Below the pieces are notes generated by a model that saw only the letters and a program-made list of their open reading frames with translations, did no database searches and had not been told where the DNA came from. Shown piece after piece: positions 1 to 64,000 of a stretch of 64,000 bases of DNA. Numbering within the stretch: position 1 is the first letter of the stretch; every line of letters starts with the position of its first letter. The translations under genes and the position numbers were made by a program. This DNA comes from Methylobacillus methanolivorans (lineage in GTDB: Bacteria > Pseudomonadota > Gammaproteobacteria > Burkholderiales > Methylophilaceae): positions 131,667 to 195,666 of the forward strand of contig NZ_JAJAVF010000005.1 of NCBI RefSeq assembly GCF_020531845.1, written 5' to 3'.

Positions 1-1187
1 GCCCAGGCCCAGGCCACATTGAAATGGTTTTCACTATGGCGGGTACCAATCTGATCAATACGCTGCAAAATCCATTCGGGATCTTCCTGCCCCTCGCCAC
101 CGGACAGAAATTCTTCGTTCCAGGCACCGTGGATCGTGCCTTCACCACTGGCCCCGTTGTCGCCCACGATATAGATGAACAAGGTGTTGTCCCACTGCCC
201 CAACTCCTTGATGGCATCAACGACACGGCCTACATGCGCATCGGTATGCGCCAACATGCCGGCATAGGCCTCCATCAGGCGCGATGCGACCGGCTTGTAG
301 CGGTCTGGATAACTTTCCCAGTCAGGAATCTCCTCCGGGCGAGGCGTCAGCCGCGTGCCGGGCGGGATGATGCCAAGCTTGAGCTGGCGCTGATAGATTT
401 CCTCGCGCAACTGATCCCAACCCTGATCGAACTGTCCCTTGAACTTGTCTATCCACTCCTTGGGTGCATGGTGCGGCGCGTGGCAAGCGGCAGGTGCCAG
501 GAAGGCAAAAAATGGCTTGTTGGGCGCAGTTGCTTTCTGGTTCTTGATCCAGTGTATGGTCTGGTCTGCCAGGTCTTCATTGAGGTGATAGTCCGGCTTG
601 TCGCGGTAAGGTTCCTTCGGCGAAAACTGGTCAATGATGGGCGGCTCCCACTGGGAAACCTGACCGCCATGAAAACCGTAGAAACGCTCGAAACCCAGGC
701 CTGTTGGCCAGCGGTCAAACGGCCCGGCCGGACTGACTTCCCACATCGGCGTCGTATGATTCTTGCCGAACCAGCCGGTGTTGTAGCCATGCTGACGCAG
801 TACCTCGCCCAGGGTAGCTGCACTCTTGGGCAGAATGCTGTCATAGCCGGGGAAGCCGGTTCCGCCCTCCCCGACGGTCCCCATATGTACGCGGTGATGG
901 TTACGCCCAGTGAGCAAGGCAGCACGGGTCGGCGAACACAGGGCCGTGGTATGAAACTGGTTGTAACGCAGGCCCTCGCCGGCCAGCGCATCCAGTGTCG
1001 GCGTCGGCACCGGGCCGCCGAAAGTGGAAGCGCTGCCAAAGCCCACATCATCGAGCAGCACAATGACGACGTTGGGAGCCTGCTTGGGCGGATACTGAAT
1101 TTCCGGCTTGACTGCGCGTGATTCTTGTATGGTTTCGCGAATCTCACCGGTAAATGGCTGTTCTGGTTTGGGCAAAATTTTTGACAT
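1..1187 (-). CDS. Arylsulfatase, C-terminal part outside window
   Basis: The frame opens at an ATG (1185-1187) behind an AGGAAA ribosome site and stays open to the window edge, so about 395 N-terminal residues are present and no stop is seen. It is a formylglycine-dependent sulfatase: the metal-binding start LLDDVGFG lies near residues 44-51 and the modification signature CSPTRAALLTGR begins at Cys84. Sulfatases hydrolyse sulfate esters after that Cys is oxidised to formylglycine. The opening closely resembles the long arylsulfatases of about 780 residues, so roughly half is probably missing. No signal peptide is visible, suggesting a cytoplasmic enzyme. The maturase gene lies 36 bp upstream on the same strand. 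The substrate cannot be read from the sequence. Confidence 0.93.
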   Translation of the reverse strand, partial: MSKILPKPEQPFTGEIRETIQESRAVKPEIQYPPKQAPNVVIVLLDDVGFGSASTFGGPVPTPTLDALAGEGLRYNQFHTTALCSPTRAALLTGRNHHRVHMGTVGEGGTGFPGYDSILPKSAATLGEVLRQHGYNTGWFGKNHTTPMWEVSPAGPFDRWPTGLGFERFYGFHGGQVSQWEPPIIDQFSPKEPYRDKPDYHLNEDLADQTIHWIKNQKATAPNKPFFAFLAPAACHAPHHAPKEWIDKFKGQFDQGWDQLREEIYQRQLKLGIIPPGTRLTPRPEEIPDWESYPDRYKPVASRLMEAYAGMLAHTDAHVGRVVDAIKELGQWDNTLFIYIVGDNGASGEGTIHGAWNEEFLSGGEGQEDPEWILQRIDQIGTRHSENHFNVAWAW

Positions 1188-1223
1188 GGTTATTTCCTGG
1201 ATCTACTGTGGTTCAAAACGAAG

Positions 1224-2441
1224 TCAGGCCGCCGCCATGATGTCTTCAGCATTCTGCCCCTTGGCCAGCAACTGGGTCATGCGCGTCATTGGGGCGTCGA
1301 TGTGATTGAAAAACTGCCGGTAGCCGGCACACAGGTAATTGAGACCTGGCTCGCCGTCCGGCGTGTTGATGAAGCGGTTACGCGGGCATTCGCCGTAGCA
1401 GGCGAACAGCACCTCGCACTGGCGGCAGTATTGCGGCAGCTTGTCGAGCTTGTCCTGACCGAAGGCCTGCTGCGCTTCGGCGTCCAGCATGGCCTCGAAC
1501 GTGTCCTCGGCGACGTTGCCTATCTTGTAGCCCGGCTCCACGTAGTGATCGCAGGCGTAGACGTCGCCGTTGTGCTCCATGGCGAGCGAGCTGCCGCAGG
1601 TGGGCGAGAAGATGCACATGGAATGCATGCCCAGCCAGTTGCCCAAGGCCGCATCGAAGGTCTGCACGAATACCTGGCCAACATCGCGGCTGACCCACTC
1701 ATCGAAGATCGCGCTGAGGAACTGGCCAAACGGTTCGGCACGCACCGAGCGCGAGGTCACCAGGTCGCCCTGTTGCAGGTAGATGGGCCTGCGCTTGCCC
1801 CAGCCGATTTCCGCCACCGGCAGTAACTGCGGCGTGACGCGCTCGACGATGGGGATGAATTGCAGGTGGCGCGCGCCCAGGGTATCGCGGAAATGCCGGT
1901 AGACCTCCAGCGGCTGCTCCATATTGGCGCGATGCACGCAGCAGAGGATATTGGTCTCCACTTCGTGCTTGCACAGCAGCCACCAGGCACGCTCCACCAG
2001 TGCATAGGTGCCGCGCCCGCCCTTGTCGACCCGGTAGGCATCGTGCAGGGCCTGCGGCCCGTCCATGCTCAGGCCGACAAGGAAATTGTGCTGCTTGAAA
2101 AAACGGCACCATTCGTCATTCAGGGCCACGCCGTTGGTCTGTATGGTGTGGCGCACCTGCTGGCGCGGACGCTTGTGGCGCGCCACCAGTTCCATGGCCA
2201 GGCGGTAGAAATCCAGGCCCATCAGGGTAGGCTCGCCGCCCTGCCAGGCAATCTCGACTTCGCGCTCGTGGTTGTCCAGGCGGCGCTGTATGTATTGCTC
2301 CAGCAGTTCCGGCGTCATGCGCGGTTTTTTGTCCTCGTAGAGATTGTCCTTGGAGAGGAAGAAACAATAGGTACAATCGATGTTGCAGGCCGCCCCTGCG
2401 GGCTTGGCCAGCACATGGTAGGGACCTGCTGCCAGACTCAT
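1224..2441 (-). CDS. Anaerobic-type sulfatase-maturating enzyme (radical SAM/SPASM)
   Basis: This 405-residue protein carries the radical SAM cluster motif CNIDCTYC near residues 19-26 and a C-terminal SPASM region with many cysteines (CIFSPTC, YACDHY, YCRQCEVLFACYGECP, LCAGY), typical of anSME enzymes that convert the sulfatase active-site Cys or Ser to formylglycine. The length is normal for the family. Its start codon overlaps the stop of the upstream MFS gene by four bases (ATGA), so translation is probably coupled, and the sulfatase follows after 36 bp. Pairing with a CSPTR sulfatase makes the role very likely. The enzyme is called anaerobic because its clusters are oxygen-sensitive, although such enzymes also occur in aerobes. 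Confidence 0.93.
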   Translation of the reverse strand: MSLAAGPYHVLAKPAGAACNIDCTYCFFLSKDNLYEDKKPRMTPELLEQYIQRRLDNHEREVEIAWQGGEPTLMGLDFYRLAMELVARHKRPRQQVRHTIQTNGVALNDEWCRFFKQHNFLVGLSMDGPQALHDAYRVDKGGRGTYALVERAWWLLCKHEVETNILCCVHRANMEQPLEVYRHFRDTLGARHLQFIPIVERVTPQLLPVAEIGWGKRRPIYLQQGDLVTSRSVRAEPFGQFLSAIFDEWVSRDVGQVFVQTFDAALGNWLGMHSMCIFSPTCGSSLAMEHNGDVYACDHYVEPGYKIGNVAEDTFEAMLDAEAQQAFGQDKLDKLPQYCRQCEVLFACYGECPRNRFINTPDGEPGLNYLCAGYRQFFNHIDAPMTRMTQLLAKGQNAEDIMAAA

Positions 2442-3760
2442 GCGTGCACCTCGGCCACCGCGGTCCTGTACTCTGCCGTACGCTCGAAATCACGGGTGTA
2501 GAAACGCTTGGCCACCAGCAATACTGTCGCTGCCAGTACGCTGCAACTTGTCGTCATGAACAACAAGGCATGGGTCAAGCCATAGGCATCGGACAACAGG
2601 CCAGCCAGCCATGGCCCCGGCACCGAGCCAAGCAAGTGCGCAGTGACGATGCAGCACGTTGAGGAAAAGGCCCGCATCTGCGAGGGCACCAGTTCCTGCG
2701 TTACTGTCATGACCATGCTGATGATGCTGAAATTGACGAAGGTTGCCAGCATCATCAGGCCCAAACGAGTGCCCAAGCCTTCCACCACGCCGAATACCAG
2801 CAGGTAGATCAAGGCAGTGCTTAAAAAAGCAGTGATGGCAAAAGTGAATTTGCTGGCTGGCCTGATCTGGGCCCGGCGATCAAGAAACCAACCGCCCACC
2901 GGGCCGGCAATCGCGCTGCACAAAATGATGGCGCTGCTGATATAAGCCGCCTGCTGCAAGGGCACGCCATGCACGCGGTTAAAGAAAGTCGGCATAAAAT
3001 ATTGCAGGGGAATCGCGGACAAGGTCATGGCGGACAAGGCCAGGAACATGATCCACAGCGAAGGTCGATGCAGTACCAGGCGCAGTTTCGCCCAGGCATC
3101 GTGCAGCGAAAATACGCGAGCTGCCGGCACTGCCTGCCCGGTATGCAATGATTGGGTGCTGTTCTTGAAATCCTTGCTGAAATACACCAGCCACGCCACC
3201 AGCAGGCCCGGCAACGCCAGCAAGCCCAGGGCATAGCGCCAGCCGAAATGACTGGCGATGAAGCCGCCGAGAATCAAGCCGGACAAAGTGCCGACCGACT
3301 GGCTGGATAACAGTATGCCCGTGGCCAGTTGCTTGCGCCGGAACGGGAAGGCCGAGGACAACCAGGCCAGGGCGGCAGGCAGATAACCTGCCTCGCCCAC
3401 GCCCACCAGCGCTCGCGTTACCAGCAAGTGCGGGAAGCTGACGACAAATGCGCCTGCGCCGGAAGCCAGCGACCACAGCCCGCCCATCAACCCCGCGGTT
3501 TTGGTACGGCTCCAGTTATCGATGAGGAAGCTGGCAGGAAAGGCGAACAGCACCATGCACATGAACAATGCCGAGCCCAGCATGCCAGATTGCGCATCGC
3601 TCAATTGCCAGGTTGCCTTGATTTGCGGAAGCACCGCTGCGATCACCATCCGATCGGCAAAATCGAAGATCATCAGCAGGCAGAACAGGGAAAAGATACG
3701 CAGGGTCTTGCTGCGACCTAACAGGTAGTCGTCTTGCGGCGAAGGTAGGCTTGTGCTCAT
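2438..3760 (-). CDS. MFS transporter
   Basis: This 440-residue protein has about twelve hydrophobic segments and major facilitator features: an N-terminal FADRMVIAAVLPQI helix, and GVGEAGYLPAALAWLSSAFP in the middle of the N half, as in organic-acid or aromatic-acid type MFS carriers. It lies in the inner membrane. The gene sits 27 bp after the amidohydrolase gene and overlaps the maturase start by four bases, so it belongs to the same leftward unit as the sulfatase. Import of the substrate or export of a product are both possible. The ribosome site before the ATG is weak. Substrate unknown. Confidence 0.88.
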   Translation of the reverse strand: MSTSLPSPQDDYLLGRSKTLRIFSLFCLLMIFDFADRMVIAAVLPQIKATWQLSDAQSGMLGSALFMCMVLFAFPASFLIDNWSRTKTAGLMGGLWSLASGAGAFVVSFPHLLVTRALVGVGEAGYLPAALAWLSSAFPFRRKQLATGILLSSQSVGTLSGLILGGFIASHFGWRYALGLLALPGLLVAWLVYFSKDFKNSTQSLHTGQAVPAARVFSLHDAWAKLRLVLHRPSLWIMFLALSAMTLSAIPLQYFMPTFFNRVHGVPLQQAAYISSAIILCSAIAGPVGGWFLDRRAQIRPASKFTFAITAFLSTALIYLLVFGVVEGLGTRLGLMMLATFVNFSIISMVMTVTQELVPSQMRAFSSTCCIVTAHLLGSVPGPWLAGLLSDAYGLTHALLFMTTSCSVLAATVLLVAKRFYTRDFERTAEYRTAVAEVHA

Positions 3761-3787
3761 GTGTTTGTCACGTCCAGAATAAAAAAC

Positions 3788-5308
3788 TTATGCGCGTGAT
3801 TGCGCGTCCTGCTTGGCCAGCTCGACCGCCGTGCCCTTGAAGAAATCCGGGTTGTTGGCGGTGTAGAACTCATAAGGCTTGTCCGACACCATATGGCGGA
3901 AATTGGCCTCGGTGATCACGCCTTCTTCCACCAGGCGCCAGGTATCGGCCAGCACCTGTTCGGTGTCGGGCACGTCCCAATGGCCGGAATCCGACGAGTA
4001 AAGGACATTGACCTGCGCGTTCAGCGGCGTGGCGCGGGTGTTGAAGGCATTGGATACGGTGCGGTCGTCCGCCTCGTTACCGAAGTAGAAGTTCTTCACC
4101 CAGCGGTCGCGGATGTCTTCCACCGAGGTAATGCCTGCCAGGGCGAAATCATCCAGCTCGTCCGGCTTGGGAGAGTGGTCGCCAATTTCCAGCCCGCCGA
4201 TGTGGCTGATGATTTCCTCGCGGCTGAAGTCGCGTCCGCGTGTGAGGTCAGCGCCATAGCGCAGGAAGAGCTCGTAGTACAAGTCCTTGTCGATGCGTTC
4301 GGGGTTGTAGCGATGCACGGTTTCGCTGTTGCGCTTCTGGTAGCGATCGACCAGGTGGGTGAATACGTCGGCACCCCAGGCTGCGCCGCCTTCAAGCAGG
4401 GCCACGCGCAATCGCGGAAAGCGGTGCGTCACGCCGCCGAAGAACAGCGCCTTGGCAAATGCCTGCGAAGCATCGGCAAAATGCCCGATGTGGTTGAACA
4501 TATAGTTGCTGACGGAGGAACGTCCAGACCAGCCCATGGAATGCGTATGCGTGGTCGGGTTGACGCCCAGTTCTATACTCTTGGCCCAGAACGGGTCGTA
4601 ATCGTGCTCACTGTCCAGGCCGAGAAAATCCAGCCACTGGGTGCGGCCCGCCAGCTCAGGGTAATCCTTGGCCGGGTATTTTTCCGCCAGTGACTTGATC
4701 GGGCGGCGGATGGCGCCGGGGATCACTGCGGTTTTAAGGTGCAGCTCCTTGACGGCGAACTCCAGCTCTTCTATGCCTTCCTGCGGAGTATGCAGGGGAA
4801 TGGCAGCCACCGGCGTCAGACGATCCGCATACGGACGGAAGATATCGGCATGATAGTGATTGAGCGCCCGGCACAGCGACTGGCGCAGGTCGTGGTTGCC
4901 GGAATGCTGCGGGAACAACGCCAGGTTGGGATAAACCACGGCAAAGTCGCTGCCCTGCTCCTGCAAGCGTTCGTGCAACAGCGCAGGCAGGCCGGTGGCC
5001 GCGAGGTCCAGCGTATTGGCCGCCGGCAAAACCCAATAAGGCGGGCGGAAGGCACGCTGGTTGAGCCGCTCCTGCGGCGACAGCTCGAACCATTTGGCAA
5101 AGATGGAACGCCCGCTTTTCACGGATTTGCGGAACTCGTCGACGATATTGACGCCGCCATACTGTGCCACATAATCCTCCAGCAGCGGATTGAATTCGTT
5201 GGTGTGCACATCGGTATCAATGACCGGATAGTCCAATTGCGCCCTGACCTTGGCGGAAGCGCTGCTGCCGCGCTGGCGGGACTGAAAAGCATCAGCAATC
5301 GTGTTCAT
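3788..5308 (-). CDS. Amidohydrolase-2 family metal-dependent hydrolase/decarboxylase
   Basis: The ATG at 5306-5308 follows an AAAGGAATC ribosome site; a GTG 24 codons upstream lacks one. The 506-residue product belongs to the amidohydrolase-2 (ACMSD-like) TIM-barrel group: an N-terminal DTDVHT metal motif (residues 31-36), a central THTHSMGW segment and the typical FPRLRVALLEGGAAWGADVF stretch. Family members decarboxylate or hydrolyse aromatic and cyclic acids (for example resorcylate or 5-carboxyvanillate decarboxylases), using a divalent metal. No signal peptide is seen, so it is cytoplasmic. It lies between the TonB receptor and the MFS gene. An aromatic substrate released by, or feeding, the sulfatase is inference only. 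Confidence 0.85.
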   Translation of the reverse strand: MNTIADAFQSRQRGSSASAKVRAQLDYPVIDTDVHTNEFNPLLEDYVAQYGGVNIVDEFRKSVKSGRSIFAKWFELSPQERLNQRAFRPPYWVLPAANTLDLAATGLPALLHERLQEQGSDFAVVYPNLALFPQHSGNHDLRQSLCRALNHYHADIFRPYADRLTPVAAIPLHTPQEGIEELEFAVKELHLKTAVIPGAIRRPIKSLAEKYPAKDYPELAGRTQWLDFLGLDSEHDYDPFWAKSIELGVNPTTHTHSMGWSGRSSVSNYMFNHIGHFADASQAFAKALFFGGVTHRFPRLRVALLEGGAAWGADVFTHLVDRYQKRNSETVHRYNPERIDKDLYYELFLRYGADLTRGRDFSREEIISHIGGLEIGDHSPKPDELDDFALAGITSVEDIRDRWVKNFYFGNEADDRTVSNAFNTRATPLNAQVNVLYSSDSGHWDVPDTEQVLADTWRLVEEGVITEANFRHMVSDKPYEFYTANNPDFFKGTAVELAKQDAQSRA

Positions 5309-5383
5309 GCTTGATTCCTTTTGTAGATGGTAAGCGTGTCCAACATATGGAAAATCGGCAGGCACCAGGCCTGCCGTCACTCG

Positions 5384-7678
5384 CTAGAAATCGAGTCGGG
5401 CAGTGATGCCTACGGTGCGCGGTGCACCTGTGGATGCAATATAACCTCCGCCGAGTGATGGCAGGGCAGTGAGGAAATAGTGCTTGTCCAATGCATTCTT
5501 CGCCCAGAGGGAGATGTCCCATTCATGCTTGCCGGTGGTAAATTGCCAGCCGGTAGAGAAATTCAGCAGCCCATAGGAAGGAATACGGGCATAGCGCGAT
5601 GTATCAATGCTGCCCTCGGCTTCCGAGCGCCAGGAATAATTGACCACCAGGTACTGGTTTACGCTGTCACCCACCAGCCAGTCATAGCGCCCACCGGTAT
5701 TCACCGTCCAGTCAGGTGCGCCAACCAAAGGCTTGCCAGTGAGGTCGCACACGCTCTTGCCTGCGGCTGCCGCTTCTGCCGAGCAAGGCGCATTGTCGAA
5801 TGACGTGTAGCGCGCATGGTTATAAGCACCGTTGAGGTTGAACGACAGCCCGCGTACCGGCGCGGTCTTGATATCAAACTCCAGGCCATAGCTTTTGGCA
5901 TCGCCGGCATTGGTCAGGGTTGCTGTCGCCAGTCCATTGGTATCGAGGATATAACCAGTGGTCTGGTAGTCATAAATCCTGGTCTGGAACAGGTTGACGT
6001 TGGCAAACAAGCGCTTCTCGAACCAGGTGCTCTTGACGCCCAGCTCCACATTGCGCGCACGCTCAGGATCGATCTTCAGGCTGTTGGCCCCTGCCGTGCG
6101 CCCGGCACCAACGCCGCTGATATTGATCCCGCCTGACTTCTCGCTCTGCGCCACCAAACCATAGCCCATGATATTGGGCGTGAACTGGTAGTTGAGCGAT
6201 GCCAGTATCGATGGGCTGAAATTGGTGACTTCCAGATTGCCAGAATCCCAGGCTGCTGTGGTTGGCAGGGTCTGGTAAGTGCTTCCTTTCTTGATTTCAT
6301 AAGTGCCGCGCAAGCCGGTGGTCAAATCCAGGCGCGGGGTTAGGTGCCAGTTGCTCTGGCCAAACAATGAATAGCTATTGGTCGTCGACTCGCCGTAAGT
6401 CCTGATTTTCGAAACACCCAATGGGGTACTACCAGGATCGACAAAATAATCACTTTTGATCTTCTGGTAATAGAGATAAGTCCCTACGACATAATCGAAA
6501 TGCTCGCCCTTGGGCGATGCCAGGCGCAATTCCTGGGAAACCTGGTTGTGATCGACATGGAAGCCTGTGTTCTCGATACGATTGACCGTAGTAAAATCGG
6601 CATCGTTGTGTGGATCGAACTGCCAGGTGCGCCAAGCAGTGATCGAGGTGAAATCAAAACCACTGGGCAAGTGCCAGTTGGCCTCGGCCGACAGGCCACC
6701 CTGATTGACCTCCACCCGCTGCCTGCTGTCGATATTGACCTTGTACTTCTTGGGGTCGGTAATCAGTGGCTGCCCTCCCCAACCGGCAACCAATTGCTGC
6801 CAGGTAGACCCGGTCCTGACCGGGCCGAATCCATAAGGAACCAGGGTACCCTGGGAATCATCCTCGCGGTTGTAATCGGCAATCAGGCGCAGGTCGAAGG
6901 TTTCATCGGGCTTGATCAGCAACTGGCCGCGCACACCATCGCGATCAATGCTGTTGAGCCGCTTGCCATTGCTGACGTTCTTGATCCAACCATCGTCATG
7001 GGTCTTGGCAAAGGACAAGCGCCCAGCCACGGTATCGCTGATCGGGCCGGAAATGGTAGCCAGGGTTTGATAGTAGCCGCGATTGCCGGCGGAAAATTCC
7101 AGGCTCTTCTCCGGGGTGAAGGTCGGTTTCTTGGTGGTGAGGTTGAGCACGCCGCCGGTGGTGTTCTTGCCAAACAAGGTACCTTGAGGGCCGCGAATCA
7201 GGTCTACCTGCTCCAGGTCGATCAGGTCGATGGCTAGCATGCCCGGTCGGGCATAGTAGACGTTATCAACATAGATACCAACACTGGCCTCCAGGCCTTC
7301 ATTGGCGGGGTTGCTGCCGATACCGCGCACGGCAACGCTGGAAACGCGTGCATGCATAAAGGCCGCGTTGGCACTAGGTAAGACTTGTTGCAGATCCTGC
7401 ACCTGGCTGATCTTGCGATCAGCCAAATCGGCACCGGTGACGCTGGTGAGCGAAGTCGGCACGCTCTGGCCGCTTTCTTCGCGGCGACGCACCGTCACGG
7501 TCACGGTGCCCAGGGCCACGCCTTCATCCGCTGCTGCCTCACTGCTCTTGGCAGCAGCATTGTCCGGCTGCGCCTCCTCAGCCACTACCGGCATGGCAGC
7601 CAGCAACAAGGCCATCCCCACGCCCATCAAGCTGCCGTGGTTCCCTGCTTGATTCTTCTTTTGTTCTTGCCCAGTCAT
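5384..7678 (-). CDS. TonB-dependent outer membrane receptor
   Basis: The start is the ATG at 7676-7678 behind AAAGGGG; a GTG five codons upstream is less likely. The 764-residue product has a signal peptide (hydrophobic stretch ending near MPVVAEE), a TonB-box-like segment (VALGTVTVTVRRREE), a plug domain with SVAVRGIGSNPANEG, VDLIRGPQGTLFGKNTTGG and VLNLTTKKP, and a long beta-barrel ending in GITARLDF with a terminal Phe, as outer-membrane barrels do. It resembles receptors for carbohydrates or aromatic compounds rather than classic siderophore receptors. It is the first gene of the leftward sulfatase unit and probably imports the large substrate. The divergent Crp/Fnr-type gene starts 236 bp away. 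Confidence 0.93.
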   Translation of the reverse strand: MTGQEQKKNQAGNHGSLMGVGMALLLAAMPVVAEEAQPDNAAAKSSEAAADEGVALGTVTVTVRRREESGQSVPTSLTSVTGADLADRKISQVQDLQQVLPSANAAFMHARVSSVAVRGIGSNPANEGLEASVGIYVDNVYYARPGMLAIDLIDLEQVDLIRGPQGTLFGKNTTGGVLNLTTKKPTFTPEKSLEFSAGNRGYYQTLATISGPISDTVAGRLSFAKTHDDGWIKNVSNGKRLNSIDRDGVRGQLLIKPDETFDLRLIADYNREDDSQGTLVPYGFGPVRTGSTWQQLVAGWGGQPLITDPKKYKVNIDSRQRVEVNQGGLSAEANWHLPSGFDFTSITAWRTWQFDPHNDADFTTVNRIENTGFHVDHNQVSQELRLASPKGEHFDYVVGTYLYYQKIKSDYFVDPGSTPLGVSKIRTYGESTTNSYSLFGQSNWHLTPRLDLTTGLRGTYEIKKGSTYQTLPTTAAWDSGNLEVTNFSPSILASLNYQFTPNIMGYGLVAQSEKSGGINISGVGAGRTAGANSLKIDPERARNVELGVKSTWFEKRLFANVNLFQTRIYDYQTTGYILDTNGLATATLTNAGDAKSYGLEFDIKTAPVRGLSFNLNGAYNHARYTSFDNAPCSAEAAAAGKSVCDLTGKPLVGAPDWTVNTGGRYDWLVGDSVNQYLVVNYSWRSEAEGSIDTSRYARIPSYGLLNFSTGWQFTTGKHEWDISLWAKNALDKHYFLTALPSLGGGYIASTGAPRTVGITARLDF

Positions 7679-7798
7679 TCCAGCCCCTTTCACACACGAT
7701 CCATCAGATCAGGATTTACAATACCGCCTAGTGTATGAACTCAGCCGTCAAAACAATATCAAGATGTTTACAATTTTCTAGACTTATAATTATTATTA

Positions 7799-7817
7799 AT
7801 ATTCCAAAATAGAATAT
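7799..7817. promoter_or_regulatory. Inverted repeat, candidate operator
   Basis: A perfect 6-bp inverted repeat, ATATTC and GAATAT separated by seven bases, lies in the A+T-rich gap between the TonB receptor and the divergent Crp/Fnr-type gene, about 120 and 98 bp from their starts. Position and symmetry suit an operator for the neighbouring regulator, but the sequence is not a canonical CRP or FNR box and A+T-rich DNA gives such repeats by chance. Confidence 0.35.
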
Positions 7818-7914
7818 GAAAAAGAGATAGGATTTAATCCAGACTTAATACACCGGCACCTTCCTGCTTGGTCAGAGGGTGGTAAAATCTGCACAACTTC
7901 AGGATCACACCCTC

Positions 7915-8721
7915 ATGAGAAGCCCACATCAGTTCAATATCCATCATGAAATTGAACAACACTCGATTTTTCGGCTGTTCCCGCCCAGGGCACGGGAAGC
8001 ATTGATCGCCGCCGCCTTCATCAAGCACTACCGGCGTGGACAGAAAGTGATGGATGCCAATGAAGATCCTCCCCACCTGATTATCGTGTTGACCGGTATT
8101 ATTTTCGTCGAGCTGGCTTACCCTGACGGCAGGAAACTCACCTCCCCCACCTGGGATCAGCATGGTGATATGTTGGCCTTGATCCAGATATTTACCGGCA
8201 CCCCCATTCCCTGGGATTTCGTCGCCCGCACACAGACCAGCCTGATCCTGATCCCCAAGCAGGTCATCCTGAATATATTGGCTAAATTACCGCAATTGAT
8301 GGCCCCCTTCATGAATGTGCTGTGCGAACGCCTGCATGGCATGGCAGTGCAAAACAGCCATGCCCTGATCCAGCGCCCCAGGGAAAGGCTGATTCATCTG
8401 CTGCTCAACCTGGCAGAGCGTTATGGCAGCATCACGGCAGAAGGCACACTGATAGACCTGCGGATTTCCCAGGATGAAATGAGCTTCATGCTTTCGCTCT
8501 CACGCCAGAGCATCAACAAGGAGTTGAAAGGCCTCTCGGAACAAGGACTCATCCAGCATGCCTACGGCACCATCACCATCTTGCAGATAGAAGCATTGAA
8601 AACGCTGGTACAGAAAATTCCGTACCCGCTCATGCAACAAAGTGGGCTGGGAAAATCCACCCCGCTACTGCAGGCTGCGGGCATCGAGATTCCTGTATTG
8701 CCGCAAGCATTTAACCCGTAA
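7915..8721 (+). CDS. Crp/Fnr-family transcriptional regulator
   Basis: The ATG at 7915 follows AGG eleven bases upstream; a GTG at 7879 in frame would add twelve residues. The product of about 268 residues has an N-terminal cyclic-nucleotide-like beta-roll (KVMDANEDPPHLIIVLTGII through the WDQHGDM region) and a C-terminal winged helix (RISQDEMSFMLSLSRQSINK, residues about 182-201) with the usual Crp recognition pattern. There is no FNR-type cysteine cluster, so it is probably not an oxygen sensor of that kind. It is divergent from the TonB-amidohydrolase-MFS-sulfatase unit and is its likely regulator. The C-terminal tail after the winged helix is longer than usual. Ligand unknown. Confidence 0.88.
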   Translation: MRSPHQFNIHHEIEQHSIFRLFPPRAREALIAAAFIKHYRRGQKVMDANEDPPHLIIVLTGIIFVELAYPDGRKLTSPTWDQHGDMLALIQIFTGTPIPWDFVARTQTSLILIPKQVILNILAKLPQLMAPFMNVLCERLHGMAVQNSHALIQRPRERLIHLLLNLAERYGSITAEGTLIDLRISQDEMSFMLSLSRQSINKELKGLSEQGLIQHAYGTITILQIEALKTLVQKIPYPLMQQSGLGKSTPLLQAAGIEIPVLPQAFNP

Positions 8722-8761
8722 ATATCTTAATCGCAAGCACGGTTGCCTCACCGTAGAAATG

Positions 8762-8826
8762 ACACTGGCTGCTAGAGCAGCCAGTGTTGTCGTGAAGCAT
8801 GGGCAAGGGCTGTCATGCCCTTGCCT
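8762..8826. other. Two strong hairpins between convergent genes
   Basis: A 12-bp perfect stem (8762-8773 with 8776-8787) and a second stem (GGGCAAGGGC at 8801-8810 with its complement at 8817-8826) fill the gap between the Crp-type gene and clpB, which converge. Neither is followed by a T-run on either strand, so they are not classical intrinsic terminators, but they may protect the 3' ends or help Rho-dependent ends. Confidence 0.6.
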
Positions 8827-8829
8827 GAC

Positions 8830-11412
8830 TTAGGCCTTGCTGAACAGCATGCGCCCGCCCTTGAAATCCACGTGCACGGTATCCTTCGCAGCAAAGTTGC
8901 CGTTGAGGATTTCCTTGGCGAGTGGATTCTCGATCTCGGACTGGATGGCACGCTTGAGTGGCCTCGCGCCATACACCGGGTCGAAACCAGCACTGGCAAT
9001 TTCAGCCAGGGCAGCATCGCTCACATCCAGCTGCATCTCCAGAGCAACCAGGCGCTTGGCAAGGTTCTGCAACTGGATGCTGGCAATCGATTTCACATGT
9101 GATTCGCCCAGTGCATGGAACACCACAACCTCGTCAATACGGTTGACGAATTCCGGTCTAAAGTTAGCCTTCACTTCGCCCATGACAGCCAGTTTCACAA
9201 CCTGGTAGTCATCACCACTCATGTTCTGGATCATTTGCGAACCCAGGTTAGAGGTCATGATAATCACCGTATTCTTGAAATCGACAGTACGACCTTGTCC
9301 ATCCGTCAGGCGGCCATCGTCCAGCACTTGCAACAGCACATTGAACACATCCGGGTGGGCCTTTTCCACCTCATCCAGCAAAATCACCGAATAAGGCTTG
9401 CGGCGTACAGCCTCGGTCAGGTAACCACCTTCCTCATAACCCACATAGCCAGGAGGTGCGCCAATCAGGCGCGCCACGGAATGCTTTTCCATGAACTCGC
9501 TCATGTCGATACGGATCAGATGGTCTTCCGAATCAAACAGGAAGCCCGCCAATGCCTTGGTAAGCTCCGTCTTGCCGACGCCAGTAGGCCCAAGGAACAA
9601 GAAAGAGCCATAAGGTTTATTCGGATCGGACAGCCCAGAGCGTGAACGACGGATCGCATCGCTGACTAAGCGAACTGCTTCATCCTGCCCCACCACACGC
9701 TCGTGCAACTTGTCTTCCATGTGCAGTAGTTTATCGCGCTCGCCTTGCAGCATTTTGGAGACAGGGATGCCTGTTGCACGCGAGACCACCTCGGCGATCT
9801 CTTCTGCACCAACTTGCGTACGCAGCAAGCGGTGTGGCTTTTGCTCGCCCTCTTCCGCACTGGCAGCCTGCTTAAGTTGGGTTTCAAGCTGCGGCAGCTT
9901 GCCATATTGCAACTCAGAGACCTTCTGCCATTCACCCTTGCGCGTGGCTTCCTCGATTTGCAGCCTGACCTTCTCGATTTCCTCTTTTAAATGCTTGCTA
10001 CCTTGAACCTGGGCTTTTTCTGCCTTCCAGATTTCTTCAAGATCGGCATATTCTTTTTCCAGGCGACGGATTTCGTCCTCAATCAACGACAAGCGTTTTT
10101 GCGAAGCCTCATCCTTTTCGCGATGCACAGCTTCACGCTCAATCTTGAGTTGAATCAGGCGGCGCTCCAGCTTATCCAGTGCCTCCGGCTTGGAATCAAT
10201 TTCCATCTTGATGCGCGAAGCAGCTTCGTCGATCAGGTCGATGGCCTTGTCCGGCAGGAAACGGTCAGTAATGTAGCGATGACTCAATTCGGCAGCAGCC
10301 ACGATCGCAGGATCAGTGATCTCCACGCCATGGTGCACTTCATACTTTTCCTGCAGGCCGCGCAGGATGGCGATGGTTGCCTCAACTGAAGGCTCGTCCA
10401 CCAGCACCTTCTGGAAGCGGCGCTCCAGCGCAGCATCCTTCTCAATGTACTTGCGGTATTCATCCAATGTAGTTGCGCCCACGCAGTGCAGCTCACCACG
10501 CGCCAACGCTGGCTTGAGCATATTGCCCGCATCCATGGCGCCTTCCGCCTTGCCTGCACCCACCATCGTATGGATTTCGTCAATAAAGACGATGGTCTGG
10601 CCTTCATCCTGCGCCAGCTCCTTCAATACCGCCTGCAAGCGCTCCTCGAACTCGCCACGGTACTTGGCACCCGCCAGCAGGCCCGCCATATCGAGCACCA
10701 GCACTCGCTTGTTCTTGAGCGTTTCTGGCACTTCGCCATTAACGATACGCTGGGCCAAGCCTTCAACAATGGCGGTCTTGCCCACGCCGGGTTCGCCGAT
10801 CAATACCGGGTTGTTCTTGGTGCGACGCTGCAATACCTGAATGGCACGCCGGATCTCATCATCACGCCCGATGACGGGATCCAGCTTGCCGTGACGGGCA
10901 CGCCCGGTGAGATCTACCGTGAACTTCTTCAAGGCCTCGCGATTGCCCTCAGCCTCCTGGCTATTGACGTTATCAGTGCCACGTACAGCATTCACGGCTT
11001 GCTCAAGTGCGGGCTTGGTCAAGCCATGGGTTTTCAGCAGGCGACCGGTATCACCCTTGTCATCCGCCAGGGCGAGGAGGAACATTTCGCTCGCGATATA
11101 AGCATCATTCCGCTTCTGGGCGTTACGGTCAGTGACATTCAGGAGGTTATTGAGCTCACGGGAAATAGAGACTTCACCGCCGTTACCTTGCACCTTGGGC
11201 AGCTTGTCAATCGCAGCTTGCAAGCCAGCTTTCAGTGGGGCGAGGTTGGCACCTGCACGTGCCAATAACGATGCCGTACCGCCATCATCCTGGCCCAATA
11301 GTGCCAAAAGCAAATGTGATGCTTCTATATTCGGGTTGTCATTGCCGACGGCAATACTTTGAGCATCGGCTAATGCTTGTTGAAACTTGGTAGTCAGTTT
11401 GTCGAAACGCAT
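8830..11412 (-). CDS. clpB: ATP-dependent disaggregase ClpB
   Basis: At 860 residues this has the full ClpB architecture: N-terminal repeat domain, first AAA module with Walker [16 protein letters not shown] (near 205), a long coiled-coil middle domain (about 410-530, rich in charged heptads), and a second AAA module with [15 protein letters not shown] (near 605). ClpB is a cytosolic hexamer that threads aggregated proteins through its pore and works with DnaK. The middle domain distinguishes it from ClpA and ClpC. A sigma-32-like promoter lies upstream, as expected for a heat-shock gene. It stands alone, converging with the Crp-type gene. Confidence 0.98.
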
Positions 11413-11449
11413 GCTTGCCTTCCTTCAATATGTAAGTTGCTTGACTACT

Positions 11450-11477
11450 AAGTGGTGGCCATCTAGGTGAATTCAAG
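11450..11477 (-). promoter_or_regulatory. Candidate heat-shock (sigma-32) promoter of clpB
   Basis: On the minus strand CTTGAAT (11477-11471) is followed after 12 bases by CCACCACTTA, a partial match to the sigma-32 elements CTTGAAA and CCCCATNT. It lies about 40-65 bp before the clpB start. The -35 part matches well and the -10 part only moderately. Confidence 0.5.
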
Positions 11478-11506
11478 CACCAACAGCAACTAAATCCTAC
11501 ATTCTG

Positions 11507-12082
11507 CTAGCGCTGCTTGTTCCAGGTGCGGCCCTCATCGTCAGACATCATTTGATGCAATAATGAAGAGCCATCATTGCGAATCTCCAGCCAATTGAGG
11601 TTGACCTGTGTATTGAGCGATGTCAGCTCGATATAACTGACATCATCGGTGGACATACGCTTGGGCGGTGAGGATACCCAGGCCGCACCATCCATGCGTG
11701 CGTAATACACCCCCTTATTCATACGCATCCAGACCAAGTGCCAACCCCATTGCCCGCCCTTGACGATGGCGAGCAAAGGAAAGTGGCAACCCAGACTGCG
11801 ACTACCGCCATAGGTCACGCGACGAATCCCTTGCAGGCGGCCCTCGAGTGAGGTCGCCATCACCAAGTCACGCGTACCGTCATTAAATGTGTGTTGCCAG
11901 AAAAATACCGGCTGATCGTTGCTGTCTCGCGTAGCGGCCACCCGGCAATTGCTAGGGATACGTTCTGCCAACTGGCGTAGCTTGATATCGTCCTCCTGAT
12001 TGACGACATCGCGACCAACTTCGGCCGCCAGAGCTGAGCAACTGAGTAATACCCCGATAATTCCAATAATCTGTTGTTTCAT
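11507..12082 (-). CDS. Small exported protein with one Asp-box, function unknown
   Basis: The 191-residue product opens with a clear signal peptide (MKQQIIGIIGVLLSCSALAA) and so is probably periplasmic or secreted. Its C-terminus contains SDDEGRTWNKQR, a good Asp-box (SxDxGxTW) as found in sialidase-like beta-propellers, and the segments FWQHTFNDGTRDLVMA and GVYYARMDGAAW look like propeller blades. At this length only two or three blades could fit, so it is not a whole sialidase; it may be an isolated module or a binding protein. It shares no operon: clpB lies downstream and a divergent TonB receptor gene starts 327 bp away. A RegA-like sequence lies 43 bp upstream of the start. Confidence 0.7.
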   Translation of the reverse strand: MKQQIIGIIGVLLSCSALAAEVGRDVVNQEDDIKLRQLAERIPSNCRVAATRDSNDQPVFFWQHTFNDGTRDLVMATSLEGRLQGIRRVTYGGSRSLGCHFPLLAIVKGGQWGWHLVWMRMNKGVYYARMDGAAWVSSPPKRMSTDDVSYIELTSLNTQVNLNWLEIRNDGSSLLHQMMSDDEGRTWNKQR

Positions 12083-12409
12083 GTTTCATTGACTCATGTA
12101 GAGCATGACGCAAATGGTATAGGTGCGACAATCTGCCGCACGCTTAGCAAATCGTTTTGTTGTTATTATCCGCGCCTGGTTGCTGGTAGGCAAAAAAACA
12201 CAAAGAACTCATTGGCACAGCTTTTATAGAGATGAATACACACGCTGACCATCTCTACCTATGCAACTGACAAGACATTACCCGACCAGCTTTAAACCAG
12301 ACGGCAAGTATATGCTTTTCTTGCGTAAACCGGCAGGCTTCATGGTAGTTGCCTCATGACCAACATATGCAATATCGTTTATAAAATTAGCCGCATCAGG
12401 AGCATCTTC
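12083..12409. other. Intergenic region between divergent genes
   Basis: This 327-bp gap separates the Asp-box protein (leftward) from the second TonB receptor (rightward). It contains GCGAC-N5-GCCGC at 12125-12139, which fits the RegA/PrrA consensus GCGRC-N5-GNCGC, and an 8-bp stem TAGAGATG/CATCTCTA at 12227-12257 with a long loop. No riboswitch core, tRNA or further gene was recognised. Confidence 0.5.
12125..12139. promoter_or_regulatory. RegA-like binding site, weak candidate
   Basis: GCGAC AATCT GCCGC matches GCGRC-N5-GNCGC. About one match to this degenerate motif is expected by chance in a window this size, so alone it is weak. It gains some weight from lying 43 bp upstream of a gene start in the same neighbourhood as regBA. 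Confidence 0.25.
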
Positions 12410-14461
12410 ATGCCTTATCGTTACCGCGCTATTGTGCTGTTGATCATGACAGCCTGTAGCCAGCGAGCTGTTGCTGACCATGTCGCAACAACAGCAAATG
12501 AGCAAGATTCGACCATGACAATTGGTGGCATCGTTGTCACTGGCAACCGCTCCTCCAGCCTACCTGCACGTAGCATCCTTTCCTCCGTGGACGTGATTGG
12601 CAAGGACGCTATTGAAAACCAGACCGTACAAAATAGTTGGCAGCTGTTCTCCCGCGCACCTGGCGTTATGCTGACCGAGTACCGCATGGGGACCTCGACA
12701 GGAAAATTTTCATTCCGTGGCTTCAATGGCGAGGGCGAGATCAATGCCGTTAAGTTATTGATCGACGGCATCCCCAGCAACAGCAACGATGGCAACATGC
12801 CGTACCTCGACATGATCATGCCACTTGATATCGAGGCTATCGAAGTAGTGCGTGGTACCAATGATCCACGTTACGGCCTGCATAACATTGCTGGCAATGC
12901 CAATGTTGTGACCCGTATCGGCGGCAACTATACGACAGCACGTGCCAGCTATGGCAGCTTCAACACACGTGAATTGCAAACAGCCATGGGCATTGAGAAA
13001 GACGGCTTCAGCCAGAATTATTTTGCCGCAGTGCAGGAATACGATGGTTATCGCGCCCACTCTGATTCCCGCAAGCACTCAGTAGCTGGCAAATGGTTTT
13101 ACGACTCCAGTGACGGGCGCTTGCGCACCGGCTTGATCGCCCGTCATTACCGACAGGATGCACAGGAGGCTGGCTACCTCACCTACGATCAGGCACGCGC
13201 CCACCCCCGTCAATCCATGCCGCACAACAGCACAGATGGTGGCGAACGTGAGCTCAACCAGCTCAGCCTGCACCTTGACTGGAGCATCAATGAGCGCTGG
13301 TTTCTTTCCAACAAGGCCTACCTCAACACCATGGATGATCAGCGCTGGGTGCGCTTTTCCATCATGAACCCCAATCAGCAGGAGCGTCTACTCAGGGAAA
13401 ACCATACCGGGCTACTCTCCACCCTGACGTGGAGACCAAATGTCGAGCATCTGGGCCTGCATAGCCTAGCGATTGAAAGTGGCCTGAGTGCCGAATGGCA
13501 GAACAACGAGAACTACCGATACACGACGAATGCACGTCAGCGACTCAGCGCAACACGCAACCAGCACTATGCCTTCGATACCTATGGTGTTTACTTGCAA
13601 GCCGTCATCCGCCCGACAGCGAAGCTCAAGATCGTGCCCGCCTATCGTGTAGATCGCGTAGAGGGGGATTTCAGAAATATCCTCACGGGCACCACGGCAG
13701 ATATCCAAGACTATGGCGCGATCCGCCAACCCAAGCTCAGCGCGGTATATAACTTTTCAGAACATTACAGCGCCTATGGTAATTGGGGGCGCAGCTTCCA
13801 GGTGGGCATAGGGGCAGCGACTTATAAAACCAACCCGCTCGCCCCCGACCTCAAGCCCTCGATCAATGAGGGTTGGGAACTGGGCCTGAAGTTCCAGCCG
13901 ACTAATTGGATAGATGGACGCATTGCCGCCTGGGAACAAAAAGCCAACAATGAAGCTCGCCGCATCTTGGGCAGCGCCAGCAACGACTCTGAAAACATCG
14001 GCGAGACCTTGCGGCAAGGGATAGATTTCCAGGCTAACCTGCGTCCAACTGAAAAACTGGATATTTGGGCCAATCTCTCGGTGCAACGCTCCGAGATCAC
14101 CAAGCCCGGGAATACCGAGCTTTCCAACAAAGGGAACGAGATTGATCATGTGCCCCGGCAGATTTATGGCCTGGGCGCAGATTACCGCCTATTGTCCACG
14201 CTCAAGCTTTCAGCCTGGGGCAATGGCCAAGGCGACTATTATCTTGAGCGTTCCAACACTTGGGGAAAATATGGCGGTTATTTCCTGCTCAACCTCAGCG
14301 CAGCCTGGCAAGTGCAGAAAAACATCAGCCTGGAGTTGCAAGTACGTAATCTAATGGATCGTTACTATGAATATGCATATTACGATACTGAGTACGCGCA
14401 AACCCTGCACTCTCCTGGCGAAGGTCGCGGCGTATATGCCTCGCTCCGGTTGGATATCTGA
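12410..14461 (+). CDS. TonB-dependent outer membrane receptor
   Basis: The ATG at 12410 follows AGGAG at good spacing and opens a signal peptide (MPYRYRAIVLLIMTACSQRA). The 683-residue product has the plug segment GIVVTGNRSSSLP, IEVVRGTNDPRYGLHNIAG near residue 140, and a barrel ending in the outer-membrane pattern YASLRLDI. It is an outer-membrane receptor powered by TonB, of the siderophore or organometal type judging by the plug. The ligand cannot be told: no ABC importer, TonB-ExbBD or biosynthesis gene adjoins it, no convincing Fur box was found by eye, and no cobalamin or TPP riboswitch core precedes it. It is unlike the receptor at 5384-7678 in detail. Confidence 0.92.
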   Translation: MPYRYRAIVLLIMTACSQRAVADHVATTANEQDSTMTIGGIVVTGNRSSSLPARSILSSVDVIGKDAIENQTVQNSWQLFSRAPGVMLTEYRMGTSTGKFSFRGFNGEGEINAVKLLIDGIPSNSNDGNMPYLDMIMPLDIEAIEVVRGTNDPRYGLHNIAGNANVVTRIGGNYTTARASYGSFNTRELQTAMGIEKDGFSQNYFAAVQEYDGYRAHSDSRKHSVAGKWFYDSSDGRLRTGLIARHYRQDAQEAGYLTYDQARAHPRQSMPHNSTDGGERELNQLSLHLDWSINERWFLSNKAYLNTMDDQRWVRFSIMNPNQQERLLRENHTGLLSTLTWRPNVEHLGLHSLAIESGLSAEWQNNENYRYTTNARQRLSATRNQHYAFDTYGVYLQAVIRPTAKLKIVPAYRVDRVEGDFRNILTGTTADIQDYGAIRQPKLSAVYNFSEHYSAYGNWGRSFQVGIGAATYKTNPLAPDLKPSINEGWELGLKFQPTNWIDGRIAAWEQKANNEARRILGSASNDSENIGETLRQGIDFQANLRPTEKLDIWANLSVQRSEITKPGNTELSNKGNEIDHVPRQIYGLGADYRLLSTLKLSAWGNGQGDYYLERSNTWGKYGGYFLLNLSAAWQVQKNISLELQVRNLMDRYYEYAYYDTEYAQTLHSPGEGRGVYASLRLDI

Positions 14462-14525
14462 CAGCGATAGCTGCTCATCAACCTCAAAGGGATAGATGGC
14501 AACTTCACTAGGATTAAAAACAAAG

Positions 14526-14556
14526 AAAAAGGCTGGGTACCAGCAAGTACCCAGCC
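14526..14556 (-). terminator. Orphan leftward intrinsic terminator
   Basis: GGCTGGGTAC and GTACCCAGCC form a perfect 10-bp stem with loop TTGCTG on the minus strand, followed by TTTTTC and more T. On the plus strand it is followed by CCTGAAAAAA, so it does not serve the TonB receptor gene. No leftward protein gene lies to its right for about 9 kb. Confidence 0.85.
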
Positions 14557-14603
14557 CCTGAAAAAAGTCCATAGACCTTTAGATGAGGAATCCTTAATCG
14601 GAT
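14526..14603 (-). ncRNA. Candidate small RNA, leftward, about 78 nt
   Basis: Between the TonB receptor and regB a leftward sigma-70-like promoter (14610-14638) is followed about 80 nt later by a strong leftward intrinsic terminator (14526-14556). The predicted start is near 14603. The transcript would hold a small CCTTA/TAAGG hairpin at its 5' end, a single-stranded ATTCCTCATC stretch that could pair with a Shine-Dalgarno sequence, a weak AGGTC/GACTT hairpin and the terminator stem. No convincing short reading frame with a ribosome site is seen in it. This is a prediction from sequence only; no RNA family was recognised. Confidence 0.45.
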
Positions 14604-14609
14604 AAGGGA

Positions 14610-14638
14610 AATATAAATGCTGTCCTCCAGCCTGTGAA
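14610..14638 (-). promoter_or_regulatory. Sigma-70-like promoter of candidate small RNA
   Basis: On the minus strand TTCACA (14638-14633, five of six matches to TTGACA) and TATATT (14615-14610, five of six matches to TATAAT) are separated by exactly 17 bases. Nothing coding lies downstream before the orphan terminator. Confidence 0.5.
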
Positions 14639-14639
14639 T

Positions 14640-14654
14640 GCGACACGTTGTCGC
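14640..14654. promoter_or_regulatory. RegA/PrrA-type box, perfect palindrome
   Basis: GCGAC ACGTT GTCGC matches the RegA/PrrA/ActR consensus GCGRC-N5-GNCGC at every fixed position and is palindromic in its half-sites. It lies about 95 bp upstream of regB and immediately upstream of the -35 of the leftward small-RNA promoter, centred near -44 of its predicted start, where class II activators bind. Confidence 0.55.
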
Positions 14655-14696
14655 AGCCCCCAGCCCCTCTTACTCCGACATAGCGATGATACATAC

Positions 14697-14711
14697 GTGA
14701 CATTTTGTCAC
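14697..14711. promoter_or_regulatory. GTGAC-N5-GTCAC palindrome before regB
   Basis: GTGAC ATTTT GTCAC has the same 5-5-5 architecture as the RegA box 42 bp to the left and lies 37 bp before the regB start codon, overlapping the likely regB promoter. It could be a variant RegA site for autoregulation or a site for another dimeric regulator. Confidence 0.4.
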
Positions 14712-14748
14712 ATGCCCTGCCTGATCATGTCTAGGTTAACATTACGCC

Positions 14749-16053
14749 ATGTCTTCCCTTGCCTTTACCACTAATCTGCGTCGGTTGTTGTGGCTACGTG
14801 TAGTCATGATGACCGCGCTGGTTATGGCTAGTATTGTCGCCACTCAGGTATTTGATATCGTGCTCCCCACGCTCAAGGTCGTCAGCGCTATTAGCTTGAT
14901 GCTGGTCGTCAACCTCATCAGTTGGTTGAGACTGTGGCGCCAGGCCCGCATCCATGAACTGGAGTTGCTGACGCAGCTATTGCTCGACATCACCCTGCTC
15001 ACATGGCTCTTTTACGCCACGGGAGGCTATAGCAACCCTTTTGTCTGGATGTACTTACTACCTCTTTCAGTTGCCGCCGTGGCACTCCCTTGGCGTTACA
15101 CTTGGCTGATTGCCGCACTAGTCATCACAGCTTATAGCTTGCTCATGTTCTGGTACGAACCGTTGACCATCCACAGCCATATGCAGCATGGCGCGCCATA
15201 TCACGAGCATGATGAAGGCTTCAGCCTGCATTTGCTCGGCATGTGGGGGGGCTTTGTCGTCAGTGCCATCGTCATTGCGTTTTTCGTCGAGCGCATGGGG
15301 CGCAACCTGAGGGAATATGACAAACTACTTGCAGAATCACGGGAAAAAGTACTCGCCAGCGAGCGCATGCTAGCGCTTGGCACACTAGCAACAGGGGCCG
15401 CTCACGAGCTAGGCACGCCACTTTCCACCATGGCAGTCCTTACTCAGGAGTTAGTGCAGGAGCATCAGCACGATAAGGAGCTGACAAGCTCACTCACGCT
15501 GTTGCGCAAGCAAGTTGACCGCTGCAAGGAAATACTTTCCTCCATTACTGCATCGGCAGGCATGATACGTTCCGATGCTAGCAGCGCAATGCCTGCGCAT
15601 GCATTTATCCAATACGTCGCAGAGCGCTGGCAAGATATGCGTCCCGCCACCCCGCTCGCGATGGATATACAGCTCCCGTCACCTTCTCCCGTCATCGTCG
15701 CCGACCTGGCACTAGGCCAGGCTATCAGCAACTTGATCAATAATGCAGCCGATGCCTCGCCAGAGGGAATTAGCCTGGTGGCCAAGATAGCCCAAGACAA
15801 CCTGGTGATTGATATTGATGACCAAGGGCAATTCCCTGGCGCGGACCACCCTGCCTTGCTGGGAAAACCCTTCAACAGCAGCAAGCAAGCCGCGGGCGGA
15901 TTAGGGCTGGGTATCTTTCTGGCCAAGTCCGTGCTGGAAAAATTTGATGGCGAAGTCACCTTTACCCCGCGGGAGACGCAAGGCACGCTTACCCAAATAC
16001 GTATCCCACTGAAGAAACTACAATTAAAACTGCCATCGACACCAGCACCATGA
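14749..16053 (+). CDS. regB: Redox sensor histidine kinase, RegB/PrrB family
   Basis: The 434-residue protein has six N-terminal membrane segments (about 13-185) including GGYSNPF at 92-98, the conserved quinone-site motif of RegB, then an H-box AAHELGTPLS with His219, a Cys at 259 in the DRCKEIL context matching the redox-active Cys of RegB, and an ATPase domain with NLINNAADAS and GLGLGIFLAK. RegB senses the quinone pool and phosphorylates RegA. Odd feature: the loop before the last membrane helix is rich in His (six between 142 and 161). The stop overlaps the regA start by four bases, so the pair is coupled. Palindromes upstream suggest autoregulation. Confidence 0.93.
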   Translation: MSSLAFTTNLRRLLWLRVVMMTALVMASIVATQVFDIVLPTLKVVSAISLMLVVNLISWLRLWRQARIHELELLTQLLLDITLLTWLFYATGGYSNPFVWMYLLPLSVAAVALPWRYTWLIAALVITAYSLLMFWYEPLTIHSHMQHGAPYHEHDEGFSLHLLGMWGGFVVSAIVIAFFVERMGRNLREYDKLLAESREKVLASERMLALGTLATGAAHELGTPLSTMAVLTQELVQEHQHDKELTSSLTLLRKQVDRCKEILSSITASAGMIRSDASSAMPAHAFIQYVAERWQDMRPATPLAMDIQLPSPSPVIVADLALGQAISNLINNAADASPEGISLVAKIAQDNLVIDIDDQGQFPGADHPALLGKPFNSSKQAAGGLGLGIFLAKSVLEKFDGEVTFTPRETQGTLTQIRIPLKKLQLKLPSTPAP

Positions 16054-16601
16054 CACAAGCACCCTTACCTGACCAACCGACGATGCTACTGGTGGACGAT
16101 GATGAAGTCTTTACCCAGGTGCTGGAAAAAGCCATGCATAAACGCGGCTTTCTTGTGCAAGTCGCCCACAATGTTGCAGAAGCCATCTGCATGTATGTGG
16201 ACGAAAGTCCCGAATATGCCGTGATTGACTTGCGCATGCCCGGAGACTCCGGGCTGGCATTGGTCAAACACCTGCATCAACTGGATAACCAGACGCGCAT
16301 CGTAGTACTCACTGGTTATGCCAGCATTGCCACCGCCGTAGAGGCCGTCAAGCTGGGAGCCACGCACTATCTTGCAAAGCCTGCAGATGCCGACCAGATT
16401 TTAGCCGCTTTCGAGCGCGTCGAAGGAGACATCAACGCCCCAGTGCCCAGCAACGCGCTTTCCGTCAATCGTATGGAGTGGGAACACATCCAGCGCGTGC
16501 TACAAGAACACGATGGCAATATCTCTGCCACGGCGCGTAGCCTGAATATGCACAGGCGCACACTGCAACGGAAACTGAACAAGCATCCTGCCAAGAAGTA
16601 A
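16050..16601 (+). CDS. regA: Response regulator, RegA/PrrA/ActR family
   Basis: The 183-residue protein has a receiver domain with the acidic triad at Asp16-Asp18, phospho-acceptor Asp60 (YAVIDLRMPGDSG) and Lys in HYLAKPAD, then a Fis-type helix-turn-helix ending in NMHRRTLQRKLNKH, the hallmark recognition helix of RegA-type regulators. Length is normal. It overlaps regB by four bases. In related bacteria it controls photosynthesis, carbon fixation, respiration and nitrogen genes in response to redox state; here likely targets include its own promoter, the candidate small RNA and perhaps ppsA. Confidence 0.95.
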   Translation: MTQAPLPDQPTMLLVDDDEVFTQVLEKAMHKRGFLVQVAHNVAEAICMYVDESPEYAVIDLRMPGDSGLALVKHLHQLDNQTRIVVLTGYASIATAVEAVKLGATHYLAKPADADQILAAFERVEGDINAPVPSNALSVNRMEWEHIQRVLQEHDGNISATARSLNMHRRTLQRKLNKHPAKK

Positions 16602-16922
16602 GCGCTGTCATATTTAAGATGATGGATAACAATCAGTGCCTAGCCCATTTGGACTAGTGCCTTGCCTATCCGAACTGACGACTCAGCGTTTACAATCTAA
16701 TATTATTGCGTTTTCAAGGTGATTTTTTGGTGTCACCGCACAGTGACAGGTGACACCAAAGCCCAGAATAAGGCAAAATATTGGTTTTCTTATCTGCATC
16801 CCCTTAAAATCTTTAGCTTTTTTAGTATCCCGATCCCCAAGCAGCTCAACAGCTCAGTGGAAAGCCATACTGAAACAAAAACTTACGTGCGCCCAGCGCC
16901 ATGTAATTGATGGAGAGTAAAC
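16602..16922. other. Intergenic leader region of ppsA
   Basis: This 321-bp gap holds the large inverted repeat at 16726-16760, a possible promoter for ppsA (TTGGTT at 16781-16786, 18 bases, TAAAAT at 16805-16810; weak -35) and the GGAGAG ribosome site of ppsA. No terminator for regA and no small gene were recognised. Confidence 0.5.
16726..16760. promoter_or_regulatory. 12-bp inverted repeat upstream of ppsA
   Basis: TTTGGTGTCACC (16726-16737) and GGTGACACCAAA (16749-16760) are perfect complements around an 11-base spacer that itself contains GTGAC. It therefore holds one GTCAC and two GTGAC half-sites, like those before regB. There is no T-run downstream of the stem, so it is not a terminator. 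An operator or an RNA hairpin are both possible. Confidence 0.6.
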
Positions 16923-19289
16923 ATGTTGGATTACGTAATCGCCTTTGACAAACTGCGCATCACCGATGTGCCAGCAGTTGGCGGCAAGAATGCCTCTTTG
17001 GGCGAAATGATCAGCCAGCTCACTGCAAAAGGCGTACGAGTGCCAGGTGGTTTTGCCACAACAGCCCACGCTTATCGCGAATTCTTGGCAAAAGATGGCC
17101 TGGATAAGCGCATCAATGCAGAGCTGGACAAGCTGGACGTTGATGATGTTGATGCATTGGCTACCACCGGCGAGAAAATCCGCCAGTGGATCGTGGACAC
17201 TCCGTTCCCCAAGGAGCTGCAAGACGCCATTGCAGAACATTACAAGACACTGACCGCCGATTCTGGCGACGACATGACATTTGCCGTACGCTCTTCAGCC
17301 ACTGCAGAAGACTTGCCTGATGCCTCCTTTGCAGGCCAACAGGAAAGCTTCCTCAATATCCACGGCCTGGACAACATCCTGCATGCCATCAAGGAAGTAT
17401 TTGCTTCCCTCTACAATGACCGTGCTATTTCCTATCGCGTTCACAAGGGCTTCGTTCATGCGGATGTCGCCTTGTCTGCTGGCGTGCAGCGTATGGTACG
17501 CAGCAATCTGGGGAGCTCTGGCGTCATGTTCACCATGGACACCGAGTCTGGTTTCCCAGATGTTGTGTTCATCACTTCATCCTACGGCCTCGGTGAAACC
17601 GTGGTCCAAGGTGCGGTAAACCCCGATGAGTTCTATGTGCACAAGCCATTGCTCGCCAAGGGCTTCCCTGCCATTGTGCGTCGCAACCTTGGCTCCAAGC
17701 TGATCAAGATGGTATTCAGCGACAGCAATGTCGCCGGCAAGAGTACCCACACGGTAGAAAACAGTAAGGAAGAAAGTGCCCGCTACTCCATCGCTGATGA
17801 AGAAATCCTCGAACTCGCCCGTTTTGCCGTATTGATTGAAGAGCACTACAAGTGTCCAATGGACGTAGAGTGGGGCCGTGATGGCGTAGATGGCAAGCTC
17901 TACATTTTGCAAGCGCGCCCGGAGACTGTGAAGTCCCAAAGCGGCAACGTTGTTGAGAAGTTCCAGATCAACAGCAGCGGCAACACCGCGATCATCACTG
18001 GTCGTGCCGTGACGCAAAAAGTAGGCTCTGGCCCGGTTCGCGTGGTCAAGCATGCTTCTGAAATGAACACCGTACAACCTGGTGACGTACTAGTTGCCGA
18101 CATGACAGACCCGAACTGGGAACCCGTCATGAAGCGCGCATCTGCACTGGTGACCAACCGTGGTGGTCGTACCTGCCACGCAGCAATCATTGCGCGTGAA
18201 CTGGGCATCCCTGCGATTGTTGGCAGCGTGAATGCAACTGATCTGCTGGAAGACGGCCAGATCGTCACCGTTTCCTGTGCAGAAGGTGAAACCGGTTACG
18301 TGTATACCGGCGCGATTCCATTCACCGTGACCCAGGAAGAAAAGGCAAAACTGCCACCTGCACCGGTCAAGGTCATGATGAACGTTGGCAATCCCGACAT
18401 GGCGTTCAGCTTTGCACAAATCCCGAACGATGGTGTTGGCCTGGCCCGCCTGGAATTCGTGATCAACAACATGATCGGCATCCACCCCAAGGCCATCCTG
18501 AACCTGGATAGCGTACCTGCCGAACTGCAAGAAGATATCAAGCGCCGCGCTCAGGGCTATGACAGCCCACGCCAGTTCTATATCGACAAGCTGGCAGAAG
18601 GTGTCGCCACCATTGGTGCAGCATTCTGGCCCAAGCCAGTCATTGCGCGTATGTCCGACTTCAAGTCGAACGAATACCGCAAGCTGATTGGCGGCGAAAT
18701 CTACGAGCCAGAAGAAGAAAACCCAATGCTGGGCTTCCGTGGCGCAACACGCTACATATCACCAGATTTCGAAGACTGCTTCGAGCTGGAGTGCATCGCT
18801 ATGCGCAAAGTACGTGAGCAACTCGGCCTCACCAATATTGAATTGATGATTCCATTTGTCCGTACGCTGGATGAAGCACGCAAAGTGGTCGAGATTCTCG
18901 CCAAGCACGGCCTCAAGCGTGGTGAGCATGGCTTGCGCCTGATCATGATGTGCGAAATTCCTTCCAACGCCTTGTTGGCTGAGCAGTTCCTGGAATACTT
19001 CGATGGCTTCTCCATCGGCTCCAACGACCTGACACAGCTCTCGCTGGGTATGGACCGTGACTCTGGCCTCGTTGCAGCAGGCTTTGATGAGCGCGACCCT
19101 GCGGTCAAGGTATTGCTGGAAATGGCGATCAGCACAGCTAACCGCCTGGGCAAATACGTTGGTATTTGCGGTCAAGGGCCTTCCGATCACCCAGATTTCG
19201 CGGAGTGGTTGGTAGAAAAGGGCATCAAATCTGTCTCGCTCAACCCTGATACCGTGATCAATACCTGGCAACGTATCAGCAAGAAGTAA
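16923..19289 (+). CDS. ppsA: Phosphoenolpyruvate synthase
   Basis: PpsA makes phosphoenolpyruvate, AMP and phosphate from pyruvate, ATP and water, the entry to gluconeogenesis. The 788-residue length is typical. Seen are the N-terminal ATP-binding domain ([11 protein letters not shown], then [20 protein letters not shown]), the swivelling domain with catalytic His419 in [14 protein letters not shown], and the C-terminal barrel with [19 protein letters not shown] and the [11 protein letters not shown] region. The cytosolic enzyme is expected to be regulated by PpsR, encoded 27 bp downstream. The ATG follows GGAGAG. In a C1-assimilating cell it would link pyruvate to sugar phosphates. A large inverted repeat upstream may be its operator. 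Confidence 0.98.
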
Positions 19290-19316
19290 TTCATCAGGCT
19301 AAAGGGATAGCGCGCC

Positions 19317-20129
19317 ATGCAACAACGTAGTGTATTTTTCATTTCCGACGGTACCGGGATTACTGCCGAATCCGTCGGGCATTTGCTGGCGCACTTCCCG
19401 ACGGTGAGTTTCAAGCATATCCGCCTGCCTTTCACCAACTCTGAGCAGAAGGTGGAAGAGGCATTGGTGAAGATTGCCGATACGGAAAAAGCCGATGGTG
19501 CACGTCCTATCATCGTGATGACCCTCGTCAATACCGATCTGCGCGACAAGCTCAAGCAAAGCAATGCCGTGCACCTGGATGTGTTTGGATCATTCGTCGA
19601 TCCATTGGCAGAAGAGTTGCAAGAGCAACCCTCGCGCACCTCGGGCATTGCCCACAGCGTGCTGGGTAACAGCTATTACGAGCGTATTGATGCCATCAAC
19701 TTTACGCTCAATCACGATGACGGCATGACCGATTTCGGCCTGAGCGAGGCACAAGTCATTCTGGTTGGCGTATCCCGTTGTGGCAAGACACCCACCAGCC
19801 TATACCTGGCCATGCAGTTCGGCATCAAGGCCGCCAACTACCCGCTCATCCCGGAAGATCTAGAGCGTGGCACCTTGCCCGAAGCCTTGAAGAAATATCC
19901 AGAAAAGCTCTATGGCCTCTCGATCAACCCAGAGCGCCTGCACAGCGTGCGTAGTGAGCGTCGCCCTGATAGCCACTATGCATCACTGGACAACTGCCGC
20001 CAGGAAATCCGCCTGGCTGAAGACCTGATGCAGCGTGAAGGTATCAACTGGATCGACTCTACCAGTCGTTCAATTGAGGAGCTATCCACCATCATCCTGC
20101 AAAAAATCCGAGTAAACCCCCATCAATAA
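19317..20129 (+). CDS. ppsR: PEP synthase regulatory protein (kinase/pyrophosphorylase)
   Basis: The 270-residue protein begins RSVFFISDGTGITAESVGHL and contains the P-loop GVSRCGKTPTSLYLA near residues 150-164, the hallmarks of the DUF299 bifunctional regulators. They inactivate PEP synthase by ADP-dependent phosphorylation of a Thr next to the catalytic His and reactivate it by phosphate-dependent removal. The Thr in the target context GGRTCHAA of the neighbouring PpsA is present. Located 27 bp after ppsA, it is almost certainly cotranscribed, and a terminator follows. Confidence 0.97.
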   Translation: MQQRSVFFISDGTGITAESVGHLLAHFPTVSFKHIRLPFTNSEQKVEEALVKIADTEKADGARPIIVMTLVNTDLRDKLKQSNAVHLDVFGSFVDPLAEELQEQPSRTSGIAHSVLGNSYYERIDAINFTLNHDDGMTDFGLSEAQVILVGVSRCGKTPTSLYLAMQFGIKAANYPLIPEDLERGTLPEALKKYPEKLYGLSINPERLHSVRSERRPDSHYASLDNCRQEIRLAEDLMQREGINWIDSTSRSIEELSTIILQKIRVNPHQ

Positions 20130-20147
20130 GGTAGCTAGGGCATACAG

Positions 20148-20174
20148 AAAAAAGGAGCTTATGGCTCCTTTTTT
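20148..20174 (+). terminator. Terminator of ppsA-ppsR
   Basis: AAAAAAGGAGC and GCTCCTTTTTT form an 11-bp stem around TTATG, ending in a T-run, 19 bases after the ppsR stop. Confidence 0.92.
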
Positions 20175-20265
20175 ATTGCACTTCTCTGCATAAATCAATT
20201 AATTATTCTTATCAACAAAATAGAAACAATCAATTTTTAGTACATGAACGTCATAGGTAAGATGG

Positions 20266-20294
20266 TTGTCATCCAAGAGGCGCTGTTTTATAAG
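20266..20294 (+). promoter_or_regulatory. Sigma-70-like promoter of catalase gene
   Basis: TTGTCA and TATAAG are separated by 17 bases, about 72 bp before the catalase start. No convincing OxyR motif was recognised next to it. Confidence 0.55.
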
Positions 20295-20366
20295 AGTACT
20301 GTGGTATGAATAAAACATTGCCCGAGATAAATAAACAATATACAGCCACCAACCCAGGAGAAAGTC

Positions 20367-21836
20367 ATGAGCACCTTGACCACGTCAGCAGGAGCCCCGG
20401 TTCCAGACGATAACAACAGCATTAGTGTTGGTCCACGCGGCCCTCTCACGTTCGATAACCACTACCTGTTCGAGAAGCTTGCCCATTTCAACCGTGAACG
20501 TATCCCCGAGCGTGTAGTTCATGCGCGTGGTACAGGCGCCTATGGCACATTCACACTAACCAAGAGTTTGAGTGATCGCACGATAGCGAGCTTTTTGCAG
20601 CAGGTAGGTGATAAAACCGAGGTATTCGTACGCTTCTCCACAGTAGGTGGTGGTCAGGACTCCAGTGACTTTGCCCGCGACCCCAGGGGATTTGCCATCA
20701 AGTTTTATACGCGCGAAGGCAATTTTGATCTCGTCGGCAATAACACCCCGGTGTTCTTCCTCAACGACCCAATCAAGTTCCCGGACTTTATTCACTCGCA
20801 GAAAAAAGACCCGCAAACCAACCTGCCCAATCCCGCTAACGCTTATGAATTCTGGGCCAACCACCCACAATCCTTGCACCAGATGACCATCCTCATGTCT
20901 GATCGCGGCATTCCTGCATCTTACCGCCACATGCATGGCTTTAGCTCGCATACACTCAGCTTCTGGAATGACAAGGGCGAACGCGTATGGGTCAAGTGGC
21001 ACATCAAGAGCAACCAAGGCATCAAGACCGTAACAGCAGATGAGGCGGCCAAGTTGCCCACACATGGCACACAACAAGACCTGGTGGAAGCGATTGCCAG
21101 GGGCGAATTCCCCTCTTGGACTGTCAAGGTGCAAATCATGACGGAAGCTGAGGCCCGCACTTATAAGATCAACCCGTTCGACCTCACCAAGGTCTGGCCG
21201 CATAGCGACTACCCCTTGATCGAGATTGGCCAACTTGAGTTGAACCGCAATGTCGACAACTACTTTGCCGAAACCGAACAATCGGCATTTGCGCCCAGCA
21301 ACCTGGTGCCAGGCATTGGTGCCTCGCCAGACAAAATGTTGCAGGCACGCTTGCTAGCCTACCAAGATGCACACCGCTACCGTGTTGGGGTCAATGCCAA
21401 CCAACTGCCCGTCAATGCCGCACGCTGCCCAGTACACCATTACCAACGTGACGGCGCCATGGCCGCAGGTTGCCCGGTGACAGGCCATGGTGCATCCGCC
21501 AACAGCCTTCACCAAACACCTAACTTCTATCCCAATGACAGAGCAGGCGTGTCGCCAGCCCCAGCCGCCCATTATGCTCAACCAGCCCTTCCCGTGCTGG
21601 AGGATGCATGGATTAGCTATCACGATCAATCGGATGAAGACTACTTCAGCCAGCCAGGTGCCTTGTTCCGCCTGATGGATGCAGAGCAAAAACAGCAATT
21701 GGTTAACAATATTGCCGCTGGGTTATCGCAGGCGAATGCCTCTATCCAGGAGCGTATCTTGGCGCAATTCCACCGGGCAGACCCAGCTTATGCATCAGGC
21801 GTGAAAGCTGCGCTGGAGGCCATCGCCAAGGCATAA
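20367..21836 (+). CDS. katA: Monofunctional heme catalase
   Basis: This small-subunit (clade 3 like) catalase of 489 residues converts hydrogen peroxide to water and oxygen. Distal His52 lies in RVVHARGTGAYG, the distal Asn in the VGNNTPVFF segment, and the proximal heme-ligand Tyr332 in RLLAYQDAHRYRVG. There is no signal peptide, so it is cytosolic. The start follows GGAGAAAG. A good sigma-70 promoter lies upstream and the gene stands alone. Methylotrophs produce peroxide and oxidants during growth, so a housekeeping detoxification role is likely. The Cys-containing ARCPVHHYQRDGAMAAGCPV segment after the heme domain is a small peculiarity of unknown meaning. Confidence 0.97.
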   Translation: MSTLTTSAGAPVPDDNNSISVGPRGPLTFDNHYLFEKLAHFNRERIPERVVHARGTGAYGTFTLTKSLSDRTIASFLQQVGDKTEVFVRFSTVGGGQDSSDFARDPRGFAIKFYTREGNFDLVGNNTPVFFLNDPIKFPDFIHSQKKDPQTNLPNPANAYEFWANHPQSLHQMTILMSDRGIPASYRHMHGFSSHTLSFWNDKGERVWVKWHIKSNQGIKTVTADEAAKLPTHGTQQDLVEAIARGEFPSWTVKVQIMTEAEARTYKINPFDLTKVWPHSDYPLIEIGQLELNRNVDNYFAETEQSAFAPSNLVPGIGASPDKMLQARLLAYQDAHRYRVGVNANQLPVNAARCPVHHYQRDGAMAAGCPVTGHGASANSLHQTPNFYPNDRAGVSPAPAAHYAQPALPVLEDAWISYHDQSDEDYFSQPGALFRLMDAEQKQQLVNNIAAGLSQANASIQERILAQFHRADPAYASGVKAALEAIAKA

Positions 21837-21968
21837 GCGGCATCTCAGGTGGTATAGATGTGTGCGTCAGCATGGCATCCACGGCAAAATTGTTTTATGG
21901 TGGAGCTTGGCGGCAGGTGATATTGATCTGTCGCCAACTATTCCAAATATGAAGCCGAGGAGAAATGA

Positions 21969-22343
21969 ATGAACCAGTATGCACATGTCGTTGGACGTAT
22001 CCTGCTTGCCATCATTTTCATTGTTGCAGGCGCAGGTAAAATTGCTGATCAGGCTGGCACTATCGCTTATATGGAGTCTGCCGGAATACCAGGCATCCTG
22101 TTATGGCCCACCATTGCACTTGAGCTTCTTGGTGGTATTGCCATCGTCATTGGCTTCCAGACACGACTGGTTGCCTGGGCGCTCGCGATTTTCTGTATCG
22201 CAGCTGCCTTCCTGTTTCACTTCGATCTCAAAGATTCAATGCAAACTATTCTGTTCCTCAAGGATCTAGCCATGGCTGGCGGCTTCCTGATCCTGGCAAG
22301 CTCTAGCGCACTGTGGTTTGCGGTCGATAACCGTCGCAGCTAA
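21969..22343 (+). CDS. DoxX family membrane protein
   Basis: The 124-residue protein has four hydrophobic segments and the DoxX opening GRILLAIIFIVAGAGKI, followed by GIPGILLWPTIALELLGGIA. DoxX-like inner-membrane proteins have been linked to thiosulfate:quinone oxidation and to oxidative-stress complexes, but most have no proven role. The ATG follows GAGGAG. It lies between catalase and an alcohol dehydrogenase in the same direction, with its own terminator, so it may be monocistronic or end a unit begun at catalase 132 bp upstream. Confidence 0.9.
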   Translation: MNQYAHVVGRILLAIIFIVAGAGKIADQAGTIAYMESAGIPGILLWPTIALELLGGIAIVIGFQTRLVAWALAIFCIAAAFLFHFDLKDSMQTILFLKDLAMAGGFLILASSSALWFAVDNRRS

Positions 22344-22368
22344 TCTCAACACCACTTTAACCCATACC

Positions 22369-22406
22369 CCAACTGGCCTATCCAGGCCAGTTGGTGATTT
22401 TATTAT
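22369..22406 (+). terminator. Terminator after the DoxX gene
   Basis: CCAACTGGCCT and AGGCCAGTTGG form an 11-bp perfect stem around ATCC, followed by a T-rich stretch (TGATTTTATTATT). Confidence 0.8.
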
Positions 22407-22529
22407 TCATTTTCCAGGAATTGTGAAATGAAGTTATTTCCATTCATTGGATCAATGAAGCACGGCATAATCATGTCATCCTCTGACCTCTGATTATTAA
22501 CCGTTTTTCATTTCGCTAGGAGCATCGCC

Positions 22530-23588
22530 ATGACCAAAGCCATCAGCTATGCAGCACATGACCCCAAGTCACCGTTATCCCCGTTCACATTCGAGCGTCG
22601 TGAGGTAGGAGCCAACGATGTGCAGATCGAGATTTTGTACTGTGGCGTCTGCCATTCAGACTTGCACCAAGCAAGGGACGAATGGGGCAACTCCACCTTT
22701 CCCATGGTACCTGGTCACGAAATTGTTGGCCGCGTCACCCAGGTTGGTAGCAACGTGAAAAAATTCAAGGCTGGCGACCTTGCTGGCGTCGGTTGCTTGG
22801 TGGACTCATGCGGCACTTGCCCAGACTGCGCAGAGGGACTGGAGCAATTCTGCAACCAATCCGTGTTCACATATAACAGCCCAGATAAACAGTCCCCCGG
22901 GCAGTCAACTTATGGTGGTTATTCCAACTTGATCGTTGTCGATGAGCGTTTCACTCTCAAGATTTCAGACAAGCTGAATCTGGCTGCCACAGCGCCCCTG
23001 CTCTGCGCAGGCATTACCACTTACTCACCACTGCGCCACTGGAATGTAGGCCCTGGACAAAAAGTCGGCATTGTCGGCCTGGGTGGTCTTGGCCATATGG
23101 GTGTGAAGTTTGCCAAGGCATTTGGTGCGCAAACCGTATTGTTCACGACTTCTCCAAGCAAAGTAGAAGATGCCAAGCGCTTGGGTGCCAATGAGGTAGT
23201 AATCTCGAAAGATGCTGCGCAAATGCAGCAACATGCGCTCAGCTTTGATTTCATCCTTAATACTGTCGCTGCGCCACACGATCTTGATCAATTCATGGGC
23301 CTGCTTAAGCGCGATGGCTCCATGTGCCTGGTTGGCGTGCCCGATAGTCCACATCCATCCCCCAGCGTCGCCAACCTCATTTTTAAGCGCCGCAAGCTGG
23401 CAGGCTCATTGATCGGCGGCATCAAGGAAACCCAGGAGATGCTCGATTTCTGTGCCGAGCACAACATTACCTCGGATATTGAATTGATCCCCATCCAGGA
23501 GATCAATACCGCATTCGAGCGCATATTAAAGAGCGATGTGAAATACCGCTTCGTGATTGATATTGCCAGCCTCAAGCAAGCAGCTTAA
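22530..23588 (+). CDS. Zinc-dependent NAD(P) alcohol dehydrogenase, CAD/YahK type
   Basis: This 352-residue medium-chain dehydrogenase reversibly reduces aldehydes to alcohols. Catalytic zinc ligands are Cys41 (CGVCHSDLH) and His63 (PGHEIVGRV); structural zinc Cys94, Cys97, Cys100 and Cys108 lie in CGTCPDCAEGLEQFC; the cofactor site is GLGGLGHMGVKFAKAFG. The pattern resembles cinnamyl-alcohol dehydrogenase-like NADP enzymes such as E. coli YahK, which act on broad aldehydes. The start follows AGGAGC. It is cytosolic and likely single-gene, ending at a shared bidirectional terminator. A formaldehyde or general aldehyde detoxification role would suit a methylotroph but is inference. Confidence 0.93.
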   Translation: MTKAISYAAHDPKSPLSPFTFERREVGANDVQIEILYCGVCHSDLHQARDEWGNSTFPMVPGHEIVGRVTQVGSNVKKFKAGDLAGVGCLVDSCGTCPDCAEGLEQFCNQSVFTYNSPDKQSPGQSTYGGYSNLIVVDERFTLKISDKLNLAATAPLLCAGITTYSPLRHWNVGPGQKVGIVGLGGLGHMGVKFAKAFGAQTVLFTTSPSKVEDAKRLGANEVVISKDAAQMQQHALSFDFILNTVAAPHDLDQFMGLLKRDGSMCLVGVPDSPHPSPSVANLIFKRRKLAGSLIGGIKETQEMLDFCAEHNITSDIELIPIQEINTAFERILKSDVKYRFVIDIASLKQAA

Positions 23589-23604
23589 GTACACTTCATA
23601 TAAT

Positions 23605-23632
23605 AAAAAAGCACACCGAGGTGTGCTTTTTT
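23605..23632. terminator. Bidirectional terminator, dehydrogenase gene and lspA
   Basis: GCACACC GA GGTGTGC flanked by AAAAAA and TTTTTT gives a terminator on both strands between the converging alcohol dehydrogenase gene and lspA. Confidence 0.92.
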
Positions 23633-23654
23633 GTTTTTCCATGTCGCAACTGTC

Positions 23655-24110
23655 TCAGGCCTTTTTCCTGAAGCTATCCAGTATCAGCAAAGCCACACCT
23701 ACGCAAATCGCCGAATCTGCCACATTAAAGGCTGGCCAGTAATACTCCTGGTAATGAAAGAACAGGAAATCAACCACGTAGCCCAAGGTGACGCGATCAT
23801 AAAGATTGCCCAAAGCGCCGCCCAACACTAAAGCCAGCGCAAAACAAAACAGGTGCTGCTGCGGATATTTGCGTAGCAGGCGAATAATAATCGCTGACGC
23901 GACCACGGCAATCGCACTGAAAAAGATGCGCTGCCAGCCACCAGCTGCGGCGAGGAAGCTGAATGCAGCACCCTCGTTGTGATAGCGCACCAAGTCAAAA
24001 AATGATGTCAGCGGCAGGTGTTCGCCATACTCAAACGCCTTGAGCACCAAGTGCTTGGTATATAAGTCCAGTGCGATCACCATGCCACTCAGGCCTAGCC
24101 ATTTAAGCAT
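23655..24110 (-). CDS. lspA: Lipoprotein signal peptidase (signal peptidase II)
   Basis: LspA is an inner-membrane aspartyl protease that removes the signal peptide of prolipoproteins after lipidation. The 151-residue product has four membrane helices and the catalytic aspartate regions [11 protein letters not shown] and VDFLFFH, plus the N-terminal [10 protein letters not shown] motif. I chose the ATG at 24110, which overlaps the ileS end by eight bases; a TTG at 24134 would add eight residues. It ends the murJ-ribF-ileS-lspA unit, a widely conserved order. Confidence 0.95.
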
Positions 24111-26907
24111 AATGACGTGACTCGCCTTTGCCAAAGAGATTACTTACGCACCGACCACAGATCGTGGGGTGATCAGCATCGCTACCCACATCGGCACGGT
24201 AGTGCCAGCAGCGGTCGCACTTGGCATGCAAGCTAGCACTGACCTGTACCTCCAACTCGCCTTCACGTGCATGCAAGGTAGCGCGGGAAGCCATGAGTAC
24301 GAAGCGTAAATCCTCATGCAACCTTGCCAGTGCGGCATGGGTCTCACCGCTGGCGTAGATATCCAGCTCTGCCTGTAGCGAAGCGCCTATCTTGCCTTGA
24401 GCACGTTCGTTCTCAATGGCTTTATTGGCAACATTGCGCACTTCAAGCACGGCTTGCCAATCTTGCAGCACTGATGCATCCAGACCATGCGCCGGCAATA
24501 CATACCATACCTCTTCAAATACCGTGGCCTGGGCATCCAAGCCTAAGGTATTCCAGATTTCATCTGCCGTGAAGCTCATGATAGGTGCCATCAGGCGCAT
24601 CAAGGCATGAGTGATGTGATGTAGCGCACTTTGTGCGGAACGACGCGCGTGGGATTGATCTCCCGAAGTGTACAAGCGGTCTTTCAGGACATCCAGATAG
24701 AAGCCGCCCAGCTCCTCGGAGCAGAAACCCACCAGCTTTTGTACGGCAAGGTGGAATTCATAGCGGTCAAAATCGGCAATCACTTGCTCCTGCAATTGCT
24801 GCGTCAACGCCAGGCCGAAGCGATCAAGCTCCAGCCATTGCTCAACCGGCAGCATATCCTGCTTGGCATCGAAATCTGCCAGGTTGGCCAGCAGGAAGCG
24901 CAAGGTATTACGGATTCGGCGATAGCTATCAGTCACACGCTTGAGGATTTCCTCGGACAACGACATTTCGCCGGAATAATCAGTGGAGGCAATCCACAAG
25001 CGCAGCATGTCAGCACCCAAGCGGTTGCAGATGTCCTGCGGCTCAATACCGTTGCCGCGAGATTTGGACATCTTGTAGCCCTTCTCGTCCACGGTAAAAC
25101 CATGTGTCAGCAAGGCATGATAAGGTGCACGTCCATCAATGGCGCAACCGGTGAGCAGCGAAGACTGGAACCAACCACGGTGCTGGTCCGACCCTTCCAG
25201 ATAGAGGTCGGCAGGGCTTTGCAGTTCAGGACGACGCTTTAATACCGCCGCATGCGTAGCACCGGAATCAAACCACACGTCCAGCGTATCGGTCACCTTT
25301 TGATATTGGTCGGCATCATCTGGCGCATGCTGGGCCAGGAAAGCCGCGCCATCCAGCGAGAACCAGGCTTCAATGCCTTGTTGCTCGACTTGCAAAGCCA
25401 CGGTTTCCAGCAGTGCCGCAGTTTGCGGATGCGGCTCGCCTGTCTCCTTATGCACGAAGAACGGCATAGGTACACCCCAGTTGCGCTGGCGCGAGACACA
25501 CCAATCAGGACGATTCTTGATCATCGCTTCCAGGCGGGCACGACCCCAGGCCGGGAAGAACGCCGTATCATCCACTGCCTTGTTAGCCAGTTCGCGCAAA
25601 GACTTGCCATTGCTACCTACCTGGTTCATGCCGATGAACCACTGGTGAGTGGCAAGTTGCATGAGCGGTGTCTTGTGGCGCCAACAATGCGGGAAACTAT
25701 GGTTGAGGCGTGCGCTGGCGAATAAAGCGCCTTTTTCCTGCAATACGGTGAGGATGACCTTGTTGGCCTCTTGGCGGTTAAGTCCGCGGATAGCAGCAAG
25801 CTCGACCAGTTCGCTAGTGAAGAACTTGCCATCGCCGCCGATCAGCACACGCGGTTTTTCCTCAGGGTAGTTGGTACGCATCACCAGCCAGTCGTCATTA
25901 CCGTGAGCAGCAGCCGTGTGCACCAAACCGGTACCAGCATCGGTAGTCACATGCTCACCGGTGATGACAGGCACAGTACGTTGGTCGAAAGGATGTTGCA
26001 ACAGCAAGCCCTTGAGTGCCGCGCCCTTGGCAGAGCCCAGCACTTGCGCATCTTCTTCACCATAGCGCTTGAGCGTTGCCTCGACCAGATCATGCACCAG
26101 CACCAGTAGACCTCGCGAGGTTTGCACCAAGTCGTAATCCAGCTCAGGGTGGACACTCACTGCCTGATTGGCAGGCAAGGTCCAAGGGGTCGTCGTCCAG
26201 ATCACCGCATAAGCATCGCCAGTGATGGCGGCATTGAACGCTGCGCCCAGCGCGGCATTGTCGACAAACTTGAAACCAACATCAATCGCGGGCGAATTGA
26301 CATCTTCGTATTCGACTTCAGCCTCAGCCAATGCCGAGCCGCAATCCACGCACCAATGCACAGGCTTGGAGCCTTGGTAGAGATAGCCATTACTGTAAAT
26401 GTCGCCGAGAGCACGAATAATGTCAGCTTCGGTATGGAAATCCATGGTCAGATAAGGATGATCCCAATCCCCCAACACGCCGAGACGGATGAAATCCTGC
26501 TTTTGCTTGGCTACCTGCTCGGCAGCATAAGCGCGACACAACTCGCGGAACTTGGCAGGCGGAATATCCTTGCCATGCTGCTTCTCAACAGCAAGCTCAA
26601 TCGGCAAGCCATGGCAATCCCAGCCCGGCACGTAAGGCGCATCAAAGCCGGATAAGGTCTTGGACTTGACGATGATGTCCTTCAATATTTTGTTGACCGC
26701 ATGTCCGAGGTGAATCGCACCGTTGGCATAAGGAGGGCCGTCGTGCAGGATGAATTTCTTCGCACCTTTACGGGCATTGCGTATACGCTGGTACACCTGT
26801 TTTTCCTGCCAGCTCTTCAGCCATGCGGGTTCACGCTTTGCCAAGTCTCCTCGCATAGGGAAGCTGGTTTCTGGCAGGTTCAACTTGTATTTGGTGTTTT
26901 CGCTCAT
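24103..26907 (-). CDS. ileS: Isoleucyl-tRNA synthetase
   Basis: The 934-residue class I synthetase charges tRNA-Ile. Seen are [20 protein letters not shown] with the HIGH-like signature near residue 58-68, the editing domain ([12 protein letters not shown]), KMSKSRG near residue 600, and a C-terminal zinc finger [12 protein letters not shown]...ICGRC. Length and order match the bacterial type. It follows ribF by 32 bp and overlaps lspA by eight bases. There is no T-box leader, as expected for a proteobacterium. Confidence 0.98.
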
Positions 26908-26939
26908 CGGTCTAGTGTCTATCTATCTTTAAAATCTTT

Positions 26940-27866
26940 TTAAGGATAGCTGCGGAAATAATCACGCGCCATCTCTGCATCCTTGGCAATCCAGTACTTC
27001 AATGTATCCAGGCTATCAAACTTCATCTCATCACGTATCTTGTGCATGAACTTCACCCGCACATGCTTGCCATAGATATCGCCGTTAAAATCGAACAAAT
27101 GCACTTCCAGCGTCGGCTTGCCATTTTGCTTGACGGTTGGCCGCACGCCAAGGCTGGCGACACCGGGCAGGTCTGCACCATTGCCTTCAGCCAAACCTTC
27201 TAATTTTACCGCATAGATGCCAAAGAACGGTGGCCTATCATGCAGCATATGGATATTCGCCGTCGGGTAACCTAGCTCTCGCGCCAGCTTATCGCCATGC
27301 ACCACCTTGCCGCTAATGCTGTAAGGACGACCCAGCAAGCGCGCAGCCTCCACAAGCTGGCCTTGGGCGAGCGCTTCACGAATGGCAGTGCTGGAAACAC
27401 GCTTGCCATCGAGGTTGACCTGCGGCTGGCTTTGCAGATTAAACCCGGCACGGACAAAGTCCTGCATGCTTCCCTGCCGCCCTGCGCCAAAGCGGAAATC
27501 TTCGCCAACCAAGACCGCACGCGCATCCAGCGCGTTACGCAAAATGTCCTGCATAAAAGCTTCGACGGTGATCGCAGCGAAACGACGATTAAAATGGCAA
27601 ACATAGACATATTCCACGCCAGCCTCAGCAAATAGCTCCAACTTCTCGCGTAACGAAGTCAGCCGTGCAGGTGCCTGATCAGGCGCAAAAAACTCCCTTG
27701 GATGCGGCTCAAAAGTCATCACTGCCGATTTCAGGCCTTGTGCTGCTGCAACTTCATTGAGGCGCTGTAACAAAGCCTGGTGCCCTAGGTGCACACCATC
27801 AAAATTGCCAATTGCCACAGCGAGTGGATGATGGGCGGCTTGGTGAAAATGACGGAATATCTGCAT
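26940..27866 (-). CDS. ribF: Bifunctional riboflavin kinase/FAD synthetase
   Basis: RibF phosphorylates riboflavin to FMN and adenylylates it to FAD. The 308-residue product has the N-terminal adenylyltransferase domain (VAIGNFDGVHLGHQALLQ, VLVGEDFRFGAGRQG) and the C-terminal kinase domain (GKVVHGDKLARELGYPTANI). The length is standard. It is 13 bp after murJ and 32 bp before ileS, in the usual operon. Cytosolic. Confidence 0.98.
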   Translation of the reverse strand: MQIFRHFHQAAHHPLAVAIGNFDGVHLGHQALLQRLNEVAAAQGLKSAVMTFEPHPREFFAPDQAPARLTSLREKLELFAEAGVEYVYVCHFNRRFAAITVEAFMQDILRNALDARAVLVGEDFRFGAGRQGSMQDFVRAGFNLQSQPQVNLDGKRVSSTAIREALAQGQLVEAARLLGRPYSISGKVVHGDKLARELGYPTANIHMLHDRPPFFGIYAVKLEGLAEGNGADLPGVASLGVRPTVKQNGKPTLEVHLFDFNGDIYGKHVRVKFMHKIRDEMKFDSLDTLKYWIAKDAEMARDYFRSYP

Positions 27867-27879
27867 GCAGCTAAGCTCC

Positions 27880-29421
27880 TCAGCTCACACTACGCTTGAT
27901 GAAATCACGCACACGCAAGCCCATCAACCACAAGGCAGCAAAATAGACCACCACGCCCAAGCCCACCAATCCAATCAAGTAAACAAGCTTTTGCCATAAG
28001 GTGGCTTGGAGCCAATATGCGCTATCTCCTGCGCCCCACCAGAGCACAACACCCATGACGAGCAAAGCCACGACGACACGTGCAATAAAGCCCAACCAAC
28101 CAGGCTGTGGCTGGTAAATCGCGCTCTTGCGCAGGTTGTAATAAAGCAAACCTGCGTTGATGCACGCTCCCAGACCGATAGCCAATGCCAGGCCAGCATG
28201 TTGGAAGATGCCGACAAACGCTAGATTCATCAGCTGAGTCGCAATCAAGGTCACCACAGCAATCTTGACCGGCGTCTTGATGTTTTGGCGTGCATAAAAA
28301 CCAGGAGCTAGCACTTTCACCAAAATCAGGCCGAGCAGACCCAGGCTATACGCGATCAAGGCCTGGCGCGTCATCCAGACGTCATGCTCGGTAAAAGCAC
28401 CATAGTGGAATAAAGACGTCACCAAAGGCACAGACAACACCGCCAACGCCACGGCAGAAGGCAAAGCCAGAATCAAAGTCAGACGCAAACCCCAATCCAG
28501 CAACGCGGAGTATTCCTGCTCAGCCTTGTCTGCCACGCTCTTGGATAAGCTAGGCAGCAGAATCGTCCCTAGAGCCACGCCAAGCAAGCCAGTGGGGAAC
28601 TCCATTAGGCGATCTGCATAATACAGCCAGGAAACACTGCCAGTAGCCAGGAAAGAAGCAAAAATGGTGTTGATCAGCAATGACAACTGAGCAATGGAGA
28701 CACCGAATACTGCCGGCCCCATGAGGCGCAGGATACGCCAGACACCTTCATCACGGAAATCGAAGCGTACGCGAGGCAACATACCGATCTTGCGCAAGAA
28801 AGGTAACTGGAAAGCCAGCTGTAGCACACCGCCCGCAAATACCGCCCAAGCCAGCACCATGATAGGAGGGTCAAAGTAAGGCGCAAAAAACAATGCTGCA
28901 ATGATAAAGGCAATATTGAGCCAAACTGGAGTAAACGCTGGCACAGAAAACTTGCTATAAGTATTCAACACCCCACCAGCAAGCGACACAAGGGAGATCA
29001 GCAGGATATAGGGGAAAATAATGCGCAGCATATCTATCGTCAGCGCAAAGCTTTCCGGCTCGCTATGCGCCCAACCAGGTGCGCTAACATACGCAATGAC
29101 AGGAGCAGCCAGCATACCGAGCAAGGTCACCCCCATGAGCACGAGGCCCAGTAGGGTGGCTACTTTGCTGATCAGGTCATAGGTTTCATCATGACCGCGA
29201 CGATTCTTATACTCTGCGAGAACCGGCACAAATGCCTGGGAAAAAGCCCCCTCGGCAAAGAGACGGCGCAAGAGATTGGGTATCTTGAAAGCGACAAAAA
29301 AAGCATCGGTGTAGATCCCGGCACCAAATACGCGTGCGATCAATGTATCCCTGACAAACCCCAAGATGCGGGAAACAAATGTCATGCTCCCGACAGCAGC
29401 CAACGCTTTTAACAGATTCAT
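27880..29421 (-). CDS. murJ: Lipid II flippase MurJ
   Basis: The 513-residue protein has about fourteen membrane helices and the MurJ opening [24 protein letters not shown] shortened here, with [20 protein letters not shown] following. MurJ flips the peptidoglycan precursor lipid II across the inner membrane and is essential. Its gene is first in murJ-ribF-ileS-lspA and is divergent from rpsT, a common arrangement. The ribosome site before its ATG is weak. Confidence 0.97.
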
Positions 29422-29517
29422 TGCACACGCATCACAGTCATCAAGTCCAACGGCTAGACCAAAGTGGTGATTTTATCACGGCTAGTCCATCAACTCACTG
29501 AAAGCGCAACATAGGGA

Positions 29518-29546
29518 TTGCGTTTACTCAGAATATTAGTTAATAT
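29518..29546 (+). promoter_or_regulatory. Sigma-70-like promoter of rpsT
   Basis: TTGCGT and TAATAT with 17 bases between them lie 38 bp before the rpsT start. Confidence 0.55.
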
Positions 29547-29583
29547 GCTTGGCTTCGATTTCAATTTACAGGAATTATCATCC

Positions 29584-29847
29584 ATGGCTAATAGCGCACA
29601 GGCGAGAAAGCGTGCACGTCAGGCAATCAAGCAACGCGCCCACAATGCAAGTTTGCGCTCGGCTCTGCGTACCGCGGTCAAAAAGATCATTAAAGCGGTA
29701 GAAGCCGGCGACAAGACTGCAGCACAAAGCGTGTTCAATGAAAATGTCAGCGTGATCGACCGCATTGCAGATAAGAAAATCATTCACAAGAACAAGGCAG
29801 CTCGCCATAAGAGTCGCCTGAGCGCAGCAATCAAGGCTCTTGCCTAA
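29584..29847 (+). CDS. rpsT: 30S ribosomal protein S20
   Basis: The 87-residue basic protein begins [18 protein letters not shown] and ends [11 protein letters not shown], the standard S20 pattern; it binds 16S rRNA and supports 30S assembly. The ATG at 29584 follows AGGAA; an earlier in-frame start would lack conservation. It is monocistronic, divergent from murJ, with its own promoter and a strong terminator 23 bases after the stop. Confidence 0.98.
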
Positions 29848-29870
29848 TTAGCTAACTCACCTACTTGTGT

Positions 29871-29898
29871 AAAAAAGCCGGGATATCCCGGCTTTTTT
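29871..29898 (+). terminator. Terminator of rpsT
   Basis: A perfect 28-base palindrome, AAAAAAGCCGGGAT and its complement, ending in six T. It can work in both directions. Confidence 0.93.
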
Positions 29899-29965
29899 AT
29901 TGCCTCAATTCAAGAAATTCCAAATACTCTCCTTAGCCACTCCAGCGCTACCCGATGATGAAAAT

Positions 29966-29994
29966 AAAAAAGCCAGGCACTTGACCTGGCTTTT
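29966..29994 (-). terminator. Terminator of the obgE-proB-purE-purK unit
   Basis: On the minus strand AAAAGCCAGG and CCTGGCTTTTT flank a short loop, ending in a T-run 22 bases past the purK stop. Confidence 0.92.
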
Positions 29995-30015
29995 ACATGA
30001 TCAGACGGAAGCGCC

Positions 30016-31158
30016 TTAGTCTTCAATTCCCAACGCATGGCGCACTTTCAAAGCCCCTTGCAAGGTCTGCTCCATTTTCTCGCCAATGACTGTAAAGTGG
30101 CCCATCTTGCGACCCGGCCTGGCTTCATGCTTGCCATACAAATGCATCTTCAGGCCAGATTCGGCATAGGCTTGATCCCATGCAGGCTCACCATCACCCC
30201 AGATATCTCCCAGCAGATTGACCATGACCGCAGGGCTATGCTGGCGCGCGTCACCCAGCGGCAAGCCAGCCAACACACGAACCTGCTGCTCAAATTGGTT
30301 AGTGACACAAGCATCAATGGTGTAATGCCCGGAATTATGTGGGCGCGGCGCCATTTCATTGACAAGCAAACGGCCCTCACTCACAAAGAATTCAACCCCC
30401 AACACGCCAGTGTAATTAAGTTTTTGCGCCACTTCAATCGCTAGCTGACGTGCCTGATCACGAATAGAAGCATCACCACGCGCTGGAGCAATGCTGACAT
30501 CCAGAATACCATTGAGGTGACTGTTTTCCGCTACAGGGAATGTTTCTACATTGCCGTCTTCGTCACGCGCCAGCACCACGGAAACTTCATAATCCAGCTT
30601 GAGCATACGCTCCAAGACGCAGACTTCCGCGCCAAATTTCTCAAATGCAGCACGCGCTTCCTCTGGCGTTTTTACACGCGCCTGGCCTTTTCCGTCGTAG
30701 CCAAAACGCGCCACCTTGAGAATGGCAGGGTAAAGACCACTATCTGCCGCCGGAATATCAGCTTCCTGCTGGATCACGGCATAAGGCGCCACAGGCAGGC
30801 CGGAATCACGGAAAAAGTTTTTCTCTGCTACGCGGTTCTGCGCAATAGCAACAGAAGCCGCAGCAGGACGCACAGTCCTGTGCTGCGCAAGCAACTCCAA
30901 CGTCGAAGCTGGCACATTCTCAAACTCGGTAGTAATAGCGGCACACTGCTCGGCCAAAGACTGCAATGCCACTGCGTCATCATAAGCCGCACAAAGGTGG
31001 ACATCGGCAATCTTGCCAGCAGGACTGTTACGGTCAGGGTCCAACACTGCCACCTTGTAACCCATCTCATGCGCCGCAATGACGAAGAAACGGCCCAATT
31101 GACCGCCACCCAACATCCCCAGCATCGCTGGGGGCAATATGGTTGTTGCACTACTCAC
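30016..31158 (-). CDS. purK: 5-(Carboxyamino)imidazole ribonucleotide synthase
   Basis: PurK makes N5-CAIR from AIR, bicarbonate and ATP in purine synthesis. The 380-residue ATP-grasp protein opens with MLGMLGGGQLGRFFVIAAHEMG and carries EFENVP, KVARFGYDGKGQ and EMAPRPHNSGHYT. The likely start is GTG at 31158, seven bases after AAGGAG; the TTG two codons earlier overlaps that spacing. It follows purE by 37 bp, the usual purE-purK pair, and is followed by a terminator. Confidence 0.97.
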   Translation of the reverse strand: MSSATTILPPAMLGMLGGGQLGRFFVIAAHEMGYKVAVLDPDRNSPAGKIADVHLCAAYDDAVALQSLAEQCAAITTEFENVPASTLELLAQHRTVRPAAASVAIAQNRVAEKNFFRDSGLPVAPYAVIQQEADIPAADSGLYPAILKVARFGYDGKGQARVKTPEEARAAFEKFGAEVCVLERMLKLDYEVSVVLARDEDGNVETFPVAENSHLNGILDVSIAPARGDASIRDQARQLAIEVAQKLNYTGVLGVEFFVSEGRLLVNEMAPRPHNSGHYTIDACVTNQFEQQVRVLAGLPLGDARQHSPAVMVNLLGDIWGDGEPAWDQAYAESGLKMHLYGKHEARPGRKMGHFTVIGEKMEQTLQGALKVRHALGIED

Positions 31159-31195
31159 GTACAAGCTCCTTAAAACTCAATATCCAGCATTGCAA

Positions 31196-31690
31196 TCAAG
31201 GCTGGTCTTGCAATGTCATATCCAACACGCGCGCAGACTGCGCAGCACGGAAGTCAGCCAGCTTTTGCGCCAGCGCAGCATCGGTGGTCGCGAGAATGGC
31301 AGCAGCAAAAAGGCCAGCATTTGCAGCCCCCGCTTCGCCAATGGCGAATGTCGCCACAGGGATTCCCTTAGGCATTTGCACGATAGACAGCAAAGAATCC
31401 TGCCCCTGCAAATGCTTGGAAGGCACTGGCACACCCAGCACCGGCAATGTCGTCTTGGCTGCCACCATGCCCGGCAAGTGCGCAGCACCACCAGCACCAG
31501 CAATGATTACTCGCACACCACGCTCGGTTGCCTGCTCGGCAAACTCGAACATCAGGTCTGGCGTGCGGTGCGCCGAGACAACGCGAGCCTCATAGGCAAT
31601 ACCGAAATCCGCCAGCATTTGTGCGGCAGCACGCATCACGGGCCAATCGCTATCAGAGCCCATGATGATGCCTACTAATGGTTGAGACAT
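31196..31690 (-). CDS. purE: N5-carboxyaminoimidazole ribonucleotide mutase
   Basis: PurE converts N5-CAIR to CAIR. The 164-residue protein has the class I signature [13 protein letters not shown] near the start, SAHRTPD around residue 40 and [15 protein letters not shown] around 65. It lies between proB (9 bp gap) and purK. Length is normal for the octameric enzyme. Confidence 0.98.
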
Positions 31691-31699
31691 GATTTCCCC

Positions 31700-32818
31700 T
31701 TATACCAGAATCAGGTTATCGCGATGAATGAGTTCAGACTCATCGACATAACCCAAAATATGTTCAATGTCGTGACTAGGCTTACGCAATATGCGAGCCG
31801 TTTCCAGGGCACTGTAATTTATCAAGCCACGTGCAATTTCCTGCCCTTGCGCATTGACGCATGACACAACCTCGCCACGTTCAAAGCTACCCTCAACGGC
31901 GATCACGCCAATCGGCAACAGGCTACGTCCACCTTCAAGCAATGCCTTGGCAGCGCCATCATCCAGCACTACCTTACCAGCCAAGCGCAAGTGATCGGCC
32001 AGCCACTGCTTGCGTGCCAAGGTCTTGACCTGGCCCGCCTCGAGGTGAGTACCAAGCACATCACCCTGCGCCAGCCTTATCAGCACGTCAGACTCACGCC
32101 CAGAGGCAATAATGGTATGCGCACCGCTACGTGCAGCACGCTTGGCAGCAAGTATTTTCGTTAACATGCCGCCACTACCAATCAAGGTACCAGCACCACC
32201 CGCCATTTTTTCCAGCGCAGGATTTCCAGCGGTTTCATGCTGGATGAATTCCGCATCTGGATGCTTGCGCGGGTCAGCTGAATACAACCCAGGCTGATCG
32301 GTCAGGATCACCAAGGCATCAGCCTCAATCAGATTGGCCACCAAAGAACCCAAGGTATCATTGTCGCCAAAGCGGATTTCATCCGTCACCACCGTATCAT
32401 TCTCATTAATGACAGGGATAACACCTAGATCTAGCAAGGTGCGTAAGGTAGTCCGTGCATTCAGATAACGCTTGCGATCTGCAAGATCGGCATGTGTTAA
32501 CAGGATTTGTGCAGTGTGTAGCCCATGTGAAGCAAAGCAGGTTTCATACATCTGCACCAAACCCATTTGCCCCACAGCCGCTGCCGCCTGCAATTCATTG
32601 ATAGCTACCGGGCGTTTTTTCCACCCCAGGCGCTGCATACCCTCGGCAACCGCGCCACTGGAGACCAGCACCACCTGCTTCCCAGACTGAACCAACCGGG
32701 CAATCTGATCCGCCCAGGCGGCAATGGCCCCCTGATCCAAACCAGCACCATTATTGGTGACCAGACTGGAACCGACTTTGACTACCAAGCATTTCGCATT
32801 CAACAACAATGACGTCAT
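31700..32818 (-). CDS. proB: Glutamate 5-kinase with PUA domain
   Basis: ProB phosphorylates glutamate in the first step of proline synthesis and is normally feedback-inhibited by proline. The 372-residue protein has the amino-acid kinase fold ([46 protein letters not shown]) and a C-terminal PUA domain from about residue 275. It follows obgE by 18 bp; obgE-proB is a conserved betaproteobacterial pair. Cytosolic. Confidence 0.98.
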
Positions 32819-32836
32819 GTCTGCCTATCCGCCAGC

Positions 32837-33910
<1,074 letters not shown>

Positions 33911-33954
33911 TTAAGGATTGAACCGATTAAGGCAGTTATCATACCGCCTGAAAT

Positions 33955-33986
33955 AAAAAAGCCCTATCAATGCGATAGGGCTTTTT
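33955..33986 (-). terminator. Terminator of rplU-rpmA
   Basis: GCCCTATC and GATAGGGC form an 8-bp stem extended by A/T pairs and followed on the minus strand by six T. It lies between rpmA and obgE, so obgE needs read-through or its own promoter. Confidence 0.9.
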
Positions 33987-34002
33987 CCGAATCACGCCAG
34001 TA

Positions 34003-34260
34003 TTAAGCTGGAACGATGCTGACCAACTTGCGACGCAATGCGCCTTTCACGGAGAAAGCCACCTTGCCGTCAACCTTGGCATACAAGGTATGATCCTTGC
34101 CAATACCAACATTTTCGCCCGGGTGCATCTTGGTACCACGCTGACGAATGATAATGCTGCCAGCGGAAACAAACTGGTCGCCAAAAGCCTTAACACCCAG
34201 TCGCTGCGCTTGTGAGTCGCGACCGTTACGGGAACTACCGCCTGCTTTTTTGTGTGCCAT
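34003..34260 (-). CDS. rpmA: 50S ribosomal protein L27
   Basis: The 85-residue basic protein starts [20 protein letters not shown], the standard bacterial L27 without the cleavable N-terminal extension of Firmicutes. Its N-terminus reaches the peptidyl transferase centre. It lies 13 bp after rplU. Confidence 0.99.
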
Positions 34261-34273
34261 TTTTCACTACTCC

Positions 34274-34588
34274 TTACTTAGCAGCAATCTTTTCAATCTG
34301 GATTTCAGTAAAGCTCTGGCGATGACCTTGAGTTTTACGATAGTGCTTACGACGACGCATCTTGAAGATCAAGACCTTGTCGCCACGACCGTGAGCCACA
34401 ACCTTGGCTTGTACGCTCGCACCCTGAACCAGAGGAGCACCAATGGTGGTGTTTTCACCATCAGAAACCAACAATACCTTGTCGAGGGTGATTTCGCTGC
34501 CGACTTCGCCCGCCAACTTTTCTACCTTAAGCTTGTCACCAGCGGCTACGCGATATTGTTTGCCACCAGTTTTGATAACTGCATACAT
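34274..34588 (-). CDS. rplU: 50S ribosomal protein L21
   Basis: The 104-residue protein begins [20 protein letters not shown], typical of L21, and contains the [13 protein letters not shown] basic stretch ([14 protein letters not shown]) that binds 23S rRNA. The start is the ATG at 34588; an upstream in-frame start would add a non-conserved tail. First gene of rplU-rpmA, with a strong promoter 40 bp upstream. Confidence 0.99.
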
Positions 34589-34627
34589 GGTTATGCCTCG
34601 TTTGCTACGCATTCAAATGAATCGGGC

Positions 34628-34655
34628 ATTATACGGAAAACTGCACGGAAAGCAA
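34628..34655 (-). promoter_or_regulatory. Sigma-70 promoter of rplU-rpmA
   Basis: On the minus strand TTGCTT and a perfect TATAAT are separated by 16 bases, 40 bp before the rplU start. Confidence 0.75.
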
Positions 34656-34725
34656 ATGCTATTATTGACAATGCTAATTAGCCCGGAAAACGGCAATTTT
34701 AAAATGCCTCTCCGGCATGCGGGGG

Positions 34726-34753
34726 CTGTTTCCGCTATTGCGTATGCTAGAAT
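34726..34753 (+). promoter_or_regulatory. Possible extended -10 promoter of ispB
   Basis: TGCTAGAAT provides an extended -10 (TAGAAT, 34748-34753). The -35 (CTGTTT, 16 bases upstream) is poor. It lies 28 bp before the GTG start. Confidence 0.45.
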
Positions 34754-34780
34754 CCCGAGACTAATTTTTGGCAGCCAGAC

Positions 34781-35749
34781 GTGTCCCTAGCTTTTATTCA
34801 ATCCTGCATCGCAGAAGACATGCAAAAAGTCGACGCGGTGATTCGCAAATCCCTGCATTCCGATGTCGTCCTGATCAATCAGGTGGCTGATTATATCGTC
34901 AACAGCGGTGGCAAGCGCTTAAGACCTGCCTTGGTACTACTCTCTGCCGGGGCATTTGGACACATCGAGCCTCAGCATCACGAACTGGCCGCCGTCATTG
35001 AGCTCATCCACACATCGACGCTGCTGCATGATGATGTCGTCGATGAGTCTTCATTGCGGCGCGGTAAGGCAACTGCCAATACATTATTCGGCAATGCAGC
35101 CAGCGTACTGGTGGGTGACTTTATTTACTCACGCACTTTCCAGATGATGGTCAGCATCCAGAGCATGCGGGTGATGGAAGTATTATCCGAAGCGACTAAC
35201 ACGATCGCCGAAGGTGAAGTACTACAACTACTTAATGTGCACGATGCCGACATCACGGACGCAGCCTATTTAAAGGTCATCCACTACAAAACCGCCAAAC
35301 TGTTCGAGGCGGCCACACGACTAGGTGCGATTATCTGCGGCACCAACGCTCAGGATGAAGCGGCGATGGCGGAATACGGCATGCGCCTGGGCACTGCATT
35401 TCAGCTGGTTGACGATGTGCTCGACTTGAGTGGCGACAGCACAGAAATTGGCAAGAACCTAGGGGATGACCTCGCTGAAGGCAAGCCCACCCTGCCCTTG
35501 CTATATGCCATGCGCCATGGCACTGAAGCTCAACGTAAGATTATTCGCCATGCCATCGAGCAAGGTGGCCTGGATGAGCTACCAGCTGTGATTGATGCAG
35601 TCAAAAATACTGGCGCATTGGAGCATGTACGCAAAGTTGCCAGCGATGAGGCTGCCATTGGCTGCAAAGCCATTGCCCACCTGCCGGAAACCCCTTACAA
35701 GCAGGCCTTGTTACAGCTGGCCGAGTTTGCCGTCTCGCGCAGCTACTAA
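34781..35749 (+). CDS. ispB: Polyprenyl (octaprenyl) diphosphate synthase
   Basis: IspB elongates farnesyl diphosphate with isopentenyl diphosphate to make the ubiquinone side chain. The 322-residue protein has the two aspartate-rich motifs HDDVVDES (near residue 84) and LVDDVLDLSGD (near 208), and GGKRLRPALVLLSAGA. The chosen start is GTG at 34781 although the ribosome site is weak; an ATG thirteen codons later is an alternative. It is divergent from rplU, the usual arrangement. It converges with the TolC gene with only 13 bp between stops and no visible terminator. Confidence 0.96.
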   Translation: MSLAFIQSCIAEDMQKVDAVIRKSLHSDVVLINQVADYIVNSGGKRLRPALVLLSAGAFGHIEPQHHELAAVIELIHTSTLLHDDVVDESSLRRGKATANTLFGNAASVLVGDFIYSRTFQMMVSIQSMRVMEVLSEATNTIAEGEVLQLLNVHDADITDAAYLKVIHYKTAKLFEAATRLGAIICGTNAQDEAAMAEYGMRLGTAFQLVDDVLDLSGDSTEIGKNLGDDLAEGKPTLPLLYAMRHGTEAQRKIIRHAIEQGGLDELPAVIDAVKNTGALEHVRKVASDEAAIGCKAIAHLPETPYKQALLQLAEFAVSRSY

Positions 35750-35762
35750 GCGTAGCGATGAT

Positions 35763-37535
35763 TTAAGAGCCAAACTCTATCTGCCCATATCCCAACAGGG
35801 TACCAGTGTTATAAGCCACATCAATCAGCGCAACCTGGTAATCCACCAGGGCACGTATTTCCTTGATCTGTGACTCGCCTAGCCTACTCAGCATTTCCAG
35901 CACCTCGGTCATGTTGCGCAAGCCCTCATTGAACTGTTTCAGCTCACCATCATAATTGACACCAGCCAGCATCACTTGCTGCCGAGCCGCAATCATGCGC
36001 TGCCAATGCTGCTCGGCCCGATCTACGCCATCATGAATCTCGCGCTTGACCGTCAATACTTGTAATTCCTTGGTTGCCAAGCGCTGCATGCGCTGCTGCA
36101 CAGCCTGCTGCAGTTGGTTACGACGCGCCTCATTGGTCATGGGCAACTCGAAACGCAAGCCCACGGACCAATCATTAAAGCGATTATCGAAGGGACTGTT
36201 ATAGGCTTGGGAAAGACTATTGGCGCCAGCAGACAGAGCCCCATAACTGTAATCTAGCGTAAATAACGGCAATGTCTGGTTCTGCAAATACTCGATCTTG
36301 TTGAGATCGGCAGCCAGCTTCAGTTCAAGCTCAAGCAACTCAAGCCTTCCCTTCATCGCTGAATCCACCAGCCTATCTCTATCAAATTCATAATGCACAA
36401 GGATGGGTTCGGATTGCGGACGAATCAACGCATGGCCTTCAAAAGTATATTGCGGATCATTAAGCAGGAACTGCAACTGGCGCTGGCTAAGCTGCAAGCG
36501 GGTCTTCGCCATGATCAACGCCTCTATGCGATCAGACACCCCGATTTCCGCACGACTGGCCTCAATACTTGCAACCAGCCCCTCTTGCACCTTGCGGCGC
36601 ACCATCTCAAGGTTACGCGCCGCCAGTTCGTACTGCTGTTGCCTTACCTCCAACTCGGCCCAGGCAGCATACAAATCCCAATAAGCCTTGTCTATCAAGG
36701 CAATGACACGTATGGACTGCAAGCGGGTACTAGCATCTACCGCCCGCCTATCCAAGTCGGCAATACGAATACTGGCCTCGTTGACCTTGCTACCAGCATT
36801 GCGCAATAAGGGTTGGCTAATTGAAAACCGTGTGGCGCGCCTGTACTCATCAGTACCCAACGCCCCCTCGGTGAGCTTGCGTTCAAAAGGCGTACTGACA
36901 CGCACCGTACCACCGGTCCTGAGCGGAATGGCAATACCAGCTTCACCATCCAGGTAATCGATTTGCTGCTCAGCCTTGTTCAACTTGACCAATTGCCCAT
37001 CCAGCGAGGTATCCTCCGCCTTGAGCTGCACAATATCGCCACTGGTCAATGGGCGATTTTCGCGCGTGCGTCGCAAGCTTGCATAGATAATGTTATCGAA
37101 CTTGGCGCGTTCAGCCCCCAGCACGCTTTGCGCAATTTGTGGATCAAACTGCACCACTTTAAGAGAGAGGTTGTTACGTAAGGCGCGTGCCCTTACATCT
37201 GCAATCGTTAGCCCATGCTCAACGCCAGTTGGCATCAATATCTGCTCAGGATGCTCCGCCAACACATCATCGAGTTTGATATTGAGCTTGTTGGGCGAAG
37301 ATAATTTATATTCTTGCTGTGTCGCAGCATAGTCTTCATCCAACGTAGTAGCACGCCCTTGACTCATCCCATTGAGGTCCAGGCGCTCTGGCAGGCGAAT
37401 AGCCTGCGATTGTCCATCCCCCGCCATTTCTGTTGCAGCCCAGGCCGCGCCTGGTACCAAAGCGACAAAACCCAAACACACCAATACTCGGCAATGGTTG
37501 ATGATTGATCCCGGCCTCATACGCTTCATCATCAT
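35763..37535 (-). CDS. TolC-family outer membrane efflux protein
   Basis: The 590-residue protein has an N-terminal signal peptide (hydrophobic stretch around residues 18-33, ending PGAAWAA) and long alpha-helical repeats of the outer membrane efflux family, for example YWDLYAAWAELEVRQQQYE and the duplicated ATKELQ/QVMLAGVNYDGELKQF region. It is longer than TolC. It forms the outer-membrane tunnel of a three-part exporter with the HlyD-type and ABC-type products encoded immediately upstream; the stop of the HlyD gene overlaps its first codons. Exported substrate unknown. Confidence 0.88.
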   Translation of the reverse strand: MMMKRMRPGSIINHCRVLVCLGFVALVPGAAWAATEMAGDGQSQAIRLPERLDLNGMSQGRATTLDEDYAATQQEYKLSSPNKLNIKLDDVLAEHPEQILMPTGVEHGLTIADVRARALRNNLSLKVVQFDPQIAQSVLGAERAKFDNIIYASLRRTRENRPLTSGDIVQLKAEDTSLDGQLVKLNKAEQQIDYLDGEAGIAIPLRTGGTVRVSTPFERKLTEGALGTDEYRRATRFSISQPLLRNAGSKVNEASIRIADLDRRAVDASTRLQSIRVIALIDKAYWDLYAAWAELEVRQQQYELAARNLEMVRRKVQEGLVASIEASRAEIGVSDRIEALIMAKTRLQLSQRQLQFLLNDPQYTFEGHALIRPQSEPILVHYEFDRDRLVDSAMKGRLELLELELKLAADLNKIEYLQNQTLPLFTLDYSYGALSAGANSLSQAYNSPFDNRFNDWSVGLRFELPMTNEARRNQLQQAVQQRMQRLATKELQVLTVKREIHDGVDRAEQHWQRMIAARQQVMLAGVNYDGELKQFNEGLRNMTEVLEMLSRLGESQIKEIRALVDYQVALIDVAYNTGTLLGYGQIEFGS

Positions 37536-38833
37536 CCGCCTTGATTACTCCCAGCCGTGACCTGCGGCACACGTGGAGGGAAACCATTGAGCACACGCCA
37601 GATTTCATAGCCGATAGAGACCTCTTCCAACAGTATCCAGCCTCGCGATGAACTGCCCTGCCGTAAGAAGCGCTCACCAGGCCATTTTTGTACACTTTCA
37701 TCGGGCACTACCATGACGCGGAAACGTCCCGTGCCGTCATCACTGGCATCCACAAAAGCCACTTTGCCAGCGAACGTGCCGATAGCCACATTAGGCCAAC
37801 CAGATACCTGAAGCGCCGGCCAACCATCAAACTCTAGCCGAACGCGACTTCCCGGCAAGATCAAGGCAGCATCAAGACCACTAACCATCAACTCCACTGC
37901 CTGTTGCTCGGTATCAGGGATAATCACCAATAGCGGCTGCCCCTGGCTGATCACCTGGGATTGCGAATTCACCGGCACTCTGAACACCGTACCTGATCGT
38001 GGTGCCCTCACCAATTGCGATTCCTGGCGCGAAACGCTGATCTCGAGATTGGTCAATTCATTCTGCGTATCGGCGACCTCAGAACCTATCTTGCTCAACA
38101 ACGCGCGACTTGCATCAATATTGGCCTGGGTTTCCGCCTTCACCTGCACCAGATTGGCAGCCGCAGTTTTTTCCTCGGCCCGCGCTGAGTCCAGGGCGGC
38201 CTTGACGCTATTCACACTCCTGAGCGCCACCGCCCTGTCTCGCTCCGCAACTTCGACATCGCGCCTGGAAACCAAGCCTTCCTGCACCAAGCGCTGCATT
38301 CTGCTCACCTGAAAATCCGCTGCATCCAACGTGGCTTGCGCTGATTCGACATTTTCCGCCGCTGCCACCACCTTCTGCCTGGCGACATCTAATCCATACT
38401 CTGCAGCATTGACCCTAGCCTGGCGCACGGCAAGCAAGTTCTGCAACTGCACTTCGTAAGCCTGTAGCTCATCCTGCTTGGCCTTGAGTTTAGCCGCACT
38501 GGTCTGCCGCTGCGCAGCCAAACGCTCCTTAAACTTTGGGTCCACATCACTAATTTGTAGTAGAGGATCGCCCGCTTTCACGCGCGCACCTTCGCGCACA
38601 AACCATTGCTTGATGACCCCTCCAACTGGGGCATCCACGCTTTGACGCCTTTCCAATGGTGCAAATGCGGTCACCGAGCCCATCGCTTGTACGTTCTGCT
38701 GCCAGGGCAGGAAAAGCATCAAAGTTGGCACAATAAAACACAATACGACGATCCATACCAAGATGCGCTTCACCATCTTGGGAGTTGCGGTATATTTCTC
38801 GAACTGCTGATGATCGCTCAGCTTATATGCCAT
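37532..38833 (-). CDS. HlyD-family periplasmic adaptor protein
   Basis: The 433-residue product has one N-terminal membrane segment (about 24-46), then a lipoyl-like half (VDAPVGGVIKQWFVREGARV), a long coiled coil (about 95-260) and the second lipoyl half (VRAPRSGTVFRV). It would bridge the ABC protein and the TolC-like channel. The ATG at 38833 sits nine bases after GGAGG; another ATG at 38839 is too close to it. It overlaps the end of the ABC gene by 11 bp and the start of the TolC gene by four, so the three are tightly coupled. Confidence 0.9.
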   Translation of the reverse strand: MAYKLSDHQQFEKYTATPKMVKRILVWIVVLCFIVPTLMLFLPWQQNVQAMGSVTAFAPLERRQSVDAPVGGVIKQWFVREGARVKAGDPLLQISDVDPKFKERLAAQRQTSAAKLKAKQDELQAYEVQLQNLLAVRQARVNAAEYGLDVARQKVVAAAENVESAQATLDAADFQVSRMQRLVQEGLVSRRDVEVAERDRAVALRSVNSVKAALDSARAEEKTAAANLVQVKAETQANIDASRALLSKIGSEVADTQNELTNLEISVSRQESQLVRAPRSGTVFRVPVNSQSQVISQGQPLLVIIPDTEQQAVELMVSGLDAALILPGSRVRLEFDGWPALQVSGWPNVAIGTFAGKVAFVDASDDGTGRFRVMVVPDESVQKWPGERFLRQGSSSRGWILLEEVSIGYEIWRVLNGFPPRVPQVTAGSNQGG

Positions 38834-40481
38834 GATCATGCACCTCCAACATCAGCACCTGCGCGCAGCGCTGAGCGATCGATGCATGACGTGTCAAAAT
38901 AACGACACTGCATGCGGGCAACTCCAGTAATAATGGCAGGGCCCGATTCAAATCTGCCTCATCAAGATAATCCAGCAAGCCATCGACAATCAACAAACCC
39001 GGCTGACCAACAATGCCGCGGGCCAGCATCAGCAAATTAGCCTGGGTCGTCGAAAGCGGCGCTCCATTCACGGCAAGCAAGGTATCCAGGCCACTAGGTA
39101 ATCGATTGATACTGGACATCAAGCCTAGCTTGTTCAGCAACTGCGTCACATCCCCTAGCGGAATATCGTCCCGCCCGACCAAGACGTTTTCAAGAATACT
39201 GCCTTCAATCACCTCCAGCTTACCTACACAACCAAGATGTTGACGCAGGGTATTCAGGTTGTATTGTTCAAGCGCAATGTCATTGAACTCCACATGCCCT
39301 TGCTCAGCTTGCTTCAAGCCCGTGAGCAAGGCCGCCAATGAGGATTTTCCTGCGCCAGCAATCCCGAGCACAGCCAAGCTGCTACCTGGCTGTAACGTAA
39401 AACTGATGCCAGACTGTGAAGCGGTATGCCGCAGATAATCGTAACCAAGGTTCACTGCGCTTAACTTGATGGGGCGCTTGATCTCGAAGTGATGGGTAGA
39501 TACCTTTTCCTGCGGCAAATCTTGGATATAACCGATCTTGTCGAGACTGGCGAGCAGATCGTAATAATACTCAAGTTGGCCGATAAACCTCAGGAAAGAA
39601 GCCAGCACGGCAAAGATGATTAGTTCAGCCGCAACAAACTGGCCCAAATTGATCTGCCCCTGGATCACCAGCGTTCCTCCTAAAGCCAGCATCGCCGTAC
39701 CACCCAAGGCATAAATGACCACCCCCCCGAGATACTGCTTGATGAGCACACGGAAATGCGCACTGCGCTTTTTCAGGTATTCAGCCGCCAATTCGCCAGT
39801 TCGCTCCTGTGCCAGACGCACCCCGGAGGAAAACTTGAAGGTATTGAGGTTACGGGCAATGGTTTCCAACCATGCCGCCAATTCAAACTTGGCATGGGAT
39901 TCCGCAATTGCAGTCAGTGGTGCCTTACGCCCGATCACATACACAATGACCAGGATGATGAGCATGACCAAGGCCACTACCACGGCAAAATAAACGCTGT
40001 AGAACACCAGGATAATACTGCCCACTACCCCCTGAAGGATCGTGGCCACACCTATGGTCAACAAGGTGGCAACAGACTTTTGTACCGACGTGACCTCAAA
40101 GAAGCGGTTGATGAGCTCCTGCAAGTCATCCGCACTTGCCACATCGTATTTTGCCCCTTGAGTCTTGCTGGCCGAATCTATGGCAATACGACAGAAAATC
40201 CGCCGCTGGATCAGCTCGACAATAAAAATCTCGAGCACGTAAAACAATCCCGCCAATAGCAAGAATATGAATAACATGAAGGAGATAATGAGCAGCGGCT
40301 TCATCAAGCTGCCCATCGTGACCGTATTGATGAGCGCCTGTACTGAAATAGGTATGGCGAGATTGATGAAACCAACCCCACCCATCAGGATAATAATCAG
40401 TAATATATCTTTGCGCTCTAGGCTCAGGAGATCAATCAACCTTTGCCTAGGTAGCATTTTGTATTCAGCGTTATTGTTCAT
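38823..40481 (-). CDS. ABC exporter with degenerate ATPase motifs
   Basis: The 552-residue protein has six membrane segments (about 25-310) and a C-terminal nucleotide-binding domain, the layout of type I secretion exporters, without an N-terminal C39 peptidase domain. Walker A is intact (GIAGAGKS, 373-380), but the signature LSGGQ reads LSTTQ (476-480), the Walker B Asp500 is followed by Gly501 instead of the catalytic Glu, the Q-loop Gln is replaced, and the H-switch reads TRHAS rather than a normal AHR. The frame is intact, so it is not a pseudogene. It probably binds ATP but may hydrolyse poorly. It is first in the ABC-HlyD-TolC unit. Confidence 0.88.
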   Translation of the reverse strand: MNNNAEYKMLPRQRLIDLLSLERKDILLIIILMGGVGFINLAIPISVQALINTVTMGSLMKPLLIISFMLFIFLLLAGLFYVLEIFIVELIQRRIFCRIAIDSASKTQGAKYDVASADDLQELINRFFEVTSVQKSVATLLTIGVATILQGVVGSIILVFYSVYFAVVVALVMLIILVIVYVIGRKAPLTAIAESHAKFELAAWLETIARNLNTFKFSSGVRLAQERTGELAAEYLKKRSAHFRVLIKQYLGGVVIYALGGTAMLALGGTLVIQGQINLGQFVAAELIIFAVLASFLRFIGQLEYYYDLLASLDKIGYIQDLPQEKVSTHHFEIKRPIKLSAVNLGYDYLRHTASQSGISFTLQPGSSLAVLGIAGAGKSSLAALLTGLKQAEQGHVEFNDIALEQYNLNTLRQHLGCVGKLEVIEGSILENVLVGRDDIPLGDVTQLLNKLGLMSSINRLPSGLDTLLAVNGAPLSTTQANLLMLARGIVGQPGLLIVDGLLDYLDEADLNRALPLLLELPACSVVILTRHASIAQRCAQVLMLEVHDHGI

Positions 40482-40561
40482 ACTCTAGTGATCACATCAG
40501 GCCCTGCAAAACGACACTAAACGCTGGAACTTAGTTCCTGAAACTGAACAATAAACACATT

Positions 40562-40585
40562 AAAAAGCCCTGCAAGCAGGGCTTT
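40562..40585 (-). terminator. Terminator after the 108-residue protein gene
   Basis: AAAGCCCTG and CAGGGCTTT with a CTTG loop, followed on the minus strand by TTTTT, lie between the small gene and the downstream ABC exporter gene, separating their transcripts. Confidence 0.85.
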
Positions 40586-40594
40586 GGTTCATCC

Positions 40595-40915
40595 TCAATT
40601 CAAGGTGATCAATTCTCCGTTCTCTGCATGGTAGTAGCTGAGATGCGCGCAATCACTGGTTCTTGTGGTCAAGGAACCATCAAATAAGGATTGCCCATCG
40701 ACATCAACAGTAGCATAGCCATTATGATAAAGAGTAATTTCCGCCTGCTTACGTCCATGACGCATGGCAAAACTCATATAGTTTTCGTCCTCGGCTTCAT
40801 CATAGACCTCCCAATGCGAGTTCCCCGTCAGTTGTTCCAGCCAACCCGACAAATCGACTTCAACGCGGCAAATAACAGGGGCATCCCATGCAGCTTGCGT
40901 TTCGGTATTCATCAT
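40595..40915 (-). CDS. Hypothetical acidic protein, about 106 residues
   Basis: An acidic soluble protein with no signal peptide or membrane segment. It begins MMNTETQAAWDAP after an AAAGGA ribosome site; three ATGs lie close together, so the exact start is uncertain (40921, 40915 or 40912). Visible segments are LSGWLEQLTGNSHWEVYDEA and LYHNGYATVDVDGQSLFDG. I recognise no family. A terminator follows it, so it is separate from the ABC-HlyD-TolC unit; pilD lies on the other side in the opposite direction. The good ribosome site and terminator support a real gene. Confidence 0.65.
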   Translation of the reverse strand: MMNTETQAAWDAPVICRVEVDLSGWLEQLTGNSHWEVYDEAEDENYMSFAMRHGRKQAEITLYHNGYATVDVDGQSLFDGSLTTRTSDCAHLSYYHAENGELITLN

Positions 40916-41069
40916 ATGCATTCCTTTCAGGCTAGTGACGAGAAAATGTGAGCAACACTTACATGGCGATCTTCTTGCCTATTTCAAGCCCATCCGGGCC
41001 AACGCCACTGCGGTTGCCATACTTATATAACGGTGCGATGATGCGGAAAGTTTACCGACAATCTAATTT

Positions 41070-41942
41070 ATGCCTGATTTTGTTTTTGTATTCCTCAATA
41101 CATTGAGGGACAGCCCCGGCTTCTTCATTACCTTTTCCACACTGCTTGGGCTGATGGTAGGCAGCTTTCTCAATGTGGTCATACACCGCCTGCCGCGGAT
41201 GATGGAACTGGCCTGGCAAGCAGAGCGTCTGGAAGCAGAAGGTAAGCCTCAGCCAGAGCAAACCCGTTACAACCTTGTCACGCCCAGGTCACGTTGCCCC
41301 CACTGCCAGCATGCCATTGGCGCCATGGAAAACATCCCTGTCGTCAGCTATCTGCTATTGGGCGGCAAATGCAGGCAATGCAAAACCAAGATCAGCCCAC
41401 GCTACCCACTGGTAGAAATATTCACTGCGGCCCTGACTGGCCTGGCCAGTTGGCACTTCGGCTACTCAAGCCTGGCCGTGGCAAGCTGGTTCATCATCTT
41501 CGCACTGATCGCATTAACCTTTATCGATCTTGACACCCACTTGCTACCGGATGACATCACCCTACCCCTGCTTTGGGCTGGTCTGTTATTCAATATCAAC
41601 GATGGCTTTACCGACTTAACCTCTGCCGTAGCAGGCGCTGCGGCAGGCTATCTCGCATTATGGTCGGTATATTGGCTATTCAAGCTAGTCACCGGCAAGG
41701 AAGGTATGGGCTATGGCGATTTCAAGCTTTTGGCTGCACTGGGGGCATGGTTTGGCTGGCAATTGCTACCCGCTGTCATTTTATTATCATCTATCGCTGG
41801 CTCCATCATCGGGATTGGCTTGATCGTATTAACCAAGCATGGCCGAGAAACCCCCATCCCATTTGGGCCTTACTTGGCATTGGGAGGGGTTGCCGCACTT
41901 TTCTTCGGCAAACAACTCTCACAACTATATCTAGGAGGCTGA
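41070..41942 (+). CDS. pilD: Prepilin leader peptidase/N-methyltransferase
   Basis: PilD cleaves and methylates type IV prepilins and type II pseudopilins at the inner membrane. The 290-residue protein has about eight membrane segments, the four-cysteine zinc region CPHCQHAIG...CRQCK and the two catalytic aspartates in DLDTHLLPDDITLP and GMGYGDFKLLA. It starts the rightward unit pilD-coaE-zapD-yacG; the usual neighbours pilB and pilC are not upstream. The ribosome site is weak. Confidence 0.97.
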   Translation: MPDFVFVFLNTLRDSPGFFITFSTLLGLMVGSFLNVVIHRLPRMMELAWQAERLEAEGKPQPEQTRYNLVTPRSRCPHCQHAIGAMENIPVVSYLLLGGKCRQCKTKISPRYPLVEIFTAALTGLASWHFGYSSLAVASWFIIFALIALTFIDLDTHLLPDDITLPLLWAGLLFNINDGFTDLTSAVAGAAAGYLALWSVYWLFKLVTGKEGMGYGDFKLLAALGAWFGWQLLPAVILLSSIAGSIIGIGLIVLTKHGRETPIPFGPYLALGGVAALFFGKQLSQLYLGG

Positions 41943-41945
41943 TCA

Positions 41946-42554
41946 ATGTATGTAGTTGGATTGACTGGCGGCATTGGCGCCGGTAAAAGTGAAGCAGCAA
42001 GAATGTTCAGCGATCTGGACGTACCCGTCGTAGACGTCGATGTCATTTCCCGCCACCTGACGAGCGCAGGTCAACCACTGGTCAGCAAAATTGCAGAGGC
42101 CTTTGGCACAGAATACGTCACTGAGGATGGCGCCATGGATAGGGGAAAAATCCGTGACCGTATCTTTAACAATAATGCAGATCGCCGGATGCTGGAATCC
42201 ATCTTGCACCCTGCCATACACAGCGAAGCCCTACGTGAGCTCGAGCAATACAATCAGTCACCCTACCAGATACTGGCTATCCCATTGTTTTTTGAGTCCA
42301 ATCGCTACGAAGGCATTGTCAACCGCACTTTATTGATTGATTGCGACGAAGAGAAGCAGATCAGCCGCGTTGTCAATCGCAATGGCTTTACCGAGAAGAT
42401 GGTGCGTTCCATCATCGCTGCACAAGCGTCACGCAGTTTCCGTCGCGCACTAGCCAACGACATTATTGACAACAATGGCAGCATTGAAGAGCTGCAACAA
42501 AAAATTCATCAAATGCATGAAAAATTCATTAAGACTTGCATAGTTAGCGAATAA
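41946..42554 (+). CDS. coaE: Dephospho-CoA kinase
   Basis: CoaE phosphorylates dephospho-CoA in the last step of coenzyme A synthesis. The 202-residue protein has the P-loop GLTGGIGAGKSEAARMF at its start and VPVVDVDVISR, both diagnostic. An AGGAGG-like site lies inside the pilD end, 3 bp before. Cytosolic. Second gene of the conserved pilD-coaE-zapD-yacG order. Confidence 0.98.
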   Translation: MYVVGLTGGIGAGKSEAARMFSDLDVPVVDVDVISRHLTSAGQPLVSKIAEAFGTEYVTEDGAMDRGKIRDRIFNNNADRRMLESILHPAIHSEALRELEQYNQSPYQILAIPLFFESNRYEGIVNRTLLIDCDEEKQISRVVNRNGFTEKMVRSIIAAQASRSFRRALANDIIDNNGSIEELQQKIHQMHEKFIKTCIVSE

Positions 42555-42608
42555 ATCTGATAATTCACGACAACTACTATAAACAAACGGATCAGCCTCG
42601 AGAAGCCC

Positions 42609-43367
42609 GTGCCTAGTTACGATTACCCCTTTAATGAACGCATCCGTACCCTGTTGCGTCTGGAAGACCTCTTTATCAAGGTCTTGCACAATATTGAGGG
42701 TGAACACGAGTTTATCCACCATAGCGTCCTGCTTTCCATCTTCCAGATACTAGACATTATTGAGCGCGCAGAGCTCAAGATGGATCTGCTGCAGGAGTTG
42801 GACCGCCAGAAAATGGTGATGAACAACCTGCGCGGCAATCCATCCATTGAGGAAAAAGTCCTCAATGATCTGGTCACTGATATAGAAAACGCTGCACGCC
42901 CCTTGCGCAACACACCTGGCAAGCTAGGGCAAACCCTGCGCGACAATGAATGGTTAATGAGTATCAAGCAGCGCTCGGTGATCCCGGGTGGTGTCTGTGA
43001 GTTCGATTTACCGTCTTACCATTACTGGCTGGGCTTGAGCAGCGAGCGCCGCAAGCATGATCTCAGTGTCTGGATGAGTCCACTGATGCCGTTACATGAT
43101 GCCATCCGCATCATCCTGCACATTTTGCGTGGCAGTGGCATGACTTCCAACATGACAGCAACCAACGGGGCTTATCAGCAGATGTTAGGCGGCGCCAAAC
43201 CAGCCCAAATGTTACGCGTGGAGATCAGTGACGATACGCCCTGTTTCCCCGAAGTGAGCGCTAACAAGTATGCTATTAATATCCGCTTCAATAGCTTAGA
43301 TAATGCGCAGCGCCCTCGCCCCTGCGATCACGATATCAACTTCTCACTGACACTGTGCAACCTGTAA
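42609..43367 (+). CDS. zapD: Cell division protein ZapD
   Basis: The 252-residue protein, starting with GTG, has the ZapD/DUF1342 opening [19 protein letters not shown] and the [20 protein letters not shown] core. ZapD cross-links FtsZ filaments in the Z-ring. It lies 54 bp after coaE and its end overlaps or closely precedes yacG. Confidence 0.97.
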
Positions 43368-43543
43368 GCAAGAAAAAAATGGTCGCCTGCCCACAATGCG
43401 GGGAGCTGGCTGAATACTCCAGCACCAATGCCTATCGCCCGTTCTGCTCAGAGCGTTGCCGCCTGATCGACCTCGGCCAATGGGCCAGCGAAAACTATCG
43501 CATCCCCGATAACACTCCCAAGCTCGACGAAGAAGACTACTAA
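43355..43543 (+). CDS. yacG: DNA gyrase inhibitor YacG, zinc-ribbon
   Basis: The 62-residue product has the four zinc cysteines CPQC...FCSERC and the [11 protein letters not shown] tail of YacG, which binds GyrB. The GTG at 43355 overlaps zapD by 13 bases; an ATG at 43379, just after the zapD stop, is an alternative and would remove eight residues. It ends the pilD-coaE-zapD unit. Confidence 0.95.
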
Positions 43544-43552
43544 GCCAATCTG

Positions 43553-43978
43553 TTACTGGGTAGTCAATGTCAATTGATAATGCGTTGGCAACGCTTGCGA
43601 TGAATGCTTAATGTCAATAAGCATGACCCAGTCACTGCGCCCGCTGATGCACACCGGCAATGTCACCATAGCGCGCCAACCCCCATCGGGCTGACGCTGG
43701 AAGCGATACCGATTCATCCCCATCTGCATATCCACCATATCGAAGCTCGCATACACAGACTCTGCGCCAGGCGAGCTGATACGCACCTCGAATGCCCGCA
43801 TAGTAGTAGGCAGCGTCATTGCCCGTACCGTCAGGTCTCCATGCGCACAGCCCTGCACAATATCATCGCAGACAATGGTTTCAATTACATCATGGCTTGA
43901 TTTCAGCCAGAAATAACCCAAGCTGCCCAAGACCAACAGCAAAGCAATCCCCCATCGCAGCTGTCGCTTGAAGGACAT
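43553..43978 (-). CDS. Membrane-anchored hypothetical protein
   Basis: The 141-residue product starts at an ATG (43978) five bases after GGAG, located in the end of the upstream Nudix-ThiE gene. It has one N-terminal membrane helix (about 9-25) and a periplasmic-looking domain with two Cys near CDDIVQGCAHG and another in LPVCISGRSDW. No family is recognised. It is the last gene of the argJ-ATPase-Nudix unit and converges with yacG with 9 bp between stops. A role in the envelope is the most that can be inferred. Confidence 0.75.
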   Translation of the reverse strand: MSFKRQLRWGIALLLVLGSLGYFWLKSSHDVIETIVCDDIVQGCAHGDLTVRAMTLPTTMRAFEVRISSPGAESVYASFDMVDMQMGMNRYRFQRQPDGGWRAMVTLPVCISGRSDWVMLIDIKHSSQALPTHYQLTLTTQ

Positions 43979-43980
43979 GA

Positions 43981-44913
43981 TTAGCTCCACACTCCGCGCA
44001 TCATGGCAATACCATGAGCACCCTGTTGCCAGGCCTGCTCCAGATACTCCGGCTGCATGCCGCCAAGCGCATAAACCGGCAGGCTACTGCCATGCGCCAA
44101 GCCAGCAAAACCGTCCCAACCCAAGACAGGGGCATCAGGATGACTCAGTGTTGGCAGTACAGGCGACAACACGACAAAATCCAGGGAAAGCGATTGTGCA
44201 TGCGCCAACTCGCGTGCATCGTGGCATGAAGCCGCACACAGCATTTGCTGAGGACGCTCCGACAATGCCATCAAACTTGCAGCGGAGAAATGCACACCTG
44301 CAAAACCCAATGCACACGCAGTGTCGACATCGCCGTTGAGTAGCACTCTCGCTTGATAAGGCTGCACCATGCTTAACACTTTCTCAGCGAGACGCTGCAA
44401 TCCGTCAGCAGACAGATGCTTTTCACGCAATTGCAGCAAGCGCAACCCCTGATCCAAGGCATAACGTAAGCGATCCAGAAAACCCTTTTCACCCAACTCA
44501 CCAGCATTGCTGATGGCATAGATGGATGGCAGACCCAAGGCAGCAAGAATAGGTTCGTTCGCTGGCAACATCGGGCCTACAGTAAGTGTAGTCGGGTACT
44601 GCCAGCTTAATTGCTGCCCCTCGCAACTACGCGGCTCATGCTGCCAATCACGTACAATAAAGAAATGTAACTCGACCTTGCGATCCGGGTAGTCAAAGCG
44701 ACGCAACATCCAGGGTGTCGCCTTTTCCACCTCGACACCAAGCTCCTCGCGCAACTCGCGCACCAAGGCATGAAAAGGGGTTTCGCCTGCCTCTATCTTG
44801 CCTCCAGGAAACTCCCACCAGCCTTCCCAAGGCTTGCCTGCTGGGCGCTCGGCCAACAACACCTTCCCATCAGGGCGTTGCAAGATAGCTACGGCAGCAC
44901 GCACAACACTCAT
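43981..44913 (-). CDS. Nudix (MutT) hydrolase fused to ThiE-like domain
   Basis: The 310-residue protein joins two domains. Residues 1-130 are a MutT-type Nudix domain with GGKIEAGETPFHALVRELRE followed by EELG, matching the Nudix box; MutT removes 8-oxo-dGTP. Residues about 135-310 resemble thiamine-phosphate synthase (LLQLREKHLSADGLQ, VLLNGDVDTACALGFAGVHF). Such MutT-ThiE fusions are known in proteobacteria; the role of the ThiE-like half is unproven. The start overlaps the upstream ATPase gene by four bases. Confidence 0.93.
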   Translation of the reverse strand: MSVVRAAVAILQRPDGKVLLAERPAGKPWEGWWEFPGGKIEAGETPFHALVRELREELGVEVEKATPWMLRRFDYPDRKVELHFFIVRDWQHEPRSCEGQQLSWQYPTTLTVGPMLPANEPILAALGLPSIYAISNAGELGEKGFLDRLRYALDQGLRLLQLREKHLSADGLQRLAEKVLSMVQPYQARVLLNGDVDTACALGFAGVHFSAASLMALSERPQQMLCAASCHDARELAHAQSLSLDFVVLSPVLPTLSHPDAPVLGWDGFAGLAHGSSLPVYALGGMQPEYLEQAWQQGAHGIAMMRGVWS

Positions 44914-45785
44914 GACACCTTGCCTCCCACTAATGCTTGGCGGCCTACATGGTCACGGGCAAATTGATAGGCCACTCGGCCACTACGTGCGCCACGGGTA
45001 TGAGAAAACAGTAAGGCTGCGCTACGGGTTGCTTCATCCACTTGCTCAATACCGTAATGCTTGAGCCATTGCGCCACCACCGCTAGGTATTCGTCCTGGT
45101 TGAAGGAGTAAAATGAGAGCCAGAGGCCAAAGCGCTCCGACAACGAGACTTTCTCCTCAGTTGTATCCCCAGGCCGGATTTCCTCGCCATGTCGCGTTAC
45201 CTCAAGATTCTCCGACATGAATTCAGGCATCAAGTGGCGACGATTGGAAGTGGCATAGACCACAACATTATCGGACGTCGCGGCAATCGAGCCGTCCAGC
45301 ACCACCTTGAGAGCTTTGTAACCTGGATCACTGGACTCAAATGACAAATCATCACAAAAGATGATGAATCGCTCCTTGCGCTCACGCAGCAAGCTGACGA
45401 TTTCCGGCAATGCCACCAAATCCTGCTTGTCGACTTCGACCAGGCGTAATCCCTGGTCTGCAAATGTACTCAGCACCGCTTTGACCAATGAAGATTTGCC
45501 AGTGCCACGGGCACCAGTCAACAACACATTATTGGCGGGATAGCCATGCACAAACTGCTCGGTGTTGCGCACAATCTCGGCCTTTTGTTCATCCACATTG
45601 CGGATGTCGTTCAAGCTGATGTGATGGGGATGCTCCACAGCCACCAAATGTCCACGACCATTGAGGGTTTGCCAGCGCCAGGCCATAGCATGCCAGTCAG
45701 GTGCGGAAGCAGGCGGTGGCAAGAAGTTTTCCAGCCTTGCCAGCACAGCTTCGGCTCGCGTGATCAACTGCTCAAAATCAGCCAT
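44910..45785 (-). CDS. AAA-type ATPase, DUF815 family
   Basis: The 291-residue protein has Walker A LLTGARGTGKSSLVKAVL near residue 92-109, a Walker B region (RFIIFCDDLSFES) and DNVVVYATSNRRHLMPE sensor-like segment, the DUF815 layout. Function is unknown; the family is widespread and often near mutT and argJ. It is eight bp after argJ and overlaps the Nudix gene by four bases. Cytosolic. Confidence 0.93.
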   Translation of the reverse strand: MADFEQLITRAEAVLARLENFLPPPASAPDWHAMAWRWQTLNGRGHLVAVEHPHHISLNDIRNVDEQKAEIVRNTEQFVHGYPANNVLLTGARGTGKSSLVKAVLSTFADQGLRLVEVDKQDLVALPEIVSLLRERKERFIIFCDDLSFESSDPGYKALKVVLDGSIAATSDNVVVYATSNRRHLMPEFMSENLEVTRHGEEIRPGDTTEEKVSLSERFGLWLSFYSFNQDEYLAVVAQWLKHYGIEQVDEATRSAALLFSHTRGARSGRVAYQFARDHVGRQALVGGKVS

Positions 45786-45793
45786 CCTGCACC

Positions 45794-47023
45794 CTAGCTG
45801 CGGTAGTCCGCATTAATGCGAACATAGTCATAAGAGAAGTCGCAAGTCCACACCGTGGCATTAGCCTGCCCACGATTCAGCACCACACGCACGGTAATTT
45901 CAGCTTCCTGCATCACGGCAGCGCCCTGTTCTTCGACATAGCTTGCAGCACGACCACCATGCTCTGCCACCAGCACATTACCCAGGTAAAGCTGCATGGC
46001 ATTCACATCCAGATCATCAACACCAGCATAACCAATGGCAGCCAAGATGCGGCCTAGATTAGGATCTGAGGCAAAGAAAGCCGTCTTGATCAATGGTGAG
46101 TGCGCAATGGCATAAGCGACCTTGCGGCACTCTTCCACATCTTTGCCAGCTTCCACCTGGATAGTCATGAACTTTGTCGCACCTTCACCGTCACGCACAA
46201 TCGCTTGGGCCAACTCGATGGACAATTCGGTAATGGCATCCTGCAATTGCTGGAATTCTGCACTATCCACATCACTGATCTCAGCATTGCCCGCCTGACC
46301 AGTCGCCATGACAATAAAAGAGTCGTTGGTAGAAGTATCGCCATCTACGGTAATACAGTTGAAGGAGCGATTGACGGCATGATCAATCAAGGCCTCCAGC
46401 GCAGCCTGGCTAATGGCAGCATCAGTCGCGACATAACCCAGCATGGTTGCCATGTTGGGGTGGATCATGCCCGAGCCCTTGGATATGCCGGTAATCGTCA
46501 CGGTCTTGCCACCTAGCGTAACTTGCCGCGACGCCCCCTTGGACACAATATCCGTGGTCATGATAGCTTCGGCAGCATCAAACCAGTGCTGTTCGCCCAG
46601 ATCGGCAACACATTGTGGCAGGCCAGCAAGCAAGCGCTCCATGGGTAACGGCTCCAGGATAACGCCAGTAGAAAAAGGCAAGACTTGCTCAGGCTTGATG
46701 TTCAGCAACGCAGACAGTGCTTCACAAGTAGCTCTTGCATTCTGCATGCCTGGCTCGCCAGTGCCAGCATTGGCATTGCCGGTATTGACCACTAGCGCGC
46801 GAATACCATGCCCTGCTGCCAAGTGCTGTTTACACACGGTCACAGGTGCTGCACAGAAACGGTTTGTGGTGAATACGCCAGCTACGCGTGCGCCTTCTGC
46901 CAGTTTGATCACCAGCATATCCTTGCGGTCTGGCTTACGGATATGCGCCTTGGCAATACCCAGTTCCACGCCTGGAACCGGCAACAGGGAGTGCGCCTCA
47001 GGCGCGACAAGATTGACTGGCAT
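45794..47023 (-). CDS. argJ: Bifunctional ornithine acetyltransferase/N-acetylglutamate synthase
   Basis: ArgJ recycles the acetyl group of arginine synthesis. The 409-residue precursor is self-cleaved before a conserved Thr; here Thr193 lies in [18 protein letters not shown]. Other signatures are [12 protein letters not shown] and the C-terminal NADYRS end. The start follows GAGAAAAGCC weakly. First gene of the argJ-ATPase-Nudix-ThiE unit; secA lies upstream in the same direction but is separated by a terminator. Confidence 0.98.
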
Positions 47024-47106
47024 AATGGCTTTTCTCAGAAAGGCAAAAACCTGATTTTACCGTAATCAGTGACGCTTGCCCCATGGCAGCATGGCATGTG
47101 CACAAT

Positions 47107-47134
47107 AAAAAAGCCGGGAAATCCCGGCTTTTTT
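47107..47134 (-). terminator. Terminator after the DUF1289 gene (secA side)
   Basis: AAAAAAGCCGGGA and its complement around two bases, with six T on either strand, separate the secA-DUF1289 side from argJ. Confidence 0.93.
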
Positions 47135-47157
47135 ATTGAATTGCAAAGCTGTCATGG

Positions 47158-47343
47158 CTAATGCTTGGCAGTAGGTCGCCTGGCTTCAATCACTTTGAGC
47201 ACTTGCAAGCGCTCGCGGTCACTCATGGTACGCCAGCCCCTGATTTCTTCGAGGGTGCGCCAGCAACCAGTGCAATGTTGCCGCTCGCTATCCAGCGCAC
47301 ATACACCAATACAAGGAGAAGCGACCTGAGGAACTGATTGCAT
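47158..47343 (-). CDS. DUF1289 small cysteine-rich protein
   Basis: The 61-residue protein contains CIGVCALDSERQHCTGCWRT, the four-cysteine core of the DUF1289 family, probably a metal or iron-sulfur site. Function is unknown. It lies 12 bp after secA and before a strong terminator, so it is likely cotranscribed with secA. Confidence 0.92.
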   Translation of the reverse strand: MQSVPQVASPCIGVCALDSERQHCTGCWRTLEEIRGWRTMSDRERLQVLKVIEARRPTAKH

Positions 47344-47355
47344 CCCTGCCGACGC

Positions 47356-50076
47356 TTAACTCAGCTTGCCATGGCACTGTTTGTACTTCTTGCCAGAGCC
47401 ACAAGGACATGGATCATTGCGACCGACCTTGGCACCTACGCGCTCGAATGTCGATGCTGAGGCTTCATCATCGGCTTCATCGCTGTTGCCAAGCGCCTCA
47501 TCATAATCCGCATGCTGGTATTGCACATTCTCAAGCTCAGCAGGCTTCTCAACCGCCTCGACATCAGCCTCGCTCTGCACCTTCACCAGCATGGTCACCT
47601 GGGTCACTTCACGCTTGACGGTATCCAACAGGCTGGAGAACAGGGCAAAAGCTTCGCGCTTGTACTCCTGCTTGGGGTTTTTCTGGGCATAGGAGCGCAG
47701 GTGAATACCTTGACGCAAATGATCCAGCGCAGCCAAGTGCTCGCGCCAGTGGTTATCCAGGCTTTGCAGCATCACGGCACGTTCGAACTGGCGCAACACA
47801 GACGCAGATGCCTGATCTTCCTTAGCCTGATAAAGAGCATTAGCGGCATCCACAATGTGTTCACGCAGCGTTTCTTCATGCAGATTGGGGTTTTCTTCCA
47901 GCATCTTTTGCAATGGAATTTCCAGGCCCAGGTCTGCCTGCAACGCTTTCTCCAACCCAGCGACATCCCACTGCTCTTCGAGGCTTTCTGGTGGGATATA
48001 AGTCGCAATCAGGTCATGAATCACGTCTACACGCATCACTGCAATGGTTTCACCCACATCAGCGGCTTCAAGCAACTCGTTACGCTGTTGGTAAATCACT
48101 TTGCGTTGATCATTGGATACATCGTCATACTCAAGCAATTGCTTGCGAATATCGAAGTTACGTCCCTCAACCTTACGCTGGGCGTTCTCGATCGCACGCG
48201 TCACCCAGGGATGCTCAATCGCTTCGCCCTCAGGCATTTTCAAGCGCTCCATGATGGCAGCAACACGGTCAGAAGCAAAAATGCGCAACAGTTGATCTTC
48301 CAACGACAGATAGAATCGGCTGGAGCCTGGGTCACCCTGACGGCCGGCACGACCACGCAACTGGTTGTCAACGCGACGGGATTCATGGCGCTCTGTACCG
48401 ATAATATGCAAACCACCGGCAGCCAGCACGGCATCATGCTGCACTTGCCACTCCGCCTTCAACTTGGCAATACGATCAGCCTTGTCTGATTCAGACAGAC
48501 TCTCATCCGCCTCAATCACGGCAATCTCAGGCTCGGGGTTACCACCCAGCACAATATCGGTACCGCGGCCAGCCATATTGGTTGCAATCGTGATCATGCC
48601 AGGACGACCCGCTTGCACAATAATGTGCGCTTCACGCTCATGTTGCTTGGCATTCAGTACCTGATGCTCTAGCTTGGCTTCATTGAGATACTTTGAGATT
48701 AACTCGGAGTTTTCAATGGAGGTAGTGCCGACCAGCACAGGCTGACCACGCTTCTGGCACTCTTTAATATCTTCAATAACAGCCTGATACTTCTCCTTGC
48801 CTGTGCGATATACCTTGTCCATCTGGTCTTTACGTTGCAAGCCACGATGAGTAGGAATCACGACAGTTTCCAGACCGTAAATCTGGTTGAATTCGTAGGC
48901 TTCGGTATCGGCAGTACCCGTCATGCCGGACAGCTTGCCGTACATGCGGAAATAATTCTGGAAGGTAATCGAAGCCAGGGTCTGGTTTTCCTTCTGGATG
49001 GTCACACCTTCTTTGGCTTCAACAGCCTGATGCAAGCCATCAGACCAGCGGCGACCAGCCATCATGCGGCCGGTAAATTCATCAACAATCACGATTTCGC
49101 CATCGCGCACAACATAATGCTGATCGCGGTGATAAAGCGATTGCGCACGCAGTGCAGCATACATATGGTGCACCAGGCTGATATTGGCAGCATCATAGAG
49201 ACTGCTACCTTCAGCCAACAAGCCGGCTTCGGCCAGCAGAGCCTCTGCATGTTCATGCCCTTGCTCAGAAAGCAAGACCTGGTGTGACTTTTCATCCACC
49301 CAGAAATCACCTTCGCCATCTTCTTTTTCCTGGCGAATCATCTTTGCAGCAATGCTGTTCATCTGCAGATACAGATCAATACTGTCATCAGCCTGGCCGG
49401 AAATGATCAATGGTGTGCGCGCTTCATCAATCAGGATGGAATCCACTTCATCGACTAGGGCATAGTTCAGACCGCGCTGCACGCGCTCCTCTGCGGTAAA
49501 CACCATATTGTCGCGCAGGTAGTCAAAACCGAATTCGTTGTTGGTACCGTAGGTAATATCGGCCGCATAAGCCTTTTGCTTCTCGTCATGCGGCATTTGC
49601 GACAGGTTGATACCCACGCTCAAACCAAGGAAGTTGTACAGGCGGGACATCCACTCAGCGTCGCGTCGTGCCAGGTAATCATTCACCGTGACCACGTGCA
49701 CGCCCTTACCACTGAGAGCATTCAAGTAGGCTGGCAATGTCGCCACCAGGGTCTTACCCTCACCGGTACGCATTTCGGCAATCTTGCCTGCGTTCAATAC
49801 CATGCCGCCAATCAACTGTACATCGAAGTGGCGCATATTGAGCACACGACGGCCACCTTCACGCACCACGGCAAACGCTTCTGGCAACAACTTGTCGAGC
49901 GACTCGCCCTGCTGGTAGCGCTGTTTGAATTCATCTGTCTTGGCTTTGAGCTGTTCGTCCGTCAATGCCTGCATGCTGGGCTCCAGCGCATTAATAGCCT
50001 TGACGTTTTGTGCATACTGCTTGACCAGCCGTTCGTTACGGCTACCGAAGATTTTTTTGAACAACGCGGAGAACAT
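47356..50076 (-). CDS. secA: Preprotein translocase ATPase SecA
   Basis: SecA drives proteins through SecYEG. The 906-residue protein has Walker [14 protein letters not shown] near residue 102, the [19 protein letters not shown] segment near 208-226, the helicase-like second domain ([25 protein letters not shown]) and the C-terminal zinc/SecB-binding tail [12 protein letters not shown]. No SD sequence is seen at the usual spacing; two small hairpins lie directly before the ATG. No secM-like gene precedes it. Confidence 0.99.
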
Positions 50077-50077
50077 G

Positions 50078-50107
50078 AAGTGGCACCACTTTTCCGTTAG
50101 ACGGAAA
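50078..50107 (-). promoter_or_regulatory. Tandem hairpins just upstream of the secA start
   Basis: AAGTGG/CCACTT (50078-50091, loop of two) and TTTCCGT/ACGGAAA (50091-50107, loop of three) abut each other and the secA start codon on the minus strand. They occupy the place where a ribosome site is expected. Confidence 0.5.
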
Positions 50108-50148
50108 CCTCTAGGTTAGCTTTATAAGTTAGTTAATAAATCAAATAT

Positions 50149-51015
50149 TTAATTTGCACTTTGCAAATACTTGCGTGGATCCAGAGCTGCTCCATTCAAG
50201 CGCACCTCGAAATGCAGGTGTGCCCCGGTAGAGCGCCCAGTACTACCAACGCGGGCGATTAACTGCCCACGCTCAACCCGATCCCCCGCCTTCACCAACA
50301 ACTGTGAGGCATGGGCATATCGTGTTTCCAGCCCCGAGCCGTGGTTAATCTTCACGATTCTACCATAGTCGGGGGTCTGCTCCGCAGCCGTTACAATTCC
50401 TGCGGCAGATGCATAAATCGGTGTTCCGCTATCCGCCACAAAATCCAGGCCTTCATGAAAAGCCTCCTTGCCAGAGAAAGGATCCACCCGCCAACCATAA
50501 CTGGAAGAATTGTAAGCCACCTCCGTCGGCATGGTGCTCGGCAATGTACTCGCCTTCAAGCGCTGCTGCAACATCGTGGCCTCCAGCAAGCTCAATTTAT
50601 CGCCATTAAGCGCTATGGATTGTGTCAAGGCGTGAATGTGCTTCTCCAGCTCAACACCTGACATAGTGCGCGCATCTACCATGGGGCCGCCACGCCCCGG
50701 CGGCAGGGCATCTGCATCCGCCCCCTTGACCCCAGCCAGGTTCGAGAGCCTTGCCCCCAGGGCATCAAGCCGCAATACCCTGGCCTCCATCTCGCCCACC
50801 TGTTGCGCCAAGGCGTCAATATGTGACTGCTCGCTGGCACTGACGAAATGGATCGAGGTGGGGATGCCTTTGTGCTGGTGTGTGCCATGTGGCACAATAA
50901 GGGCCCAAACCAGCAAGGCTGGTAGCAAACTCAACAGCCCGATGATAAGCAAGACCAGTGGCAACGAGATGCTGCGCGTCCGTGCTGTACTATTCGATAC
51001 TAAAATGATGTTCAT
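50149..51015 (-). CDS. M23-family peptidase (LytM/NlpD-like), membrane anchored
   Basis: The ATG at 51015 follows AAGGGGAAGC. The 288-residue protein has one N-terminal membrane helix (about 18-40), a coiled-coil region, and a C-terminal M23 domain with HEGLDFVADSGTPIYA and GAHLHFEVRLNG carrying the zinc ligands HxxxD and HxH. It is probably a periplasmic peptidoglycan endopeptidase or an activator of amidases. It lies upstream of secA in the same direction and is divergent, 24 bp, from the DciA-like gene, a common betaproteobacterial order. Confidence 0.95.
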   Translation of the reverse strand: MNIILVSNSTARTRSISLPLVLLIIGLLSLLPALLVWALIVPHGTHQHKGIPTSIHFVSASEQSHIDALAQQVGEMEARVLRLDALGARLSNLAGVKGADADALPPGRGGPMVDARTMSGVELEKHIHALTQSIALNGDKLSLLEATMLQQRLKASTLPSTMPTEVAYNSSSYGWRVDPFSGKEAFHEGLDFVADSGTPIYASAAGIVTAAEQTPDYGRIVKINHGSGLETRYAHASQLLVKAGDRVERGQLIARVGSTGRSTGAHLHFEVRLNGAALDPRKYLQSAN

Positions 51016-51039
51016 TGCTTCCCCTTGGGAGAGTCCGGC

Positions 51040-51456
51040 ATGCTGCGTGTAAGTGCATTGTTTACTGAAAGTGCCGAACTGGCAGCGCTTTCGCAACAAG
51101 CAGAACAATTGACACTGTCGCAGCAAAAATGGAATGCCGTCGTTCCCGCTGCACTGAAACCTTATACGCAAGCAGGAAGTCTCAGCCACAAGCGCCTGAC
51201 GGTCTATGCCGCCAATGGCGCCATCGCTGCAAAAATCAAGCTAATGCTGCCCAGCCTGATGCTTGGGCTGAAAAAACAAGGGCTTGAAGTTACTTCAATT
51301 CGGGTGGAAGTGCAAGTGCAATCTGTCGCAGGAAAACCTGCCAAACAAGTGCGCACGCTCAGCCCGGCCGCAGCAGCCAGCCTTGAAAAACTGGCGAAGG
51401 AATTGCAGGGTTCTCCGCTTGGAGATGCGATCGCACGACTTTCGAGCCGCCGATAG
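51040..51456 (+). CDS. DciA-like protein (DUF721)
   Basis: The 138-residue protein from the ATG at 51040 (behind GGGAGAG) has the DUF721 layout (QQKWNAVVPAALKPYTQAGS, LTVYAANGAIAAKIKLMLP). DUF721 proteins such as DciA load or interact with the replicative helicase. The tail after residue 90 is low in conservation. It is divergent from the M23 gene with 24 bp between the starts. Confidence 0.85.
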   Translation: MLRVSALFTESAELAALSQQAEQLTLSQQKWNAVVPAALKPYTQAGSLSHKRLTVYAANGAIAAKIKLMLPSLMLGLKKQGLEVTSIRVEVQVQSVAGKPAKQVRTLSPAAAASLEKLAKELQGSPLGDAIARLSSRR

Positions 51457-51505
51457 TACCCCTCCCTTCCTCTGTTATTGATCAGGATAAAGTCAGACCT
51501 TCACT

Positions 51506-52297
51506 ATGGAATTTTTACTCTACTTCATTGCCGGCGCCGGGGCAGGTATCCTTTCGGGTCTGCTAGGCGTAGGCGGTGGCACGGTGATTGTGCCCATTCT
51601 CGTCTTCATCTTTACCGCGCTCGCGTTTCCGGCACAGCACATCATGCATATTGCGCTAGGCACATCGCTGGCAACCATCATCGTCACCTCGATCTCTTCA
51701 GCCCGAGCACACCATAAAAAACAGAATGTACATTGGCCTGTGGTCAAGCTCATTACACCCGGCATTGTCATGGGCACCCTACTCGGCGCCGTCTTAGCGG
51801 GCCAACTCAACACTGTCATACTCAAAGTCATCTTTGCCGTATTCGCATTACTGATTGCCACCCAGATGGTGCTGAACTTCACACCAGCCTCCCATCGGCA
51901 ATTGCCCGGCAAGCTCGGCACTTTGAGCATGGGCGGTCTTATTGGCGTCTTGTCCAGCCTGGTCGGCATTGGTGGAGGATCCCTCTCAGTGCCTTTCCTC
52001 CTCTACTGCAATTTCAACGCACGCTATGCCATCGGCACTTCCTCGGCGATAGGACTACCGATTGCCGTCGCTGGCACCATGGGATTCATCATCACCGGAT
52101 TAACGCAAGGTAATTTGCCGCAATACAGCCTGGGCTATATCTACCTGCCAGCATTCATCGGCATTGCACTTGCCAGCATGCTGACCGCCCCTTTAGGCGC
52201 CTACATGGCACACAAATTACCTGTTCCGGTATTGAAAAAATTATTCGCACTATTGCTTTACATCGTTGGCCTTAAAATGATCTGGAGCTTGATATGA
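51506..52297 (+). CDS. TauE/SafE family sulfite/anion exporter
   Basis: The 263-residue protein has about eight membrane segments and the TauE hallmark GAGAGILSGLLGVGGGTVIVP at its start, repeated as GVLSSLVGIGGGSLSVP in the second half. Members export sulfite, sulfoacetate or related anions. It overlaps the downstream ABC ATPase gene by four bases. There is no sulfonate gene nearby, so the substrate is unknown. Confidence 0.93.
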   Translation: MEFLLYFIAGAGAGILSGLLGVGGGTVIVPILVFIFTALAFPAQHIMHIALGTSLATIIVTSISSARAHHKKQNVHWPVVKLITPGIVMGTLLGAVLAGQLNTVILKVIFAVFALLIATQMVLNFTPASHRQLPGKLGTLSMGGLIGVLSSLVGIGGGSLSVPFLLYCNFNARYAIGTSSAIGLPIAVAGTMGFIITGLTQGNLPQYSLGYIYLPAFIGIALASMLTAPLGAYMAHKLPVPVLKKLFALLLYIVGLKMIWSLI

Positions 52298-53034
52298 GCC
52301 CAGCACTCGTTATTGAAGTCCAGGGCCTGTTCAAATACTTTGACCAATTCTGTGCCGTCAACAACCTGAATTTCCAGGCGAAGCGCGGCGTTACCACCGC
52401 CTTGCTGGGTGGCAATGGCGCAGGAAAAACTACGACGATTGCCATGCTACTGGGCTTGCTCACACCGAGCCAGGGGAGCATCCGCATATTGGGTGAGGAT
52501 ATGCTGCAGCATCGCTACCGCCTGTTGCACCGCATGAACTTCTCCTCACCTTACGTAGACCTCCCACAAAGGCTGACCATTCGCCAGAACCTCACGGTTT
52601 ACGGCCATCTTTACCGCTTACCCGCACTGAAGCAGCGTATTGAGGAGCTAGCCACTGCCCTTAACCTTGATACATTGCTGGACAAGCGCTACGGACAACT
52701 TTCTGCAGGGCAAAAAACCCGTGTTTCCCTAGCGAAATCCCTGCTCAACAAACCAGAATTACTACTGATGGACGAACCGACGGCATCCCTTGATCCTGAT
52801 ACTGCCGACTCCATTCGCAGTTATCTAGAGCAATACCAGCGCGACACTGGTGCCAGCATCCTGCTGGCTTCACACAATATGGCCGAGGTCGAGCGCATGG
52901 CGACGGATGTCATCATGATGCGTAAAGGGCAAGTTGTGGACATTGGCACCCCAGCCAGCCTGATCGCAAAATATGGCCGCAACAACCTTGAAGAAGTCTT
53001 TATCGACATCGCTCGCAGCCAGGAGCCCGCTTGA
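52294..53034 (+). CDS. ABC transporter ATP-binding protein
   Basis: The 246-residue ATPase has Walker A GGNGAGKTTTIAMLLG near residue 41, the signature LSAGQKTRVSLAKSL and Walker B LLLMDEPTASLDPDT, all intact. It pairs with the ABC-2 permease next to it (the stop and the next ATG overlap), making an exporter of the DrrAB/NodIJ type. It also overlaps the TauE gene by four bases, so the three are coupled. Confidence 0.96.
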   Translation: MSPALVIEVQGLFKYFDQFCAVNNLNFQAKRGVTTALLGGNGAGKTTTIAMLLGLLTPSQGSIRILGEDMLQHRYRLLHRMNFSSPYVDLPQRLTIRQNLTVYGHLYRLPALKQRIEELATALNLDTLLDKRYGQLSAGQKTRVSLAKSLLNKPELLLMDEPTASLDPDTADSIRSYLEQYQRDTGASILLASHNMAEVERMATDVIMMRKGQVVDIGTPASLIAKYGRNNLEEVFIDIARSQEPA

Positions 53035-53840
53035 TGCAAGACGTACACTTTTCCTTGCGCCGCATCGGTGCAGTAGCATTACGCCACCTTTACCTCATGC
53101 GTTCATCCTGGCCACGGGTGCTGGAGATGGTGTACTGGCCCACAGTGCAAATGGTGCTATGGGGCTTCATCACCTTATACCTGCAAGGCAATAGCAGCCT
53201 GATTGCACAGGCCAGCGGCATCCTGCTTTCGGGAGTATTGCTATGGGACGTTCTCTTCCGTGGTCAACTCGGCATCGCACTCGTCTTCATGGAGGAAATG
53301 TGGTCACGCAACCTGGGGCATTTATTCGTCAGCCCTTTGCGTCCGTATGAAATGGTAGCGTCCCTGCTGCTTATGAGCCTGATCCGCACCTTGATTGGCA
53401 TCGGCGGTGCAACACTAATCGCTATTCCACTATTCGGTTACAACATCTACGACATGGGCCTGCCTCTTATCGCCTTTTTCCTCAATCTCATCGTCATGGG
53501 TTGGGCGATTGGCCTGATGGTATCCGGCATCGTACTGCGCTACGGCATGGGGGCTGAAAGTATTGCCTGGGTCAGCGTCTTCGCTATCCAGCCTTTATGC
53601 GCTATCTATTACCCAGTCGCCACATTGCCGCACTGGTTACAGCCTGTTGCGCTGGCATTGCCTGCCAGCCATGTGTTTGAAGGCATGCGCGAATTACTGC
53701 TTGAGCACAGCTTCAACCTGCATCACATGCAATGGGCGATAGGCCTCAATCTTGTCTTTCTCTGCATTGGCATTGCCGTCTTCCTCGGCTATTTCAGAGT
53801 CGCACGCCAGCGTGGCCTGCTACTACAAGTGGGTGAATAA
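53034..53840 (+). CDS. ABC-2 type permease
   Basis: The 268-residue protein has six hydrophobic segments and the ABC-2 signature region (FAIQPLCAIYYPVATLP, LPASHVFEGMRELLLEHSF). It is the membrane subunit for the ATPase upstream. The ATG at 53034 shares its first base with the last base of the upstream TGA. A bidirectional terminator follows. Confidence 0.95.
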   Translation: MQDVHFSLRRIGAVALRHLYLMRSSWPRVLEMVYWPTVQMVLWGFITLYLQGNSSLIAQASGILLSGVLLWDVLFRGQLGIALVFMEEMWSRNLGHLFVSPLRPYEMVASLLLMSLIRTLIGIGGATLIAIPLFGYNIYDMGLPLIAFFLNLIVMGWAIGLMVSGIVLRYGMGAESIAWVSVFAIQPLCAIYYPVATLPHWLQPVALALPASHVFEGMRELLLEHSFNLHHMQWAIGLNLVFLCIGIAVFLGYFRVARQRGLLLQVGE

Positions 53841-53857
53841 ACGCAAGCAACAGCAAT

Positions 53858-53885
53858 AAAAAACGGCGCTTAAGCGCCGTTTTTT
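53858..53885. terminator. Bidirectional terminator, ABC-2 permease gene and ppa
   Basis: A perfect 28-base palindrome (AAAAAACGGCGCTT and complement) ends both converging genes with T-runs. Confidence 0.95.
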
Positions 53886-53904
53886 ATTCATCTTATAAGC
53901 TGGC

Positions 53905-54432
53905 TTACTTGCTGAAGCGTTCTACACCAGAGACGATTTCCGCCTTGGCCTCGTCTACGCCCTTCCACTCACCAACCTTGACCCACTTACCCTTTTCCAG
54001 ATCCTTGTAGTGTTCAAAGAAGTGAGCAATAGGTGCCAACTGGAATTCTGGAATGTCATGATAGCTCTTCACATCCTTGTATTGCGGGCAAATCTTGTCC
54101 ACAGGCACAGCTAACACCTTCGCATCCACACCACCATCATCTTCCATGGTCAGCACACCAATCGCACGGCAACGGATCACAACGCCTGGCTGCAACGGGA
54201 TAGGCGTGATCACTAGCACATCAACCGGGTCACCATCTTCTGACAGCGTTTGTGGGATATAGCCATAGTTGCATGGATAGTGCATGGAAGTACCCATGAA
54301 ACGATCAACGAATACTGCACCGCTATCCTTGTCCACTTCGAACTTGATGGGCTCGCCACGCATGGAGATTTCGATAATGACGTTAAAGTCGTTAGGGATG
54401 TCTTTGCCTGCTGGCACATTAGAAAGGGACAT
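53905..54432 (-). CDS. ppa: Inorganic pyrophosphatase (type I)
   Basis: The 175-residue cytosolic enzyme hydrolyses pyrophosphate. It shows the type I signature [20 protein letters not shown] with the metal-binding Asp residues and [20 protein letters not shown] small hairpin (ATGGTTT/AAACCAT near 54472-54488) lies in its leader. It is separate from the DUF1232 gene upstream (98 bp). Confidence 0.98.
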
Positions 54433-54530
54433 GCGGTTATCCTTAAAAGATGGGTTGATTTGAATGATGGATGGTTTTTGTAAACCATGTAAAGTTAACG
54501 CGGGATTTTAGCCTAAATCAGCAGTAAAAA

Positions 54531-54842
54531 TCACCTTGGGCTTGCCTCGCGTGCTGCGGCTTCGCGCCTGCATTCCACGATCACCTCTATCGGCACGCAC
54601 CTGACCCCCAGGTAGAACAAGGCTGGAACAATGATCAAGTCATCCAGTTGCCCAAGGATGGGAATAAAATCAGGGATCAAGTCAAATGGTAATAGCAGGT
54701 AACCCACGGCCAAACCCAGCAACACCCTGGCAAGCCAAGGCGTCTGTGGGTGGCGCAACACCAAGCGATACACTTCCAACTCAGCCTTGAGCTGTCGCGC
54801 CAGTGATTTCAGCTTATCCCTCAATGGCACTTCTTCAGCCAC
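54531..54842 (-). CDS. DUF1232 (YkvA-like) membrane protein
   Basis: The 103-residue protein starts with GTG six bp after purC and has one hydrophobic segment around residues 40-58 containing YLLLPFDLIPDFIPILGQLDD, the DUF1232 hallmark. Function is unknown. It ends the pyk-fba-psiE-purC unit. Confidence 0.88.
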   Translation of the reverse strand: MAEEVPLRDKLKSLARQLKAELEVYRLVLRHPQTPWLARVLLGLAVGYLLLPFDLIPDFIPILGQLDDLIIVPALFYLGVRCVPIEVIVECRREAAAREASPR

Positions 54843-54848
54843 CCAGAG

Positions 54849-55742
54849 TTAAAACGGCTTGCCAGTCAGACGCTCGTAAGCTTCGCGATACTTGGCTGCA
54901 GTGCTTGCCGCAACATCGTCAGGCAATTGCGGGCCTGGAGGAGTCTTGTTCCAGCCGGTAGATTCCAGCCAGTCACGGACATATTGCTTGTCAAAACTGG
55001 GAGGATTGCTACCCACCTGATATTGATCTTGCGGCCAGAAGCGTGATGAATCAGGGGTTAATACTTCATCGATCAAGTACAGCTCACCAGCTTCATTCAG
55101 GCCAAACTCAAACTTGGTGTCCGCGATGATAATGCCGCGGCTCAAGGCATAAGCGGCAGCCTCCTTGTATAACTGTACGCTGATACGGGCGACTTTATCA
55201 GCCAGTTCTTTTCCAAGTAACTGGGCGCATTTTTCCAGGGTGATGTTCTCATCATGATCACCCACTTCTGCCTTGCTCGAAGGCGTAAACAATGGCTCTG
55301 GCAACTGTGATGCCTCTTGCAGGCCTGCTGGCAGTGGAATTCCACATACGCTCTGGCTGGCCTTGTATTCTTTCCAGCCGGAACCCGCGAGGTAACCACG
55401 AACAATCGCCTCGATTGGCAAAGGCTTCAACTTTTTAACCACCAATGCACGCGGCCCAAGCTGGGCTTTCTCGGCAGGGTCAGTCACCACACTATCAGGG
55501 TCAATACCCGTCAAGTGGTTGGGCACTACATGCTGGAGTTTATCGAACCAGAAATTGGCAATCTTGGTGAGAATCGCGCCTTTATCCTGAATAGGCGTCG
55601 GCAGGATCACATCGAAAGCTGATAGACGATCACTAGCCACCAGCAACATGTGCTGGTCATTAATATCGTAGATATCCCGCACCTTGCCCTGATTGATCAG
55701 TTTCAGGCTCTTGATACTGGACTGCATGAGGGGAGTAGTCAA
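54849..55742 (-). CDS. purC: Phosphoribosylaminoimidazole-succinocarboxamide synthase
   Basis: PurC (SAICAR synthetase) joins aspartate to CAIR in purine synthesis. The protein of about 297 residues has [20 protein letters not shown] at the start, [19 protein letters not shown] and [20 protein letters not shown]. The start is uncertain: TTG at 55742 follows AAAGGTAAGC, while the ATG at 55727 has no ribosome site. It follows the psiE-like gene by 21 bp. Confidence 0.96.
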
Positions 55743-55763
55743 AACGCTTACCTTTATCAAAAA

Positions 55764-56183
55764 CTATTTCGAGTGATGGTCCTGTTCAGGGCCATCGGAA
55801 TAAGGGAATTTCACATGCCCGTAGCGCACCACCAAAATGGCAATTGCTATCAGCAGGATAGAGGCCGCCACGGCAAAAATACGCCAGGCTTCCAGTTCCT
55901 TGATGTCGAGCACCAGATAACGTGCCAGCGCAATAATGCCGATATACAAGGGGTAACGCACCGGCAATGTGCCCGAGCTCAAGTAATGGTTGAGCATGGT
56001 GAGAATTTCGAGGTAAAGAAACAACAGCAGCAAATCTGCCACGGTTACCGCCCTCATTTCCCATATATGCAGTGCGGCCTGCCCGGTAGCCACGATCGTC
56101 GCCAGCGCAATGAATACCAGCAAGGCCTGCTCGACCAAACCGATGCCTTGTTGACCTAATTTACTGTATTTATTGGGCTGCAT
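55764..56183 (-). CDS. psiE: PsiE-like (phosphate-starvation-inducible E) membrane protein
   Basis: The 139-residue protein has four membrane helices and the PsiE layout (LLLLFLYLEILTMLNHYL, VRYPLYIGIIALARYLVLD). In E. coli psiE responds to phosphate starvation; function is unknown. It lies in the glycolytic and purine unit between fba and purC. A good TATAAT (56219-56214) lies 31 bp upstream, so it may have a separate promoter. Confidence 0.85.
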   Translation of the reverse strand: MQPNKYSKLGQQGIGLVEQALLVFIALATIVATGQAALHIWEMRAVTVADLLLLFLYLEILTMLNHYLSSGTLPVRYPLYIGIIALARYLVLDIKELEAWRIFAVAASILLIAIAILVVRYGHVKFPYSDGPEQDHHSK

Positions 56184-56252
56184 AGCGATAATTACCAGGC
56201 AAATAATCCCGGCATTATACGCTGTAAATTCTGCACAACGTGAGCAATGAGA

Positions 56253-57302
56253 TCAGGCGAAAAAATAGCGCTGAGCCATTTTCTCGAGTGAAATGGGCTT
56301 AATTTTCGCCGCATGCCCTGCTGAGCCAAATGCCTCAAAACGCTCCCGGCATAACCCCTGCATCGCCTGGGTCGCCGCCGCCAGTATTTTGCGTGGGTCA
56401 AATTCGACCCGGTGTTGCGGCTGCCCAAGAAAATGTCGCAAAGCCCCGGTAAAAGCAAGGCGCAAATCAGTATCAATATTCACCTTGCGTACCCCGCTCT
56501 GGATACCCTTGACGATTTCCTCCACCGGCACGCCATAGGTTTCGGGAATCTCGCCACCATAATCATTAATGACCTTCAACCACTCCTGTGGCACGGATGA
56601 CGAGCCATGCATCACCAGATGCGTATTCGGCAGCTGCGCGTGTATTTCCCGAATACGGCTGATGGAAAGCGTTTCGCCGGTGGGGGGACGCTTGAACTTG
56701 TAAGCGCCATGCGATGTACCAATAGCGATTGCCAGGGCATCCACACCTGTCTGCGCGACAAAATCCACTGCCTCATCCGGGCTGGTAAGCAACTGGCTGT
56801 GGTCAAGATGCCCTTCCGCCCCGACACCATCCTCCTCACCTGCCATACCAGTTTCTAGTGAGCCAAGTACGCCTAGCTCCCCTTCCACCGACACGCCCAT
56901 CGCATGGGCTGCCAGCACCACCTGTCGTGTTACCTCGACGTTATAAGCATAGCTCGATGGCGTCTTGGCATCCTCCAGCAATGAACCATCCATCATCACA
57001 CTGCTAAAACCGTGCTTGATGGAATGCATGCATACCGCTGGGCTGGCGCCATGGTCTTGATGTAGCACAACAGGAATATATGGATAACTGCTGATCGCCG
57101 CCTCCATCAACTTGAGTAGAAACTCCTCACCCGCATATTTGCGTGCACCGGCAGAGGCTTGCATGATCACCGGGCTATCACAGGCATCCGCTGCCTGCAT
57201 GATGGCCTGCACCTGCTCAAGGTTATTCACATTGAACGCCGGCACACCGTAATCGTGCTCGGCAGCATGATCCAGCAATTGGCGTAAGCTAATCAGTGCC
57301 AT
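56253..57302 (-). CDS. fba: Class II fructose-bisphosphate aldolase
   Basis: The enzyme interconverts fructose 1,6-bisphosphate with two triose phosphates, and in RuMP methylotrophs also serves sugar rearrangement. The 349-residue zinc protein has [19 protein letters not shown] with the zinc ligands, [20 protein letters not shown], and MHGSSSVP. The ATG at 57302 follows AGAGGATG; a GTG two codons upstream is less likely. Pattern matches the Calvin-cycle-like subtype. It is 41 bp after pyk. Confidence 0.97.
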
Positions 57303-57343
57303 GGGCACATCCTCTCATGTTGTGAGCAGCCGCGCCGCTCTCG

Positions 57344-58786
57344 CTAATGTTGTTCCCGCCGGTGCTCGCCCACTTTAACAATCTGCAAGGTATTGGTGCC
57401 CCCTGCCTTGCCGATGGGCTCACCAAACGTCAACATCATGAGATCATCCCGTTGCACCGCCCCAAGGCGTAATAACAACTCTTCGGCATCGTAAAGAATC
57501 TTGCCCAGCTCCTGGCTGGGCTGCTCGATGTGATAAGGGTATACCCCGCGATACAGCGACAGCTTGCGCCGTGTATTACGCTCTGTTGTCAGCGCATAAA
57601 TCGGCACATTAGTATTGGAACGTGACAACCAGGTGACGGAAGACCCTGACTTGGTGAGTGCCGCAATCGCCTTCACATCCAGGTGCTTGGCCGTATATAC
57701 CGTAGCCATCGCAATCGCCTCATCGATAAAACCAAATTCATCATGAATCGGTGCTTTCAGGTGCTGGCTGTCGTATTCCTTTTCCGCTTCCAAGCAGACG
57801 CGATGCATGGCCTGGATAGCTTCCACCGGGTAATGCCCCACTGCCGTCTCGCCCGATAGCATCACCGCATCCGTTCCATCCAGCACCGCATTCGCCACAT
57901 CAGATACCTCCGCCCGAGTCGGAATCGGGCTGCTGATCATGGACTCCAGCATCTGCGTGGCCGTGATCACCAGCTTGTTGCGCATTCGCGCAGTGCGGAT
58001 CATGCGCTTCTGCAAACCAGGCACGGCCGCATCGCCGACCTCAACGCCGAGGTCACCGCGCGCCACCATGATCACATCCGCCGCATCGATAATCTCTTCC
58101 AGCGCATCAATCGCTTCCGCGCGCTCGATCTTGGCGACAATTGCTGCATGGCCGCCAGCCTCTTCCACCAACTGGCGCGCAAGCTCTATATCCGCACCAC
58201 TGCGCGGGAATGAGACCGCAATATAATCCGCTTCTAACGCCACTGCGGTCTGGATATCTTCCTGATCTTTCAGTGTCAGAGCCGGGGCAGAGAGCCCGCC
58301 ACCTTGACGATTGATGCCCTTGTTGTTGGAGAGCATCCCGCCAGCCGTGACCGTACAATACACCTCGCCACCATTTACGGTGTCCACACTTAATACAATA
58401 CGTCCATCATCCAGCAACAACACAGCACCGGCCTCCACCTCAGACGGCAAGGTCTTGTAATCCAGCCCCACCCGCTCCTGATTACCCAGCTTGCATGCTG
58501 CATCCAGGATGAACTTGTCTCCGACCTTGAGCAAAATGCGGTCATTCTCAAATTTACCGATGCGTATCTTCGGCCCCTGCAAATCACACAACACCCCCAC
58601 GGGGCGTCCACTACGCCGCGATATATCACGCACCAGTTCAGCGCGGTCTATATGATCCTGCGCCGACCCATGCGAAAAATTCAACCGCACCACATCTACG
58701 CCTGCATCCACCAACCGTTCAATCACCGACTCCTCACTGGAAGCCGGCCCCAGCGTCGCCACAATCTTGGTTTTACGTAATGCCAT
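57344..58786 (-). CDS. pyk: Pyruvate kinase
   Basis: Pyruvate kinase makes pyruvate and ATP from PEP. The 480-residue protein has KIVATLGPASSEESVIERLV at the N-terminus, the active-site segment VMVARGDLGVEVG, TQMLESMISSPIPTRAEVSD and the C-terminal regulatory domain. It opposes PpsA encoded elsewhere in the window. It leads a pyk-fba-psiE-purC unit. Confidence 0.98.
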   Translation of the reverse strand: MALRKTKIVATLGPASSEESVIERLVDAGVDVVRLNFSHGSAQDHIDRAELVRDISRRSGRPVGVLCDLQGPKIRIGKFENDRILLKVGDKFILDAACKLGNQERVGLDYKTLPSEVEAGAVLLLDDGRIVLSVDTVNGGEVYCTVTAGGMLSNNKGINRQGGGLSAPALTLKDQEDIQTAVALEADYIAVSFPRSGADIELARQLVEEAGGHAAIVAKIERAEAIDALEEIIDAADVIMVARGDLGVEVGDAAVPGLQKRMIRTARMRNKLVITATQMLESMISSPIPTRAEVSDVANAVLDGTDAVMLSGETAVGHYPVEAIQAMHRVCLEAEKEYDSQHLKAPIHDEFGFIDEAIAMATVYTAKHLDVKAIAALTKSGSSVTWLSRSNTNVPIYALTTERNTRRKLSLYRGVYPYHIEQPSQELGKILYDAEELLLRLGAVQRDDLMMLTFGEPIGKAGGTNTLQIVKVGEHRREQH

Positions 58787-58938
58787 AAACCGTTTCCTAA
58801 CATTTTCTTCAAAGACTCATGTTAAAGCTGACAGCACTTAGGGGGAATGGTGCATATTTTGTGCCATCAGAAAGGCAATATATAAAACTAATGAAAAATA
58901 CCTCAAAGACAACACTTGATAACACGTTCTAAGTAAAC

Positions 58939-58966
58939 AAAAAAGGAGCCCACAGGCTCCTTTTTT
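58939..58966 (-). terminator. Terminator after pgk
   Basis: GGAGCC and GGCTCC around CACA with A6/T6 flanks give a terminator on both strands, 20 bp after the pgk stop and upstream of pyk. Confidence 0.93.
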
Positions 58967-58985
58967 ATCAAACTAATCTAGACAA

Positions 58986-60167
58986 TCAACTCTTGGCACG
59001 CTGCTCCAAAACCTCCACTGCGGGTAATTTCTTGCCCTCGAGGAATTCCAGGAACGCCCCACCGGCAGTCGAGATGTAAGACACCTTTTCGTAGATGTCG
59101 TATTTCTGGATGGCAGCGATGGTGTCACCACCACCAGCCAGGGTAAAGGCCTTGGTCTTGGCGATGGCATCGGCGATGGTTTTGGTGCCTTCGCCGAATT
59201 GGTCAAACTCGAATACGCCGACCGGGCCATTCCAGACCACGGTGCCTGCGTTGAGGATAATCTCGGCAAGTTGCTTGGCAGACTCTGGGCCAATGTCAAA
59301 GATCATATCATCGGCAACGACATCGTCCGCAGACTTGAGCACGGCAGGCTCATCTGGGTCGAATTGCTTGCCACAGACCACATCCACGGCGATCGGCACA
59401 GCTGCACCGCGCTTGGCCATTTTTTCCATCAGGCATTGTGCGGTCGGCACGAGATCATCTTCGCTCAATGAACGCCCAATCGGCTTACCTGCAGCTTTTA
59501 GGAAGGTATTGGCGATGCCACCACCGACGACCATTTGGTCGACTTTTTCAGCCAGGCTTTCCAGCACTGTCAGTTTGGTCGATACCTTGGAGCCACCTAC
59601 GATAGCGACCATGGGGCGGGCAGGTTCGCACAAGGCCTTGCCCAGGGCATCCAGCTCACCAGTGAGCAGCAAGCCAGCGGCAGCGACTGGTGCATATTGG
59701 GCGATGCCATAGGTGGAAGCTTCTGCACGGTGAGCAGTACCGAAAGCGTCCATGACAAAGACATCACACAAGGCAGCGTATTTGCGTGCGGTTTCTTCGA
59801 GGTTCTTTTTCTCGCCCTTGTTGAAGCGGCAGTTTTCCAGCAACACCACTTCGCCTTCTGCCACATCAAAGCCGCCATTTACCCAATCCTTGATCAGGCG
59901 CACGGGTTGACCGAGCTTGTCAGCTAATACATCCGCCACGGGTTGCAAAGAGTTTTCCTCGGAATACACGCCTTCTTCCGGACGACCCAGGTGGGAAGTC
60001 ACCATGACGCGTGCATTAGCATCCAAAGCCTGGCGAATCGTTGGGATGGATGCAGTGATACGCGCATCGGAAGTTACCTTGCCATCGCTGACTGGCACAT
60101 TGAGGTCTGCGCGAATAAAAACGCGCTTACCCGCCAAGTCGAGGTCTGTCATGTGGATTACGGTCAT
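58986..60167 (-). CDS. pgk: Phosphoglycerate kinase
   Basis: The 393-residue enzyme interconverts 1,3-bisphosphoglycerate and 3-phosphoglycerate with ADP/ATP. Signatures are [41 protein letters not shown] and GGGDTIAAI. It follows gap by 14 bp in one unit. Confidence 0.98.
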
Positions 60168-60181
60168 GGTCTCCCCCCTGC

Positions 60182-61255
<1,074 letters not shown>

Positions 61256-61268
61256 TTACTACCTGTCA

Positions 61269-63257
61269 TTACAGCACGGACTTGACGGTCTTCACTACGT
61301 TTTCAACAGTGAAGCCGAAGTGCTTGAACAGCGCACCACCTGGAGCGGATTCGCCGAAGGTATCGATACCAACGACAGCACCTTCCAGGCCAACATACTT
61401 GCGCCAGAAGTCGGTCACGCCAGCTTCAACAGCTACGCGCTTCACGCCTGGAGTCAATACGCTGTCCTTGTAGGCTTGGTCTTGACGATCGAATACGTTG
61501 GTAGATGGCATGGAAACCACGCGCACCTTGGTACCAGCGGCATTCAGTTCAGCAGCAGCCTTGATCGCCAGATCCAGTTCGGAACCGTTACTGATGATGA
61601 TCACGTCTGCCTTGCCTTCAACGTCGGAGAACACATAACCACCCTTGCGAACCAGGTCGAAGTGCTTCTCGTCGTGCTTGATGCCAGGTACGTTCTGACG
61701 GCTCAACACCAGGCTGGAAGGACCATCCTTGCGTTCAACAGCAGCAACCCATGCAATCGCAGTTTCAACGGAATCAGCAGGACGCCATACATCCATACGA
61801 GGAATGTAACGCAGGCCAGCAGTGTTTTCGATAGGCTGGTGAGTAGGACCATCTTCGCCCTGACCGATAGAATCGTGAGTCAGAACAGCGATAGTACGCT
61901 GCTTCATCAATGCAGCCATACGCAATGCGCTCTTGGCGTAGTCGGAGAACATGTGGAAAGTACCACCGAATGGCAACAAGCCACCGTGCAGTGCCATACC
62001 GTTCATGATCGCGAACATACCGAATTCACGCACACCGTAAGAGATGTAGTTACCTGGGTTCTTGCCATCAACGTGCTTGAAGCTGGAGCAGCTAGTCAGG
62101 TTAGAACCTGTCAAGTCAGCAGAGCCGCCAAGGAATTCTGGCAATACTGGAGCCAGAGCAGCGATCGCGTTTTGTGAAGCCTTACGTGTAGCAACGCCTT
62201 CAGCCTTCTCGTTGGTTGCCTTGATGAATGCATCAGTGGCTTCCTTCCAGTTAGCTGGTAGGTCACCTGCCATACGACGCTTGAACTCAGCAGCTTCTGC
62301 AGGGTAGATCTTAGCGTAAGCTTCAAACTTAGCATCCCAATCGCTTTCCAGCTTGGAACCCTTAGCCTTGCCATCCCAGCCAGCGTAAACTTCTTCAGGG
62401 ATAACGAATGGCTCGTGGGTCCAACCCAGTGCTTCGCGGGTTGCAGCAACTTCTTCCAGGCCCAATGCAGAACCGTGGCAGTCGTGGGAACCAGACTTGT
62501 TTGGAGAGCCCTTACCAATGATAGTCTTGGCCGCGATGAAGCTTGGCTTGTCAGTAACTTTCTTCGCTGCTTCGATTGCAGCGTTCACAGCATCAAAGTC
62601 GTGACCGTCAACGCTAATCACGTGCCAGCCGTAAGCTTCAAAACGCTTCACTGTATCGTCCGTGTACCAACCTTCGATGTGACCGTCGATAGAGATGCCA
62701 TTGTCATCCCAAACCGCGATCAGCTTGCCCAGGCCCCATGTACCAGCCAGCGCAGCAGCTTCGTGGGAAACACCTTCCATCAGACAGCCATCGCCGAGGA
62801 AGCAGTATGTGTAGTGGTCAACGATGTCGTGACCTGGCTTGTTAAACTGGTCAGCCAGCAGCTTTTCAGCCATCGCGAAACCAACAGCATTGGTGATACC
62901 TTGACCCAGAGGACCAGTCGTGGTTTCAACACCAGGAGCATAGCCATATTCAGGGTGGCCAGCGCAACGGGAATGCAATTGACGGAAGGACTTGATGTCA
63001 TCCATGTTCAGGTCGTAGCCTGTCAGATGCAGCAAGGAGTAGATCAACATCGAGCCATGGCCGTTGGACAAAATGAAACGGTCACGGTCAGCCCAGTTAG
63101 GGTTGGTTGGGTTGTGGCGCAGATGGTGGTTCCACAGAACTTCTGCGATATCTGCCATGCCCATCGGTGCACCAGGGTGTCCAGAATTTGCCTTCTGAAC
63201 TGCGTCCATGGATAACACGCGGATGGCATTTGCCAATTCTTGACGAGTTGCTGCCAT
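61269..63257 (-). CDS. tkt: Transketolase
   Basis: Transketolase moves two-carbon units between sugar phosphates, and in RuMP methylotrophs regenerates ribulose phosphate. The 662-residue protein starts at the ATG at 63257 behind GGGAG (an upstream in-frame ATG-like start is less likely). It has the ThDP motif [31 protein letters not shown] and [18 protein letters not shown]. Its leader carries a terminator-like hairpin 24 bp before the ATG. Confidence 0.98.
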
Positions 63258-63275
63258 ACATATCTCCCTACGGTT

Positions 63276-63319
63276 GAAGAGAAAAAGGCTTCTCCAGCAC
63301 ATACAAGGCTGGAGGAGCC
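63276..63319 (-). promoter_or_regulatory. Terminator-like hairpin in the tkt leader
   Basis: On the minus strand GGCT-C-CTCCAGC and GCTGGAG-A-AGCC (one mismatch) form an eleven-pair stem with a nine-base loop, followed by TTTTTCTCTTC, ending 24 bp before the tkt ATG and directly ahead of its ribosome site. There is no room for a promoter after it. Confidence 0.7.
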
Positions 63320-63403
63320 TCACTCAAATTCTTGAAAACCTCTGGACAGTCAGGATGCTGAAACGATTTCAAGCCCCAGCGACTAAGAGGTATTTAGCCC
63401 ATA

Positions 63404-63432
63404 ATTATTCCTTAGATGCGCAGTTTCAGCAA
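63404..63432 (-). promoter_or_regulatory. Possible tkt promoter
   Basis: TTGCTG and AATAAT (five of six matches to TATAAT) with a 17-base spacer lie on the minus strand between the peroxiredoxin-like gene and the tkt leader hairpin, predicting a leader of about 140 nt. Confidence 0.35.
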
Positions 63433-63491
63433 TACTAACTCGTGATTAATGCTGCTGATGTCATCGCATATTCATCTTTACAAGCAAACAA

Positions 63492-64000
63492 CTATGCCAC
63501 TTCCCGCCACTTGATCGAGCAACCAATTGAGGACAGCTGCTCCGCCGGGCCTCGCCCGGTTTCCGCCACCAGCTTCATGGCCGCATATAAATCCCGTGTG
63601 GGATTGTCCACTGGTGTCATCACGCGCCCCTGGTTATCAAAACGCCCCCGGTACTGCAATTCCAGATGGGCATTGAAGCCAAAGAAATCTGGCGTACACA
63701 CAGCGCCATAAGCCTTGGCGACTACCTGACTTTCATCAAAAAGGTAAGGAAAAGGAAAGTGAAACTCGCGGGCCACCTCGGCCATTTTATCAAAGGAGTC
63801 ATCAGGGTATGCCTCTGCGTCATTGGAGGAAATCGCGACGGTATTAATACCCAACTCACGCAAAGCACGCACATCTGCCACCAGTCGCTCGCGAATGGCC
63901 TGCACATAGGGGCAATGATTACAGATAAACATCACCAGGGTGCCGTTGACGCCTTTTACCTGAGACAGCGACCAGTCGCGACCATCAACACCTGGCAGCT
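63492..64000 (-). CDS. Thioredoxin-fold peroxiredoxin-like protein, start outside window
   Basis: The frame runs in from the right edge, with LPGVDGRDWSLSQVKGVNGT in front of the visible VMFICNHCPYVQAIRERL active-site region, so the N-terminus is missing; about 169 residues remain. The CNHC (CxxC) motif and the context FDKMAEVAREFHFPFPYLFD match AhpC/TSA thioredoxin-family proteins. These reduce peroxides or disulfides. Substrate not determinable. Same direction as tkt. Confidence 0.85.
   Translation of the reverse strand, partial: LPGVDGRDWSLSQVKGVNGTLVMFICNHCPYVQAIRERLVADVRALRELGINTVAISSNDAEAYPDDSFDKMAEVAREFHFPFPYLFDESQVVAKAYGAVCTPDFFGFNAHLELQYRGRFDNQGRVMTPVDNPTRDLYAAMKLVAETGRGPAEQLSSIGCSIKWREVA

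Follow-up and report, generated by a model that had tools for sequence, protein, structure and literature searches.

Small RNAs under the control of a RegA-type regulator are already on record: according to excerpts of PMC8307010, PcrZ and PcrX of Rhodobacter sphaeroides are controlled by PrrA, a RegA orthologue, and belong to the oxygen response. A predicted RNA under RegA would thus be of a known kind. The DNA sites of these regulators are less sharply described; in the excerpted text of a PrrA ChIP-seq study the authors state that a strong consensus motif eluded them (PMC4263372). The terms 'sRNA' and 'small RNA' are absent from the main text of a study of betaproteobacterial RegAB (PMC8191878), and no paper on small RNAs in Methylobacillus or Methylophilaceae was found in the open-licence literature.

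The locus analysed here lies in a stretch of 64,000 nucleotides of Methylobacillus methanolivorans DNA (the window, to which the coordinates below refer unless a locus is named), in which a first-pass annotation had proposed a redox-controlled small RNA divergent from regBA. Comparison with relatives suggested that Methylobacillus probably carries, next to regBA, a RegA-activated, base-pairing and trans-acting small RNA of ~80 nt.

Promoter, palindrome and terminator upstream of regB

The palindrome, the -35/-10 pair with 17-bp spacing and the terminator of the first-pass annotation were all found where it had placed them, on the minus strand, between the gene of a TonB-dependent receptor (12356-14461, plus strand), which is the left neighbour of the RNA unit in the window, and regB (14749-16053, plus strand). 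The regB product is a sensor histidine kinase of the RegB/PrrB/ActS type and that of regA (16050-16601, plus strand) a response regulator of the RegA/PrrA/ActR type, as assigned with NCBIfam models; the best matches were the ActS/PrrB/RegB model (E 4e-71) and the ActR/PrrA/RegA model (E 5e-61), both under the curated cut-off. Plasmid records searched with the segment 14300-15000 gave no match.

The RegA/PrrA consensus is GCGRC-N5-GNCGC. The strict form GCGAC-N5-GTCGC had a single occurrence on the plus strand of the window, the palindrome GCGACACGTTGTCGC at 14640-14654 (mean of 30 dinucleotide shuffles 0.07), and the looser consensus occurred twice (shuffle mean 1.2). Read on the minus strand, the centre of the palindrome was computed to lie 44 bp before the predicted RNA start, which bears out the earlier placement of the box near -44. 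The RNA promoter therefore has, by this consensus, a RegA-type inverted repeat at the position of an activator. A strict RegA-type box, GCGACAATCTGCCGC, was also seen at 12125-12139, 43-57 nt before a leftward ORF (11507-12082) whose exported-looking product of 191 aa had no Pfam or NCBIfam match; a homologue of this ORF is present in L029 (307-879), and in L101 a box precedes a similar start.

The -35 region TTCACA (14633-14638, minus strand) abuts the box and is followed after 17 bp by the -10 hexamer TATATT (14610-14615, minus strand). The intrinsic terminator (14522-14556, minus strand) consists of a stem-loop (14531-14556) and a U-rich tail. By hexamers alone, promoter-like sites in the segment 12000-18000 were at chance level (5 vs 5.1 in shuffles), the RNA promoter being the best-scoring of them (10/12). 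Terminator-like sites numbered 7 (5.4 in shuffles), and that of the RNA had the longest stem (14 pairs). Since the promoter hexamers were at chance level, the statistics of a single genome could not decide, and it was the conservation in all six other Methylobacillus genomes that raised the observation above chance.

Conservation of the RNA unit in Methylobacillus

A search with RegB as query yielded 14 loci, five of them from Methylobacillus. In L001 and L004 the RNA unit was likewise located upstream of regB, and a covariance model (R1) was built from these two loci and the window. R1 found the unit in L002, L003 and L005. When run over the genus, it gave one strong match per genome in all six Methylobacillus genomes (E 3e-15 or better) and an extra match in G004 (E 0.05). 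R1 had the flaw that the DNA palindrome was modelled as paired RNA, and R2 was built without that pairing. The genomes G002, G003, G005 and G015 (loci L002, L003, L005 and L029) were outside the training of R1. The window sequence was present in all three models (R1, R2 and R3) and all seven sequences, i.e. the window and the six genomes, in R2 and R3; only the R1 matches in L002, L003, L005 and G015 are therefore independent, as the other sequences sat inside the models.

In all seven sequences the palindrome was kept with its centre at -44, the spacer was 17 bp, the -10 had the form TA...T, and the predicted +1 was the A of AUCC, which opens the 5' hairpin. The -35 retained TTC in every sequence; compared with TTGACA, it had five of the six bases in the window and between two and four in each of the six relatives, which keep only TTC. 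A promoter of its own and an intrinsic terminator were conserved together in 7/7 sequences. Loss of promoter, terminator and box in relatives would have told against the first-pass proposal, and all three were kept at fixed spacing in the six Methylobacillus genomes. A phylogenetic footprint emerged from the four sequences in which the unit is beside regB: the box, the -10, the 5' hairpin, the CCUCAUC core and the terminator persisted, and divergence had affected the promoter spacer as well as much of the DNA that separates the box from regB. When 150 family genomes were searched with a pattern derived from the seven sequences (box, -10 and ATCC), the six Methylobacillus genomes were the only ones to match.

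Predicted structure of the RNA

With its start derived from the -10 and its end from the terminator, the predicted RNA would have a length of ~78-82 nt (14522-14603, minus strand). It would begin with the 5' hairpin AUCC...GGAU (14590-14603), followed by the invariant CCUCAUC (14582-14588), which is predicted to be single-stranded in most folds and is the proposed pairing site. The middle hairpin, AAAGGUC-UAUG-GACUUUU (14563-14580), is the weakest helix, with 81% of cells paired (all three on the minus strand). Folding of the RNA 14605-14524 gave -32.4 kcal/mol (z -4.68), a value equalled by none of 200 shuffles. In the minimum-energy fold of the G015 RNA taken alone, part of the CCUCAUC core is paired and the 5' hairpin is lost.

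The four outer pairs of the 5' hairpin were invariant across the alignment, and covariation thus speaks neither for nor against their pairing. The terminator loop region, CUUGCUGG, was also invariant while the terminator stem varied. Pairs were counted in alignment A3, which was fitted to the structure of R1 and is hence biased towards it. There the stems were paired in 92.2% of cells, as against 86.9% in column shuffles and 34.5-51.9% with slid partners. Both sides had changed in 8 pairs (4.5 in shuffles; at least 8 in 10/500), and the covariation score of 0.286 (0.187 when shuffled) was reached by 0/500. These values indicated a conserved secondary structure with compensatory changes, in an alignment fitted to that structure. 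Comparison supports the putative RNA unit, its predicted structure and its promoter geometry; because shape, promoter and RegA-type site have been kept by evolution, the product is probably a regulatory RNA made under RegA.

A small protein was rejected as the product. The frame opened by the ATG at 14572 of the window continues across the terminator, L004 lacks this ATG, and the RNA bodies of the sequences differ in length by indels whose sizes do not divide by three (all by eye). Rfam 15 gave no match in the window at the gathering threshold, the best sub-threshold score being 17.8 bits where 50 were needed.

Search outside the genus

The covariance search of relatives suggested by the first-pass annotation was thus successful throughout Methylobacillus, but it did not extend to the family: none of 181 other Methylophilaceae genomes gave a comparable score. 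The RNA-only model R3 matched 11 of 187 family genomes at E 0.05, namely the six Methylobacillus and five weak ones (E 0.016-0.031). Over the order, at E 0.001, it matched 2 of 399 genomes, both Methylobacillus; searches of more than 40 genomes were run under stricter filters, by which weak relatives may be lost. The best reading is that, among the genomes searched, the predicted RNA is restricted to Methylobacillus.

At E 0.1 the model R2 matched 43/187 family genomes, 37 of them outside Methylobacillus (best E 2e-5). Fourteen loci with weak R2 matches were re-examined, and in ten the alignment covered mainly the box and promoter part. L034, L037 and L038 had a terminator-like part besides box and promoter. 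Genes downstream of the sites found with R2, a model that includes the -10, resembled those of TonB receptors and other exported proteins (by eye).

Two side observations were made in these loci. In L034 and L038 (1501-1619; G181, G183) a strong terminator lies no more than ~50 nt beyond box and -10; it comes after an FMN reductase-like gene and has a Shine-Dalgarno-like stretch and an ATG at its stem. This element may be another short RNA linked to RegA, or else a leader. In L035, L040, L042, L047 and in L036, L052 the box-promoter module was seen, by eye, upstream of TonB-receptor-like genes or of a gene whose exported product has a CASCGCTLSSDW motif, a placement hinting at an outer-membrane RegA regulon.

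The extended box and RegA in Methylophilaceae

An extended box, TGCGACA-N3-TGTCGCATTC (one mismatch allowed), was modelled on Methylobacillus and found in 35 of 187 family genomes. Genomes with a RegA match of E 1.1e-34 or better were taken as RegA-positive (72 genomes); the other 15 of 87, with best matches near 1e-26, mostly to NtrC-like open frames of ~470-480 residues, were excluded as RegA. The box was present in 31/72 RegA-positive and 4/115 RegA-negative genomes (Fisher p 1.5e-11, kinship and incomplete assemblies ignored), and in 27/54 versus 1/43 when genomes of at least 2 Mb were considered. Kinship being ignored, site and regulator tend to occur in the same genomes. At this stringency 41 of the 72 RegA genomes had no box.

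The extended box had 57 listed sites; the loci examined came from 30 of the 35 genomes, with a single site taken per genome. These 30 loci contained 33 box readings, four of which were the RNA itself. Among the 29 others L110 and L118 were read both ways, and one was the reverse reading of the RNA's box in L106. In 19/29 of these other readings TA...T occurred exactly 24 nt after GTCGC (3 at the next-best offset). This is the RNA promoter's own spacing, and the extended-box pattern contained no -10 information. Co-occurrence of box and RegA, and the same geometry at other sites, lend indirect support to RegA control of the predicted RNA.

The RNA could be real and still be repressed by RegA, or another regulator could use the box. 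A protein bound beside the -35 could block polymerase, and the -35 of the window is a good one; with five of six bases matched, this promoter may need no activator here. Four box-positive genomes (G014, G061, G114 and G162) had no detected RegA, but in G014 regB is cut off at the contig end and regA may therefore be missing from the assembly. The co-occurrence in the family and the fact that 9/14 loci have strict boxes in the 420 nt before the regB match argue for RegA as the regulator, and the degenerate -35 of the six relatives points to activation. We therefore consider repression, or a different regulator, unlikely.

Gene neighbourhood of the RNA unit

The palindrome at 14640-14654 is also located 95-109 nt upstream of regB. 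It might be a mere regB operator serving autoregulation, in which case leftward promoter and terminator would be chance features; the strict boxes in 9/14 loci and the chance-level hexamers of the window would agree with this. However, in the window, L001 and L004 another box is closer to regB. That of the window, GTGACATTTTGTCAC (14697-14711, plus strand; 38-52 nt before regB), fits the relaxed consensus only and is probably regB's own box; those of L001 (-52) and L004 (-51) are strict. Moreover, regB and the RNA unit are separated in L002, L003 and L005 by a leftward cytochrome c gene (assigned by Pfam in L003 and by eye, from a CLACH motif, in L002 and L005), and the unit with its box is 484-602 nt away from regB. 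RNA body and terminator are conserved as well, and a mere operator is very improbable. Since a second box is nearer to regB, and box and promoter were kept in the three loci despite the intervening gene, the palindrome at 14640-14654 belongs, on comparative evidence, to the putative RNA unit.

The unit faces the TonB receptor gene in the window and a PepSY-type gene in L001-L005 (a Pfam assignment in L003, one by eye in the other loci); neither was seen in L029/G015 within the 1.5 kb examined. The PepSY-type gene follows the TonB receptor gene in L001-L005 and is absent from the window (12356-14522). RNA and gene end overlap in some of these loci, L003 among them, where the gene ends at 3386 and the RNA occupies 3372-3458. 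In L002, L003 and L005 transcription of the cytochrome c gene might also read through into the RNA.

Very improbable as well are a role of the terminator in insulating converging transcription and an origin of the RNA as cis-antisense RNA or as a piece of a neighbour's 3' UTR. The unit does face a gene read rightward in the window and L001-L005, overlaps the PepSY gene end in some and directly follows the leftward cytochrome c gene in three species, but the facing gene varies, 4/7 sequences have no leftward gene before the unit, and an insulator does not need a conserved box, -10, 5' hairpin and CCUCAUC.

Search for targets

The Hfq gene was present in all six Methylobacillus genomes, and CCUCAUC is complementary to the Shine-Dalgarno-like GAUGAGG. 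The pattern GATGAGGT-N(0-10)-ATG had 167 matches in the six genomes, of which 150 were listed. No conserved target was found among 30 loci and 40 stretches from the listed matches, mostly recurring strings. The only real gene start recognised by eye among the examined matches was that of rpoD. Its ribosome-binding site, GAUGAGGUCAAGC (L164-L169), has the full core complement in 2/6 Methylobacillus genomes and is altered in four, and for this reason rpoD was rejected as a conserved target. In the window GATGAGG occurred at 13 sites (9.6 expected), one of which is the RNA's own complement; in a mechanical test two of the sites, at 21039 (plus strand) and 57724 (minus strand), had an ORF start close by.

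Proposed mechanism and comparison with known systems

For a RegA-activated small RNA we infer the following course of transcription, RegA binding, activation and redox response, and likewise Hfq dependence, pairing site and targets. In its phosphorylated form RegA would bind the palindrome at -44, beside the -35, an element degenerate in the relatives; as a class II activator it would recruit RNA polymerase. Transcription would start near 14603 and end at the intrinsic terminator, giving an RNA in which CCUCAUC is exposed between the 5' and the middle hairpin and the terminator carries a U-tail. Hfq would hold this RNA, and CCUCAUC would most likely pair with ribosome-binding sites of target mRNAs, which would be repressed when RegA is active.

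The wider proposal has two parts: Methylobacillus would have added a post-transcriptional arm to RegB/RegA, an sRNA shutting off mRNAs through CCUCAUC, and Methylophilaceae would use a rigid class II RegA promoter (TGCGACA-N3-TGTCGCATTC, with TA...T exactly 24 nt after GTCGC). We give this combined proposal an even chance. It would provide methylotrophs with a candidate redox small RNA and Betaproteobacteria with a sharp RegA promoter signature, from which the RegA regulon could then be read in the sequence.

Like PcrZ and PcrX, the Methylobacillus RNA would be a small RNA under a RegA-type regulator, a control that is predicted here. As far as the excerpts of PMC8307010 describe them, PcrZ and PcrX differ in being also under AppA and FnrL and in being aimed at photosynthesis genes, and PcrX in being processed from a 3' UTR; the comparison made here is one of description. 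FnrS of Escherichia coli, in the excerpted account of PMC4263372, is similarly a small RNA made under a redox regulator and represses several mRNAs. Its regulator is FNR rather than RegA, and no Rfam family matched the Methylobacillus RNA. For the promoter, the closest parallels in the excerpted sources are fixR-nifA P2 of Bradyrhizobium and the PrrA regulon, where a RegA-family activator is likewise combined with an inverted repeat upstream of the promoter (PMC4064962, PMC4263372). The RegR element of fixR-nifA, as the excerpt of PMC4064962 gives it, is however near -67 and has differently spaced half-sites, whereas in Methylobacillus the site is at -44 with one rigid spacing. As far as these partial texts go, the predicted rigid -44 geometry thus differs from the loosely conserved and variably spaced PrrA and RegR sites (PMC4263372, PMC4064962).
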